From contig PNNC01000205.1 of the NCBI GenBank assembly GCA_013824015.1, forward strand, positions 1-64,000: a stretch of DNA of 64,000 bases. The letters are read 5' to 3'. The notes under the pieces are model-generated. The model made no database searches. It saw only the letters and a list, made by a program, of their open reading frames with translations, and was not told the DNA's origin. This document shows, piece by piece, positions 1 through 64,000 of the stretch. Position 1 is the first letter of the stretch. Each line of letters opens with the position of its first letter. The position numbers and the translations under genes were made by a program. This DNA is from Polaromonas sp. (GTDB taxonomy: Bacteria > Pseudomonadota > Gammaproteobacteria > Burkholderiales > Burkholderiaceae_C).

Positions 1-362
1 TCGCCGTGTATCTCGGCAATATCGATTTCGGCCGAGCCCTTGAACGCGCCATGCTCGGCGATCTGGATCACGCGCGAGTCCATGGTGGCTTCGACCAGGC
101 CTTCCACCACCAGCGTGTCGCAGTCGGTGATCTCGACACCCTTGAGCTTGATGTTGGGCCCCACTGTCAGCTTGCTGCCGCCTTCGCGCGAAGGGCTGCC
201 GGCCGTTGCGGTGTTCGCCTGCGCGGGCGTTGCGCTCACCGATGCGGCACCCGTGGCTGCCGCCGGGGAACCATTGGTATAGGGGTTCGGATTGGGACTG
301 CCGTGTCGCAGGCTGGTGGGTTCGTTGTCGCGCTTGCCGAAGAACGGTGATTGCAGTGCCAT
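1..362 (-). CDS. Bactofilin / polymer-forming cytoskeletal protein (truncated by window edge)
   Basis: Minus-strand reading from CAT at 360-362 gives MALQSPFFGKRDNEPTSLRHGSPNPNPYTNG...KLTVGPNIKLKGVEITDCDTLVVEGLVEATMDSRVIQIAEHGAFKGSAEIDIAEIHG, typical bactofilin repeat pattern. Confidence 0.85.
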   Translation of the reverse strand, partial: MALQSPFFGKRDNEPTSLRHGSPNPNPYTNGSPAAATGAASVSATPAQANTATAGSPSREGGSKLTVGPNIKLKGVEITDCDTLVVEGLVEATMDSRVIQIAEHGAFKGSAEIDIAEIHG

Positions 363-516
363 GGGGTTTCCTTCAAAAGAATCCGATGGTACGGAGACCG
401 CTGGCCGATGTCTCCACTGCTAATGCAAGATCAGTAACGAAATTAGTTGCAGTGCATGGGCGGTGTTGCCCTGCCCGCATCGGCCGCACCGGTGCTGCGG
501 GCGATAGACTCGCAGC

Positions 517-828
517 ATGAGCTACACACTGCGGATCTTTCACACCGACGATGTCAGCGCAGCGGAACGTGAGGCCGCCGCTCAGCGTTTTCGCGCGGCG
601 CTGGAGGCGTCGCTGGGTGACGCCAGCCTGGTCGTGCCGGTGTACCGGGCGTGGCTGCGGCTGCTGCTGGCGCATGGCGAGCAGGAACGTCCCTGGGACC
701 TGAGCCCGGCTGAACAGCTGCTGGCCGACCAGTGGGAGGCGGCCGAACTGGCAGCCACGCGCGCCGCCTTTGGTGCAGAGCGCTACATGGGGGACGCGCA
801 CTATGAACTCGACATCGGCGACCGTTGA
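517..828 (+). CDS. Conserved hypothetical protein (103 aa)
   Basis: ORF MSYTLRIFHTDDVSAAEREAAAQRF...; codon usage consistent with coding. Confidence 0.6.
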   Translation: MSYTLRIFHTDDVSAAEREAAAQRFRAALEASLGDASLVVPVYRAWLRLLLAHGEQERPWDLSPAEQLLADQWEAAELAATRAAFGAERYMGDAHYELDIGDR

Positions 829-879
829 GAGCGCCGCCGCCGACCGTCTGGCCACACAGCCGGACCGGGCGCCGGCTTT

Positions 880-1347
880 TTGCCGATAATCCCTGCATTG
901 ACTGAAAGGCGTGTTGTGGAATCCGTGGTGTTTGTGCTTGTCGTCCTGGCCTTGCTGGGAGGGGCCGTCTTTGTCTGGCTGCGCAGGAAGCGGCGCAAGG
1001 CCGAAGCCGCACCCGCCCGGGAAACTGCCCACGAAGAAGTCGCCTACCAGGTCAGTTATGCGCCGCCCGAGTTCGAATGGAGCGGCACCACCACCGGCGC
1101 CCTGCCCCTGAAGACCCTGACCTACAAGCAGTACGAGTGCCTGGAGGATGCGCGTTACGGGTTCCGCATCGTTGCCGTGGCGCCGTCCGAGCGCAAACAG
1201 CCGCAGCCGCACAAAACCCGCGCCCATGGCCTGAAAACCGTGGCCTCGCTGCAGAAACACGGCTTTCTCGACGACGACGGCACCGGCGGTTATGTGATCA
1301 CCGACCACGGCCTGAACGCCCTCGAAGTCTGCAGCGTGCGCTACTGA
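880..1347 (+). CDS. Membrane-anchored hypothetical protein
   Basis: N-terminal TM (VVFVLVVLALLGGAVFVWLRRKRRK) followed by soluble domain; start may be downstream (GTG/TTG). Confidence 0.6.
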   Translation: MPIIPALTERRVVESVVFVLVVLALLGGAVFVWLRRKRRKAEAAPARETAHEEVAYQVSYAPPEFEWSGTTTGALPLKTLTYKQYECLEDARYGFRIVAVAPSERKQPQPHKTRAHGLKTVASLQKHGFLDDDGTGGYVITDHGLNALEVCSVRY

Positions 1348-1377
1348 CCGGCCTGGCCGGGCCGGCGCCGGCCAGAC

Positions 1378-2217
1378 TCAGACGGTCGCGTCTTTCGGGG
1401 CCTTGCTCACCGCCCAGGAATACAGGGCGACAAACACCAGCGCGTCGAACACCGCGCCAAAGCAGATGTAAAGCACCGGCATGAACAGCACCGACAGGTG
1501 TTGCATCAGGAAAGCCTGCGCCAGCACCTGGTGCGGCACCATGACGATCAGGAACAGCAGGATCAGCGCGGTGTGGAACAGCTTGGACAACAGGCCCTGG
1601 TTCAGGATGTAGTAACCCATCGCCAGCATCAGCGGCGTGGCCAGGATCACCACGTAACCGATGGTCATCAGTTCCTCGCTGTGGCGCGCCACGCTGTAGG
1701 GAAAGGGCGTGGGGGTCAACCAGAACCAGGCCAGCGCGATGAGCTGCACCACGCAGAAGATGCGCAGCGGGTATTTCAGCGGCAGCGCCGCGTCGCGCAT
1801 GCGCATCGACAGCCCCAGGCCAAGCAGCGCAAGCACCGTGGTCACCACCATCGTGGTCATGCCCGGCATCAGGTCACCCTCGGGCACATTGGACAGCACC
1901 AGCGCGTATTGCCCCGCCTCGTTGAGCCGGGTGGACAGACCGAAAGGCAGGTTCAGGCCGGCCGACCAGAACAGGATGCATTCGCGCCAGAACGCCAGCA
2001 GCAGCGGCTTGGCCCAGAACAGCAGGCCACACAGCAGCACCGGCAGCACGATGGCCTGCGCCAGCAGCCAGGGCGTGACCTTGAGCGGGGTGATGGCGCG
2101 GTGCGGGCGCACCTTGACATTGCGCGCCCTGGCTTGCCTGACCGCGGCAAACGAGGCATGAAAGACGCGATCATGCTCGCGCGCCTCCTCGGAAACAGAA
2201 ATGGTTTTGGAGCTCAT
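1378..2217 (-). CDS. Polytopic membrane protein of EPS-like operon
   Basis: MSSKTISVSEEAREHDRVFHASFAAVRQ... with about six hydrophobic segments; 8 nt downstream of the YaiO-like gene. Confidence 0.75.
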   Translation of the reverse strand: MSSKTISVSEEAREHDRVFHASFAAVRQARARNVKVRPHRAITPLKVTPWLLAQAIVLPVLLCGLLFWAKPLLLAFWRECILFWSAGLNLPFGLSTRLNEAGQYALVLSNVPEGDLMPGMTTMVVTTVLALLGLGLSMRMRDAALPLKYPLRIFCVVQLIALAWFWLTPTPFPYSVARHSEELMTIGYVVILATPLMLAMGYYILNQGLLSKLFHTALILLFLIVMVPHQVLAQAFLMQHLSVLFMPVLYICFGAVFDALVFVALYSWAVSKAPKDATV

Positions 2218-2225
2218 GGGCTTGA

Positions 2226-3065
2226 TCAGAAGTCGTGGAAGATGCCGACGTTCACGCCGCTGCGGCGGTAGGACGGGTTGGTGTAGCGGTTGGCGCCGAC
2301 GAGCACGCCGGTGCTCGGCGTCAGCCAGTGCCGCCAGCTCAGGCTGGCCTCGCGGCTGTTGAAGTTGACCAGCTGCGCCCCGGCGGCCACCGCCAGGTAG
2401 CCTTCGCTGCCCCAGCCGTAGCGGCCGGTCACCAGGTCCTGCTTGTTGCGACCCCAGGTCAGCGCCACAAACTGCTGCTGGCTTTTGACCGAACCCGGAT
2501 TGCTGGTGTTGAAACGCACGCCGCCCTCGACGATCCACGGCGCTTCGAAATAATAGGCCGCGCCCAGCGACACGCTGCGGTCGGTATACCCTGTGGGCGC
2601 GTCGTAATAACCAACACCCACCGAGCCAACCAGGTTGCGGCCGGGCAGAAACTTGCGGTACAGGGTCGCGTCGATACGCGCCTTGGGCAGGTAAAAAGCG
2701 CCGTCACCCGCGCCGATCGCCACCGAGGCATGCCAGTCGGGGTTGAAGGTATAGGTGTCACTGACCCCCACAAAGGTGCCCGACTGACCGAAACGATGGT
2801 GCTGCGACAGCTCCCCCTGCAACACATGCGCGCCGGCGCCGTAGGTGCCGCGCAGGGTCAGGTCGCGCCAGTTGCCGAAGCCGCCGGTCAACCTTTGCGC
2901 CCCCGCGCTGAGTTCCAGGCTGCGCTGGGGCGGAGCGCCTTCGGAGGCCGGCGGCGCGGCGGCCATGCTGACCTGGTTGGGCACGGCCGTCTGGCTTTGG
3001 GCCAGGACTGGCGCAAGCGGCAACAGGCAAGCCGCCAGGGCAAGGACGGGGGTGATTCTGGACAT
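2226..3065 (-). CDS. YaiO-family outer membrane beta-barrel protein
   Basis: Signal peptide MSRITPVLALAACLLPLAPVLAQ; LSAGAQRLTGGFGNWRDLTLRGTYGAGAHVLQGELSQHHRFGQSG... alternating strand pattern ending in F. Confidence 0.8.
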   Translation of the reverse strand: MSRITPVLALAACLLPLAPVLAQSQTAVPNQVSMAAAPPASEGAPPQRSLELSAGAQRLTGGFGNWRDLTLRGTYGAGAHVLQGELSQHHRFGQSGTFVGVSDTYTFNPDWHASVAIGAGDGAFYLPKARIDATLYRKFLPGRNLVGSVGVGYYDAPTGYTDRSVSLGAAYYFEAPWIVEGGVRFNTSNPGSVKSQQQFVALTWGRNKQDLVTGRYGWGSEGYLAVAAGAQLVNFNSREASLSWRHWLTPSTGVLVGANRYTNPSYRRSGVNVGIFHDF

Positions 3066-3122
3066 GAAACTTCCTCTAAAAAACGGTCGGGTATCGGACG
3101 GCGGATGGGCGGTCGCTCGCGC

Positions 3123-4109
3123 TCAGGTGCAGCGGGCCGCAGCGTCGACCGCGTTCACGCCCTTGCTGACCAGCAACTGGTAGGCGGTTTCATCGGTCAC
3201 GGCCCAGCGCGCCGAATGCCGCAGGGGCGTGGCTTCGCGCAGCCAGCAACTGGCCGTGGCCTTGTCGTCCTGGCGCAGCGCCAGCACGGCCAGCACACCC
3301 CAGGGATAGTCGGCCTTGCCGTGGTTCAGCCATTCGCTGCGGTGCTGCTGCATCCATGCGCGGTAATGCTGCCGGGCGTCCGCCGGCAACAGCGGGAAAT
3401 CCACCAGCAGCGGAAAAACCTGGGCGACGTGGTCCGGGTAGAACGCGGCTTTCTGCGATCGCTGCTCAAGCTGGGTGGACACCAGAAAACGCTTGTCGAC
3501 CGGATTCCAGAAGGTGGCATGAATGGCGCGCGCCAGCTTGCCGGCTTCGGCGCGCTGCGCGGCCTGGCGGCTGTGGACCTTGAGTGACCAGACTTCCAGG
3601 TTGTCCATGAACAGGCCATGCAGCACCAGCGGCGACACCATGTACACGCCGCGCGAAGGCTGGAACAGATGCGCCAGCGACGCCTGGCTGACGGAATGGC
3701 TTTTTTGCCAGGCCGGGTTTTTGGCGAGCTTGTCCGGCATGGTTTCCAGCAGGCGCATCCACATGGCGAGCAGCGAGTCGTCCGCATCGGCGCTCTGGCA
3801 GGCCGCCCAGGTGTTGGCTGCACCGCGGCAAAAGCGGTCGAAAGTGCCGTCGGGTTTCTGGCGCGGCAGCAGCCAGTTGACGAATTTTTCCGCGGGCTGC
3901 GCGATCACCATGCCGTTGTCATGTGCCAGCAGCAGGGCCTGCATCGCGAAGTAGGGGTCGGCCGATGCGCCGCCGTTGAGCACCGTGATGGCGCCGCTCG
4001 CATCGGAATAGGCCCGCAGGTCCAGTGCCGGCGCGGCAGCCGCGCCCGCCGGATGGATCAGCGAGGTGACCAGCGCGCAGCCGGCCAGGAGGAAACGGAA
4101 TGATTTCAT
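3123..4109 (-). CDS. Secreted alpha/alpha-barrel (glycoside-hydrolase-like) protein
   Basis: Signal peptide MKSFRFLLAGCALVTSLIHPAGAAA; DGTFDRFCRGAANTWAACQSADADDSLLAMWMRLLETMP; located in a polysaccharide operon. Confidence 0.6.
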   Translation of the reverse strand: MKSFRFLLAGCALVTSLIHPAGAAAAPALDLRAYSDASGAITVLNGGASADPYFAMQALLLAHDNGMVIAQPAEKFVNWLLPRQKPDGTFDRFCRGAANTWAACQSADADDSLLAMWMRLLETMPDKLAKNPAWQKSHSVSQASLAHLFQPSRGVYMVSPLVLHGLFMDNLEVWSLKVHSRQAAQRAEAGKLARAIHATFWNPVDKRFLVSTQLEQRSQKAAFYPDHVAQVFPLLVDFPLLPADARQHYRAWMQQHRSEWLNHGKADYPWGVLAVLALRQDDKATASCWLREATPLRHSARWAVTDETAYQLLVSKGVNAVDAAARCT

Positions 4110-5146
4110 GCGGCCTTCACCATGCCTATTTCGCGGGCCCAGACCGTGCCGTGAACGGTGACACCGTCCTCGACGATGATGTTGTTGGCCGTCACCGTGG
4201 TCTGCGCATCGGGCAGGCCGATCACCGCGCCGGCGCCGATCAGCACATCACTTTCCGACACCAGCGGACCCCAGGCCCGGGCCTGCTTGAACACATACAC
4301 GCGTTTTTCACAGGTCACCGCGCCATGCACCTCGGCGCCGTAACCGATGCTCACACCTTCGCGGGCCTTGATGTCGCCGATGACCCGGGTGCCCATGCCG
4401 ATGGTCAGGAAACCGGTCACCACCAGCGAGCCGCGGTAAATGCAGTCCGGCGGCAGCGCGCAGTTGCCGCGTATCAGGAACAGCGAAGGTGTCTGCTGCA
4501 CCGCATCGGGCAGGTCCGCGTAACTGGCGTCCGACAGCGTGCCGGTGTAGGGCTCGGGCCCGCTGCCGTCGCGGGAACCGAAATGCAGTGACGGCGCATG
4601 CAGGCGTTCGAACCAGGTTTCATTGCCGAGGTTTATCGCCACGCCGGCGGACACCCGGCGCAATGCAATGCCGTTGCGCCCCACGCGCAGCACGCCGTCG
4701 GCATGGGCCCAGTCGTGGATTTCACCTTCAGGGCCCAGGCGGATGTCCCCGGTGGCGTACACCGCTGAAAACGCGGAGCCGGCGCCTGCGTGCAGGTCGC
4801 CCCGCACATACACCGGCTGCTTGCTCAGAATGGCGTCGCTGTCGATGATGCTGGCGCGCGCGATCAGGCGCTTGCCGGCACCTTTCCAGTCCCCGGCGTC
4901 GGGCTGGACCGGCAAAAACTCGAAGTCTTCATAACCGGTGGACGGGCCGTCGCCCAGCTTCGCCGATACGTCCGCATGCAGACGCCGTGCGAAGTGGTCA
5001 ATGTCACTGGTGTAATTGGCAGACACCGGCAGCGCGGCCAGGTCTGTGGGATAACGCCACTCGCGGAAAGCCGGCACAAAGGGCAAGGTCAGCAGGATCA
5101 GGCAGACCAGCGCAAACGCGGCATAGGTGAGATAACTTTCAGACAT
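4106..5146 (-). CDS. Membrane-anchored bactofilin-like / left-handed beta-helix protein
   Basis: N-terminal TM then repeats such as GSLVVTGFLTIGMGTRVIGDIKAREGVSIGYGAEVHGAVTCEKRVYV; ATGA-type overlap with downstream gene. Confidence 0.7.
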   Translation of the reverse strand: MSESYLTYAAFALVCLILLTLPFVPAFREWRYPTDLAALPVSANYTSDIDHFARRLHADVSAKLGDGPSTGYEDFEFLPVQPDAGDWKGAGKRLIARASIIDSDAILSKQPVYVRGDLHAGAGSAFSAVYATGDIRLGPEGEIHDWAHADGVLRVGRNGIALRRVSAGVAINLGNETWFERLHAPSLHFGSRDGSGPEPYTGTLSDASYADLPDAVQQTPSLFLIRGNCALPPDCIYRGSLVVTGFLTIGMGTRVIGDIKAREGVSIGYGAEVHGAVTCEKRVYVFKQARAWGPLVSESDVLIGAGAVIGLPDAQTTVTANNIIVEDGVTVHGTVWAREIGMVKAA

Positions 5147-6579
5147 TACTTGACCACCTTTTGAGCTGCGCGGTAACGGATGGTTTTGTCCCAGACCATG
5201 TCGCGCTTGAGCAGGCGGTCCAGCATCAGGCTCCAGACCGCACCGGAGATCGCGAAGAGGCTGACCAGGAAACCCAGCATGTTGAAGGGCAGCAGCCGCA
5301 GGCGCCGGCGATTGCCGTCGATCAGCACCGCCACCACGATTTCAAAGAAGGCGGCAAAGTTGCCCAGCGTGCCGTAGATCATCAGCGCGAAGATGGGAAT
5401 CAGTTGCGACAGCAGCGAGCCGGCATTGAGGAAATACAGCCCCAGCGCCAGGCACCAGCCGACCAGCATGACCAGCGGAATGACGAAGACGAACAGCAGC
5501 AGCAGGCCGTCCACACGCTGGCTCAGGGTCAGGTAGGGACTGCTGGCAAACTGCCACCAGTACCTGGCCATCACCTGGTTGTGGCCCTTGGCCCAACGCG
5601 AGACCTGCTTGATGCGCACGCCCCACTCCTCGGGCACTTCCTCATAACATTCAGAGCGGTTGGTGTAGACCGTTTTCCAGCCGTTGAACATCAGCCGGAA
5701 AGTGATGTCGGTGTCCTCGGCCAGCGTGTCGTCATGCCAGCCGCCCACCGCCTCGACGGCCGACAGGCGCACACCGCCCACGGTGCCGCCGTACTGCGGC
5801 ATCAGGTTCAGGTTCATGCGCGCCTGCTGGTCCACCTGGTAGCCGGCCGAGCGTTCGAGGTCCAGCATGCGCGTCAGCAGGTTGGCGCCGCTGTTCACGG
5901 GCACCACCCGGCCCATCACCGCACCGATTTCCGGGTCGAAAAACGGCGCCACCAGCTGTTTCAGCAGCCCGCGCCCCGGCACGTAATCGGCGTCGAAAAT
6001 GATGGCGATGTCGCCCTCGGCGAAGTGCAGCGCGTCCTTGAGCGCAGCCGATTTGCCGGCCTTGCCGCCGACGCGGTGAAAGGGCGAGATGCGCCCGGGA
6101 TGACGCGCCACGTAGTCGTCGATGATGGCGGCCGTGCCGTCGCTGGAGCGGTCGTTGACCGGAATGATCTTCAGGCGGTCCGCCGGGTAGTCGGTATTGA
6201 GCAGCGCTTCCATGCAGCCGGCAATCACCCGCTCCTCATTGTGGGCAGCAATAAACACGGTGATCATGGGCCAGCGGGCCACCGCGATGTCGATGTAGGG
6301 GTGGCGCTGCACGCCGGTCAGGCGGTTCATGGTGAACATGAAGTGCCGGATGCCATACAGCGTCATGAGCAGCACAATGAACACCAGCAGGCAGGCCATC
6401 ACCGCGGCCACCGGGTAGTCCTTGAAGGTGGGCACCAGGCCCTCGGTCACGGGCTGGGCCCAGGCCGGCAGCGCAGTGGCGAGCGACACCAGCGCCGCTG
6501 CCAACACACGGCGCGGGACGCCGGTCTGCAATGGCACACGGCTGGGGGAAGGCCGCAAGCAGCTCGGATCAACAGGCAT
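5146..6579 (-). CDS. Processive family 2 glycosyltransferase (PgaC/HAS/NfrB-like)
   Basis: ITVFIAAHNEERVI, FDADYVPG, LAEDTDITFRL, QVSRW (QxxRW) motifs plus flanking TM segments. Confidence 0.9.
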   Translation of the reverse strand: MPVDPSCLRPSPSRVPLQTGVPRRVLAAALVSLATALPAWAQPVTEGLVPTFKDYPVAAVMACLLVFIVLLMTLYGIRHFMFTMNRLTGVQRHPYIDIAVARWPMITVFIAAHNEERVIAGCMEALLNTDYPADRLKIIPVNDRSSDGTAAIIDDYVARHPGRISPFHRVGGKAGKSAALKDALHFAEGDIAIIFDADYVPGRGLLKQLVAPFFDPEIGAVMGRVVPVNSGANLLTRMLDLERSAGYQVDQQARMNLNLMPQYGGTVGGVRLSAVEAVGGWHDDTLAEDTDITFRLMFNGWKTVYTNRSECYEEVPEEWGVRIKQVSRWAKGHNQVMARYWWQFASSPYLTLSQRVDGLLLLFVFVIPLVMLVGWCLALGLYFLNAGSLLSQLIPIFALMIYGTLGNFAAFFEIVVAVLIDGNRRRLRLLPFNMLGFLVSLFAISGAVWSLMLDRLLKRDMVWDKTIRYRAAQKVVK

Positions 6580-6599
6580 GATGCAACTCCGGAAAAAGA

Positions 6600-7748
6600 T
6601 CAGGCCAGGACCGGCTGCGCCACAGGCGCGCCGACCAGGCTGTGTTTGAGTGCGGCCACGATCTGCGCGGACGCCGTGCCGTCGCCGAACGGATTGCCGG
6701 CCCGCGCCATGCGGGTCCAGGCCGCGCTGTCCTGCGTCAGGCGGGTCACTTCATTGACGATGGCGCTGCGGGTGGCGCCGATCAACAGCGCACAGCCCGC
6801 CTCAATCGCCTCGGGCCGCTCGGTCTCGTCGCGCAGCACCAGGACCGGCACGCCGAAGGTCGGCGCCTCTTCCTGCAGGCCACCGGAGTCGGTCAGCACC
6901 AGCCACGCATCGGCCAGCGCCTGCTGCATGCCGGTGTAGTCCAGCGGCGCTGTCAGTGTCACGTTGGCCATGCCGCCCAGGATGCTGTTGACCGGCCCCT
7001 GGATCACCGGGTTGAGGTGAACCGGAAACAGCACCTGCAAGTCGGGCTGCTGGCGCGCAATGTCGGCAATCGCATGGCAGATTTCCTCCACATCACGGCC
7101 CCAGTTTTCGCGGCGATGCACCGTCACCAGCAGATGACCGCGGCCCGGCACCCGGCGCTGGACGCCGCGGTGCGCGCAGGTCCACTGCTGGGCGTCGACC
7201 ACCGTGTTGCCGGTGAGGGTGATGAATTCGTCGGCAATGCCCTCGGTCTGCAGCGCCACGCGGGCGCGCTGGGTCGGCGCAAAATGAAAGCGCGCGAGCC
7301 GGCTGAGCATCTGGCGCAGACCTTCTTCGGGGAAAGGCCGGGCCAGGTTGTAGGTGCGCAAGCCAGCCTCGACATGCGCCACCGGCACGCGGTGGTAAAA
7401 CCCGGCCAGCGCGCCCTGAAAGGCGCTTTCGGTGTCGCCCTGAACCACCACCAGCGACCAGTCGCGCTGTTGCATCACCGCGTCGAGCTGCCGGCGGCAG
7501 CCGGTGCTGAAGTCCAGCAGGCTGTCGCCGTCGCGTGTGAGCGCGATATCCGGCGTCACATCAAAACAGGCCAGGATCTGGTCCGCCATGTCGGCGTGCT
7601 GGCCGGTATGCAGCCAGGACACACGTGCCCAGGGCGCCTCGCGCAGGGCGTGGTACAGCGGCGCCAGCTTGATGATTTCCGGGCGGGTGCCCGAGACCAG
7701 AAGAATGTCGTGGACGGCGCCGGCACGCAGCGGTGAGGACCCGCTCAT
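6600..7748 (-). CDS. wecB: UDP-N-acetylglucosamine 2-epimerase (non-hydrolysing)
   Basis: VSGTRPEIIKLAPLYHAL, VQGDTESAF, HVEAGLRTYN, FPEEGLRQMLSRLA, VTVHRRENWG, LTDSGGLQEEAPTFGVPVLVLRDETERPEAI. Confidence 0.93.
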   Translation of the reverse strand: MSGSSPLRAGAVHDILLVSGTRPEIIKLAPLYHALREAPWARVSWLHTGQHADMADQILACFDVTPDIALTRDGDSLLDFSTGCRRQLDAVMQQRDWSLVVVQGDTESAFQGALAGFYHRVPVAHVEAGLRTYNLARPFPEEGLRQMLSRLARFHFAPTQRARVALQTEGIADEFITLTGNTVVDAQQWTCAHRGVQRRVPGRGHLLVTVHRRENWGRDVEEICHAIADIARQQPDLQVLFPVHLNPVIQGPVNSILGGMANVTLTAPLDYTGMQQALADAWLVLTDSGGLQEEAPTFGVPVLVLRDETERPEAIEAGCALLIGATRSAIVNEVTRLTQDSAAWTRMARAGNPFGDGTASAQIVAALKHSLVGAPVAQPVLA

Positions 7749-8038
7749 GCGGCGCGCAAGCCGGAAGTTTCAGCGCGGACGGTGCCCGGGGTGTGCAGAT
7801 CCACAATCATGACCAGGTCACCGGCAAACCGGCCCACACCCAGATCACTCATGAGCTGGCGCTCCTGTTCCGCCGAGTCCATGCGCACAAAACACAGGGC
7901 CTGCCGTTTGCCGGCCTGGCTGGCGGCCAGGATGTCCAGCCGGGCCACCGAGCCATAACGCGAGCACAGCGAATGAATCGCCGGTTTCAGCGTACCGATA
8001 TCGGAGAAATTCTTGAGTTGATCAAAGGTGTTATTCAT
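7745..8038 (-). CDS. Small hypothetical protein (97 aa), first gene of the EPS-like operon
   Basis: MNNTFDQLKNFSDIGTLKPAIHSLCSRYGSVARLDILAASQAGKRQALCFVRMDS...; 4-nt overlap with wecB-like gene. Confidence 0.7.
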   Translation of the reverse strand: MNNTFDQLKNFSDIGTLKPAIHSLCSRYGSVARLDILAASQAGKRQALCFVRMDSAEQERQLMSDLGVGRFAGDLVMIVDLHTPGTVRAETSGLRAA

Positions 8039-8589
8039 AAGGAATCCCGTCTGTATTTTTTGCTAGCTAAGTAAAACTTTGGTTCCTACGCAATATAGAA
8101 AAGCTGTTGTTCTGCTGTTCTGGGGGAATACCGTTACAACATGTAGGACACGACCTCCTGGCCGGCCGATGGCTATTCGGAATTGGCATGAGCGGAATGT
8201 CTGCCGGCCGCGGGTGTGTCACGCAGCGCGGCCTGACCACGCCCGCCCGTGCGCCATGCCGGTTCTCCCGGCCTGGCCGCCGCCCCATCCGGTTACACAT
8301 CCACACACACGGTGCGTGATGAACGGCACCCCGTCTGTTCGCTAACGCACGCAGGCGCGGCTTCAAGCCATTGCCTGACAGGCAGACAGGCAGTGCCTTG
8401 TCATGGCGGGCGAAGGTGTGGCGACAAACCCGCGTCGGCCCGCTTGTCCAGCCATTCGCAAACCCTTGCCGGGTTTGTTCGGTAGCGTACATACAATGTG
8501 TTTCCAACCGCCTAAACTGGACCTCAGGCCCGCGCGCCACCGCTTCTGCCAGAGGCGCCGCTCGAAGCCCCGCTTCGGAGCCCTTGTTG

Positions 8590-9306
8590 ATGTCCGTTTC
8601 CCCCGACCCGAGAAAAAACCAGTTGCTGGCGGCCTTGCCGGACGACGAGCTGCAGCGCTGGCTGCCGCAGCTGGAGTCTGTTGACCTGCCGCTCGGCATG
8701 GTGGTGTACGAGTCCGGCAGCACCCTCAGCCATGTGTATTTCCCGACCACCGCCATTGTTTCGCTGCTGTATGTGATGGAAAACGGCGCGTCCGCCGAAA
8801 TTGCGGTGGTGGGCAATGAAGGCGTGGTGGGCATCTCGCTGTTCATGGGCGGTGAATCCACACCCAGCCGCGCCGTGGTGCAAAGCGCAGGCCGGGGCTT
8901 TCGCCTGCCCTCGGAAGCGATCAAGGAAGAATTCAAGCGCGCGCCGGTGCTGCACCTGCTGCTGCGTTACACCCAGGCACTGATCACGCAGATGGCGCAA
9001 ACCGCCGTCTGCAACCGGCACCACGCGCTGGACCAGCAACTGTGCCGCTGGCTGCTGCTGAGCCTGGACCGGCTGCAGGGCAACGAACTGGTGATGACCC
9101 AGGAGCTGATCGCCAACATGCTGGGCGTGCGCCGCGAAGGCGTGACCGAGGGTGCGCTCAAGCTGCAAAACCTGGGCCTGATCCGTTATTCGCGCGGCCG
9201 TATCACGGTGCTGGACCGGCCCGGTCTGGAAAAGCGCACCTGCGAGTGTTATGCGGTGGTCAAGAAAGAATATGACCGCCTGCTGCCTGACAGGCAGGCG
9301 ATCTGA
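8590..9306 (+). CDS. Crp/Fnr-family transcriptional regulator
   Basis: Cyclic-nucleotide-binding-type fold (LPLGMVVYESGSTLSHVYFPTTAIVSLL) plus HTH (MTQELIANMLGVRREGVTEGALKLQNLGLIRYSRG). Confidence 0.88.
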   Translation: MSVSPDPRKNQLLAALPDDELQRWLPQLESVDLPLGMVVYESGSTLSHVYFPTTAIVSLLYVMENGASAEIAVVGNEGVVGISLFMGGESTPSRAVVQSAGRGFRLPSEAIKEEFKRAPVLHLLLRYTQALITQMAQTAVCNRHHALDQQLCRWLLLSLDRLQGNELVMTQELIANMLGVRREGVTEGALKLQNLGLIRYSRGRITVLDRPGLEKRTCECYAVVKKEYDRLLPDRQAI

Positions 9307-9395
9307 GGGGGCTGCCCTCGCCAGGAATCGCGACGAGAAGCAGGTGATAGATTTTCTAGCGCATACTGCAGCACCGACTGGAACTGCATCTGACA

Positions 9396-10145
9396 GTGGC
9401 GCGGCCTTGTACTTGCCCCCGTGAAGGGGCCGCACCCTACCGGAGAAGCCGCTTGTCCGCAGTCGAAAACCACCTGATAGCGTGCCTTCCCGCGCGTGAC
9501 CGCAAGCGCCTGCTGGCCGCCTGTGAACCAGTTCAGCTCGCGCTGTCCGACATCCTGTGCGAGTCCGGTCAACCGACCCGCCATGTCTACTTTCCGACCG
9601 ACGGCTTCATTTCGCTGGTGACGCTGGTGGAGGGCAGCCCCGGCGTCGAGGTCGGTATGGTCGGGCGCGAAGGCATGCTGGGCGCGCAACTGGTATTGGG
9701 CGTCAAGCAGACGCCGTGGCGGGCGCTGGTGCAGGGACAGGGCGCGGCCTGGCGCCTGGACACCACAACCTTCACCCGCACGCTGGCTGCCAGCCCCGCG
9801 CTGCAGCGGGTGCTCAAGCACTATTTATATGTGCTGATGGCCCAGCAGGCCGCTTCCGCCGGCTGCCTGCGCTTTCACCTGATCGGCCAGCGCCTGGCGC
9901 GCTGGCTGCTGATGAGCCAGGACCGGGCGCACTCCGACAGCTTTCATGTGACCCACGAGTTTCTGGCCTACATGCTGGGCATGCGACGCGTTGGCGTGAC
10001 CGCCGCCGCCAGCCTGATGCAAAAAGACGGGCTGATCGAGTACCACCGCGGCGAACTCACGGTGCTGAACCGGGCCGGCCTGGAAGCCGCGGCCTGTGGC
10101 TGTTATGCGGCCGACTGCCGGACCTATGCCGGGCTGCTGGGCTAA
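9396..10145 (+). CDS. Crp/Fnr-family transcriptional regulator (second, tandem paralogue)
   Basis: DILCESGQPTRHVYFPTDGFISLVTLVEG; HTH THEFLAYMLGMRRVGVTAAASLMQKDGLIEYHRGELTVLNR; start could be TTG near 9452. Confidence 0.87.
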   Translation: MARPCTCPREGAAPYRRSRLSAVENHLIACLPARDRKRLLAACEPVQLALSDILCESGQPTRHVYFPTDGFISLVTLVEGSPGVEVGMVGREGMLGAQLVLGVKQTPWRALVQGQGAAWRLDTTTFTRTLAASPALQRVLKHYLYVLMAQQAASAGCLRFHLIGQRLARWLLMSQDRAHSDSFHVTHEFLAYMLGMRRVGVTAAASLMQKDGLIEYHRGELTVLNRAGLEAAACGCYAADCRTYAGLLG

Positions 10146-10345
10146 GCCACCGCAGCGCCAGCGTTGTTATCCTGCCACTTGCGGTCCGGCCTGGCCGCGT
10201 CGCCGGGCTGCCAGCGTCGCCTTATGTGCGCCAGCGCACGGACAGGCCTTTGCAGAGCCCCTACAAAGCAGGCAGGCGCCTGGCTGACATGCAGCGGGCG
10301 GCCCTTGCTGCAAGCCACGTCCCCGAACAACCTGACCGAGGCTCC

Positions 10346-10693
10346 ATGACCTCAGTTTCCATGTCCCCGTCTCCGGCGCCGTCTGCCGGACACATGCCCC
10401 TGCCCCATGGCCACAGCGCCGCGGCGGCGCCCTGTGGCCTCGGGCCGGATTGCGGCCCCGCCCCCCCTCGCCTGAGCATTGCCGTCGCTGACTGGGACGT
10501 GATGTTTGACGCCGTACGGGCCCGGCTGATCCGCACGGTGGGCGAGCGCCTGGGGGAACTGCCGGACGTGCCCCAGCACTCGGCCGAACTCTCGGCCAGC
10601 CTGGTGCAGGCGGTGGTGCTCGATTGTGTGTCTGCGCTGGACCAGCTGCACGCCGCGCTGGCCCAGGAACGAAGCCAACGTCCGACACCCTGA
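10346..10693 (+). CDS. Hypothetical protein (about 115 aa)
   Basis: ATG at 10346, MTSVSMSPSPAPSAGHMPLPHGHS...LSIAVADWDVMFDAVRARLIRTVGERLGELPD; between Crp/Fnr and GGDEF/EAL genes. Confidence 0.45.
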   Translation: MTSVSMSPSPAPSAGHMPLPHGHSAAAAPCGLGPDCGPAPPRLSIAVADWDVMFDAVRARLIRTVGERLGELPDVPQHSAELSASLVQAVVLDCVSALDQLHAALAQERSQRPTP

Positions 10694-10747
10694 CGGGCAT
10701 TCCCGGCAGCGCCGCGGGGCCGGCGCGCATGTTACCTTCACCGCCAT

Positions 10748-13258
10748 ATGGCATCGCTTCCCCTTCCCCCGCGCCCGGACGCGCTGCTCACCCACCCCCT
10801 GGACGGACAGCCTGCGCCGCCGGACTTGCTGCGGCTTCTCGAGCGGGCGGCCGGTGCAGGCAGCTGGATGCTGCTGATGCCCGAACGCCGGCTGGTGGGG
10901 TCCGCGCAACTGGCGGAACTGCTGGGCCGGGCCGCCGCGCCAGCGCTGGCCTGGGAAGATTTTCCCGGCATTTTTGCGCCCGAGTGGCGCGATCGCATGG
11001 CCTCGGTGTTGTCCGCCTGCCTGGACAACGCAAGCGCTTTTGACGAGGAAGCACAGATCATCACCGCCGGCGGCGCGCGCCTGTGGGTGCGCACGCTGGG
11101 CGACGTGGTGCGTGATGCGGACGGCACGGTGCGCCATCTCTCGGGCGTGATCCGGGACATGACAAGCCAGAAACGCGCCGAGCAGGAGACCCAAAGCCTG
11201 ACCATGCGCCTGGCGACGACACTGGCCAGCATCCATGACGCCTTTGTCACGGTGGACCGCGAAGGCCGCCTGACCTATCTGAACCCGGAGAGCGAACGCA
11301 TGCTGGGGCGTCCCGGCGCCGCATTGCTGGGCCTGCCGATCTGGGACGCGCTGGACGCCGACGGCGTGGCGCAGCTGCGGCACAACCTGAAAGCGGCTTT
11401 CGGCAATACCAGCCACCAGGAGTTCGAGGCCTGGTACACGCTTGCCGGCAAGTGGCTGGAACTGCGGGTCTACCCGTTTGAAGAAGGGCTGGCGCTGTAC
11501 CTCCGCGACGTCACCGAAAGGCGCCAGTCGCAGGAGCAGTTGCTGCTGCTGCAGACCAGCATCTCCCGGCTCAACGATCTGGTGCTGATCACCGAGGCCG
11601 GCCCGATTGACGCCCCCGGGCCGCGCATCGTGTTTGTCAACGACGCCTTCGAGCGCCACACCGGCTACAGCCGCAACGAGGTGATGGGCCAGTCGCCGCG
11701 GCTGCTGCAGGGCGAGCGCACGCAGCGCGTCGAGCTCGATCGCATCCGCAAGGCGCTGCTGCAGGCGCAGCCGGTGCGCGTCGAGCTGATCAACTACAAA
11801 AAAAACGGCGAGCAGTTCTGGCTGGAGCTGGACATCGTGCCGGTCGACTATTTCAGCCGCGGGCTCACCCACTGGGTGGCAGTCGCCCGCGACATCACCA
11901 CGCGCAAGGCCGCCGAGGAAGAAATCGAGCATCTGGCGTTTTACGACGCACTCACGCAGTTGCCGAACCGCCAGCTGCTGATGGACAGCTTGCGCCAGGC
12001 CCTGCTGCCCACCGACAACCCCGACCGGACCGGCGCGCTGATGTTCATCGACCTGGACAACTTCAAGGCCCTCAACGACACGCGCGGCCATGCCGTCGGC
12101 GACCTGTTGCTGCAGAAGATTGCGACGCGCCTGAACTCCTGCGTGCGGCTGCGCGACACGGTGGCCCGGCTCGGCGGTGACGAATTTGTGGTGCTGCTGG
12201 ACGACCTGGGGGACGACCGCGAGGCCGCCAGCCAGCGGGCCCGGGTGGTGGCCCAAAAAATTCTGGCCACCCTGTGCGAACCCTGCGACCTGGCCGGCAA
12301 CGACTACGACGGCACCTGCAGCATCGGCATCACGCTGGTGACCCAGCACCAGCAAAGCGTGGGCGAGCTGCTCAAGCAGGCCGACCTGGCGATGTACCAG
12401 GCCAAGGCCGCGGGCCGCAACACCATCTGTTTTTTCGACCCCGGCATGCAGGCGGTGGCCACGGCCAACGCCGCATTGACACGCGAACTGCGCCAGGGCC
12501 TGCGCAACAACGAGTTCGTGCTGTATTACCAGCCCCAGGTGGGCCCCGAGGGCCACATGGTCGGCGTCGAGGCGCTGGTGCGCTGGAACCATCCGGAACG
12601 CGGCCTGGTGGCGCCCAATGACTTCATCACCCAGGCCGAGGAAAGCGGGCTGATCCTGCCGCTGGGCAAATGGGTGCTGGACACCGCCTGCGCCCAGCTG
12701 GGCCAGTGGGCCAGGCGGCCGGAAACCCACAAGTTCAGCATCGCCATCAATGTCAGCGTGCGCCAGTTCCGGCATCCGGAATTTGTCGAGCAGGTGATGG
12801 CGGCCATCGCCAGCGCCGGCATCAGCGCGCACCGGCTCAAGCTCGAGCTGACCGAAAGCCTGCTGGCCAATGACATGGACGTGACCATCGCGAAGATGGG
12901 CATCCTCAAGGAAGCCGGCGTGACGCTGTCGATTGACGATTTCGGCATCGGTTATTCCGCACTGTCCTACCTCAAGCACCTGCCGCTGGACCAGCTCAAG
13001 ATCGATCGCAACTTTGTCAAGGACGTGCTGACCGACCCCAACGATGCTGCGATTGCGCGCACCATCATCGGCCTGGCCCAAAGCCTGGGCCTGGGCGTGA
13101 TGGCCGAAGGTGTGGAAACCACCGCCCAGCGCGACTTCCTGGCGCGCCACGGCTGCCACTGTTTCCAGGGCTACCTGTTCTGCAAGCCGTTGCCGATAGC
13201 CGAGCTCGAGCTGTTTATCCAGACCCTGCCGCCGGCACCGGACAGCCAGACCGCCTGA
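10748..13258 (+). CDS. PAS-GGDEF-EAL cyclic-di-GMP signalling protein
   Basis: PAS domains (FVNDAFERHTGYSRNEVMGQSPRLLQG), intact GGDEF (ARLGGDEFVVLLDD), intact EAL (GVEALVRWNHPERGLVAP). Confidence 0.95.
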   Translation: MASLPLPPRPDALLTHPLDGQPAPPDLLRLLERAAGAGSWMLLMPERRLVGSAQLAELLGRAAAPALAWEDFPGIFAPEWRDRMASVLSACLDNASAFDEEAQIITAGGARLWVRTLGDVVRDADGTVRHLSGVIRDMTSQKRAEQETQSLTMRLATTLASIHDAFVTVDREGRLTYLNPESERMLGRPGAALLGLPIWDALDADGVAQLRHNLKAAFGNTSHQEFEAWYTLAGKWLELRVYPFEEGLALYLRDVTERRQSQEQLLLLQTSISRLNDLVLITEAGPIDAPGPRIVFVNDAFERHTGYSRNEVMGQSPRLLQGERTQRVELDRIRKALLQAQPVRVELINYKKNGEQFWLELDIVPVDYFSRGLTHWVAVARDITTRKAAEEEIEHLAFYDALTQLPNRQLLMDSLRQALLPTDNPDRTGALMFIDLDNFKALNDTRGHAVGDLLLQKIATRLNSCVRLRDTVARLGGDEFVVLLDDLGDDREAASQRARVVAQKILATLCEPCDLAGNDYDGTCSIGITLVTQHQQSVGELLKQADLAMYQAKAAGRNTICFFDPGMQAVATANAALTRELRQGLRNNEFVLYYQPQVGPEGHMVGVEALVRWNHPERGLVAPNDFITQAEESGLILPLGKWVLDTACAQLGQWARRPETHKFSIAINVSVRQFRHPEFVEQVMAAIASAGISAHRLKLELTESLLANDMDVTIAKMGILKEAGVTLSIDDFGIGYSALSYLKHLPLDQLKIDRNFVKDVLTDPNDAAIARTIIGLAQSLGLGVMAEGVETTAQRDFLARHGCHCFQGYLFCKPLPIAELELFIQTLPPAPDSQTA

Positions 13259-13272
13259 AGCGGGCCCCGGGC

Positions 13273-16248
13273 TCAGGCTCCCGCCGCCAGCAGGGCCGCG
13301 TTGCCACCGGCCGCCGTGGTGTTGACGGTGACCGTCTGCTCGGCGCAGAAGCGGACCAGGTAGTTCGGACCGCCGGCCTTGGGGCCGGTGCCACTGAGGC
13401 CCTCGCCGCCGAAAGGCTGCACGCCGACCACCGCGCCTGTCATGTTGCGATTGATGTAAATGTTGCCGACATGCGCCGCCGCGGCCAGCGCCTGGGCGCG
13501 CGTATCGATGCGGGTCTGGATGCCCAGCGTCAGGCCGTAGCCCAGCGTATTGATCGCGGCGATCACGGCGGCGGGGTCGCCGGACCAGCGCACGACCTGC
13601 AGCACCGGCCCGAAAATTTCCTGCGTCACCGCACCGATGCCGGCCACCTCCAGGGCCACGGGCCGGACCAGATTTGCTATTGAATCGATAGCTGCCGGCC
13701 CTTGTCTGACATGGGCCAGAGGCATTTTTGATACTGAATGCAGGCTTTGCAACTGCCGCTGGAGGGTGTCAAAGGCGGCGCGGTCGATCAGCGGGCCGAC
13801 GTCGGTGGCCAGCTCGGCCGGATCACCGGCCACCAGTTCCTGCAGCGCGCCCTGGATCATGGCCATCACCTTGTCGGCAATGCCTTCATGCACACACAGC
13901 AGGCGCAGCGCCGAGCAGCGCTGGCCGGCCGAACGGAAGGCGCTGTGCACCACCGCATCCACCACCTGCTCCGGCAGGGCCGTGCTGTCCACCAGCATCG
14001 CGTTGATGCCGCCGGTCTCGGCGATCAGCGGAACAATCGGCCCGTCTTTCGCCGCCAGCGCGCGATGGATGGTTTTGGCCACAGCGGTGGAGCCGGTGAA
14101 CACCACGCCGGCGATGCCGGGCGCCGCCACCAGCGCCGCGCCGACGGTCTCGCCCGGGCCGTGCAGCAGTTGCAGCACGCCTGCGGGCACACCGGCGGCA
14201 TGCAGCAGCCCGACCATTTCCGACGCCACGCCCGGCGTTTGTTCGGCCGGTTTGGCCAGCACCCCATTGCCGGTGGCCAGCGCGGCGGCGACCTGGCCGG
14301 TAAAAATCGCCAGCGGGAAGTTCCAGGGGCTGATGCAGACCCAGACACCACGCGCCCGCAGCCGCAGTTCATTGGTTTCGCCGGTGGGCCCCGGCAAGGT
14401 CATGGGCGCCATGATGCGCTCGGCTTCGCCCGCGTAATAACGCAGGAAGTCGATCGCCTCGCGCACCTCGGCCACCGCGTCGCCCCAGGTCTTGAACGCC
14501 TCCTTCACCAGCAGCGCGCAGAAACGCGGCATCTGTTGCTGCAGCGCGTCGGCGGCGCGGCGCAACACCTGCGCACGCTCGGCCACCGCCAGCGTGCTCC
14601 ACTTTTGATAGCTGTTCATGCCCACTGTCAAAGGGCCGTCGAGCGATTGGACATCGAATTCCGGCACCACCGGCAGCGCGGTGGCGGCCAGCGCCGTGAA
14701 CAGCGGCGCACGCATGCTGTCGACCGTGAGGTCCAGGCCTTCGCTGTTGCGGCGGCCCGGGCCGTACAGGTCCGGCGGCAGCGGCAGCGATGGTTCGGCG
14801 GCCAGCTGCAGCGGTGAGGCCAGCAGCTGGTCCATGTCCACGGACGTGTCGGCGAGCTGGTGCACAAACGAGGAGTTGGCGCCGTTTTCCAGCAGTCGGC
14901 GCACCAGGTAGGCCAGCAGGTCGCGGTGCGCGCCGACCGGGGCATAGACCCGGCAGCTGATCTGCGGGTTTTTCAGCACCTCGCGGAACACTCCCTCGCC
15001 CATGCCGTGCAGCCTTTGCAATTCGAAAGGCACGGCATGGCGTGCCGCCAACTGCAAAATCGCGGCGATGGTGCCGGCGTTGTGCCCCGCGAACTGCGGG
15101 TAAATCGCATCGGGCGCGGCCAGCAGCGCCTGTGCGCAGGCCAGGTAGCAGATGTCCGTGTGCTGCTTGTGCGTGAACACCGGATAAAACGGCAGCCCCA
15201 GCTCCTGCGCGCGCTTGATTTCGGAATCCCAGTAGGCGCCCTTGACCAGCCGGCACATCAGGCGCAGCCGGTGGCGACGGGCGACGGCGATCACGTGCGT
15301 GACCAGGTCCAGCGCGCGTGTCTGGTAAGCCTGCAGCGCCAGCCCGAAGCCGCGCCACTGCGGGTGCTGGCTGGCCACACGCGCGGCCAGCGCCTCGAAC
15401 ACGGCCAGCGACAGTTCCAGCCGGTCCACCTCTTCGGCGTCGATGGTCAGGCTGATGTTGGCGCGGGCGGCCAGTTGACACAGGCCCCAGACGCGCGGCA
15501 CCAGTTCGGCCAGCACCCGCGCGTGCTGCGCGTCCTCATAACGCGGGTGCAGCGCGCTGAGCTTGATCGATATGCCGTCATTTTCCTCACAGGCCCTTCC
15601 CGCCACTGCGTTGACAGCGATGGATTGGATGGCGTCCTGGTAGCTGGCCAGGTAGTGCTGCGCATCCGCAGCGGTACGCGCGCCCTCGCCCAACATGTCG
15701 TAGCTGAAACGCAGAGTTGCCATCTTGCTGCGCGCGTTATCGGCCTCGCCGATGGCGTCCCCTATCGTCTGGCCCAGCACAAACTGCCGGCCCAGCAACT
15801 GCACCGCGCGCAAGGTGGCCGCCACCACGGTGCGCGCGCCCAGCCTGCCCATCAGGCTGCCCCGGCCGTCCTCAGGCAGGAATTTTTTGGACAGGGCCAT
15901 CGCCGAGGCCGACAGGCGCGCCATCAGGCCGTCGCTGGCGCTTTCAAAGTCGGCACGGCCAAGCTGGTCGGCAGTCAATGCAATGGCGGTTTCGGCATCC
16001 GGCACCCGCAGCAGGGCTTCGGCCAGCCGCATCAGGGCCAGGCCCTCGTTGCTGCTGATCGGGTACTCGCGCAGCAGGCTTTCCATGGCCCAGAATGGCG
16101 GCGGATTCTCACGCACCGCCTGTACCCAGGGCAGCGCCAGCGGCACGGCGGCGGCCCAGTCGAGGGCGCCTGCGAGCTGTTGCAAATGCCCGGCCACGAT
16201 GGCGTCTTCAGGGCGGCAGGGAGAAGGCAGACGTTGCTGGCGGCTCAT
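13273..16248 (-). CDS. putA: Bifunctional proline dehydrogenase / L-glutamate gamma-semialdehyde dehydrogenase
   Basis: ProDH (RLVKGAYWDSEIKRAQ, YPQFAGHNAGTIAAI) and ALDH (SPWNFPLAIFTGQVAAALATGN, FRSAGQRCSALR) domains; start taken at MSRQQRLPSP. Confidence 0.94.
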   Translation of the reverse strand: MSRQQRLPSPCRPEDAIVAGHLQQLAGALDWAAAVPLALPWVQAVRENPPPFWAMESLLREYPISSNEGLALMRLAEALLRVPDAETAIALTADQLGRADFESASDGLMARLSASAMALSKKFLPEDGRGSLMGRLGARTVVAATLRAVQLLGRQFVLGQTIGDAIGEADNARSKMATLRFSYDMLGEGARTAADAQHYLASYQDAIQSIAVNAVAGRACEENDGISIKLSALHPRYEDAQHARVLAELVPRVWGLCQLAARANISLTIDAEEVDRLELSLAVFEALAARVASQHPQWRGFGLALQAYQTRALDLVTHVIAVARRHRLRLMCRLVKGAYWDSEIKRAQELGLPFYPVFTHKQHTDICYLACAQALLAAPDAIYPQFAGHNAGTIAAILQLAARHAVPFELQRLHGMGEGVFREVLKNPQISCRVYAPVGAHRDLLAYLVRRLLENGANSSFVHQLADTSVDMDQLLASPLQLAAEPSLPLPPDLYGPGRRNSEGLDLTVDSMRAPLFTALAATALPVVPEFDVQSLDGPLTVGMNSYQKWSTLAVAERAQVLRRAADALQQQMPRFCALLVKEAFKTWGDAVAEVREAIDFLRYYAGEAERIMAPMTLPGPTGETNELRLRARGVWVCISPWNFPLAIFTGQVAAALATGNGVLAKPAEQTPGVASEMVGLLHAAGVPAGVLQLLHGPGETVGAALVAAPGIAGVVFTGSTAVAKTIHRALAAKDGPIVPLIAETGGINAMLVDSTALPEQVVDAVVHSAFRSAGQRCSALRLLCVHEGIADKVMAMIQGALQELVAGDPAELATDVGPLIDRAAFDTLQRQLQSLHSVSKMPLAHVRQGPAAIDSIANLVRPVALEVAGIGAVTQEIFGPVLQVVRWSGDPAAVIAAINTLGYGLTLGIQTRIDTRAQALAAAAHVGNIYINRNMTGAVVGVQPFGGEGLSGTGPKAGGPNYLVRFCAEQTVTVNTTAAGGNAALLAAGA
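13676..13730 (+). repeat. ~55-bp dispersed repeat (copy inside putA, antisense)
   Basis: gctattgaatcgatagctgccggcccttgtctgacatgggccagaggcattttt. Confidence 0.85.
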
Positions 16249-16343
16249 CAAAATCTCCGGAACTGGCGAATATCTCGATGTTGTCGGTAATAACACCGGA
16301 TTTCACGCTAAATTTAGGCTCACAAACCGAACAATTCACTACC

Positions 16344-16823
16344 ATGACCGAACTGCCTGCCGATCTCGACCGCATCGACCTGAAGATCCTCGGACTGCTG
16401 CAGCAGGACGGGCGCATCGCCAACCTGAAGCTGGCCGAGGCGGTGGCGCTGTCGCCGACCGCCGTGCTGGCACGGGTGCAGCGCCTCACGCGCGACGGCT
16501 ACATCCTGGGCTATGAAGCGCGACTCAATCCGCTCAAGCTGGGCGCCGGCATGACCGTGTTTGTCGAGGTGCTGCTGGACCGCACCACACCCAATGTGTT
16601 CGATGCCTTCAAGGCCGCGGTGCAGGTGTATCCCGAAATCATGGAATGCCACATGGTGGCCGGCGGCTTCGACTACCTGCTGAAAACCCGCATGGCCGAC
16701 ATGGCCGCCTACCGGCAGTTTGCCGGCACCGCGCTGTGGCAGTTGCCGGGCGTGCGCGAAACCCGCACCTACGCGGTGATGGAAGAGGTGAAAAACAGCA
16801 CCCGGCTGGCGCTGGGCGTCTGA
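16344..16823 (+). CDS. Lrp/AsnC-family transcriptional regulator
   Basis: MTELPADLDRIDLKILGLLQQDGRIANLKLAEAVALSPTAVLARVQRLTRDGYILGY; divergent from putA. Confidence 0.92.
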   Translation: MTELPADLDRIDLKILGLLQQDGRIANLKLAEAVALSPTAVLARVQRLTRDGYILGYEARLNPLKLGAGMTVFVEVLLDRTTPNVFDAFKAAVQVYPEIMECHMVAGGFDYLLKTRMADMAAYRQFAGTALWQLPGVRETRTYAVMEEVKNSTRLALGV

Positions 16824-17002
16824 ACACACGGCCGCAAGGCCGATGGTTGCATTTAGATACAAAACGGGCATTTTTACTCATTTCGCGTTAAAGCTTTCCG
16901 CCCGGCTGTTGGCGAACGTGAACTCTTGGACTAAGTTGAAGCCGGGATAGGTTCTGCCTTGCATAGCCCGCCCCGCTGTCAACAACCTCAGAGGGGATCA
17001 CG

Positions 17003-18139
17003 ATGATGAGCAACAGAAAATGGGTGGCCGGCGCTCTGTTCGCCGCCTTGCTCGCAAGCGCTGCCCAGGCAGAGTCGGGCATCACGGACCGGGAAATCCT
17101 GGTGGGCCAGTTCGCGGCCCAAAGCGGCCCGGCCGCCGAGCTGGGCAAACGCATGCAGCTGGGCATGCAGGCGCACTTCAACGCAGTCAACGCCGCCGGA
17201 GGCATCAACGGCCGCAGCATCAAGCTGGTCTCGCGTGACGACGGCTACGAGCCCGAAAAAGCCGCGGCCGCCGTCAAGGCCCTGATTGAGGAGGACAAGG
17301 TGTTCGCGCTGGTGGGCTCGGTCGGCACACCGACCAATCTGGCCGCGTTGCCCGCCATCAATGCAGCCGGCATTCCGCTGATCGGCCCCTTCACCGGCGC
17401 GCAGGCGCTGCGCGAGCCTTTCAACCGCAACCTGTTCCATGTGCGCGCCAGCTACTTCGACGAAACCGAAAACATCGTGCAGCACCTGAGCACCCTGGGC
17501 ATCAAGAAGATCGCGGTGTTCTATCAGAACGACTCGTATGGCAAGGCCGGGCTGGAAGGCGTGATGCGGGCGCTGACCAAGCGCAACCTCAAGCCCGCCG
17601 CCACCGTCACGGTTGAGCGCAACACGGTGGATGTCACGGCGGCGCTGGCCGAGATCCTGAAAACCTCGCCCGAGGCGGTGGTGCAGATCAGCGCCTACAA
17701 GTCATGCGCCGCGCTGATCCGGCAGGCGCGCACCAAGGGTTACGGCGGACAGTTCTTCAATGTGAGTTTTGTCGGCTCCACGGCACTGGCGGCAGAGCTG
17801 GGAGAAATCGGCGCGGGCGTGACGATCTCCCAGGTGGTGCCGTTTCCGTACACGCCGTCTTCCGCGGTGGTGCGCGAATACCAGCAGCGCATGACAGAGT
17901 CCGGGCACAAGGACTTCGACTTCTCCAGCATGGAAGGCTTTCTGGCGGCCAAGGTGTTTGTGGAGGGCGTGCGCCGCGCCGGCAAGACGCTGACGCGCGA
18001 GAGCCTGATCACCGCGCTGGAATCGATGCGTGAAGTCAACCTGGGCGGCTTCATCGTGAGTTATGGGCCCAAAAACCACGAGGGCTCGCGCTACACGGAC
18101 CTGACCATCATCGGCCGGGGCGGGCGGTTTGTGCGTTAG
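17003..18139 (+). CDS. ABC transporter substrate-binding protein (branched-chain amino acid type)
   Basis: Signal peptide; ITDREILVGQFAAQSGPAAELGKRMQLGMQAHFNAVNAAGGINGRSIKLVSRDDGYEP. Confidence 0.92.
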   Translation: MMSNRKWVAGALFAALLASAAQAESGITDREILVGQFAAQSGPAAELGKRMQLGMQAHFNAVNAAGGINGRSIKLVSRDDGYEPEKAAAAVKALIEEDKVFALVGSVGTPTNLAALPAINAAGIPLIGPFTGAQALREPFNRNLFHVRASYFDETENIVQHLSTLGIKKIAVFYQNDSYGKAGLEGVMRALTKRNLKPAATVTVERNTVDVTAALAEILKTSPEAVVQISAYKSCAALIRQARTKGYGGQFFNVSFVGSTALAAELGEIGAGVTISQVVPFPYTPSSAVVREYQQRMTESGHKDFDFSSMEGFLAAKVFVEGVRRAGKTLTRESLITALESMREVNLGGFIVSYGPKNHEGSRYTDLTIIGRGGRFVR

Positions 18140-18181
18140 GGCCGGTTCATCCTATAGTGATGTTTTTTGGGAGGATCTGCG

Positions 18182-18763
18182 ATGAACAACCCGACGACCC
18201 CTTGTCGCCTGTGGCGCAGCGCCGCGCTGGCGCTGCTGGCGCTCGCCGCCCTGCCGGCGATGGCCCAGGCCACCAAACCCGGCCTGTGGGAGATCAACAA
18301 CAAAATGGGCGGCTCGGCCGAAATGGACAAGGCCATGGCCCAGATGCAGCAGCAGATGGCGAGCATGCCGCCGGCGCAGCGCAAGCAGATGGAAGACATG
18401 CTGGCCAAACAGGGCATGAGCATGGGCGCCGGCGCCAGCGCGGGCGGCGGCATCAGCATGAAGGTGTGCATGACCCGGGAGATGGTCGAACGCAACGAAC
18501 TGCCGCCGCCGCAACAGGGTGACTGCAAAAGCAGCGCCTCGCCGCGTGTCGGCAACACCCAGAAGATCAGCTTCAGCTGCACCCAGCCGCCGTCCAGCGG
18601 CGAAGGCCAGATCACCTACACCAGCAACGAGGCCTACACCATGAAGATGGTGACCACCACCACCGTCAAGGGCAAGCCCGAAAAAATGACGCTGGACGGC
18701 TCCGGCAAGTGGCTGTCCGCCGACTGCGGCGCGGTCAAGCCGGTGGGTCCCCCCAAGAAATAA
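18182..18763 (+). CDS. DUF3617-type periplasmic protein
   Basis: Signal peptide ending AMAQ; TKPGLWEINNKMGG...; CMTREMVERNELPPP. Confidence 0.8.
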   Translation: MNNPTTPCRLWRSAALALLALAALPAMAQATKPGLWEINNKMGGSAEMDKAMAQMQQQMASMPPAQRKQMEDMLAKQGMSMGAGASAGGGISMKVCMTREMVERNELPPPQQGDCKSSASPRVGNTQKISFSCTQPPSSGEGQITYTSNEAYTMKMVTTTTVKGKPEKMTLDGSGKWLSADCGAVKPVGPPKK

Positions 18764-18909
18764 CCGTCGCCAGCGCAGGCCATCCACACGCCCGCGGCGC
18801 CGCTCATCCCGGACCTGATCCGGGAGCCATGCCGCAGCTTCCCCCCACCACCGCCGATCAGTGCGACAGGGAGGGCGGGTCCAGCCCGCCAGGACCCACC
18901 CGGGGCGCG

Positions 18910-19650
18910 TCAGCGCCCACCGAAGATGGCGGTCCCCACCCGCACCATGGTGCTGCCCGCATGAATGGCAGCCTCCAGATCGGCGGTCATGCCCATCGAC
19001 AGGGTGTCCATCGGCCGCGGCAACACGCCGGCCTGATTGATCTGGTCAAACAGGTCTCTGGCCCTTTGGTGGACAGCACAAGCTGCTACAAAATCAGGAG
19101 CAGGCTCGGGGATGGACATGAGGCCGCGCAGTTGCAGCCGCGGCAGGCCCGCGACCGCCACGGCCAGCGCCTGCGCCTGCTGCGGCGCCACACCGGCCTT
19201 GGTCGCGCCGCCGTCGATATTGACCTGCAGGCACACCTGCAGCGGCGGCAAGTGGGAAGGCCGCTGCTCGCTCAGCCGCTGCGCAATCTTCAGCCGGTCC
19301 ACCGACTGCACCCAGTCGAAGTGTTCCGCCACCAGCCGCGTCTTGTTGCTCTGGACCGGGCCGATGCAGTGCCATTCGGAAGCGCTGGCGTCCCTGGAAC
19401 CGGGCGGCCGAAGGCCATCGGATTCCGATTCAAGCGCTGCGCGAACCGCAAGAATCTTGTCCACGCCCTCCTGGATGTAGTTCTCGCCGAAAGCGCGCTG
19501 CCCGCCCGCCACCGCCGCCAGCACCGCCTCGGCACCGAAGGTCTTGGACACGGCCAGCAGCCGCACACCGGCAGGATCACGCCCGCACGCGACACAGGCC
19601 GTGGTAATCCGGTCACGCACGGCTTGGAGCTTGTCAACAATCATGGTCAT
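18910..19650 (-). CDS. YggS-family PLP homeostasis protein
   Basis: LLAVSKTFGAEAVLAAVAGGQRAFGENYIQEG, WHCIGPVQSNKTR, LSMGMTADLEAAIHAGSTMVRVGTAIFG. Confidence 0.93.
   Translation of the reverse strand: MTMIVDKLQAVRDRITTACVACGRDPAGVRLLAVSKTFGAEAVLAAVAGGQRAFGENYIQEGVDKILAVRAALESESDGLRPPGSRDASASEWHCIGPVQSNKTRLVAEHFDWVQSVDRLKIAQRLSEQRPSHLPPLQVCLQVNIDGGATKAGVAPQQAQALAVAVAGLPRLQLRGLMSIPEPAPDFVAACAVHQRARDLFDQINQAGVLPRPMDTLSMGMTADLEAAIHAGSTMVRVGTAIFGGR
19047..19101 (-). repeat. ~55-bp dispersed repeat (copy inside yggS-like gene, sense)
   Basis: RC: gctcctgattttgtagcagcttgtgctgtccaccaaagggccagagacctgttt. Confidence 0.65.
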
Positions 19651-19684
19651 AATCCGACTGTAATACTCAAGAGGGATCCCCGGG

Positions 19685-20728
19685 ATGGACATTACCCAGC
19701 TGCTGGCTTTCAGCGTCAAGAACAAGGCATCCGACCTGCATTTGTCGGCCGGCCTGCCGCCCATGATCCGGGTCCATGGCGATGTGCGGCGCATCAACGT
19801 CGATCCGCTGGACCACAAGCAGGTCCACTCCATGGTGTACGACATCATGAACGACACCCAGCGCAAGAACTACGAGGAGTTCCTCGAGATCGACTTCTCC
19901 TTCGAGATCGACGGCCTGGCGCGCTTCCGGGTCAATGCCTTCAACCAGAACCGCGGCGCCGGCGCCGTGTTCCGGACCATTCCCTCGAAAATCCTGACGC
20001 TGGAGCAGCTCAACGCGCCCAAGATTTTCGGCGACCTGGCGATGAAGCCGCGCGGCATGGTGCTGGTCACCGGCCCGACCGGCTCGGGCAAATCGACCAC
20101 GCTGGCGGCCATGGTCAACTACCTCAACGAGACCGAATACGGCCACATCCTGACGGTGGAAGACCCGATCGAGTTTGTGCACGAGTCGAAAAAGTGCCTG
20201 ATCAACCAGCGCGAGGTCGGCCCGCACACGCTGAGCTTCAGCGCGGCGCTCAAGTCCGCGCTGCGCGAGGATCCGGACGCCATCCTGGTCGGCGAGATGC
20301 GCGACCTGGAAACCATCCGCCTGGCGATGACCGCCGCCGAGACCGGCCACCTGGTGTTCGGCACCCTGCACACCTCGAGCGCCGCCAAGACGATTGACCG
20401 GATCATCGACGTGTTCCCGGCCGAGGAAAAGGACATGATCCGCGCGATGTTGTCGGAGTCGCTGCAGGCGGTGATCTCGCAGACCCTGTGCAAGACCAAG
20501 GACGGCCAGGGCCGCGTGGCCGCGCACGAGATCATGCTCGGCACCAGCGCCATCCGCAACCTGATCCGTGAGGCCAAGGTCGCGCAGATGTATTCATCGA
20601 TCCAGACCGGCAACAGCGTGGGCATGCAGACGCTGGACCAGAACCTGACCGACCTCGTCAAGCGCAACGTCATTTCCGCCGCAGAAGCGCGCGGCAAGGC
20701 GAAGATCCCCGAGAACTTCCCGGGCTAG
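19685..20728 (+). CDS. pilT: Type IV pilus retraction ATPase
   Basis: MDITQLLAFSVKNKASDLHLSAGLPPMIRVHGDVRRIN; Walker A GPTGSGKSTTLA; AIRNLIREAKVAQMYSSIQTG. Confidence 0.97.
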   Translation: MDITQLLAFSVKNKASDLHLSAGLPPMIRVHGDVRRINVDPLDHKQVHSMVYDIMNDTQRKNYEEFLEIDFSFEIDGLARFRVNAFNQNRGAGAVFRTIPSKILTLEQLNAPKIFGDLAMKPRGMVLVTGPTGSGKSTTLAAMVNYLNETEYGHILTVEDPIEFVHESKKCLINQREVGPHTLSFSAALKSALREDPDAILVGEMRDLETIRLAMTAAETGHLVFGTLHTSSAAKTIDRIIDVFPAEEKDMIRAMLSESLQAVISQTLCKTKDGQGRVAAHEIMLGTSAIRNLIREAKVAQMYSSIQTGNSVGMQTLDQNLTDLVKRNVISAAEARGKAKIPENFPG

Positions 20729-20792
20729 TCAGCCCGTCAGCAGCGAAGTGCTGTCGCCGGTCCGCCGGCCGCAGCAGCCAATTGGAGAAACC

Positions 20793-21929
20793 ATGGAACG
20801 CGACCAGGCCAGTAAATTCATCAACGACCTTCTCAAGCTGATGGTCAGCCGCAACGGCAGCGACCTGTTCATCACCGGCGACTTTCCGCCGGCGATGAAG
20901 GTCGATGGCAAGGTCACCAAGGTCTCGCCGCAGCCGCTCAATGCCGGTCACACGCTGGCGCTGGCGCGCGCGATCATGAACGACAAGCAAGCGGCCGAGT
21001 TCGAGCGCACCAAGGAGTGCAACTTCGCGATCTCGCCACCCGGCGTCGGACGCTTCCGCGTCAACGCCTTCATCCAGCAGGGCAAGGTTGGCATGGTGAT
21101 GCGGGTGATTCCGGCCGTGCTGCCGACCATCGACGGCCTGGGTGTGCCGCAGGTGCTCAAGGATGTGGTGATGTCCAAGCGTGGCCTGTGCATCCTGGTC
21201 GGCGCCACCGGCTCGGGCAAGTCCACCACGCTCGCCGCGATGGTCGACTGGCGCAACGAAAACTCCTTCGGCCACATCATCACCATCGAGGACCCGGTGG
21301 AGTTTGTGCACCCGCACAAGAACTGCGTGGTCACGCAGCGCGAAGTCGGCCTGGACACCGACAGCTGGGAAGCCGCGCTGAAAAACACGCTGCGTCAGGC
21401 GCCCGATGTGATCCTGATGGGTGAGGTGCGCGACCGCGAAACCATGGAGCACGCGGTCGCCTTTGCCGAAACCGGCCACCTGTGCCTGTGCACCCTGCAC
21501 GCCAACAGCGCCAACCAGGCGCTGGACCGCATCATCAACTTTTTCCCCGAAGAACGCCGCGCCCAGTTGCTGATGGACCTGTCACTGAACATGAAGGCCA
21601 TGATCTCGCAACGCCTGGTGCCCAAGCAGGACAGCAAGGGCCGGGTCGCCGCCGTCGAGGTGATGCTCAACACGCCGCTGATTTCCGACCTGATCTTCAA
21701 GGGCGAAGTCTCCGAGATCAAGGAGATCATGAAGAAAAGCCGCAACCTCGGCATGCAGACCTTCGACCAGGCGCTGTTCGATGCCTTTGAAAGCAACATG
21801 ATCACCTACGAGGACGCGCTGCGCAACGCCGACTCGGTCAACGACCTGCGGCTGCAGATCAAGCTCAACTCGCAGCGCGCCAAGACGCAGGATCTGGCCG
21901 CCGGCACCGAAAACATGGCAATTATCTGA
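20793..21929 (+). CDS. pilU: PilT/PilU-type ATPase
   Basis: MERDQASKFINDLLKLMVSRNGSDLFITGDFPPAMKVDGK; Walker A GATGSGKSTTLA; downstream of pilT. Confidence 0.95.
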   Translation: MERDQASKFINDLLKLMVSRNGSDLFITGDFPPAMKVDGKVTKVSPQPLNAGHTLALARAIMNDKQAAEFERTKECNFAISPPGVGRFRVNAFIQQGKVGMVMRVIPAVLPTIDGLGVPQVLKDVVMSKRGLCILVGATGSGKSTTLAAMVDWRNENSFGHIITIEDPVEFVHPHKNCVVTQREVGLDTDSWEAALKNTLRQAPDVILMGEVRDRETMEHAVAFAETGHLCLCTLHANSANQALDRIINFFPEERRAQLLMDLSLNMKAMISQRLVPKQDSKGRVAAVEVMLNTPLISDLIFKGEVSEIKEIMKKSRNLGMQTFDQALFDAFESNMITYEDALRNADSVNDLRLQIKLNSQRAKTQDLAAGTENMAII

Positions 21930-21932
21930 TTC

Positions 21933-22853
21933 ATGACAGTTTCCAGCACCAACCCCAGAACCTACGAACCCGCGCCCTCCCGCAAAGTCGCCTTCCTCGG
22001 CCTCGGCGTCATGGGTTACCCGATGGCCGGCCACCTCGCGCTGGCCGGGCACCAGGTCACCGTCTACAACCGGACCGCTACCAAATCCATAGCATGGTGC
22101 GCAGAGTACGCAGGGGCTGGCGCCCCAAAACATGCCTCAACGCCGGGTCAGGCGGCACAGGATGCCGACATCGTTTTCTGCTGCGTCGGCAACGACGACG
22201 ATCTGCGCGGCGTGACGCTCGGCCCCGACGGCGCCTTTGCCGGCATGCGGGCGGGCGCGATTTTTGTCGACCACACCACGGCATCGGCCGACGTCGCGCG
22301 TGAGCTGTATGCCGCGGCGCAGGCGCTCGGCCTGCAGTTTGTCGATGCACCGGTCTCGGGTGGCCAGGCTGGCGCGCAAAACGGCGCGCTGACCGTCATG
22401 TGTGGTGGTGACGCCGCCGCCTTCGATGCGGTCAAGCCGGCCGGCATGGCGTTTGCCAAAGCCTTCACGCTGATGGGCGCCAGTGGCGCCGGCCAGCTCA
22501 CCAAAATGGTCAACCAGATCTGCATCGCCGGCCTGGTCCAGGGGCTCAGCGAAGCCATCGCTTTCGGCCAGAAAGCCGGCCTGGACATGAACCAGGTGCT
22601 GGAGGTGATCGGCAAGGGCGCCGCGCAAAGCTGGCAGCTCGACAACCGCGGCAAAACCATGGTCGCCGACAAGTTCGACTTCGGTTTTGCGGTGGACTGG
22701 ATGCGCAAGGACCTGGGCCTGGTGCTGGACGAAGCCAAAAGCAACGGCGCGCGGTTGCCGGTGACCGCGCTGGTGGACCAGTTTTACGCCGACGTGCAGG
22801 CCATGGGCGGCCAGCGCTGGGACACCTCCAGTCTCATCAAGAGATTGAAGTAA
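21933..22853 (+). CDS. NAD(P)-dependent oxidoreductase (3-hydroxyisobutyrate dehydrogenase / tartronate semialdehyde reductase family)
   Basis: VAFLGLGVMGYPMAGHLALAGHQVTVYNRT; FVDAPVSGGQAGAQNGALTVMCGG; GAGQLTKMVNQI. Confidence 0.9.
   Translation: MTVSSTNPRTYEPAPSRKVAFLGLGVMGYPMAGHLALAGHQVTVYNRTATKSIAWCAEYAGAGAPKHASTPGQAAQDADIVFCCVGNDDDLRGVTLGPDGAFAGMRAGAIFVDHTTASADVARELYAAAQALGLQFVDAPVSGGQAGAQNGALTVMCGGDAAAFDAVKPAGMAFAKAFTLMGASGAGQLTKMVNQICIAGLVQGLSEAIAFGQKAGLDMNQVLEVIGKGAAQSWQLDNRGKTMVADKFDFGFAVDWMRKDLGLVLDEAKSNGARLPVTALVDQFYADVQAMGGQRWDTSSLIKRLK
22077..22131 (+). repeat. ~55-bp dispersed repeat (copy inside oxidoreductase gene, sense)
   Basis: gctaccaaatccatagcatggtgcgcagagtacgcaggggctggcgccccaaaa. 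Confidence 0.75.
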
Positions 22854-22856
22854 GGC

Positions 22857-23035
22857 CCCCACGTTCGCTCGCTGCGCGTAGCTCTCTGCCCCCCCCGGGG
22901 GGCGCATTTTTCTCGGGAAACCCTGCGAAAAACCAGCCCCCACGTTCGCTCGCTGCGCGTAGCTCTCTGCCCCCCCCCGGGGGGCGCATTTTTCTCGGGA
23001 AACCCTGCGAAAAACCAGCCCCCACGCTCGCTGCG
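22857..23035 (+). repeat. Tandem direct repeat of about 80-81 bp, two full copies plus partial third
   Basis: ccccacgttcgctcgctgcgcgtagctctctgcccccc(cc)ggggggcgcatttttctcgggaaaccctgcgaaaaaccag occurs at about 22857-22936 and 22937-23017; third start at about 23018. Confidence 0.9.
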
Positions 23036-23054
23036 CCAGATGCCGGCGCGCACA

Positions 23055-23083
23055 AAAAAAGCCGGCTTGCAGCCGGCTTTTTT
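23055..23083. terminator. Bidirectional Rho-independent terminator
   Basis: aaaaaagccggcttgcagccggctttttt between convergent genes. Confidence 0.9.
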
Positions 23084-23100
23084 CTGTGGCGTGATCCCGC

Positions 23101-23769
23101 TCAGGAACGCGGTGCGGGAGCGGGCGCCGGCCTGGCCGTCGGGGGTAGCAGGCGCTGCATCTCTTCTTCGCTGATGATCTCGAGGATACGCACCACCTTC
23201 TGCACGCCGCGCGCGCCGCGGGCGATCTCGGTGGCCCGGTCCGCCTCGCGCTGGGTCACGCGCCCCATCAGGTACACCGTGCCGCGCTCGGTCACCACCT
23301 TGAAGGCATTGGCATACAGGTCCTTGGCGTCAATCAGCAGGGCCTTGACCTGGCCGGTGATCAGCACGTCCGACGAACGCTGCACCAGCGACGGGCTGTC
23401 GATGATGGCCAGCTCGTTGACCACGCCGTTGACGTTCTCGACGCGCGTGACCACCTGCTCAACCAGCTTTTTGTCGTTCTCGTTGAGCACCTCGCCGGTC
23501 AGCAGCACCTGGCGGTTGTAGCTGGTCACGCTGACGCGCGCGCGGCTGCCAATGTTGTCGCGCAGTCGGGCCATGGAGCGCAGCTCGATGCCTTCGTCCT
23601 CGAGCTGCGCGCCGGAAGTGCGGCGGTCCATCGCCACCAGGGCGCCGCCGGCCGCGCCACCCACCAGCAGCGGGAAGCAGGCGGTCAGGGAACTGCCCAG
23701 GACAGCCGCAGCGCCAACGGTCAGCAGCAGGCGTTTGAAAGAGCGGGAGGAGGTCGTCGATTTCATCAA
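23101..23769 (-). CDS. dolP: BON-domain lipoprotein
   Basis: [88 protein letters not shown]; yraN-diaA-dolP neighbourhood. Confidence 0.88.
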
Positions 23770-24362
23770 GGGGTTTCCTGGTCACCAAGTAATTGGGCAT
23801 CCACGCCATCACAAATGCAGTGAAGGATTAGCAGATGAACTTCCTGAATCCGTGCCGTGCGGTCGTGCGGCACGCAGATATGCACATCGGTTTCACGCAG
23901 CGCCGACGTCATCTTGCCGCCGCCCTTGCCGGTCAGCGCCACCACCGTCATCTCGCGCTCATGCGCGGCCTCGATGGCCGCCAGCACATTGGCCGAGTTG
24001 CCGCTGGTGCTCAGCGCCAGCAACACGTCGCCGGCGCCGCCGAGTGCGCGCACCTGCTTGGAAAAGATCACGCTGAAATCGTAGTCGTTGCCGATCGCCG
24101 TCAGGATGGAGCTGTCGGTGGTCAGCGCGATCGCGCCGAGCTCGGGCCGCTCGCGCTCGAAGCGCCCGACAAACTCGGCCGCGAAATGCTGGGCGTCGGC
24201 GGCCGACCCGCCATTGCCGCAGGCCAGCACCTTGCCGCCGCTGGTGACGCTGGCCAGGATGGCCTGCACCGCCGCAGCAATCGGTTTGGAGAGGATTTGT
24301 GCGGCCTGGTATTTCAGGTCGGCACTGTCGATGAAGTGCTGTTCAATGCGTTGTTCAAGCAT
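23766..24362 (-). CDS. diaA: SIS-domain protein (DiaA/GmhA-like)
   Basis: [53 protein letters not shown]. Confidence 0.9.
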
Positions 24363-24479
24363 GGGTCAATGATACCGGGTCGGATATTTCAAAATCGCGA
24401 AGACGCGGCCTCAAGCTGCGCAGCGCAATGCATGGTTACAAAATCGGGGCGCATGTAGCAATCACAAGCACGGCCCGCA

Positions 24480-24941
24480 TCAATCGGCCTCGAAGGCGCC
24501 GCGCAGCCATTCGATGGTCGTGCCGCCTGGCGTATCCAGCCCGCCCTGCACCAGCACCACGTCAAAGCGGCAGGGCGGCGGCGTGGCAAACCGCATCAGG
24601 TAGTGGCGTGCCGCAAAAACCAGGCGCCGTTGTTTGACGGCGCCGATGCTGGCACCGGCGCCGCCGTGCGAGCTGCCTGTACGCTGGCGCACCTCGACAA
24701 ACACCAGGGTGCCGTCGGGCGCGCGCATGATCAGGTCGACCTCGCCGCCGCCGCGGCCGGGCGTGCGGTAATTGGCCTGCAAGAGCGTCAGGCCGGCGCG
24801 CACCAGGTGGTCACGCGCCAGCGATTCGGCGGCGTCGCCCAGCCGCTTGGTGGTAATCTGGCCGGGCTGGGTATCTGCGCTGGCCGTGCTGGCGCCGCTC
24901 CCGGTGGGCGTTTTTGCAAGCTGTTTCCTGGAAAACCACAT
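24480..24941 (-). CDS. YraN family endonuclease-like protein (UPF0102)
   Basis: GDAAESLARDHLVRAGLTLLQANYRTPGRGGGEVDLIMRAPDGTLVFVEVRQR. Confidence 0.9.
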   Translation of the reverse strand: MWFSRKQLAKTPTGSGASTASADTQPGQITTKRLGDAAESLARDHLVRAGLTLLQANYRTPGRGGGEVDLIMRAPDGTLVFVEVRQRTGSSHGGAGASIGAVKQRRLVFAARHYLMRFATPPPCRFDVVLVQGGLDTPGGTTIEWLRGAFEAD

Positions 24942-25132
24942 ACAAGCTAGAAACGGCAGTTGACCGCTCTCCCCTTGAATAAAATTCGCATGCTCATCAC
25001 CGTCTACCCCCCCAACCATCTTCCGCAATCCATGCTGTTTCGCTACGCACCCGATTGCACTGCTGCGTCCTCGCGCCTTCCCAAGCCACCCCATGACGGC
25101 CCACTCGGGCACGTCCAACCGCCGTTTCCAGC

Positions 25133-26023
25133 TTGAACGCCTCCTTCGACCTGGCCCTGGCGGCCGCGCGTGCTGCGGCGGGCATGCAGCATTATCCCGA
25201 AGCCGCCCTGTATGTGGTCGCCACGCCCATCGGCAACCTGTCGGACATCAGCCTGCGCGCCCTGCATGTGCTGCAGCTGGTGCACGCGATCGCCTGTGAG
25301 GACACCCGCCACACCCAGACCATGCTGCGCCAGTACGGCATCGACAAACCGCTGCTGCCGGTGCATGAGCACAACGAGGCGCAGGCGGCCGGCGGCGTGA
25401 TCGAACGCCTGCAGCGCGGCGAACGGGTGGCTTATGTCAGCGACGCCGGCACACCGGCGGTCAGCGACCCCGGCGCGCGCCTGGTGGCGGCGGTGCGCGC
25501 GGCCGGACTGGCCATCCTGCCGCTGCCGGGCGCCAGCAGCGTGACGGCGGCCCTGAGCGTGGCCGGCATCGGTGGCGACTCGGGTTTTGTGTTTGCCGGT
25601 TTTTTGCCATCCAAAGCCGCCGAGCGTGAGCAGGCCGTGCTGGCGCTGCAGGCCGACCCCCGGGCCGTCGTCATCCTCGAGGCGCCGCACCGCATCGAGG
25701 CGCTGGCACGCGCCATGGTCCCGTTGGGCGCCAGGCCGGTCACGATAGGCCGGGAACTGACCAAGCAGTTTGAAGAAATCACCACGGTGGCAGCGCAGGA
25801 CTTCAGCGCCTGGCTGGCGGCGGGCAGCCAGCGCACCCGCGGCGAATTCGCGCTGGTGCTGCACCCGGCGGAAAAAGCGCAGGCCGCCGACGACGGCCAC
25901 CGGGTGTTGCAGTTGCTGCTGGCGGAGTTGCCACTCAAGACCGCCGTCAAGCTCGCCGCCGACATCACCGGCGCGCCGCGCAATGAACTCTATGAAACGG
26001 CGCTGGCGCTGAAAAAAGCCTGA
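25133..26023 (+). CDS. rsmI: 16S rRNA (cytidine(1402)-2'-O)-methyltransferase
   Basis: LYVVATPIGNLSDISLRALHVLQLVHAIACEDTRHTQTMLRQYGI; FAGFLPSKAAER; start uncertain (TTG 25133 or ATG 25184). Confidence 0.94.
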   Translation: MNASFDLALAAARAAAGMQHYPEAALYVVATPIGNLSDISLRALHVLQLVHAIACEDTRHTQTMLRQYGIDKPLLPVHEHNEAQAAGGVIERLQRGERVAYVSDAGTPAVSDPGARLVAAVRAAGLAILPLPGASSVTAALSVAGIGGDSGFVFAGFLPSKAAEREQAVLALQADPRAVVILEAPHRIEALARAMVPLGARPVTIGRELTKQFEEITTVAAQDFSAWLAAGSQRTRGEFALVLHPAEKAQAADDGHRVLQLLLAELPLKTAVKLAADITGAPRNELYETALALKKA

Positions 26024-26036
26024 GGACGCCCGCCGC

Positions 26037-26528
26037 TCAGGGGGTGTCGACCACCATGCTGGGCCGCTCCTCGACGCCGGCGTGGGCCTTTTGCACGACC
26101 CGGCCGCCATCGAGGTAGACCCAGTAAAACATGTCCTGCAGGCCGTACCAGCGGTAGGTCAGGATGTCGCCGTTCCAGGACGCCACCCGCCCAACCAGCG
26201 CCGGCCGGCCGAACTCGCGCAGCACATCGGCCTCGGTCCACTGGCCGGGAACAATGCGTTCAAAGTCCTTTTCCGTGAGCACCTGCCGCACGCTGGCCAC
26301 CCGTCCCGCGGCATCAAGGTCCACCATGAAGGCGTACTGGCCGCCCGGCTGGCCCGAGTACTGCAGCCGGGTGCCTTGCTGGAGATTGACGACGGCCGTC
26401 GGCGCGCCCATGGCCGCCGTCACCTCTTCGCGCGACATGCCAGGCTTGACAGAACTGATGGGAAACACGGAACAGCCGGCCAGCCACAGCGCGGCACAGG
26501 CCAGGAGCAGGGTTTTGAGGGGTTTCAT
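26037..26528 (-). CDS. SmpA/OmlA (BamE-like) outer membrane lipoprotein
   Basis: Lipobox LAGCSVFP; ISSVKPGMSREEVTAAMGAPTAVV. Confidence 0.8.
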   Translation of the reverse strand: MKPLKTLLLACAALWLAGCSVFPISSVKPGMSREEVTAAMGAPTAVVNLQQGTRLQYSGQPGGQYAFMVDLDAAGRVASVRQVLTEKDFERIVPGQWTEADVLREFGRPALVGRVASWNGDILTYRWYGLQDMFYWVYLDGGRVVQKAHAGVEERPSMVVDTP

Positions 26529-26654
26529 CGAATATCGTCCTTGTTGGGCTTGCCGCGCGACCGGTCGCGCTCAGGGCCTGTCCTGTTTATACATGGTCGC
26601 CTTGGCCTTTGCAGGGACCCCGGTCCGGATCGCCAGCTTCCCCGACAATCAGGC

Positions 26655-27260
26655 ATGGACAAACCCCACGCCCCGGCCACCGACAGAAACCGCGAACCGA
26701 TCCTGGAGGTGCTGCGCGAGCGTTTTGCCGACCGCCGCGAGGTGCTGGAAATCGGCAGCGGCACCGGCCAGCACGCGGTGTATTTTGCGGCCGCGCTGCC
26801 GTGGCTGCACTGGCAGGCCTCGGACGTCGCCGCCCACCTGCCGGGCATCGGGCTCTGGCTGGACGAAGCCGGCCTGGCCAACACGCCGCCGCCGGTCGAA
26901 GTGGACATGCGCAGCCCCTGGCCGGACATCCCTTTCGACGCGGTCTTCAGCGCCAACACCCTGCACATCATGGGCTGGCCGCAGGTGCAGCAGCTGTTTG
27001 CCGAACTCGGGCGGCGCATGCCGGCAGGCGGACTGCTCACCGTCTACGGCCCCTTCAACTACGGCGGGCAGTTCACCAGCGACAGCAATGCGCAGTTTGA
27101 TGCCTCGCTGCGCGCCGGCAACCCGGCCAGCGGCCTGCGTGATTTTGAGGCGGTCAACGCACTGGCGGCGGCAGCCGGCCTGGAGCTGATCGACGACCGC
27201 GCCATGCCGGCCAACAACCGCTGCATCAGCTGGCGGCGCGGCCCGGACGCGCGCGCCTAG
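26655..27260 (+). CDS. DUF938-type SAM-dependent methyltransferase
   Basis: NREPILEVLRERFADRREVLEIGSGTGQHAVYFAAALPWLHWQASD; ISWRRGP C-terminus. Confidence 0.88.
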   Translation: MDKPHAPATDRNREPILEVLRERFADRREVLEIGSGTGQHAVYFAAALPWLHWQASDVAAHLPGIGLWLDEAGLANTPPPVEVDMRSPWPDIPFDAVFSANTLHIMGWPQVQQLFAELGRRMPAGGLLTVYGPFNYGGQFTSDSNAQFDASLRAGNPASGLRDFEAVNALAAAAGLELIDDRAMPANNRCISWRRGPDARA

Positions 27261-28288
27261 AGGGCCCGCGCGCTGCGCTTGCCGGGACGCGAGGAATAAC
27301 GCACGCCAGCATCGAGTTCCTCGACCTGAACCTGCGCGGGACGGCCGGCATACACCTCGGCCTTGAGCCAGTCACATTCGGCCTGCAGCCCGGCTTCGTC
27401 CCCCAGCCGCGTGTGCCACACCCGCGCGGTCCCGTCCCAGCGATAGCCCCTGCCCTTGAGAACGTCCTTGGCCTCGAAGGGGGCTGCCGTCGCCTGCAGG
27501 CGGTAGCTCGGCCGGACCGACTCCGCCAGCAGGCAGGCCAGCCCGGTCTGGCCCGAGGACAGCGGGCTGGTCAACACCGCCAGCAGGGCATGGCAATCCA
27601 TTTCGGCGCGGTGCGCATCGTAAAACCAGCCCAGCTCCATCGCCAGTTGCGTGAGCTTGGCCGAGCTGCGGCCTTCCTTTTTCCAGTCGAGGTCGGCAAA
27701 GGAACAGGCCCAGGGACGCTGCGCAAACTGCGCCAGGCGGCCCTCGGCAAAGGGCCGGTCAAAGCCGGCATTGTGGGCCAGCACCAGGTCCGCGCTGCCC
27801 AGCATGGCGGCCACCCGCTCTTCATCGATGCGCTGGCCGCGCACCATGTCGTTGTTGATGCCGGTCAGCGCCTGGATCTCCGCCGGGATCGGCATGCCCG
27901 GGTCTTCCAGCCCGTCATACACCTCGACCCGGCCAGTCGGCAGGCCGGTGGCGGTTTCAACATCGACGCTCAGCAGGGCCAGTTCCATGATGCGGTCGCG
28001 CGAGGCATCGAGCCCCGTGGTTTCGGTGTCCAGGATCAGCACCCGGGTGACCGGCCCCGTGGGCTGGTGCGCGAATTCCGTGACCACAGGCAGACGCCGC
28101 AGCACCCGGTAATCGGCATGGCTGTCGAGCAGGCGCGCCATGGCCTCGGGCGCCAGCGCGGTGACGGGTTCAGCGGCGGAAGTGGTTCTGGTTTTGCGGA
28201 GACGGGTGGTTGGCGGCGCTACCGGCGCATCGTCGAAGCCAAAACCCAGCTGGCCGGATACCGGGACGTGAGCGTCTGCCTCGTTCAT
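27257..28288 (-). CDS. DnaQ-like 3'-5' exonuclease domain protein
   Basis: VLILDTETTGLDASRDRIMELALLSVD; LAHNAGFDRPFAEGRL; HRAEMDCHALLAVL. Confidence 0.85.
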   Translation of the reverse strand: MNEADAHVPVSGQLGFGFDDAPVAPPTTRLRKTRTTSAAEPVTALAPEAMARLLDSHADYRVLRRLPVVTEFAHQPTGPVTRVLILDTETTGLDASRDRIMELALLSVDVETATGLPTGRVEVYDGLEDPGMPIPAEIQALTGINNDMVRGQRIDEERVAAMLGSADLVLAHNAGFDRPFAEGRLAQFAQRPWACSFADLDWKKEGRSSAKLTQLAMELGWFYDAHRAEMDCHALLAVLTSPLSSGQTGLACLLAESVRPSYRLQATAAPFEAKDVLKGRGYRWDGTARVWHTRLGDEAGLQAECDWLKAEVYAGRPAQVQVEELDAGVRYSSRPGKRSARAL

Positions 28289-28339
28289 GGTGACCTTCAG
28301 GCGATGTGTCGCAAGTGTTGGTGGTGGCGAAAGAGGCGT

Positions 28340-28415
28340 TGGTGCGGCTGGCGGGGATCGAACCCACGACCCTTGGCTTCGGAGGCCAATACTCTATCCA
28401 CTGAGCTACAGCCGC
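28340..28415 (-). tRNA. tRNA-Arg (anticodon CCG)
   Basis: RC gcggctgtagctcagtggatagagtattggcctccgaagccaagggtcgtgggttcgatccccgccagccgcacca folds as cloverleaf; loop CTCCGAA gives CCG; encoded CCA. Confidence 0.96.
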
Positions 28416-28619
28416 AACGCTGAAATGACGACCCTGTCCGGTTTTGCCGTTTGCAGGGAGTTCGCAGGACCTGGCCGCGGGGGCGGTGATCCTGTGGAAG
28501 TCACGGATTCTACCAGCCGGGTGAAGCTGCTGCCGGTTCGGGGGAGGCCGCAGCTATAATCAAAGGTTGTCGAATATGAGTTGCTTTAGTCACCCGATTT
28601 CTGCCTTTTTGAGGAAGCC

Positions 28620-29492
28620 ATGAGCGCAAACGATCAAACGACGGCCCACGAAGAAGACCACTCTGGCCCCATCAAGACCCCCCAGCAACTGCTGGCCGCG
28701 ATCTTTTTCTCCTTCGTCATCCCGATTTTCGCCATCATCGCGCTGGTGTATTACGTCGCCTCGGACAACCGTCCGGCCGCCGGCGCTGCCGACGTGGAAA
28801 AAGCCGTGGCCCAGCGCATCCAGAAAATCGGCATGGTGGATATCCGTGACGCAAATCGTCCACTGAAAGCCGGCGCGGAAGTTTATGCCGCGCAGTGCGC
28901 TGCCTGCCACACCGCCGGTGTGGCCGGTGCCCCCAAGTTCGGCGACGCCGCTGCCTGGGCACCCCGCATCAAGACCGGTTATGAAGCCCTGCTCACGTCC
29001 GCACTCAAGGGCAAGGGCGCCATGGGTCCACAAGGTGGCGGTGATTTCGAGGATGCCGAAATTGGCCGCGCTGTGGCCCACATGGCCAATGCCGCTGGCG
29101 CCAAGTTTGCCGAGCCGCAGCGCGCCGCCGCCGTGGCGGGTGCCGCGGACAGCGCCGCACCCGCTGCTGCCGCGCCTTCTGCCGATGTGATGGCCGCCGT
29201 GGCCGCCGCCAACAAGACCGCCGCAGCGCCTGCCGCTGCACCGGCCACTGCCGCCGGCGCCGTTCCGGCCCTGTACACCCAGGCCTGCGCAGCCTGCCAC
29301 GTGGCCGGCGTTGCCGGCGCACCCAAGCTCGGTGACAAGGCGGCCTGGGCACCTCGCGTCGCCCTGGGCGTCGATGCCCTGACCGCCAGCGTCATCAAGG
29401 GCAAGGGCGCGATGCCGCCACGCGGCGGCTCGACCGGCTCGGATGCCGACATCAAGGCCGTTGTGCAGTACATGGTCAGCACGGTCAAATAA
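28620..29492 (+). CDS. Membrane-anchored di-haem cytochrome c (cytochrome c5 type)
   Basis: Two CxxCH motifs (CAACHTAG, CAACHVAG) with matching MGPQGGG/MPPRGGS segments; N-terminal TM. Confidence 0.92.
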   Translation: MSANDQTTAHEEDHSGPIKTPQQLLAAIFFSFVIPIFAIIALVYYVASDNRPAAGAADVEKAVAQRIQKIGMVDIRDANRPLKAGAEVYAAQCAACHTAGVAGAPKFGDAAAWAPRIKTGYEALLTSALKGKGAMGPQGGGDFEDAEIGRAVAHMANAAGAKFAEPQRAAAVAGAADSAAPAAAAPSADVMAAVAAANKTAAAPAAAPATAAGAVPALYTQACAACHVAGVAGAPKLGDKAAWAPRVALGVDALTASVIKGKGAMPPRGGSTGSDADIKAVVQYMVSTVK

Positions 29493-29511
29493 CACCGGGC
29501 TCGCCCCATGC

Positions 29512-29539
29512 AAAAAGCCGGTCACTGACCGGCTTTTTT
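29512..29539. terminator. Rho-independent terminator
   Basis: aaaaagccggtcactgaccggctttttt. Confidence 0.88.
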
Positions 29540-29549
29540 GTTGCATGCC

Positions 29550-29604
29550 CCCAAAGGCCTTCAGCCCATGCCGGACAAGCGCCGTCAGCTACTGATTTGA
29601 TAGC
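29550..29604 (-). repeat. ~55-bp dispersed repeat (directly after a stop codon)
   Basis: RC: gctatcaaatcagtagctgacggcgcttgtccggcatgggctgaaggcctttgg. Confidence 0.85.
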
Positions 29605-29605
29605 A

Positions 29606-30157
29606 TCAGGCCTTCGGCTGCTGGGCGGCTGCGGGGCTGCGCACATAGGCAAAACGTTGCGGCAAGTCCCGCGTCGCGACGTCCTGCGGCACCCACAGGC
29701 CCTGCTCGATGGCCTCGGCCGCCTGCAGCATGTCCTGGGTGTGCACCAGTCCAAACCCCAGATGCGTGTCCAGGTAGACCCGGCCATGTTCATCAAGGAC
29801 GCAGCGCTGCACCCGCGCCGCCTCGCCGGTGTGCGAAGTCACCGCAAAGTCCGGGGAACTGCCGATACGCCACACCAGCGGCGTTGCTTCCAGCTCCACA
29901 TACACCCGCTGCGGGCCATTCTGGAAAAACCAGCGGCCGGCCTTGTCGCTTTCATAGTTGCGGGCGATGAAATCGATCAGCTTGTCATGTTTGAGAAGTG
30001 AGCCCTTGGCGGCCGCAACACCGCCTGCAAACGGGCCGGCGGCCTGCGCCTGGTCGTCGCGCATATACCAGTTGCCGCGTGCGTCCAGACCCAGCCAGCC
30101 GTAGCAGTCGGGCACGTTGGGCCATTTGGCAATCGCCTGTCGAACAATCTGATCCAT
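29606..30157 (-). CDS. Conserved hypothetical protein (183 aa)
   Basis: MDQIVRQAIAKWPNVPDCYGWLGLDARGNWYMRDDQAQAAG... Confidence 0.75.
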   Translation of the reverse strand: MDQIVRQAIAKWPNVPDCYGWLGLDARGNWYMRDDQAQAAGPFAGGVAAAKGSLLKHDKLIDFIARNYESDKAGRWFFQNGPQRVYVELEATPLVWRIGSSPDFAVTSHTGEAARVQRCVLDEHGRVYLDTHLGFGLVHTQDMLQAAEAIEQGLWVPQDVATRDLPQRFAYVRSPAAAQQPKA

Positions 30158-30175
30158 GGCCTGATTCTGCCCGCG

Positions 30176-31171
30176 TCAGAGTTGCGCCGCGAAAAACCCG
30201 CAGACCGCCTCGGGCATGGCACGCACATGGCCCGGAAAGGGCGCTGACGGGAAGCCGACATGGCCGCCCTGGCGCGGCTGCCACAGGGTCACGGCCGCGC
30301 TGACGTCGACGGCCTGCGGCAGGCTGGCCGCCGGTACAAACGGATCGTTGAGCGCATTGAGCGCCAGCGCCGGCACCACAATGCGCCGCATGTGCGGCTT
30401 GGCCGAAGCGCGCGCCCAGTAATCTTCGGTGTTCCTGAAGCCATGCAGCGGCGCGGTGACCACATTGTCGAAGGCATACAGGTCGCGCGCCGCCCGCAAC
30501 GCCTCGGCGCTGAACAGTCCGGGGTGCTGTTCGAGTTTTTTCAGGGCCTTGGGCACCATGGAATTGAGAAACATGCGGGTGTAGACCAGGCGGTTGAAGC
30601 CCTGGCCGATGGCGTGGCCGCTGGCCGCCAGGTCCAGTGGTGAGCAAACCGAGGCCACTGCGCGAACCACGCCCGTGGCCGCGTTGCCGAACTCACCGGC
30701 CCAGCGCATCAGCGCATTGCCGCCCAGCGAAATGCCCACGGCGAAAACCGGCCCGGCATGGCCACGCTGGAAGCGCCGCAGGATCCAGTCGATCTCCTCG
30801 AAGTCGCCCGAGTGGTAGGCGCGCGGCGCGTGATTGAGCTCACCCGAACAGCCACGAAAATGCGGCACGGCGCAAGCCCAGCCGCGCACGCGCGCGACAT
30901 CGGCAAAGGCCTCGGCATAGTGGCTGGCCGACGAGCCTTCCAGCCCGTGAAAAACAACCAGCAGCGGCGCAGCCGCGCCGCTGGCATGCTGCGCAAAGTC
31001 GACATCGACAAAATCATCGTCGGGCGTGACCCAGCGCTCGCGCCGGAAGCTCGGCGCCTCGGCCAGGTAACGCTGCGAGCGCAGCGCTGCATAAATCGTC
31101 TGCAGATTGCCGCCGGGCAGCCACCACGGGGCCTGGTAGGCCAGGGTGGCGGGTACGGCCGGCGCGTTCAG
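30176..31171 (-). CDS. YheT-type alpha/beta hydrolase, putative CTG start
   Basis: Open frame from CTG at 31169-31171: (L/M)NAPAVPATLAYQAPWWLPGGNLQTIYAALRSQRYL...LLVVFHGLEGSSASHYAEAFADVARVRGWACAVPHFRGCSGE...GISLGGNALMRW; no ATG/GTG/TTG in frame before 30889. Confidence 0.85.
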   Translation of the reverse strand: MNAPAVPATLAYQAPWWLPGGNLQTIYAALRSQRYLAEAPSFRRERWVTPDDDFVDVDFAQHASGAAAPLLVVFHGLEGSSASHYAEAFADVARVRGWACAVPHFRGCSGELNHAPRAYHSGDFEEIDWILRRFQRGHAGPVFAVGISLGGNALMRWAGEFGNAATGVVRAVASVCSPLDLAASGHAIGQGFNRLVYTRMFLNSMVPKALKKLEQHPGLFSAEALRAARDLYAFDNVVTAPLHGFRNTEDYWARASAKPHMRRIVVPALALNALNDPFVPAASLPQAVDVSAAVTLWQPRQGGHVGFPSAPFPGHVRAMPEAVCGFFAAQL

Positions 31172-31614
31172 TGCAGCACCTGTGGGCTGTCCGAGACTTC
31201 CTGCATTTCCCGCGGCGTGCCGGGGCTGGTGTGGTGGGCGACCATGCGCCAGCCCTCGGCGGTCTTGTGGTAAACGTTGGTGGCGATCACCCAGGCATGG
31301 CGCGGACCTTCCTCGGTCAGGACCTCGATGCGCTCGAGCACGCTGTGCACGCTGGCGCTCATGGTTTCGACCTTGCGGACTTTTTCGGCCACCGCGCGTA
31401 TCGTGCCGTGGGCGAACATGGCGTCAAACGCCGCGCGTATCGACCCTGGCCCCAGCAGGCGCGGCCCGCCGGGATGCACGCAGACGATGTCGTCCTCGTC
31501 GGCCCAGCAGGCCATGAGTTTGTCGATGTCGCCGGTCTGCAGCGCTTCGTAGAAGGCTGTTTCGATGTCGTCGGCGTTGCCGCTGCCGGGCGGTGGAACT
31601 TTGGGTGCTCGCAT
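31168..31614 (-). CDS. SnoaL/NTF2-like (DUF4440-type) protein
   Basis: DDIETAFYEALQTGDIDKLMACWADEDDIVCVHPGGPRLLGPGSIRAAFDAMF. Confidence 0.88.
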   Translation of the reverse strand: MRAPKVPPPGSGNADDIETAFYEALQTGDIDKLMACWADEDDIVCVHPGGPRLLGPGSIRAAFDAMFAHGTIRAVAEKVRKVETMSASVHSVLERIEVLTEEGPRHAWVIATNVYHKTAEGWRMVAHHTSPGTPREMQEVSDSPQVLH

Positions 31615-31618
31615 GGGT

Positions 31619-32443
31619 TCATTCGCTGGAATACGTGCTGATGGCTGCTTTGGATGCGTCCGTATTAAGCCACGCCTTGATGACGCCCTGCATGTCGCCC
31701 GCCTGCCCGGCCTGCCACAACAGCTCGGGCGCGGCCACATGGGTGCCGGCCGGCAGCACCCGCAGCGCCGCGTCCACGAACTCGGCCAGCCGCGCCGGCC
31801 GCACCGGCAGCGCCGAGGTCGGGATCATGTAGGCCAGCGTGGAAAGCATCCAGGCCGCCAGTTTTTCCAGCAGCGGTCGCCCTGCCTGCGGACGCGGCTT
31901 CTGCGCCGAGCGCACCAGCAACACGCGCTCGAACCCGAGCGCCGCCACCGCCTGTTCGTCGATGTTGGCCAGCCCCTGGCGCAGCGCCTGCGGCAGGCTG
32001 CCCTGGGCGTGCGGCAGGACCACCACCAGGGTCAATGCACCGCAGCGCCGGAGCCACAGCGCCAGCGCCAGCAGCTGTGCCGGCTCGGGCGTCCAGAGCG
32101 CGCGTTCGCGGTCGTGGTACAGCCGGGGCGGCTCGAACATCACCACGCCGGTATGCACCGGCGCCGGGCTCAAGGGCCATGCGGCGATGTCGGCGCCGCC
32201 GGCCGGCACAATCGCCACCTGCGCCAGCGCGGTGCTCATCGGTTCGCGTGTCAGCACCTGGGCCTGCGCGAAACGCCCGCTGCCCGCGAGCCGGCGCAAC
32301 ACCTCGCTGCCGAGCGCGCCGGTCGCGCCGGCGATCAGCAGCCCGGGCCTGGCGCCGGCCGGCGCCAGCGCCGGACGCAGCGCCGACTGCAGGGCCTGCA
32401 GCGGGCTGGCGAACATGGGGGATTGGATGACGTTCAGCGGCAT
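31619..32443 (-). CDS. NAD(P)-binding Rossmann-fold protein
   Basis: LLIAGATGALGSEVLRRLAGSGRF nucleotide-binding motif. Confidence 0.75.
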   Translation of the reverse strand: MPLNVIQSPMFASPLQALQSALRPALAPAGARPGLLIAGATGALGSEVLRRLAGSGRFAQAQVLTREPMSTALAQVAIVPAGGADIAAWPLSPAPVHTGVVMFEPPRLYHDRERALWTPEPAQLLALALWLRRCGALTLVVVLPHAQGSLPQALRQGLANIDEQAVAALGFERVLLVRSAQKPRPQAGRPLLEKLAAWMLSTLAYMIPTSALPVRPARLAEFVDAALRVLPAGTHVAAPELLWQAGQAGDMQGVIKAWLNTDASKAAISTYSSE

Positions 32444-32485
32444 ATGACTATGGTAGTGTTGCAGCTTGCTTTTTGGAGGCTTGCC

Positions 32486-33085
32486 ATGAAATTGCGTTTT
32501 CTGAACGGGTTCTTTACCGCCATGCTGGCCGTGTTGCTGACCGGCTGCGGCTACAACGATTTCCAGAGCCTGGACGAGCAGACCAAGTCGGCCTGGTCCG
32601 AGGTGCTCAACCAGTACCAGCGGCGCGCCGATCTGGTGCCCAACATCGTGGCCACCGTCAAGGGTGAGGCCGCCTTCGAGCAGGACACCCTGACCCGCGT
32701 GGTCGAGGCCCGCGCCAAGGCCACCTCCATGCAGGTGAGTCCGGAAACCCTGAACAACCCCGAAGCCTTCGCCAAATTCCAGGCGGCCCAGGGTGAACTG
32801 AGTTCGGCCCTGTCACGCCTTCTGGTGGTGACCGAAAATTACCCCAACCTGAAGGCCAACCAGGGCTTCCAGGACCTGCGGGTACAACTCGAGGGCACGG
32901 AGAACCGCATCGCCGTGGCGCGCAACCGCTACATCCAGGCGGTTCAGGCCTACAACGTGCTGGCACGCAGCTTTCCCAGCAACCTGACGGCCATGGTCTT
33001 CGGCTACCAGGTCAAGCCGACCTTCAGCGTGCAGAACGAAGCGCAGATCAGCACGCCACCGGCCGTCAATTTCGAGAAGAAATAA
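32486..33085 (+). CDS. LemA family protein
   Basis: LTGCGYNDFQSLDEQTKSAWSEVLNQYQRRADLVPNIVATVKGEAAFE. Confidence 0.95.
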   Translation: MKLRFLNGFFTAMLAVLLTGCGYNDFQSLDEQTKSAWSEVLNQYQRRADLVPNIVATVKGEAAFEQDTLTRVVEARAKATSMQVSPETLNNPEAFAKFQAAQGELSSALSRLLVVTENYPNLKANQGFQDLRVQLEGTENRIAVARNRYIQAVQAYNVLARSFPSNLTAMVFGYQVKPTFSVQNEAQISTPPAVNFEKK

Positions 33086-33098
33086 AGCAGGCGCCGGT

Positions 33099-34013
33099 TT
33101 GATGCTGCAAGCGTCCATGACCCGCATGCTGGCGGCGCTGCTGCTGCTGCCGGGCCTGTGGGCCGCTGGCGCGCAGGCGCAGGACCTGCAGACTATCCCG
33201 GCGCTGACGGCGCGGGTGATCGACAGCACCGGCACGCTGGACCCGGCACAAAAGCAGGCGCTGGAGGCCAAACTCGAAGCCTTTGAAAAAACCAAAGGTT
33301 CACAAATTGTTGTGCTGATGGTGCCGACCACCCAGCCGGAAGATATCTTCGACTACACGCAGCGCGTCGGCGACCTCTGGAAGATAGGCCGCAAGGACGT
33401 CGGCGACGGCTTGCTGCTGGTGGTCGCCAAAAACGACCGCAAGGTGCGCATCGCCCCGGCCAAGGCGCTCGAAGGTGCGGTGCCGGATCTGGCGGCGCGG
33501 CAGATCATCGACCGCGCCATCACGCCCCGGTTTCGCGAGAACGACTTCGCTGGCGGCCTCAACGCCGCTGCCGACCAGCTGATCGCGCGTATCAGCGGCG
33601 ACAACCTGCCGCTGCCGGAAGCCGAAGGCAGCGCCGGCCGCAGCGATCCGGGTTTTCAATGGACCGACCTCGCCGTCTTCCTGTTTTTTGCCGTGCCCAT
33701 CGGCGGGCGCCTGCTGTCAGGCATGCTGGGCCGCAAGTTCGGCGCGGTGGCCACCGGCGGCGCCGTCGGTGTGGTGGCCTGGATTTTCACGGCCAGCCTG
33801 GTGATCGGCGGCCTGGCGGCGCTGGCCGGCATGCTGTTCGCCTTGATCGCCAGCCTGGCGCCTGCCGGTCGCGGCCGTGGCGCCAGTGGCTGGGGCGGTG
33901 GCGGCGGCTGGGGTGGCGGGTCCTCCGGCGGCGGCTGGGGAGGGGGTGGCGGCGGTTTCAGCAGCGGCGGTGGCGGCAATTTTGGCGGCGGCGGCGCGTC
34001 GGGGGGATGGTGA
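33099..34013 (+). CDS. TPM-domain membrane protein, Gly-rich C-terminus
   Basis: PALTARVIDSTGTLDPAQKQALEAKLEAFEKTKGSQIVVLMVPTTQPEDIFDYTQRV; terminal GGGGGFSSGGGGNFGGGGASGGW. Confidence 0.93.
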   Translation: MMLQASMTRMLAALLLLPGLWAAGAQAQDLQTIPALTARVIDSTGTLDPAQKQALEAKLEAFEKTKGSQIVVLMVPTTQPEDIFDYTQRVGDLWKIGRKDVGDGLLLVVAKNDRKVRIAPAKALEGAVPDLAARQIIDRAITPRFRENDFAGGLNAAADQLIARISGDNLPLPEAEGSAGRSDPGFQWTDLAVFLFFAVPIGGRLLSGMLGRKFGAVATGGAVGVVAWIFTASLVIGGLAALAGMLFALIASLAPAGRGRGASGWGGGGGWGGGSSGGGWGGGGGGFSSGGGGNFGGGGASGGW

Positions 34014-34017
34014 CGGC

Positions 34018-34536
34018 ATGACACTCTGGACCTCGCTTTCACGCGCCATCAAACACCTGTGGCTGGATGAGGACGACACGCGCCGCGCCATCCCGGCGGA
34101 CATGCTGGAGCGCCTGCAGCGGCGCGTGGCCGCCAGTGAGCAACGCCACAGCGGCGAGATCCGCATCTGCGTCGAAGCCGGCCTGCCACTGAGCTACCTG
34201 TGGCGCGGCGCACCCGCGCGAGAGCGAGCGCTCACCATGTTTGGCAAGCTGCGGGTCTGGGACACCGAACACAACAACGGCGTGCTGATCTACCTGCTGC
34301 TGGCCGACCACGCGATCGAGATCGTGGCGGACCGCGGCCTGGCGCGCCATGTCGACGATGTGCAGTGGCAGGCGATGGTGGTGCGCATGGCCGAGGCTTT
34401 CCGGGAAAAACGTTACGAAGACGGGCTGACCCAGGCGCTGGAAGAAACGTCGGCCCTGCTGATGACCCACTTTGCGGTCGCAGATGCCGGCAAGGGCAAC
34501 CCCAACGAACTGCCGGATTCACCGGTGCTGCAATAA
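34018..34536 (+). CDS. TPM-domain protein
   Basis: SEQRHSGEIRICVEAGLPLSYLWRG...ALTMFGKLRVWDTEHNNGVLIYLLLADHAIEIVADRGLA. Confidence 0.9.
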   Translation: MTLWTSLSRAIKHLWLDEDDTRRAIPADMLERLQRRVAASEQRHSGEIRICVEAGLPLSYLWRGAPARERALTMFGKLRVWDTEHNNGVLIYLLLADHAIEIVADRGLARHVDDVQWQAMVVRMAEAFREKRYEDGLTQALEETSALLMTHFAVADAGKGNPNELPDSPVLQ

Positions 34537-34551
34537 GGCCGCACCTTCAGC

Positions 34552-34606
34552 GCTACATATTTGATAGCTATCCGGCCTTTGCAGACATGGGCTGACGGCC
34601 GATTTC
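34552..34606 (+). repeat. ~55-bp dispersed repeat (intergenic)
   Basis: gctacatatttgatagctatccggcctttgcagacatgggctgacggccgattt. Confidence 0.85.
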
Positions 34607-34616
34607 TCTTCTAAAT

Positions 34617-35300
34617 TCAGGTTTCCGGCAACTGCCAGACCGCCTGCCCCCCCACCGGGTACAGGCGCCGCCCGGGTTGCGGCGGCAGCAGCCAACCGCC
34701 GGTGAACTCGCCAAAGGCCGGCAGAATGGCCAGGCCCGGCTCCAGGCAGAAACACGGCAGACGCAAACGCTCGTGGCCGCGTCCGCGCAGCGACAGCGCC
34801 GGGTGCAGATGCCCGGCGATCACGCTGTGGCTGGCATGTGGCTGCGGATGGTGGCAGGCGGCAAACGGGCCGATCAACCAGGGCTCGTCGACCACACGAA
34901 TGCCCAGCGAGGCCGGTGGATCGCCGGCGCGGCTGTCGTGGTTGCCGCGCACCAGCGTGCAGTCCAGCGCGGGGTGCAGGTCACGCCAACCCGCCAGTGC
35001 AGCGAGAACCGACGCGGTGCGCGCCTGGGCCGCATGTAAAAAATCCCCGAGAAACACCAGTTGCGCCGGCTGGTAATGCCGCACCAGGGCGCTGATACGC
35101 GCGAGGTTCTCGCGGGTGGTGCCGCCGGGCACCGGCTGGCCGAGGGCGCGGTAGCTGGCGGCTTTGCCCAGGTGCAGGTCGGCGATCCACAACACACGCT
35201 GCGCCGGCCACCACAAGGCGCGCTCGGGCAGCAGCCAGACGGTCTCACCGGCGTAAGGGACGGCCAGCGGCGGCGCGGGGATCGGCAAGACGTCCATCAC
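34617..35300 (-). CDS. pdeM: Ligase-associated DNA damage response endonuclease PdeM-type
   Basis: [61 protein letters not shown] metallophosphatase motifs. Confidence 0.88.
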
Positions 35301-38038
35301 AGCGGCGGCAGCGGTCGGGAGGGCTTGCGCCGCGATGGGCGTTTGCCGCTGGACGATTTCGAAACGCCTGCAGCGCGCTCCTGGCCGAAGGCCAGGGTCG
35401 CGCGCACCCGGTCCGCATCCTGCGACGGTGCGGTTCCGCCCGCTGGCTGTCCGGCGGCTTGTTCCAGTTGCTGGACGATGCGGGCGATCCGGTCGGCCAC
35501 ACTTTCGTTGGACAACTGTTCGCGGAAGCGCTCGACCATCAGCGGAAAGGCAAACGGCGTCGGTCGTGGCAATTCCTTCACCACCAGGCGCTGGCGGTTC
35601 ATGCGCGCCAAACTGCTACGCAAGCGGCCGATTTCGAGCTCCTGCGCGAGCAACTCCTGCTCGGCCTGCAGCAGCAGCTTGTTGGCCGGGTCGTACTTGC
35701 GGAAGACTTCCCAGAACAGCGACGACGAGGCCTGCAACTGCTTGTTGCTGCGGTTTTCGCCGGGGTAGCCCTGGAAGATCAGACCGGACACGCGGGCAAT
35801 TTCGCGGAAGCGGCGCTGCGCGAGTTCGCTGGCGTTGAGACTTTGCAGCACCTCGTGGAGCAGCGCAGCGCGCCGGCCTTCCTCGACCTCGCCCTGCGCC
35901 ATCGCATCGCGCGCTTCGGCATCATGTCCGACCTGCAGCAGCTGCGGCAGCAGGGTGGGCCAGTCCACCTCCTGCGCACAGAGCAGTTCAAAGCCGTAGT
36001 CGTTGACCGCGATCGAAAACGTACGCGGTGCCTGTTGCGCCACCCGCCAGGCGATCAGGCTGGCCAGGCCCAGGTGCACATGGCGTCCGGCGAACGGGTA
36101 AAGAAACAAATGCCAGCCCTCGCGGGTCTTGAGCACCTCGGCCAGCAGGGTCTCGGGCGTCGGCAGCGCCGACCATTGCTGCTGGATCTCCAGCAGCGGC
36201 CGTACCCGCTGCAGCTCCGGGGTGTCGTAACGGCCTTCGCCGGCCAGCGCCAGCTGCTGCACCACCGCATCGGCCAGTGTGGTCGACAGCGGCATGCGCC
36301 CGCCGTTCCAGCGCGGCACCGCGTGGCGCTTGCCGGTGGCGCGGCGCACCCAGGCGGTCATCTCGCGGATGCGCACCAGCTCCAGCAGGCGGCCGCCGAA
36401 CAGAAAGCAGTCGCCGGGTTTCAAACGCGCGGCAAAACTTTCTTCCACGCTGCCGATACGCGCGCCGCCCAGGTACTGCACCGTCATGCTTGCATCACTG
36501 ACGATGGTGCCGATGTTCATGCGATGGCGGCGTGCCAGGCGCGCATCGGGCACACGCCAGATGCCCTGCTCATCGGGGACGGCGCGGCGGTAATCGGGAT
36601 AGGCCGCCAGCGAGGGCCCACCCTGGCGCACAAAGGACAGGCACCAGTCCCAGGTCTCGCGCGACAGCCGCGCATAGGCGGCGGTGCCGCACACTTCGGC
36701 ATACAGCGCATCGGGCGCAAAACCCCCGCCCAGCGCCACCGTCACCAGGTGCTGCACCAGCACATCCAGCGGTTGCTCGGGCGAGCTGCGCGCCTCAATG
36801 TGACCGGCCGTGATCGCGGCGCGCGCGGCGGCGCCCTCCACCATCTCGATGCTGTGGGTCGGCACCAGCGTCAGGCGCGACGGCCGCCCCGGCGCATGAC
36901 CGGAGCGCCCGGCGCGCTGCAGCAGGCGCGCCACGCCCTTGGGAGAGCCGATCTGCAACACACGTTCTACCGGCAAAAAGTCCACCCCGAGATCGAGGCT
37001 GGAAGTACACACCACCGCGCGCAGCTCGCCGTTTTTGAGGCCCAGTTCCACCCACTCGCGCACGCCGCGGTCCAGCGAACCATGGTGCAACGCAATCAGG
37101 CCGGCCCACTCGGGTTTGGCCGCCAGCAAGGCCTGGTACCAGATTTCCGATTGCGAGCGCGTGTTGGTGAACACCAGCGTGGTGCTGCTGTGGGCGATCT
37201 CCTCAATGACCTGCGGCAGCATGGTCAGGCCCAAATGCCCACCCCAGGGGAATCGCTCGCTGCTCGCGGGCAGCAGGGAATCGATGACGAGTTTTTTCGG
37301 CACCTGGCCCTGCACCAGCGTGCCGCCCGGGTGGCCAAGCAGCGTGTGCATGGCCTCTTCCAGGTTCCCCAGCGTGGCCGACATGCCCCAGATTGAGAGC
37401 GCTTTCTCCCCGGTGGCCGCGTGCCAGGTTTTCAAGCGCGCCAGCGCGAGCTGCACCTGCACGCCGCGCTTGTTGCCCAGCAGTTCATGCCATTCATCGA
37501 CCACCACCATCCTGACCGTCCCCAGCACCTCTTTGGCGTCGGCGCGCGACAGCAACACCGACAGGCTTTCGGGTGTGGTCACCAGCACCGACGGCAGGCG
37601 ACGCGCCTGGGCGCTGCGCTCGCTGCTGGCGGTGTCGCCGCTGCGTGCACCCACCGTCCAGGACACCGTGTCCGGTTGCGCAGCCTTGAGCGCGTCCAGC
37701 GGGGCCTGCAGCGCGCGCACGGTATCAGCGGCCAGCGCCCGCATCGGTGTCAGCCACAACACCGTCAGCGGTGGCGCGGTCGCTGCAGTTCGCGACGGGC
37801 GCGCAGGGGCGAAGGCTTGCAAGGCAGCCAGCCACACCGCATAGGTTTTGCCTGCGCCGGTGGTGGCGTGCAGCAGGCCGGATTCACCGCGCTGTACCGC
37901 AGCCCAGACTTCGCGCTGGAACGCAAAAGGCTTCCAGCCGCGCGTGGTGAACCAGCCCATCAAGGCCTTCTTCACGCCGGCGGCACTGGCAAGCTGGGCC
38001 GGAACCGCCGCAGCTTCGCCTGTTGGCGACCGCTTCAT
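35297..38038 (-). CDS. Ligase-associated DNA damage response DEXH-box helicase (Lhr-type)
   Basis: [95 protein letters not shown]. Confidence 0.93.
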
Positions 38039-38173
38039 GCGGCAGGACCGGAACGTCGAATCATGCATCCATCGTAGCGCCGCGCGCGTGTTCCGGCATC
38101 ACGCCGGCCGGCCTTCAGCGTGTCAGCAGCGACCGACAGCGACGGGAGCCGCGCGGCTGGCCGGACGCCCATG

Positions 38174-38204
38174 AAAAAAGCCCCTGGCTTGCGGCAGGGG
38201 CTTT
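38174..38204 (-). terminator. Rho-independent terminator of the atp operon
   Basis: aaaaaagcccctggcttgcggcaggggcttt downstream of atpC. Confidence 0.85.
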
Positions 38205-38222
38205 GTCGGGCGGCGTTGCGCC

Positions 38223-38648
38223 TTATTTTTTCTGGCGGTACTTGCGCAGCGCGGCGATCTGGGCGGCCATCACGGCCAGCTCGGACTGGGCCATCGCGAT
38301 GTCGATATCGCTCTTGGCATTTTTCAGGGCTTCTTCGGCAGCGGCCTTGGCCTCGCTGGCCTTGGCCTCGTCGAGGTCCTTGCCGCGGATGGCGGTGTCG
38401 CTGAGCACCGTCACACAATTCGGCTGGACTTCCAGCAGGCCACCGGCCACGAAGACAAACTCTTCCGTGCCATCGGCCTTCTCAATCCGCACCGCACCGG
38501 GCTTGATGCGGGTGATCAGCGGGGTGTGGCGCGGGTAGATCCCCAGCTCGCCCGCCTCGCCCGGCAAAGCCACGAACTTGGCCTCGCCGGAGAAGATGGA
38601 CTCCTCGGCACTGACAACATCGACGTGGATGGTGTGTGTGGTGTCCAT
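38223..38648 (-). CDS. atpC: F1Fo ATP synthase subunit epsilon
   Basis: [46 protein letters not shown]. Confidence 0.97.
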
Positions 38649-38651
38649 GAC

Positions 38652-40076
<1,425 letters not shown>

Positions 40077-40095
40077 TTAAATCTTGAATCGCGGT

Positions 40096-40962
40096 TTAAA
40101 CCGCTGCGGCACCGGCAACGATTTCCGAAAGTTCTTTCGTGATCGCCGCTTGACGCGTCTTGTTGTAAACCAGCTTGAGTTCGCCAATCACGCTGCCGGC
40201 GTTGTCCGTGGCGGCCTTCATGGCCACCATGCGCGCCGACTGCTCGGAAGCCATGTTTTCGGCCACAGCCTGGTAAACCAGCGCCTCGACATAACGCAGC
40301 AACAGGTCGTCAATCACGGTCTGCGCATCAGGCTCGTAGATGTAGTCCCAGCCGTGCTGGTCCTTGTCGGCCTGCATGCTTTCGGCGGTCAGCGGCAGCA
40401 GTTGCTCGACCACTGGCTCCTGGCGCATGGTGTTGATGAACTTGGTGTAGCACAGGTAAACCGTCTTGATCTTGCCTTCGCTGTACGCATCGAGCAGCAC
40501 CTTGACGGGGCCGATCAGCTTGTCCAGGTGCGGCTTGTCGCCCAGTTGCGTGACGTGCGAGATGACCTTGGCGCCCACCCGGTTGAGAAAGCTCAAACCC
40601 TTGTTGCCGATCGCCACCGCCTGCGCATCTTCCCCGGCGGCCTGCAGTTCCTTGAGCTTGGCCGTCACGGCACGCAGCACATTGGTATTGAGTCCGCCGC
40701 ACAGGCCCTTGTCGGTCGTGACCACGATGAAACCCGTCGTTTTGGTGTCGTTGGACTCCATGAACGCGTGGGTGTACTCGGGGTTGGCCTGGGACAGGTT
40801 GGCCGCGATGTTGCGGATCTTGTCGCTGTAAGGACGGGCGGCACGCATCCGTTCCTGCGCCTTGCGCATCTTGGAGGCCGCCACCATTTCCATGGCTTTG
40901 GTGATCTTCTTGGTGTTTTCCACCGATTTGATCTTGCCGCGTATCTCTTTTCCTGCCGCCAT
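40096..40962 (-). CDS. atpG: F1Fo ATP synthase subunit gamma
   Basis: [39 protein letters not shown]. Confidence 0.98.
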
Positions 40963-41015
40963 ATTGCTTCCTAAATGGTTTCTAAGCGTTCAGCTTTGAT
41001 GTCTTCAGGTATGAA

Positions 41016-42569
<1,554 letters not shown>

Positions 42570-42627
42570 GACTCTTTCCTTCTTTCTTCGGTTATGGGCT
42601 AAAACTTCAGGACTTGCACTCGGCAGA

Positions 42628-43158
42628 TCAGGAAATCAGTGCCACTTTCATTTGCTCTAAACGGGCTTTGATCGAGGTGTCCAGCACCTCGTCACCCACC
42701 ACGACACGTACGCCGCCTATCAGTTCAGGCTGCAGCTCGACCTTGAGGTTGAGCTTGCGGCCGAAGCGTTTTTCCAGCGTTACAGCCAGATCGGCCAGCG
42801 CCGCAGCGTCCAGCGCAAAGGCGCTGTAGACGGTGGCATCGGACGAACCGCTGTTCGCATTTTTCAGCACCCGGAACTGGCTGGCAATTTCCGGCAGGAC
42901 ACTGATGCGCCCGTTGTCGATGACTGCGCGCAGGAAATTCCTGGCGGCCTCGGGCAGCTTGCTTTTGGCAACGCCGGAAATCACTTCAAACGTCTGCGCC
43001 GAAGTCACGCTGGGATTGCCCGCGTACTGCTGCAGTTGCACATTGGAAGCAATCGCGGCCAGCTCGTCGAGCCAGGCTGCGGTGCCGTCAAGATCGCCAC
43101 CGGCGGTCTTGAACAGCGCTTCAGCGTAAGGACGGGCAATGGTGGCTAGTTCGGCCAT
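42628..43158 (-). CDS. atpH: F1Fo ATP synthase subunit delta
   Basis: [51 protein letters not shown]. Confidence 0.97.
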
Positions 43159-43189
43159 AGTGATGCTCGCTTGAAGGTTTCAGTCAAAG

Positions 43190-43660
43190 TCAAAGTTCAG
43201 TCTTCAGGCGGCCCAGCAAGTCAGCATGCACACCGGCATTGACTTCCTTGCGCAGAATCTGCTCAGCACCCTTGACGGCCAGCGCGGCAACCTGCTCGCG
43301 CAGCGCTTCACGGGCCTTGACGGTCTGCTGCTCGGCTTCCACCCTGGCGGCGGCAATGATCTTGCCGCCTTCTTCGGTGGCCCTGGCCTTGGCTTCCTCG
43401 ATCATGGCCTGGGCACGGCGTTCGGCTTCAGCCAGACGCACTGCGGACTCGTTGCGCGACTTGGCCAGTTCCTCTTCCACGCGCTTGTTGGCAACGGAGA
43501 GTTCGGATTTGGCCTTGTCAGCGGCGGCCAGGCCGTCGGCGATCTTGCGGGCGCGCTCGTCCAGGGCAGCCGTGATGGGTGGCCACACAAACTTCATCGT
43601 GAACCCGACCAGAATCAGGAACACGATCAACTGGATTATTAGGGTACCTGTAATGCTCAC
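43190..43660 (-). CDS. atpF: F1Fo ATP synthase subunit b
   Basis: [44 protein letters not shown]. Confidence 0.97.
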
Positions 43661-43733
43661 TGTTCATCCTTTCCCCAAGGGCCCGGCCAGAAGCCAGCCC
43701 GAAGGAATGACATTTTTTGAATTAGATGAAGGC

Positions 43734-44006
<273 letters not shown>

Positions 44007-44055
44007 TTAGGACTTGGTTGCGAGAGAAAAAGAAAAGAAACAGAAAACGGAAAAC

Positions 44056-44928
44056 TCAATGGTGATCGTGGGCCTGGCCGATGTACACCAGCGTCAGCAT
44101 CATGAACACAAAAGCCTGCAGCGTGATGATCAGGATGTGGAAGATCGCCCAGGCCGAGCCTGCAATGATGTGGCCGATCGCCAGGCCAATACCGGTTGCA
44201 GAGAGGGACCAGGCGCCGCCCATCAGCGCGATCAGCAGGAAAATCAGCTCGCCGGCATACATGTTGCCGAACAGTCGCATGCCGTGCGAGACCGTCTTGG
44301 CCACGAACTCGATGACCTGCATCAGGAAGTTGAAGGGATAAAGCGCCCAATGGTTGCCAAAAGGTGCGGTGAACAGCTCGTGGATCCAGCCGCCCAGGCC
44401 CTTGATCTTGACGTTGTAGGCCAGGCAGGTCAGCAGCACGCCCAGCGACAGGCCCATCGTGACCGACAGGTCGGCGGTGGGCACGGAGCGCATGTAGGCG
44501 TGGTGCGGATCCAGGCCGGCGGCACCGTAACCCCAGGCCCAGAGCACCGGAATCAGATCGACCGGCAACAAATCCATCGCGTTCAGCAGGAAAATCCAGA
44601 CAAACACGGTCAGCGCCAGCGGGGCCACCAGCTTGCGGCTCTCGGCATTGTGGACAATGCCCTTGGCCTGCGAATCGACCATTTCCACCAGCAGCTCGAC
44701 AGCCGCCTGGAAACGCCCGGGAACGCCGGAAGTGGCCTTGCGTGCCGCCTTCCACAGGAAGAAGCAGCCCACGATACCGAGCAAAATGCTGAAAAGGGCG
44801 GAATCCAGGTTGACAACCGTCAGGTCAAACGGGCCGACCAGTTCCTTGTTGCGCCAATGCGTCAGATGGTGAACGATGTATTCACCGGCCGTCTGGCCTC
44901 CCTGTCCTGCAGCGTTCTCAGCAGCCAT
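44056..44928 (-). CDS. atpB: F1Fo ATP synthase subunit a
   Basis: [56 protein letters not shown]. Confidence 0.97.
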
Positions 44929-44940
44929 TTATTGCTCGCC

Positions 44941-45444
44941 TCAAAGTTTTTTATGCCTGGCCGCCAAAAACAGCGCGAACCAGGACACTTTCATTGTCAC
45001 CACCAGGCCGACCAACATGATCGGCCAGCTCAGCATCGAAACCAGCCTTGGCGCCGCAAAAAGCATTGCCAGCGTCAAGGCGACCTTGACCATTTCCCAC
45101 AAAAAGAATCCGGCCACAGCCGTGCCCGGATTCATCGACCAAACCTTGCCGGTCAAACCGCGCGCAAAAAGCGCTGCAGGAATCACCACCGCCAGCGAGC
45201 CGTAAAGCGCGGACCAGCCGGCACTCGGCCGTCCGGTCAGCATCCATGCCAGCAAGGCCACAAGGACACCTGCCACCGCCTGACCCGCCAACACATGCCA
45301 GAGCGAGACCTGGGGATGGTTCTTTCGAAACTGCTGCGCTTCGTCGCGTGTCAGCGTCTTGAAATCGTCCTGTTCCGTCTCAACTCTATGGCCAGAAGCT
45401 CTCGCTTCCCGATCCGCCGCCGCATCTGTCATTTTGGTCACCAC
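44941..45444 (-). CDS. atpI: ATP synthase subunit I
   Basis: Multi-TM protein at the first position of the atp operon. Confidence 0.85.
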   Translation of the reverse strand: MVTKMTDAAADREARASGHRVETEQDDFKTLTRDEAQQFRKNHPQVSLWHVLAGQAVAGVLVALLAWMLTGRPSAGWSALYGSLAVVIPAALFARGLTGKVWSMNPGTAVAGFFLWEMVKVALTLAMLFAAPRLVSMLSWPIMLVGLVVTMKVSWFALFLAARHKKL

Positions 45445-45684
45445 AAATTACGGGGGCGGTTCACGGCCGCTTATTAGCAAAGCCCTTGATTATACGTAGA
45501 AACCCGCCCGCTCCCAAAATTCCCCTGCTCGATGCTGAGGTGATGGCCCGGGCCGCCAGGCCGCATCATGGGTGGCGCGGGTTTTGCAGGCGACAATTGC
45601 GCAATGGCCCACGGCACCTGTCGCAGCCTTGCCCCTCCTGGCTGCACTGACAGCCGATTTGCAGCTCACCCCCGAAGGATCTCC

Positions 45685-46131
45685 ATGCCCGCCCTGATGA
45701 AATTTCTGCACATCGCCGCCGCCATCGTGTGGCTCGGCGGCATCAGCTTCATGCTGTTTGCGCTGCGCCCGGCCGCCACGGCGCAACTGGCGCCGCCCCA
45801 GCGCCTGCCGCTGATTGCCGGCGTGCTGCAGAACTTCTTCAAATGGGTCTGGCTGTCCATCGCCCTGCTGCTGCTGACCGGCCTGGCCATGCTGATGGCC
45901 GTGGGCATGAAAAACGCGCCCGTCGGCTGGCACCTGATGTTCGGCATCGGCCTGGTGATGTTCGCGCTGTTCGGCCACCTGTTTTTTGGCCCCTTCCGGC
46001 GGCTCAAGCTCGCGGTGGCCGCCGCCGACTGGCCGGAAGGCGGCAAGCGCGTTGGGCAGATCGCCCGGCTGGCCAGCGTGAATCTCGGCCTGGGTGTGCT
46101 GGCCATCGCGGCCGTCATTTTCCTGACCTGA
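45685..46131 (+). CDS. CopD-like integral membrane protein
   Basis: MPALMKFLHIAAAIVWLGGISFMLFALRPAA; four hydrophobic segments. Confidence 0.75.
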   Translation: MPALMKFLHIAAAIVWLGGISFMLFALRPAATAQLAPPQRLPLIAGVLQNFFKWVWLSIALLLLTGLAMLMAVGMKNAPVGWHLMFGIGLVMFALFGHLFFGPFRRLKLAVAAADWPEGGKRVGQIARLASVNLGLGVLAIAAVIFLT

Positions 46132-46207
46132 CGCCACCTTTGCGTCCCCGACCTTTATCCATGACCCCTGACGATTCCCGGCGCCCGCCCTCCACTGCGC
46201 CACGTCC

Positions 46208-46798
46208 ATGACACAGCGAAAACCTGCCCGCCCACCCGCCGCCGGCAAAAAACCGCGGGCCCACTGGAGTGATCGCTTCACCCAGGGCGTGAGCCGCGAA
46301 ACGCTGGCCGCCCACCCCTGGCTCAAGCCGGTGTCGCACCACTTGCAGGAACCGGGGCTGTGGCACCTGCAGCACGAGGCCGTGGCGCGCGGCGTGGCCA
46401 TCGGCCTGTTCTGGGCCTTTGCCCTGCCGGTGGCGCAGATTCTGGTGGCCGCTGCACATTGCGTCTGGTGGCGGGGCAACATCCCGGTGGCCGCCGGCGC
46501 CACACTGATCACCAATCCCTTCACCATCGGCTTCTGGCTCTGGCTGGCCTACAAGCTGGGCAGCCTGATCCTCGGCGTTCCCCCGCATGAGGCGGCCGCT
46601 GGCGATGCGGTGCTGGACGCAGCCGCCGCCAGCGCCGGCTTTGATGCGCTGGCCTGGCTGCAACGTTTCGGCTGGCCGGCGGTGCTCGGCATGGCGATAT
46701 TTGCAGTCGGCGGCGCTGCCGGCGGCTATGTGCTGGTCAAGCTGATCTGGCGCTGGCGCGTCTGGTTCAAGCGGCGCGTGCTGCGGCACGGAAAATAA
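46208..46798 (+). CDS. DUF2062-type membrane protein
   Basis: EAVARGVAIGLFWAFALPVAQILVAAAHCVWWRGNIPVAAGATLITNPFTIGFWLWLAYKLG. Confidence 0.88.
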   Translation: MTQRKPARPPAAGKKPRAHWSDRFTQGVSRETLAAHPWLKPVSHHLQEPGLWHLQHEAVARGVAIGLFWAFALPVAQILVAAAHCVWWRGNIPVAAGATLITNPFTIGFWLWLAYKLGSLILGVPPHEAAAGDAVLDAAAASAGFDALAWLQRFGWPAVLGMAIFAVGGAAGGYVLVKLIWRWRVWFKRRVLRHGK

Positions 46799-46839
46799 GG
46801 CTGCGCGACAATAACCACTGCCCTCAACAAACCTTCAAG

Positions 46840-47739
46840 ATGACCTCTTCCTCCACCCTTTTGCCCGACACGCCCTGCTTCCTCAATGGCGAGATCACCG
46901 CGCTCCGGGACGCCAGGATCAGCGTCATGGACCGCGGCTTCATTTTTGGTGACGGGGTGTATGAAGTGGTCCCGGTGTACGGCGGCAAGCCCTTCCGTTT
47001 TGCCCAGCACATGGCGCGTCTGGACCGCAGCCTGGCCGAACTGCGCATTGCCAATCCGCTGACCCCCGTGCAATGGCGCGAGATGGTGGCGAAGCTGGTG
47101 GACGCCTATGCGCTGTCGCAGCACAGCGCGCCCGAAAAAATCGACCAGCTGGTGTACATCCAGATCACGCGCGGCGTGGCGCTGCGCGACCACGTGATGC
47201 CGCCCGACCTGGCGCCTACGGTGTTCGTGATGGCCAGCACCATGAAGCCGCCGACCGCAGAGCAGCGCGCGAATGGCGTGGCCTGCGTCACGGCCGACGA
47301 CTTCCGCTGGAGCAAGGCCCACATCAAGGCCACCAGCCTGCTGGGCGCAGTGTTTGCGCGCCAGATCAGCGCCGACGTCGGCGCGGTGGAAACCGTGATG
47401 TTTCGGGAGGACTTTCTCAGCGAGGCGGCCGCCTCCAACGTCTGGGTGGTCCAGGGCGGCAAGGTGCTGGGCCCGCCCAGGGACAACCTGGTGCTCGAAG
47501 GCATTCGTTATGGCCTGATCGAGGGCATCTGCCACGACGCGGGCATCCCTTTCGAACTGCGGCGGGTCACGCGCGAAGAGGTGTTTGCCGCCGACGAACT
47601 GCTGCTGTCCTCGGCCACCAAGGAAGTGCTGGCCATCACCACGCTGGATGGACAGCCGGTCGGCTCCGGCAAGCCCGGGCCGGTCTACGCCAAATTACAT
47701 GCGGCTTACCAGCGCGCCAAGCAGGAGGTCACCCCTTGA
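46840..47739 (+). CDS. Class IV aminotransferase (D-amino acid transaminase-like)
   Basis: ISVMDRGFIFGDGVYEVVPVYGGKPFRFAQHMARLDRSL; LLSSATKEVLAITTLDGQPVGSGKPGPVY. Confidence 0.92.
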   Translation: MTSSSTLLPDTPCFLNGEITALRDARISVMDRGFIFGDGVYEVVPVYGGKPFRFAQHMARLDRSLAELRIANPLTPVQWREMVAKLVDAYALSQHSAPEKIDQLVYIQITRGVALRDHVMPPDLAPTVFVMASTMKPPTAEQRANGVACVTADDFRWSKAHIKATSLLGAVFARQISADVGAVETVMFREDFLSEAAASNVWVVQGGKVLGPPRDNLVLEGIRYGLIEGICHDAGIPFELRRVTREEVFAADELLLSSATKEVLAITTLDGQPVGSGKPGPVYAKLHAAYQRAKQEVTP

Positions 47740-48029
47740 GCCAGCCAACCCCGCCCCCCGACATTCCGCGCCAGGAATCGCTGATCGAGTACCCCTCGCA
47801 GTTTCCGATCAAGGTGATGGGCGAAAAGGTCGACGGCCTGGTGCATGCGATCAGCATGATTGCGCGCGAGTTCGACCCGGCCTTCGACGCTTCCACCATC
47901 GAGCTGCGCGAAAGCAAGGGCGGCAAGTACCTGGGCGTCACCGTCACGGTCACCGCCACCAGCCGCGAACAGCTCGACGAGCTGTACCGCACGCTGAGCA
48001 CGCACCCGATGGTCAAGGTGGTGCTGTAA
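47736..48029 (+). CDS. YbeD-like DUF493 protein, TTG start overlapping upstream stop
   Basis: LIEYPSQFPIKVMGEKVDGLVHAISMIAREFDP; TTGA overlap at 47736-47739. Confidence 0.9.
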   Translation: MSQPTPPPDIPRQESLIEYPSQFPIKVMGEKVDGLVHAISMIAREFDPAFDASTIELRESKGGKYLGVTVTVTATSREQLDELYRTLSTHPMVKVVL

Positions 48030-48047
48030 GCACGAAAGCGCCAACCC

Positions 48048-48770
48048 ATGCAGGCTGATGTGGAGCTCCGGCAACTCGGGCAGGTCGATTACCTGCCCAC
48101 CTGGCAAGCCATGCAGGCCTTCACCGCGACACGCAGCCGCGACACCGGGATTTCAGACCAGATCAGCCCCCAGCCCATGTCAGACGGTCGTGACCAGCTA
48201 TGGATTTGTGAGCACGCGCCGGTGTACACGCAGGGGCTGGCCGGCAAAAGCGAACATGTGCTGAATCCCGGCAGCATTCCCATCGTGCAGACTGACCGTG
48301 GCGGCCAGGTCACCTACCATGGCCCGGGCCAGGTGGTGGCCTATCCGCTGCTCGACCTCAAGCGCGCCGGTTATTACGTCAAGGAATATGTCTACCGCAT
48401 CGAGGAGGCCGTGATCCGCACGCTGGCGCACTTCGGCGTGACCGGCCACCGCGTGGGCGGTTCGCCCGGCATTTATGTGCGCCTGGACGAACCCGGCTCG
48501 CACGCCGCGCTGACCGGCCCGCGCGACCCGCTGGACCCGTTTCGCGGCCTCGGAAAAATCGCCGCGCTGGGCATCAAGGTCAGCCGCCAGTACAGCTACC
48601 ACGGCGTGGCGCTGAACGTCGCGATGGACCTGGAACCCTTTTCGCGTATCAACCCCTGCGGTTATGCGGGACTGCAAACCACAGACCTTTCTACAATCGG
48701 CGTATCGGCAAGCTGGCAGGAGGCGGCAGATGTGCTGGGCCAAAAGCTCCTCACTTATCTGGCGCCCTGA
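48048..48770 (+). CDS. lipB: Lipoyl(octanoyl) transferase
   Basis: [65 protein letters not shown]. Confidence 0.97.
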
Positions 48771-48794
48771 AGCCACCCCCCAAGGCAAACACCC

Positions 48795-49811
48795 ATGAGC
48801 ACCCCAGAAGTCGTCCGTGAAATCCAGAGCCAGGAGGCCTACAACCCGCTGGCCAAGCAGAAGGCTGCGGCCAAGCTGTCCCGCATCCCGGTCAAGGTGG
48901 TGCAAGGCGAAGTCCTGAAAAAGCCCGAGTGGATCCGCGTCAAGGCCGGCAGCCCGAGCACACGCTTTTACGAGATCAAGCAGATCCTGCGCGAAAACAA
49001 GCTCAACACCGTCTGCGAAGAGGCGAGCTGCCCCAACATCGGCGAATGTTTCGGCAAGGGCACGGCCACCTTCATGATCATGGGCGACAAATGCACACGG
49101 CGTTGCCCGTTCTGCGACGTCGGCCACGGCCGGCCCGATCCGCTGGATGTGAACGAGCCGCTGAACCTGGCCAAAACCATCGCGGCCCTCAAGCTCAAGT
49201 ATGTGGTGATCACCAGCGTGGACCGCGACGACCTGCGCGATGGCGGCAGCGGCCATTTTGTCGAATGCATCCGCAAGACCCGTGAGCTGTCACCCGGCAC
49301 CACGATTGAAATCCTGGTGCCCGACTTCCGCGGCCGCGACGACCGCGCGCTGGAGATCTTGAAAGCCGCGCCGCCCGACGTGATGAACCACAACCTCGAA
49401 ACCGCGCCGCGCCTGTACAAGGAAGCGCGCCCCGGTTCCGACTACCAGTTCAGCCTGAACCTGCTGAAGAAGTTCAAGGCCCTGCACCCGGACGTGCCGA
49501 CCAAAAGCGGCATCATGGTCGGCCTGGGCGAGACCGACGAGGAAATCCTGCAGGTCATGCGCGACATGCGCGCGCACAACATCGACATGTTGACCATCGG
49601 CCAGTACCTGTCGCCGTCGAACAGCCACCTGCCAGTGCGCCGTTATGTGCACCCCGACACCTTCAGGATGTTTGAAGCCGAAGCCTACAAAATGGGCTTC
49701 ACCCACGCCGCCGTCGGCGCGATGGTGCGCAGCAGCTACCACGCCGACCAGCAGGCCCACGCCGCCGGTGTGGCCGACAAGGCCGACACCGCTGCGCTGA
49801 ACGCGCCCTGA
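48795..49811 (+). CDS. lipA: Lipoyl synthase
   Basis: [45 protein letters not shown]. Confidence 0.98.
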
Positions 49812-49862
49812 GCGCCGGCGCGGCCTGCATCCGGTGCAGCGCCGGCGTTTATGCTTGCGGGC

Positions 49863-50705
49863 ATGTCCGCCAACCTCTACGCACTCGGCGCGATTGCCCT
49901 GTGGGCCACCCTGGCATCGCTCGGTGTCGCGCTCCAGCATGTTCCGCCCTTCCTGCTGACCGGCATCGCGCTGCTGGCCGGCAGCCTGCTGGCCCTGCCT
50001 TTTGTGCTGAAAGACCGCCGCCTGTGGGCCATCCCGGCCTCGACGCTGGCGCTCGGGGTCTATGGCCTGTTCGGTTTCCACTTCCTGCTGTTCATCGCGC
50101 TGCGCCACGCGCCCGCAGTGGAAGCCAACCTGGTCAATTATTTGTGGCCGCTGTTGATGGTGGTGCTGGCGCCGCTGTTCCTGAAGAACATGCAGCTGCG
50201 CGGCGTGCACGTGGCGGCCGCACTGCTGGGTTTTGCCGGCGCGGCGATCGCGATCCTGGGCGCGCGTGAGGGCGCATCCGGCGGCGCGGGCTGGGCCTGG
50301 GGCTACCTGCCGGCGCTGGGGTCGGCCTTCATCTGGGCCAGCTATTCGCTGCTGACACAACGCGTCGCCCCTTTCCCGACCGCCGCCATCGGCCTGTTCG
50401 GCCTGGTCTCGGGCGCGCTGTCGCTGCTGTGCCACCGGCTGATGGAGCCGGCCACCACTTTGTCCGCCAGCGACTGGACACTGCTGGCCATCATGGGCCT
50501 GGGTCCGCTGGGGGCAGCCTTTTTTCTCTGGGACAAGGCCCTCAAGCTCGGCGATGCGCGCCAGATCGGCATCCTGAGTTACCTCACCCCGCTGTGTTCC
50601 ACCGCGCTGCTGATGCTGGTCAGCGGGCGGGCGCTGAGCTGGAGCATCGCGCTGGCCGCCGCGATGATCGTTGGGGCGGCGGTGTTGGGGACGCGGGGGA
50701 AGTAA
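49863..50705 (+). CDS. EamA/DMT-family transporter
   Basis: Ten-TM pattern, two EamA halves; ANLVNYLWPLLMVVLAPLFL. Confidence 0.88.
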   Translation: MSANLYALGAIALWATLASLGVALQHVPPFLLTGIALLAGSLLALPFVLKDRRLWAIPASTLALGVYGLFGFHFLLFIALRHAPAVEANLVNYLWPLLMVVLAPLFLKNMQLRGVHVAAALLGFAGAAIAILGAREGASGGAGWAWGYLPALGSAFIWASYSLLTQRVAPFPTAAIGLFGLVSGALSLLCHRLMEPATTLSASDWTLLAIMGLGPLGAAFFLWDKALKLGDARQIGILSYLTPLCSTALLMLVSGRALSWSIALAAAMIVGAAVLGTRGK

Positions 50706-50940
50706 TTTCGTCGTCGCTTTTTGTACCCCGCTGCTTTTCGGTTGGCGTCTTGCGGCAGGTCTGACTCCCCACTCCCACCCCCCCCCGCCCTTCCCTCGCC
50801 CCGCTGGGCGAGACAAGGGAGCCCCATGTGGCCGCGTGCGCTGCGCTCGCGTGCAAACATGACGGTCTGTTGGGATTCCCGTCCTTGAATTCGGTATTCA
50901 GGAGTTTGTTTTTTCCTTTTCTCTCTTTACCCGTCGGGCT

Positions 50941-51140
50941 GGGCCGAGGAGCGCAGCCGAAAACGGATCAGGACGGGCGATTGTCTGAGCCGAAGGCGAG
51001 TTCGAGCTCGACCCCGTTTTCGGCGAGCACCGCAGGTTGCCCCGGAGCGGTAGCGAAGGGGACCCAGACCATCGGGTCGCCTTTTCTTTGGTGACTTTCT
51101 TTTGGCGAAGCAAAAGAAAGTGAGTTGCCGCCGGGCAACC
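50941..51140. repeat. Structured intergenic element with several inverted repeats
   Basis: gccgaaaacgg (50956-50966) / ccgttttcggc (51014-51024); ctttcttttg-gcgaag-caaaagaaag (51095-51120); gttgcc...ggcaac (51124-51139); no convincing ORF. Confidence 0.6.
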
Positions 51141-51248
51141 CCCGGCCTACAAGTGCAGGCACACCTCAAGGCACGAGGAAGCAAAAAACGGATCCCGGAT
51201 CAAGTCCGGGATGACAAAAGCCTCGCGCTGATCTTCATATTCACATAC

Positions 51249-51303
51249 AGATTCGGCCTCCAGCCCATGTCGAACATGGGCTGACAGCTATTATTTCCAT
51301 AGC
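51249..51303 (-). repeat. ~55-bp dispersed repeat (spans the 3' end of the sensor kinase gene)
   Basis: RC: gctatggaaataatagctgtcagcccatgttcgacatgggctggaggccgaatc. Confidence 0.85.
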
Positions 51304-52613
51304 ACACTGACACCCAGCCCGGGCGCGGCCTGACGCAGTTCGAGTTGCGTGCCGTGCGCCTGCGCCACCAGCCGGCACAAATACATGCCCAGTCCCACGC
51401 CGCCGGTGGCGCGCTGGCGCGCGCTGTCGGTGCGGTAAAACGGCTCGGTCAGGCGCGCCAGCTGCGCCTCGTCCACGCCCGGGCCGAAATCACGCACATC
51501 GAGCAACACGCCGCCGTCCTGCGGCTGCAGCCGGATACACGGCGGACGATCCGCGCCGGCGCTGTAACGCAGTGCGTTGTCGAGCAGGTTGCGCAACAGC
51601 AGGCGCACGCGGGTGCGGTCCAGCGCCAGCAGCGGCAGTCCGGGCGCGATGTCGAGTTCCACCGACGCTGCGCCGGCCACCTCGGCCACGGTTTCGCGCA
51701 GCAGCGCCGCCAGGTCCACCGGCTCGCGCTGCAACGCGGCATGCGGGCTGGCCAGCCGCTCACTCTCGAGCAGGTCGCTGATCAGGTCGCGCATCTCGCC
51801 GAGGTCGCGCAGCAGCGCCGCCCGTTCGGCGGCGCCCGGCGCATCGGGCGCCGCCGGCAGCAACTCGGCATGGAGCCGCGCGCGCGTCAGCGGCGAGCGC
51901 AGCTCATGGCTGAGCGCCAGCAGCAAGCCGCGTTTGGCGTCCAGCATGCCTTCGATGTCGCGCGCCATGGTGTTGATGCGCTGGCCGAGTTCGCCCAGCT
52001 CGTCCCGGCGGCGCAGCGGGATCGGCTGGTCGAAGGCGCCGCGGCCAAAGCGTTCTGCGCCATCACGGATGTCGTCCAGCGGCCGCAGCAGCCGCCGCAC
52101 ATAGGCATAGGCCGCCAGCACCAGCCCCAGCAGCAGCGCCAGCGTGATCCAGCCGATACCGCCGGGCTCGCGCTGCCATGGCAGCGTGCCCATGCCGAAG
52201 GTCAGCCGGTGGCCGTCGGCGGTGCGGCGGCTGCGCCAGTCCGCGCCGCCCGCCTCGTGCCGGTCCAGCCGTTCGTTCTTGTCGTCCACCCAGCCGCGCC
52301 GCGGCCGGTCCGCATGCGAGTCCCAGTTGACGGCCGGTCCGCTGATGCGCACCGAGATCGGCAGGCGCGCCACCAGCGCCTGCGCCCGCGTGATGTCGGG
52401 CGGGCTGCCGATGTCGGCCGCCAGGCGGTCCATGTAATCGTTGACGATGGGGCGCGCCGCATCGCGCCAGCCGCCGCCCAGCGCGCGCTGCATGCCGCCC
52501 ATGAACACCGCGCCCATGGCCAGCGCCAGCAGCACAAACACGGTGATCAGGCGCAGCCGCAGCGAATGCCGCCAGCGGTGTCGCCAGTGCCGCGAAGCGG
52601 GCGTGTCCGTCAT
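51291..52613 (-). CDS. Two-component sensor histidine kinase (CpxA-like)
   Basis: Two TMs, HAMP, LLLALSHELRSPLTRARLHAELL H-box, NLLDNALRYS N-box, GVGLGMYLCRLVAQAHG. Confidence 0.93.
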   Translation of the reverse strand: MTDTPASRHWRHRWRHSLRLRLITVFVLLALAMGAVFMGGMQRALGGGWRDAARPIVNDYMDRLAADIGSPPDITRAQALVARLPISVRISGPAVNWDSHADRPRRGWVDDKNERLDRHEAGGADWRSRRTADGHRLTFGMGTLPWQREPGGIGWITLALLLGLVLAAYAYVRRLLRPLDDIRDGAERFGRGAFDQPIPLRRRDELGELGQRINTMARDIEGMLDAKRGLLLALSHELRSPLTRARLHAELLPAAPDAPGAAERAALLRDLGEMRDLISDLLESERLASPHAALQREPVDLAALLRETVAEVAGAASVELDIAPGLPLLALDRTRVRLLLRNLLDNALRYSAGADRPPCIRLQPQDGGVLLDVRDFGPGVDEAQLARLTEPFYRTDSARQRATGGVGLGMYLCRLVAQAHGTQLELRQAAPGLGVSVLWK

Positions 52614-53290
52614 GGCGCCGCCTTGCCGACCGCCAGCGCGTAGCCCGCATTGCGCAGGGTCTTGATGCAGTCCAGCGGCTCGAGTTTTTTGCGCAAGCGG
52701 CTGATGACGATGTCGACCGCACGGGTATACAAATCGGCTTCATGGCCACGCAGGTGGTTCAGGATGTCGTCGCGGCTGAACACCTTGCCGGGTTCGGCGG
52801 CCAGCAGCGCCAGCAGTTCGAACTCGGTGCCGGTCAGCTCGATGGGTTCGCCGGCGCGGCGCACCTCGCGTGTTCCGAGGTCAATCGACAGGCCCTGGAA
52901 CTCACGCCGCTGGGCCGCCGGCGGCGCGCTGCGCTGGCGCCGCAAAATCGTCTGCAGCCGCGCCACCAGTTCGCGCGGCTCGAAGGGCTTGGGCAGGTAG
53001 TCGTCAGCGCCGAGTTCGAGACCAACCACACGGTCCATCACGTCGCCACGTGCGGTCAGCATCACGATCGGGATGTCGCTGGCCTTGCGGATCTCGCGGC
53101 ACAGCGCAAATCCATCCATCTCGGGCAGCATCACGTCGAGAATGGCCGCGTCATAGGACGTGGCCTTGAGCATTGCCAGCCCCTGGCCGGGGCGCAGCGC
53201 GCTGTCGAGCAGCAGGCCGAAACGCGCGAGGTAGGCCGCCAGCGGCGCGGCCAGGTGTTCGTCATCGTCGATCAGCAGGATGCGGGGCAT
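52610..53290 (-). CDS. OmpR-family response regulator (CpxR-like)
   Basis: MPRILLIDDDEHLAAPLAAYLARFG; AAILDVMLPEMDGFALCREI; winged-helix C-terminus; 4-nt overlap with kinase. Confidence 0.95.
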   Translation of the reverse strand: MPRILLIDDDEHLAAPLAAYLARFGLLLDSALRPGQGLAMLKATSYDAAILDVMLPEMDGFALCREIRKASDIPIVMLTARGDVMDRVVGLELGADDYLPKPFEPRELVARLQTILRRQRSAPPAAQRREFQGLSIDLGTREVRRAGEPIELTGTEFELLALLAAEPGKVFSRDDILNHLRGHEADLYTRAVDIVISRLRKKLEPLDCIKTLRNAGYALAVGKAAP

Positions 53291-53318
53291 GCAGACATCA
53301 TAAGAAGCTTTGGCGTGC

Positions 53319-53810
53319 TCACCACGGGTCGGCGCGGCCTATGGGCCCCAGGTGGGTCTGCCGAAAGCCGCAGGCGTACTTGAGCCCGTAACCGAGCGCG
53401 CGGTCAAACCCGATGTGGGCACACCAGACCAGCGCAATCGCCAGCAGTCCCGGCATGGCAGCCAGCACACCCAGCGCCAGCAGCATCAGCGGCCCGGCAT
53501 AGGAGTGCGCGGCGTTGTAGGCCACAGCACCGGCACGCGGCCCGGCCAGGTAAGCGAAGAGGGACAGGTCGGGCAGCAGGAACAACAGCGCGAACCAGCC
53601 CCAGCCCGCGCCAAACTCCGAGTAAGCCGCCGTCGCCAGCGCCAGCACGGCCAGACCCTCAAGGCGCAGCAGTGTGCGTACGCCGCCGTCCGCGCTGCCG
53701 GCGCTCAGCGCAGGCGCGGCCTGGTCACGCGCCGTGGCGACACGCACCACCCGCGCACCCGAGGCCCCAAAGGCGATCGCCTTAGCCACGCTGGCCCCAG
53801 CGGCGGCCAC
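53319..53810 (-). CDS. DUF4260-type small membrane protein (start uncertain)
   Basis: LLRLEGLAVLALATAAYSEFGAGWGWFALLFLLPDLSLFAYLAGPRAGAVAYNAAHSY...HIGFDRALGYGLKYACGFRQTHLG. Confidence 0.82.
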   Translation of the reverse strand: MAAAGASVAKAIAFGASGARVVRVATARDQAAPALSAGSADGGVRTLLRLEGLAVLALATAAYSEFGAGWGWFALLFLLPDLSLFAYLAGPRAGAVAYNAAHSYAGPLMLLALGVLAAMPGLLAIALVWCAHIGFDRALGYGLKYACGFRQTHLGPIGRADPW

Positions 53811-54243
53811 GCTGCATGAACTCGCGCACTTTCTGCTGCTGCTCGGGCCGCAGGTTGTCGAAGAAGTCGGCGGCAGCGGCGATCACCTCCGGGCTGCCGG
53901 CCTGCAGCGCCGCGGTTTTTTCGGCGATCAGTTTGCTGGCCCCGGCCTGGTCCAGCTTGTTGCCGGCAAACAGGGCCTGCACCGTCGCGCGTGGGTCCTG
54001 CGCGCCACGCAGGGCGGCACGCTGGGCCTGCAGCTTGTCGGCCAGCACCGAGAGCTTCTGCTTCTGCGCGGCATCCAGGTCCAGCTTCTCGCCGACCTTC
54101 TCGACCATGCGCGCCCGCGATTCCGGCGAAGCCCCGGCCCCCGACTGCCAGCCGGGACCGCGGTGCGAACACGCGCCCAGGCTGCCGATGATCAACGCTC
54201 CGCCGAACAGGCCGAGCAGGGTTCTCTTGATAAAACGTTTCAT
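53782..54243 (-). CDS. Spy/CpxP-like periplasmic protein
   Basis: MKRFIKRTLLGLFGGALIIGSLGACSHRGPG; KLDLDAAQKQKLSVLADKLQAQRAAL; FFDNLRPEQQQKVREFM. Confidence 0.8.
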   Translation of the reverse strand: MKRFIKRTLLGLFGGALIIGSLGACSHRGPGWQSGAGASPESRARMVEKVGEKLDLDAAQKQKLSVLADKLQAQRAALRGAQDPRATVQALFAGNKLDQAGASKLIAEKTAALQAGSPEVIAAAADFFDNLRPEQQQKVREFMQRGRRWGQRG

Positions 54244-54496
54244 GGTGCGCCTTGCGAATGAGTGGAGAGGGTTTGTAGGATGCCGGTGGAGGGCCGGCGT
54301 AGGGTTTCGGGGGGATTGCGGTGTGTTTCGGTTTGTTTCGCCACCTCGGCTCAAGGTGCGCCAAAACATCTGGCGCTGAATCGAGGCTGTGCATACGGGA
54401 TGGGCGCCAGGAGCTATCAAGTTGCCAGCGTCATCTCAAGCACCAACGAGTCGTTACCATCGCGCAGGGGCCATAGGGCTCCGCAAAGGACAACAT

Positions 54497-55549
54497 ATGG
54501 ACCGCCGAAGATTCCTGCAGCACGCCGCCGCGCCCGTTACCGCGCTGGCAACAATGAGCATTCCCGCTTTTGCACAGTCTGCGCCTGCCAGCACCGGCGA
54601 CCTGGCGGTACGCGCCGCTTCGATCGAGGCCTGGCGGCAGCGGCTGCAAGGCATGCTCGACAAAGGCCGGCTGCCCATGATCGACATCCAGGCCACCTAC
54701 GTGCCCGGTGTCACGAACATCGGCCAGCTCATGGCCTGGATGGACGAAGTGGACATCGCACAAATTGCTTTCGCGACGGCTTCTTCGCCGGATTCGGGGC
54801 CTTCGCTGGAGTTGCACCGCCAATACCCCGGCTATTTCATCCCCACCACCAGCAGCGGTGAGTTTCCACGCTGGTGGAACAACCCGGCCGCCTTTGTCAG
54901 CAGGGTGGCCGCAGACCTGAAGACAGGCAATTACTACACCATGGGGGAACACGAATTCCGCCACTACCCGTCACCCGAACAGGTCGAAGCGCGCAACAAT
55001 GGCCGCGACATCACTGTTCCCCTGGACGGACCCGCTGGCCACGCGCTTTTCCAGCTCAGCGAGGACACCGGAACCGCCTTCCAGATCCACTATGAAATCG
55101 AAGACCCCCTGCTGCCTGTGCTGGAATCCATGCTGGCGCGGTATCCCAAGGCCAGGGTCATCTGGTGCCACCTCGGCATGATCCGCTACCCGGACCGTGC
55201 CAAGGCCTACAACCCGGCTTATGTGAAGTCACTGATTACGCGCTTTCCCCATCTCCATTTCGACCTTGCCGTGCCGCGCGCGGAAAACATTTACCGCCCG
55301 TCGGGCGCGCGCGACTCCACCATCTTCCAGAACGGCCGGCTGGGCGAGGAGTGGCAAGCGTTGATGGAAGGATTCCCTGATCGATTCTTGGTGGCCAGCG
55401 ACTATCGCCCCCCGGTTGAGTCCTTGTACCGGACCACCATGGGTCGGCACCGAAATCAGATCCTGGGGCCGCTCAGCGAAGCCGTCCGGCACAAGCTTGC
55501 GTATGGCAATGCCTGGCGGTTGGTCACAGGTAACAGCTGGGGCGCCTGA
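54497..55549 (+). CDS. Tat-signal amidohydrolase-like (TIM-barrel) protein
   Basis: MDRRRFLQHAAAPVTALATMSIPAFAQ; IQIHYE-type, VIWCHLGMIRYP, FLVASDYRPPV. Confidence 0.75.
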   Translation: MDRRRFLQHAAAPVTALATMSIPAFAQSAPASTGDLAVRAASIEAWRQRLQGMLDKGRLPMIDIQATYVPGVTNIGQLMAWMDEVDIAQIAFATASSPDSGPSLELHRQYPGYFIPTTSSGEFPRWWNNPAAFVSRVAADLKTGNYYTMGEHEFRHYPSPEQVEARNNGRDITVPLDGPAGHALFQLSEDTGTAFQIHYEIEDPLLPVLESMLARYPKARVIWCHLGMIRYPDRAKAYNPAYVKSLITRFPHLHFDLAVPRAENIYRPSGARDSTIFQNGRLGEEWQALMEGFPDRFLVASDYRPPVESLYRTTMGRHRNQILGPLSEAVRHKLAYGNAWRLVTGNSWGA

Positions 55550-55658
55550 TTCGATTCGGGCTGTCGGCCGGCTGGGCGGCCACACGCTGGGCCAGGCCAG
55601 GGCTCGAATGGTTGGCAACCCTTGGATCCGGGGTGAAGTCCGGGATGACCGGTCTGCC

Positions 55659-57296
55659 TCACGCCGCCGCCGCAGCTCTCTGAATCTCTTCCCGCAGCGC
55701 CTGCTGCTGCCCCAGATGCCGCCCCTGCCGCTCGGCCCGGACTTTTCCACCGGCGGCAGACGGGGTGTGCTGTGTCCCGGCCAGCAGCGCCGCCAGACAC
55801 TGCGGCCGTCCGCGTGCACCGCTGGCCTGGTAATCGGCCAGCAGCGCTGCAGCCACCTGCTGCGGCTCCAGTCGGCGTACCTGCGTCAGGTGGACAAACA
55901 GCAGGTCCACCAGTTTCTCGAGTGCAAATTCATGGGTCTTGCCGGTGGTTTGCCAGAGCCAGTCGCTGAAGGCCAGGAAATGCCCGAAGGCCGAACCCGG
56001 CGCCAGCAGCAAGGCCAGGCCCTGCGCAAAACGCCCGGAATTGGCGACCATTTCCCAGTAACGCGCAAAACGCTTGATGCGCTGCATGCTGGCAAAGTCC
56101 ACCGTCGAGTTCTGCAAAATCGTGTACGGCGTCTGCGGGTCGTAAACCATGGCGAAGCCCCCGGTGTGCCGCGTGATCGGCGTGCCGCGCAGGCGTTTGA
56201 GCACACCGAACTGGATCTCGTGCGGCGCCAAGCCCACCAGGCGGTCAAAACCTTCGGCAAAACTCTCCAGCGTTTCACCGGGCAGGCCGAAAATCAGGTC
56301 GGCATGCACATGGGCGCGGCTCTGATGGACCAGCCAGCGCAGGTTGTCAGCGGTCTTGCCGTTGTCCTGCTTGCGCGAGATGCGTTGCTGCACCTCGGGG
56401 TTGAAGCTCTGGATGCCGACCTCGAACTGCAGCGCGCCTTCGGGAAACTGCGCAATCAGGTCCTTCAGCCGGTCCGGCAGGCTGTCGGGCACCACCTCGA
56501 AATGCACAAACACATCGGGCGCTTCGGCAAGACGGTCCAGGAAAAACTGCAGGATGCGCACCGAGTTGTCGATCTTCAGGTTGAAGGTGCGGTCCACAAA
56601 CTTGAAGTTGCGCGCGCCGCGCCGGTACAGCGCGTCCATTTCGGCCATGAAGCCGTCGAGTTCAAAGGCCCAGGCGGTTTTGTCGAGCGAACTCAGGCAG
56701 AACTCGCACTTGAAGGGGCAGCCGCGCGAGGCCTCGACATACAGCAGCCGCTGCGCCAGGTCCTCGGAGGTGTATTCGCTGTACGGCAGCGCGAGTTCAT
56801 CGAGCGGCGGCTGCTCGCCGGCGATCACCTTCATCAGCGGCTGCGGCCCGTCGAGCAAGGCACGGCACAGTTTGGGAAAACTCACATCGCCCCAGCCGGT
56901 CACCACATGGTCGGCCAGCCGGCAGATTTCCTGCTGCTCCACCTCAAAGCTGACCTCGGGCCCGCCCAGCACAATTTTGATGTCCGGCCGCAAGGCTTTG
57001 AGCAGGCGCACCAGTTGCGTGGTTTCGACCACGTTCCAGATGTAAACACCCAGGCCGATCACCTCGGGTTGCAGCGCCAGCAACTCTTCGACCATGCGGG
57101 TCGCCGGCTGGCCGATCACAAACTCGCGCAATTGCGTCTGCGCCCGCAGACCGGTGCCGCCATGCCTGTCCATGTTGGCCAGCAGGCAACGCAGGCCCAG
57201 CGAGGCGTGGATGTATTTGGCGTTGAGGGTGGCCAGCACAATGCGCGCACTGCTACCCGGGACAGGGGCGGCAGCTTGGGGCGAAGTGCGGTTCAT
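55659..57296 (-). CDS. B12-binding-domain radical SAM protein
   Basis: VEASRGCPFKCEFCLSSLDKTAWAFELDGFMAEMDALYRRGARNFKFVDRTFNL; N-terminal cobalamin-binding-like LATLNAKYIHASLGLRCL. Confidence 0.92.
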   Translation of the reverse strand: MNRTSPQAAAPVPGSSARIVLATLNAKYIHASLGLRCLLANMDRHGGTGLRAQTQLREFVIGQPATRMVEELLALQPEVIGLGVYIWNVVETTQLVRLLKALRPDIKIVLGGPEVSFEVEQQEICRLADHVVTGWGDVSFPKLCRALLDGPQPLMKVIAGEQPPLDELALPYSEYTSEDLAQRLLYVEASRGCPFKCEFCLSSLDKTAWAFELDGFMAEMDALYRRGARNFKFVDRTFNLKIDNSVRILQFFLDRLAEAPDVFVHFEVVPDSLPDRLKDLIAQFPEGALQFEVGIQSFNPEVQQRISRKQDNGKTADNLRWLVHQSRAHVHADLIFGLPGETLESFAEGFDRLVGLAPHEIQFGVLKRLRGTPITRHTGGFAMVYDPQTPYTILQNSTVDFASMQRIKRFARYWEMVANSGRFAQGLALLLAPGSAFGHFLAFSDWLWQTTGKTHEFALEKLVDLLFVHLTQVRRLEPQQVAAALLADYQASGARGRPQCLAALLAGTQHTPSAAGGKVRAERQGRHLGQQQALREEIQRAAAAA

Positions 57297-57313
57297 GCCG
57301 GTATTATCAAACC

Positions 57314-58084
57314 ATGACGCAAACCCTGTTTCGCGATGACGCTTACCTGCGCGAATGCACCGCCACGGTCATGGCCATCAGCGAGCAGGGCCTGGTGCTG
57401 GACCGCACGGTGTTTTACCCGCTGGGCGGCGGCCAGGCCGGTGATGCCGGGCTGCTGGTGCTGGCCGATGGGCGTGAAATCGCGATCGCCGATACCCGCA
57501 AGGGGAAAAACGAAGACGGTCAGCCCACCGACGCGATTTGCCACCTGCCCGCCCTGGCCGACCCGGCGACGTCGGTGCTGGCCTGCTGGCAGCAGGCCGG
57601 TGTGCAGGTCGGCGACCGGGTCACCGCCCGCATCAACTGGGAACGCCGGCACCGGCTGATGCGTTTTCACACCACCACACACCTGCTGTGCCACCTGGTG
57701 CCGCAGCTGGTCAACGGTTGCTCGATCACGCCCGACTACGCGCGGCTGGACTTCAGCATGAGCGACCCGCTGGACAAGGAAGCGCTGACGGCCGGCATCG
57801 CGCGCCTGGTCGCCGCGGCCCACCCGCTGGTGGTCGGCAGCATCAGCGACGCCGAGCTCGACGCGAATCCGGCGCTGGTCAAAAGCATGAGTGTGTCGCC
57901 GCCGCGCGGCAGCGGCCAGGTGCGCACCATCCGCATTGGTGGCCAGGGGCCGGCGCAGATGATTGATTTGCAGCCTTGCGGCGGCACCCATGTGGCCAAC
58001 ACCGCCGAGATTGGCGCGGTGATCGTCACCAAAATCGAAAAGAAAAGCGCGAGCACCCGCCGTGTCGTGCTGGGTTTTGCCTGA
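57314..58084 (+). CDS. Alanyl-tRNA editing protein (AlaX-like)
   Basis: TVFYPLGGGQAGDAGLLVL; RLMRFHTTTHLLCHLV; MIDLQPCGGTHVANTAEIG. Confidence 0.93.
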   Translation: MTQTLFRDDAYLRECTATVMAISEQGLVLDRTVFYPLGGGQAGDAGLLVLADGREIAIADTRKGKNEDGQPTDAICHLPALADPATSVLACWQQAGVQVGDRVTARINWERRHRLMRFHTTTHLLCHLVPQLVNGCSITPDYARLDFSMSDPLDKEALTAGIARLVAAAHPLVVGSISDAELDANPALVKSMSVSPPRGSGQVRTIRIGGQGPAQMIDLQPCGGTHVANTAEIGAVIVTKIEKKSASTRRVVLGFA

Positions 58085-58092
58085 ACCGCGTC

Positions 58093-58416
58093 ATGCGACC
58101 CCGCAACGCCACCGGCGACTCCTTTTTTGCCTGGGACGGCGACGTGCTGGTGCTCAACATCCTCGGCAAGCCCGCAGCCGGGCGCGACGCCATCGGCAAG
58201 CCCAAAGGAACACAATTGAAAGTCAGCGTGACGGCCGCGCCGCAGGCCGGCAAGGCGACCGACCACATGCTGCGTTTCCTCGCGCCGCTGTTCGGCGTGG
58301 CGGTGGCCGACATCGAGGTGGTGTTCGGGCAGGAAAATGTCAACAAGCAGTTGCGCATCAGGGCGCCGAAAAAACTGCCGGCCGTGTTTGGCACCGTCCC
58401 GCCACCCCCTCCATGA
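58093..58416 (+). CDS. DUF167 (YggU-like) protein
   Basis: GTQLKVSVTAAPQAGKATDHMLRFLAPLFGVAVADIEVVFGQENVNKQLRI. Confidence 0.88.
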   Translation: MRPRNATGDSFFAWDGDVLVLNILGKPAAGRDAIGKPKGTQLKVSVTAAPQAGKATDHMLRFLAPLFGVAVADIEVVFGQENVNKQLRIRAPKKLPAVFGTVPPPPP

Positions 58417-58470
58417 GCCGGGTGCCGGCCCGGCCCCGCAGGAACTAAAGGCGCAAGCCCCGCTCACACC

Positions 58471-60630
58471 ATGACCATGTTTTTCCACCGCCTTTTTTCT
58501 GCTCTCACTTTGATAGCAGCCTGCGCCCTGCCGACAGGGGCTGGCGCCCAATTCAGCCTCAAGGAAGGGGCACCGGCCAGCACCACCGTGGTGACCGAGC
58601 AGGTGCGCGCCGAATTGCTGGCCTGGGCGCCCGACGGCGTGCAGCCCGGCAAGCCGCTGTGGGTCGGCCTGCAGCTCGCGCACATCCCGGAGTGGCACAC
58701 CTACTGGAAAAACTCGGGCGATTCCGGCCTGCCGACGCTGCTCGAATGGACGCTGCCGGCCGGCATCACGGCCGGCGAGATCGCCTGGCCCACGCCGAAA
58801 AAAATCCCCATCGGCACACTGGCCAACTATGGCTACGAAGGCACGGTGCTGCTGCCGGTGCCACTTTCGGTCGCGCCCGGCTTTGCTGCCAGCGAGCTCG
58901 AGATCAAACTCAAGGCCGCCTGGCTGGTCTGCAAGAAGGAATGTATTCCGCAGGAAGGCGATTTTGTGCTGAAGATTCCAGCGCGCAGTTCGACCGGCCT
59001 GAGCGGCAGCGCCTTCGCCGCGGCCTTTGCCGCGAGCCCCAGGCCGCTGGACGGGGCGGGCAGCCGGATTGCGGTCGATGCCCAGGCGATCCAGGTCTCG
59101 CTGGCCGGCCTGCCGGCCAGTCTGCAGGGCAAGACCCTGGATTTTTTCCCCGAAACCGGCAGCGTGATCGAACCGGGCGCCGCCTGGCAGCAGGCCTGGC
59201 AGGGCGCGGTCTGGACGGCGCAGATTCCGCTGTCCAGCCAGCGCACCGAGAGCCCGCAGCAGATGCCGGTGGTGGTGGCGTCAGGCGATGCGGCTTACCG
59301 CATCACTGCGCCGGTGCAGGGCGCCTGGCCGGCGGTGGCCGCCCCGGCCACGATGTCGCCGGCACTGGAGGCCGCGCTCAAGGCCAATGCCGCCGTGGGT
59401 GCGGCGCCCAGCGTCAGCAGCGGCCAGCCGCTCGGGCTGCTGGCCGCCCTGCTCGGCGCGCTGCTGGGCGGGCTGATCCTGAACCTGATGCCCTGTGTAT
59501 TCCCGGTGCTGGCGATCAAGGTGGTCAGCTTCACCCAGGAAAAAAACCAGGCCACACGCCTGGCCGGCGGGCTGGCCTACACCGCCGGCGTGCTGCTGTC
59601 CTTCATCGCCCTGGGCGCGGTGCTGCTGGGCCTGCGCGCTGCCGGTGAGCAGCTCGGCTGGGGCTTCCAGCTGCAAAGCCCGGCCGTGGTAGCGGCGCTG
59701 GCCGCGCTGTTCACGCTGATCGGCCTGAACCTGGCCGGTCTGTTCGAGTTCGGCAGCGTGCTGCCCAGCCGCGTCGCCAGCCTGCAGGCCAGCAACCCGA
59801 CCGCCAACGCTTTTCTGACCGGCGTGCTGGCGACGGCGATTGCCTCGCCCTGCACCGCGCCTTTCATGGGTGCGTCGCTGGGTTTTGCGCTGGGCTTGCC
59901 GGCCTGGCAGGCACTGGCTGTGTTTGGCGCCATCGGCCTGGGCATGGCTTTGCCCTACCTGGCCGCCAGCGCCGTGCCCGCGGTGGCGCGCGCGTTGCCG
60001 CGGCCCGGCCCGTGGATGGACACCTTCCGCCGCCTGATGGCCTTCCCGATGTTCGCCACCGTGGCCTGGCTGGTCTGGGTGCTGGGCCAGCAAAGCGGTA
60101 TCGACGGCGCCGGCGCCCTGCTGGCGCTGCTGGTGCTGATGGCGCTGGTGTTGTGGTCGCTGACCCTGCGCGGCCGGGCACGTCTTGTGCTTGCTACGTT
60201 TTCAATAGCGCTTGCCGCAGCAGGGCTATGGGCGGTGGGCCAGAATGTCACCCAAGCGATGGATGCCCCAGCGATTGCCGGCGCGCCCTCCGAGCGCTGG
60301 CAGACCTGGGAGCCGGGCCGGGTCGAGCAGCTCACGGCGCAGGGCCGCAGCGTGTTTGTCGACTTCACCGCGGCCTGGTGCGTGACCTGCCAGTACAACA
60401 AGAAAACCACGCTGGCCAACAGCACGGTGCTGGCCGACATGGACGCCAAAAAAGTCGCCCTGCTGCGTGCCGACTGGACACGCCGCGACCCGGCGGTGAC
60501 GGCGGCGCTGGCGCAACTGGGACGCAACGGCGTGCCGGTGTATGTGATTTACAAGCCTGGCAGCGCGCCGGTGGTGCTGTCGGAAATCCTGTCTGTCGAT
60601 GATGTGCGGGCCGAACTGGCCAAACTGTGA
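58471..60630 (+). CDS. dsbD: Protein-disulfide reductase, DsbD/ScsB-like
   Basis: WLVCKKECIPQEG; LNLMPCVFPVLAIKVVSF; ASPCTAPFMGASLGFAL; VDFTAAWCVTCQYNKKTTL. Confidence 0.92.
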   Translation: MTMFFHRLFSALTLIAACALPTGAGAQFSLKEGAPASTTVVTEQVRAELLAWAPDGVQPGKPLWVGLQLAHIPEWHTYWKNSGDSGLPTLLEWTLPAGITAGEIAWPTPKKIPIGTLANYGYEGTVLLPVPLSVAPGFAASELEIKLKAAWLVCKKECIPQEGDFVLKIPARSSTGLSGSAFAAAFAASPRPLDGAGSRIAVDAQAIQVSLAGLPASLQGKTLDFFPETGSVIEPGAAWQQAWQGAVWTAQIPLSSQRTESPQQMPVVVASGDAAYRITAPVQGAWPAVAAPATMSPALEAALKANAAVGAAPSVSSGQPLGLLAALLGALLGGLILNLMPCVFPVLAIKVVSFTQEKNQATRLAGGLAYTAGVLLSFIALGAVLLGLRAAGEQLGWGFQLQSPAVVAALAALFTLIGLNLAGLFEFGSVLPSRVASLQASNPTANAFLTGVLATAIASPCTAPFMGASLGFALGLPAWQALAVFGAIGLGMALPYLAASAVPAVARALPRPGPWMDTFRRLMAFPMFATVAWLVWVLGQQSGIDGAGALLALLVLMALVLWSLTLRGRARLVLATFSIALAAAGLWAVGQNVTQAMDAPAIAGAPSERWQTWEPGRVEQLTAQGRSVFVDFTAAWCVTCQYNKKTTLANSTVLADMDAKKVALLRADWTRRDPAVTAALAQLGRNGVPVYVIYKPGSAPVVLSEILSVDDVRAELAKL
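58501..58555 (+). repeat. ~55-bp dispersed repeat (encodes the signal peptide of the DsbD-like protein)
   Basis: gctctcactttgatagcagcctgcgccctgccgacaggggctggcgcccaattc. Confidence 0.75.
60193..60247 (+). repeat. ~55-bp dispersed repeat (inside the DsbD-like gene, TM-helix region)
   Basis: gctacgttttcaatagcgcttgccgcagcagggctatgggcggtgggccagaat. Confidence 0.6.
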
Positions 60631-60656
60631 TCACTTTTCTTCAAGGAGTTTTTGCG

Positions 60657-61301
60657 ATGCCCAAGCCTTCTTCTCCCGTTTCGGTGAATCGTCGCGTCTT
60701 TTCGGGCGCCCTGCTGACCGCGCCGCTGGCGCTGACGCTGGCCAGCCCGGCCTTCGCGGCGGCCGCTGTCGGCCAGGCTGCGCCGGATTTTTCCGCCACC
60801 GACACGACCGGCCAGACGCGCAAGCTCAGCGACTACAAGGGCAAGCTGGTGGTGCTCGAATGGACCAACCCGGGTTGCCCCTTTGTGCAGAAGCACTACA
60901 ACGGCAACATGCAGTCGCTGCAGAAGGAGTTTGCCGGCAAGGGGGTGGTCTGGCTCGCTATCAACTCGACCGAAACCGGCAGCGGCGACTACCTGACCCC
61001 GGCAAAACTCGCCGGCTGGCTCGGCGAGAAGCAGGCCGCGCCCACCGCCACGCTGATGGACGAGTCCGGCAGGATCGGCCAGCTTTACGGCGCCAAAACC
61101 ACGCCGCACATGTACATCGTCAGTCCGCAGGGTCAGCTGATCTACGCCGGCGGCATCGACAGCATTGCCTCGGCGCGGGTGGACGACATCAAGACCGCGA
61201 CCAACTATGTGCGCCAGGGACTGACCGAGGCCCTGGGTGGCAAGCCGCTCAGCGTGGCCTCCAGCCGGGCCTACGGCTGCTCCATCAAGTACAAGGCCTG
61301 A
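60657..61301 (+). CDS. Periplasmic redoxin/thioredoxin-fold protein
   Basis: APDFSATDTTGQTRKLSDYKGKLVVLEWTNPGCPFVQKHYNGNM; signal peptide. Confidence 0.9.
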   Translation: MPKPSSPVSVNRRVFSGALLTAPLALTLASPAFAAAAVGQAAPDFSATDTTGQTRKLSDYKGKLVVLEWTNPGCPFVQKHYNGNMQSLQKEFAGKGVVWLAINSTETGSGDYLTPAKLAGWLGEKQAAPTATLMDESGRIGQLYGAKTTPHMYIVSPQGQLIYAGGIDSIASARVDDIKTATNYVRQGLTEALGGKPLSVASSRAYGCSIKYKA

Positions 61302-61303
61302 GC

Positions 61304-61747
61304 GTGACGGCGAAACCGGCCCCGGCCGAGACCATGCCGCACATCCTGAACCACTGCCGCACGATCGCGGTGGTGGGCCTGTCGGATCAGCCGCACCGCC
61401 CCAGCTTCGATGTGGCGCGTTACATGCAGGCCCAGGGCTACCGCATCATCCCCATCAATCCCAACGTGAGCGCGGTGCTCGGTCAAAAGGCCTATGGCTC
61501 ACTGACAGAAGCCGCGAAACACGAAAAAATCGACCTGGTGAACTGCTTTCGCAACAGCCCGGACATCCCGCCGCTGGTCGATGAAGCCATCGCCATCGGC
61601 GCGCAGGCGGTGTGGATGCAGCTCGGCATTTCCCACCCGGAGGCGGCCGCCAGGGCGCAGGCGGCGGGCCTGCTGGTGGTGCAGGACCATTGCATCAAGA
61701 TCGACCACCGGGTGCTGATGTCGCGCGGCCTGCTGACCCGGCCCTGA
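61304..61747 (+). CDS. CoA-binding domain protein
   Basis: TIAVVGLSDQPHRPSFDVARYMQAQGYRIIPINPNVSAVLGQKAYGSL; GTG start. Confidence 0.9.
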   Translation: MTAKPAPAETMPHILNHCRTIAVVGLSDQPHRPSFDVARYMQAQGYRIIPINPNVSAVLGQKAYGSLTEAAKHEKIDLVNCFRNSPDIPPLVDEAIAIGAQAVWMQLGISHPEAAARAQAAGLLVVQDHCIKIDHRVLMSRGLLTRP

Positions 61748-61802
61748 GTTCCGCCATGGCCGAAGTGCTTGCGTGGGCAGGCTTCTTCGGGATAATCGCC
61801 GC

Positions 61803-62558
61803 ATGCCCCCGCGCCGGCCCTTTCTTCACCCTGTGCTTTCCGCCGCCGTCTGCATGCTGGCCTGGCTGCTGGGCGGCTGTTCGACGCAGGGGCCGGCGGC
61901 GGTGCACCGCGGCGAGACCCCCGTCGCGCCGCTGACCTCCAGCGAGCTCGCGCAGTCAGACCTCAACCGCATGGCCACGCTGGGCATGCGCGACAACCTG
62001 GACAGCCTGTACCGCCTGCTCGACAAGCTCTACCGGCGCAATCCGGCCGAGTGGCGCAAGGGCGGCAACAGCAGCCGCGAGGCCGCCATACAACGCGTGC
62101 GCAGCGCCATCGAAAACCGCACGCCCTGGCCCGAATTGCAGGGCAAACGCGATATTGCGGCGCTGTCGCTGGCGCTCAGCCCCGACTTCCGCGGTGACCG
62201 CGTCGCTGCCTTTGTGGTTGCCAGCGCCGACATGCTGATCACCGCGCACGACGGCAAAACCACCTTCTACCTGGTCGATGGCCTGGACGCCCAGCACATC
62301 TACAACGCCGCGCGCAATGTCGAGTCCGCGGTCTGGCTGCTGGCCACGCGCCGCAGTGCGGCCGGGCAGCCCCTGCTGCTGGCCGATGAACTCTCCGAGC
62401 GCGAGCGCAACCTGAGCTTCGAGCGCGAGTTTGGCAAGATCGTCGGCCGTCTCGACCTGCTGTCCGGCGTGCTGACCGAAAAATACCGCCGCGCCGTGAT
62501 CACCTATGTGCAGAACCTGGCAGGCGCGTCGTTTCTGCAGTTTTTGCCGGTCAGGTAG
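61803..62558 (+). CDS. Putative lipoprotein, hypothetical
   Basis: MPPRRPFLHPVLSAAVCMLAWLLGGCSTQ lipobox. Confidence 0.8.
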   Translation: MPPRRPFLHPVLSAAVCMLAWLLGGCSTQGPAAVHRGETPVAPLTSSELAQSDLNRMATLGMRDNLDSLYRLLDKLYRRNPAEWRKGGNSSREAAIQRVRSAIENRTPWPELQGKRDIAALSLALSPDFRGDRVAAFVVASADMLITAHDGKTTFYLVDGLDAQHIYNAARNVESAVWLLATRRSAAGQPLLLADELSERERNLSFEREFGKIVGRLDLLSGVLTEKYRRAVITYVQNLAGASFLQFLPVR

Positions 62559-62577
62559 ACCCCCCGCAAAAATGGCC

Positions 62578-62625
62578 CTCACGGTCGTTCACTTCGTGTA
62601 ACTCCCTGCCCCCCGCGGGGGCCGC
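62578..62625 (+). repeat. Diverged single copy related to the 22857-23035 tandem repeat
   Basis: ctcacggtcgttcacttcgtgtaactccctgccccccgcgggggcc versus cacgttcgctcgctgcgcgtagctctctgccccccccggggggcg. Confidence 0.65.
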
Positions 62626-62735
62626 TGCGCCTGCGGACTGGCGGAGCCAGATCCGCGGCCCCTGCTTGAATGAAGAGCGGCCGCTGCATTCGGCCCGCGC
62701 AGCAGAAAGATTCACGGCTCTGAGACAATGCAAAG

Positions 62736-63836
62736 ATGTTTGCACCCCTCCAAAACGACAATTTCCTGCGCGCCTGCCTGCGCCAGGCCACCGACTACAC
62801 CCCCGTCTGGCTGATGCGCCAGGCCGGACGTTATTTGCCCGAGTACCGCGCCAGCCGCGCCAAGGCGGGCAGCTTCATGGGTCTGGCGACCTCGCCTGAC
62901 TACGCCACCGAAGTCACCTTGCAGCCGCTGGAGCGTTACCCGCTGGATGCGGCCATCCTGTTTTCCGACATCCTGACGGTGCCCGACGCGATGGGCCTGG
63001 GCCTGTCGTTTGCGCTGGGCGAAGGTCCGCGTTTTGCGACGCCGGTGCGCGACGAGGCGGCCGTGGCAAAACTCGAAGTCCCGGACATGGAAAAACTGCG
63101 TTACGTCTTCAACGCCGTCACCTCCATCCGCAAGGCGCTCAACGGCCGGGTGCCGCTGATCGGCTTTTCTGGCAGCCCCTGGACGCTGGCCTGCTACATG
63201 GTCGAAGGCACAGGCTCCGACGACTACCGCCTGGTCAAGACCATGCTGTACCAGCGCCCGGACCTGATGCACAAGATGCTGGCGATCAATGCCGACGCGG
63301 TGGCGGCCTACCTGAACGCGCAAATCGAGGCCGGCGCCCAGGCCGTGATGATTTTCGACAGCTGGGGCGGGGTGCTGGCCGACGCGGCCTTCCAGAGCTT
63401 CAGCCTGGCCTACACCCAGCGCGTGCTGAGCCAGCTCAAGCGCAGCCATGAGGGCGTGATCATTCCGCGGCTGGTCTTCACCAAGGGCGGCGGTCTGTGG
63501 CTGGAGCAGATGGCCCGGCTCGACTGCGAGGTGCTGGGCCTGGACTGGACCGTGAACCTCGGCCAGGCGCGGGCACGCGTGGGCGATCGCATGGCGCTGC
63601 AGGGCAACCTGGACCCGAACGTGCTGTTCGCCCAGCCGGCGCAGATAGAGAAAGAAGTGGCCGCGGTGCTGGACAGCTTCGGCCAGCCGCATGTGGACCT
63701 GCACAGCAACGGCCCGACCCACATCTTCAACCTGGGGCACGGCATCAGCCAGCACACACCGCCCGAAAGTGTCGAAGTGCTGGTGCGGGCGGTCCACGCC
63801 CATTCCCGCAGGATGCGTACCGGCACGCCGCATTAA
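62736..63836 (+). CDS. hemE: Uroporphyrinogen decarboxylase
   Basis: [65 protein letters not shown]. Confidence 0.98.
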
Positions 63837-64000
63837 GCGCGTTTTTGCATTGCCGATAACACAAAACCAGGCTCCGGAGGCAAGACTTATTCACAAAATT
63901 CGTGCTGCGGTGCGACATGACCGGGGTCAAGAAGCTAGTTTCGCTATCAAACCCATAGCGCCGCTAAGTCCTTGATTCATATAGCTTCTTCAAATTGCTT

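Follow-up and report, generated by a model that had tools for sequence, protein, structure and literature searches.

The window analysed here, a 64,000-nucleotide stretch of DNA from Polaromonas sp. (assembly GCA_013824015.1, contig PNNC01000205.1), carries at positions 1378-8038 a locus that probably encodes a synthase-dependent exopolysaccharide system, one of a type not described before and most likely polymerising N-acetylmannosamine (ManNAc). Seven minus-strand genes, overlapping or tightly spaced, are found there as open frames (Table 1) at the coordinates given in the original prediction and with the spacing described in it, namely overlaps at 7745/7748, 5146/5146 and 4106/4109 and gaps of 8-57 nt elsewhere. 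The reading proposed at that time, a polysaccharide operon of the synthase type that is linked to UDP-ManNAc and differs from the canonical ones in its accessory genes, is supported by the present analysis, and the synteny search that it called for reveals six of the seven genes as a conserved module. Judged from its protein families, the window system is neither Nfr, Pga nor Bcs. No paper describing the operon, or coupling a YaiO or a bactofilin protein with such an operon, was found; the subscription literature lay mostly outside the search, and a name may exist.

Table 1. Genes of the locus and its divergent neighbours, with positions in the window.
Feature	Position	Strand	Basis or remark
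97-aa protein, weakly RRM-like, lineage-specific accessory, overlaps wecB	7745..8038	-	NF058537 20 bits, below cut-off
WecB-type non-hydrolysing UDP-GlcNAc 2-epimerase	6600..7748	-	TIGR00236; motifs GDT, HVEAGLR, PEE, HRREN
Processive-type GT2 synthase, C-terminal hydrophobic segments	5146..6579	-	PF13641, motifs
Membrane-anchored bactofilin-like beta-helix protein, one N-terminal TM helix	4106..5146	-	Family matches, charge count
Exported alpha/alpha-toroid protein, probable glycoside hydrolase	3123..4109	-	Predicted model, Foldseek
YaiO-family outer-membrane beta barrel, candidate exit pore	2226..3065	-	TIGR04390
Orphan polytopic membrane protein, about 7 TM helices	1378..2217	-	Synteny with GT2
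Crp/Fnr-family regulator 1, divergent; candidate operon regulator, not core	8371..9306	+	Longest frame, true start probably later
Crp/Fnr-family regulator 2, divergent; candidate regulator, not core	9396..10145	+	
PAS-GGDEF-EAL protein, divergent from operon	10748..13258	+	

Profiles from the seven window proteins were run over 91 neighbourhoods. Among the matches listed by one scan, 51 loci have full flanks, with at least 8 kb on either side of the GT2 gene (L021 and L072, equal in length and coordinates, are apparently one contig, which gives some overlap in the counts over these 51 and over the 80 loci mentioned below). The GT2 of these full-flank loci is accompanied without exception by the bactofilin-like protein and the 7-TM protein (51/51 each), by the YaiO barrel in 50, by WecB in 48, the other three having no WecB nearby, and by the alpha/alpha-toroid protein in 38. 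Clustering of the GT2 sequences at 80% identity, taken from genome contigs and the window only, gave 30 representatives, of which, again among the matches listed, 30 have the bactofilin-like protein, 30 the 7-TM protein, 29 the YaiO barrel, 27 WecB, 22 the toroid protein and 20 a deacetylase-like protein. The arrangement recurs in dozens of genera, far beyond chance. Eight distant GT2 loci from the same scan (28-34% identity) provide a built-in control for synteny: none has a bactofilin-like, YaiO or 7-TM neighbour, and WecB lies near only one of them, 4.2 kb away. Moreover, the gene order is variable, being WecB-GT2-bactofilin-toroid-YaiO-7TM, GT2-bactofilin-toroid-WecB-YaiO-7TM or WecB-YaiO-7TM-GT2-bactofilin, and wecB is divergent from the rest of the set in Burkholderia. 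Since these orders differ between lineages, the co-occurrence does not simply reflect the inheritance of one arrangement. For each partner, the correlation of its pairwise distances with those of the GT2 proteins exceeds that in every one of 200 permutations, shared ancestry not being corrected for.

The seventh gene stands outside this module. The original prediction counted the 97-aa gene as a part of the system; in fact, among the matches listed, it is present in 9 of 80 loci, in 5 of the 51 full-flank loci and in 2 of the 30 thinned representatives, its carriers being Polaromonas, Hydrogenophaga and their kin. It is therefore a lineage-specific add-on, and the core consists of six genes. 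One homologue of the protein is matched by RRM_1 (E=0.024). A second, apparently frame-broken copy of this RRM-like gene lies past the 7-TM gene at locus L036 (15289-15680).

What the original prediction had missed is an eighth protein of about 620 aa, found in 37 of the 51 full-flank loci among the matches listed, which combines a hydrophobic segment at the N-terminus with a GATase-like domain and a domain resembling polysaccharide deacetylases (PF01522 is matched at E<=0.1 by 20 of 22 members). This protein was not found at the window locus, at other Polaromonas loci or in the rest of the host genome, which is 88.8% complete, so that absent genes may sit in the missing part. Close relatives (Hydrogenophaga, Oxalobacteraceae) keep it, and its loss in the Polaromonas lineage is thus the simplest reading. 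In three Cupriavidus loci (L047, L054 and L058) the deacetylase-like gene lies between wecB and the GT2 gene and not after the toroid gene.

The family calls made earlier for WecB, GT2 and YaiO are all upheld by profile scores. The GT2, of 477 aa, matches PF13641 with 103.7 bits, and its motifs NDRS, DAD, ED and QxxRW are invariant among the orthologues. It is 93% identical to the GT2 of NZ_JAUYEY010000044 and groups inside Polaromonas; the GT2s of the system form one clade apart from PgaC and YaiP (support 100/99), which spans Acidobacteriota, Gemmatimonadota and Pseudomonadota. The score against the CelA/BcsA equivalog is below its cut-off (76 vs 699 bits), and the best named model is PgaC/IcaA (TIGR03937), with 122.8 bits against a cut-off of 422.3. 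WecB scores 396.5 bits with TIGR00236 (cut-off 210.15). Enzymes of the WecB family convert UDP-GlcNAc into UDP-ManNAc, and this one is the sole Epimerase_2 protein found in the host genome, as sequenced. A common alternative fate of UDP-ManNAc is oxidation to the uronate for the enterobacterial common antigen or O-antigens, which requires a UDP-sugar dehydrogenase. A search that was positive in 13 of 14 control genomes detected no such enzyme in the 88.8% complete host genome, and a route to the ManNAc uronate was accordingly rejected. Together with the single Epimerase_2 protein, this leaves UDP-ManNAc without any other evident use than by the GT2 of the same operon, which is the main ground for predicting a ManNAc polymer as the most likely product. 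Where a host genome has a single WecB, the sugar prediction is directly testable by one gene deletion.

From the perspective of the synthase, a main chain of GlcNAc resembling poly-beta-1,6-GlcNAc, or a mixed GlcNAc/ManNAc chain for which WecB supplies only some of the residues, is an unlikely alternative. PgaC and IcaA use UDP-GlcNAc, and pgaABCD/icaADBC provides the nearest named relative of the window GT2, likewise a QxxRW enzyme; when E. coli synthases were tested with the GT2 profile, PgaC again came nearest (189 bits), and the deacetylase-like periplasmic protein of most relatives recalls PgaB. A GlcNAc or mixed polymer could therefore be made. However, the match to the PgaC model is far below its cut-off, the operon has neither PgaA, PgaB nor PgaD, and the system adds WecB, the bactofilin-like protein, YaiO and the orphan 7-TM protein. 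Furthermore, WecB is kept through rearrangement in nearly all of the full-flank loci listed, whereas a plain GlcNAc polymer needs none.

The bactofilin-like assignment proposed earlier for the fourth gene stands for the family and falls short for the window protein itself: PF04519 is matched at E<=0.01 by 23 of 28 family members, while the window protein scores 22.8 bits, below the gathering score of 27.9, and it is for this reason labelled 'bactofilin-like' only. In a positive-inside count, the positive charge lies on the C-side of the N-terminal helix in 71 of 75 homologues, which places the beta-helix, and thus the bulk of the protein, in the cytoplasm according to this prediction. The alpha/alpha-barrel-like fold suggested for the product of 3123-4109 was borne out by the structure prediction then proposed, which gave a confident (alpha/alpha)6-type model (pLDDT 94) behind a signal-like N-terminus. 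The best Foldseek matches (prob 1.00, E 1.9e-5 to about 1e-3, TM 0.45-0.58) are the methylmannose polysaccharide hydrolase MmpH (E=1.9e-5), GH126 CPF_2247 and BcsZ-type endoglucanases; Listeria PssZ, which degrades a beta-1,4-ManNAc polymer (PMC11439720), appears lower in the list, at rank 48. At the sequence level, the protein has no detectable similarity to GH8 or GH126, and neither Pfam, PDB sequences nor hhalign gave a match. A sequence-level link to BcsZ/GH8 was rejected at an hhalign probability of 0.6%, and the link to hydrolases is therefore claimed at the level of the fold. The model suggests that the protein is probably a glycoside hydrolase of an undescribed family, in which the invariant acids D108, D111, D169 and E172 are only candidate catalytic residues. 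In two Methylococcaceae loci (L061:12323-14248 and L090:9405-11330) the toroid open frame runs to about 640 aa and so has double the usual length.

The sixth gene encodes a clear YaiO barrel (TIGR04390, 210.2 vs 32 bits; PF19413, 124.1 vs 23.9 bits), in whose 279 aa only the YaiO domain was found, and no TPR domain such as PgaA, BcsC and NfrA have. The 7-TM protein had no match in Pfam or the PDB, and its fold search gave no usable one (best E 0.19, probability about 0.2). Such an orphan without a fold match, next to a small barrel (the domain model has 230 positions) with no TPR periplasmic bridge, would also suit a GT2 and a 7-TM protein that assemble a short glycolipid for the cell surface or add sugars to a different polymer, with no free polymer exported. 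This is improbable: QxxRW and the other motifs of processive GT2 enzymes are invariant, and an exported hydrolase-like toroid enzyme with a deacetylase-like partner fits a polymer.

The parallel drawn in the original prediction with the NfrB-NfrA-WecB system, the N4 glycan receptor of E. coli, turned out to be loose, and membership of the window system in the NfrBA/NGR group with a changed accessory set is very improbable: the logic is the same, with UDP-ManNAc from WecB, an inner-membrane GT2 and an outer-membrane beta barrel, and many species have nfrB and wecB linked (PMC8669469), but no MshEN c-di-GMP domain was found in the GT2 and no TPR in the barrel, the GT2 profile gives NfrB only 33.5 bits and PgaC 189, NfrA was not found with the YaiO profile of the window system, and the bactofilin-like, toroid and 7-TM proteins are extra.

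Other known systems share single features with the window locus. Listeria Pss makes a beta-1,4-ManNAc polymer with Gal branches, a ManNAc polymer being also the product predicted here, and this polymer is hydrolysed by PssZ, an (alpha/alpha)6 enzyme that shares with the toroid protein the fold and no detectable sequence similarity; Pss is Gram-positive and, unlike the window system, has no outer-membrane part. The cellulose system (bcs) likewise combines a synthase GT2 with an (alpha/alpha)6 periplasmic hydrolase, BcsZ, whereas the window system is without PilZ, BcsB and BcsC and its substrate route points to ManNAc. A loose parallel is also offered by the yaiS-yaiP-yaiX-yaiO cluster of E. coli, with a GT2, the annotated acyltransferase YaiX, a YaiO barrel and an adjoining putative deacetylase. 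However, the catalytic part of YaiP shows only 27% identity, there is no WecB, and YaiX and YaiO of E. coli were not found by the profiles of the window system; in E. coli K-12, yaiX is broken by IS2.

For the ManNAc-polymerising system favoured here, the following mechanism can be proposed. WecB would convert UDP-GlcNAc into UDP-ManNAc in the cytoplasm, as expected from its family, and the GT2, to judge from its motifs, would link the sugar processively and thread the chain across the inner membrane. Their constant co-occurrence suggests that the 7-TM protein and the bactofilin-like protein, the latter as a membrane-anchored cytoplasmic scaffold, would act as partners of the GT2. In the periplasm, the toroid enzyme may trim or release the chain, in the way that BcsZ and PssZ act on their polymers, and the YaiO barrel, a candidate exit pore, would let the chain out or hold it at the outer membrane; the export step is inferred as a whole. 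In most relatives the anchored deacetylase-like protein would partly deacetylate the chain, while in the Polaromonas lineage, where this protein is absent, the polymer is probably left acetylated.

As regards regulation, Crp/Fnr neighbours recur in 12 loci among the matches listed. Outside Polaromonas, one close relative alone keeps the PAS-GGDEF-EAL neighbour at this position, GGDEF neighbours occurring otherwise in three scattered loci, again among the matches listed, and a query with the PilZ domain of E. coli BcsA had no match in any neighbourhood listed. With this lineage-limited GGDEF-EAL protein and neither PilZ nor MshEN found, control by c-di-GMP was rejected as an intrinsic feature of the system; at the Polaromonas locus it is possible. 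Rfam gave no match to RNA regulatory elements in window positions 1-14000, and a promoter scan performed no better than chance.

The module is found in Burkholderiales, Acidobacteria, Gemmatimonadota and methylotrophs. Few classes of synthase-dependent exopolysaccharides are known, and the system would be a further one, with a bactofilin-like protein and a membrane protein of no known family at its heart. The Burkholderiales that carry it live in soil, on plants and in water, and Ralstonia, Cupriavidus and Burkholderia species are among them; it is also present on an Escherichia plasmid. Several loci come from MAG contigs, and their species labels are possibly wrong, e.g., the single Corynebacterium and Rhodothermales rows. 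A broader proposal can be advanced only tentatively, namely that these loci may represent a widespread class of synthases that make poly-ManNAc, have a cytoskeletal protein, the bactofilin-like one, and the orphan 7-TM protein as obligate partners of the GT2 and lack a built-in c-di-GMP receptor. The distribution is patchy in Polaromonas (21 of 87 genomes) and sparse beyond it, with 8 of 399 genomes in the sample of the order and 4 of 399 in that of the phylum, the host being counted in each. All six core families occur together on the conjugative IncI-type plasmid NZ_CP057682.1 of Escherichia fergusonii (L116, 6581-13206), where the genes are annotated only singly and an Acyl_transf_3 enzyme is added. 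The bactofilin-like protein of this plasmid is short, and its frame as annotated lacks the N-terminal anchor. Finally, two unverified, unannotated wastewater records labelled as 'Listeria/Enterococcus phage' (L118 and L119) contain GT2 genes 29-38% identical to the synthase, and the DNA that bears them is probably bacterial rather than phage.
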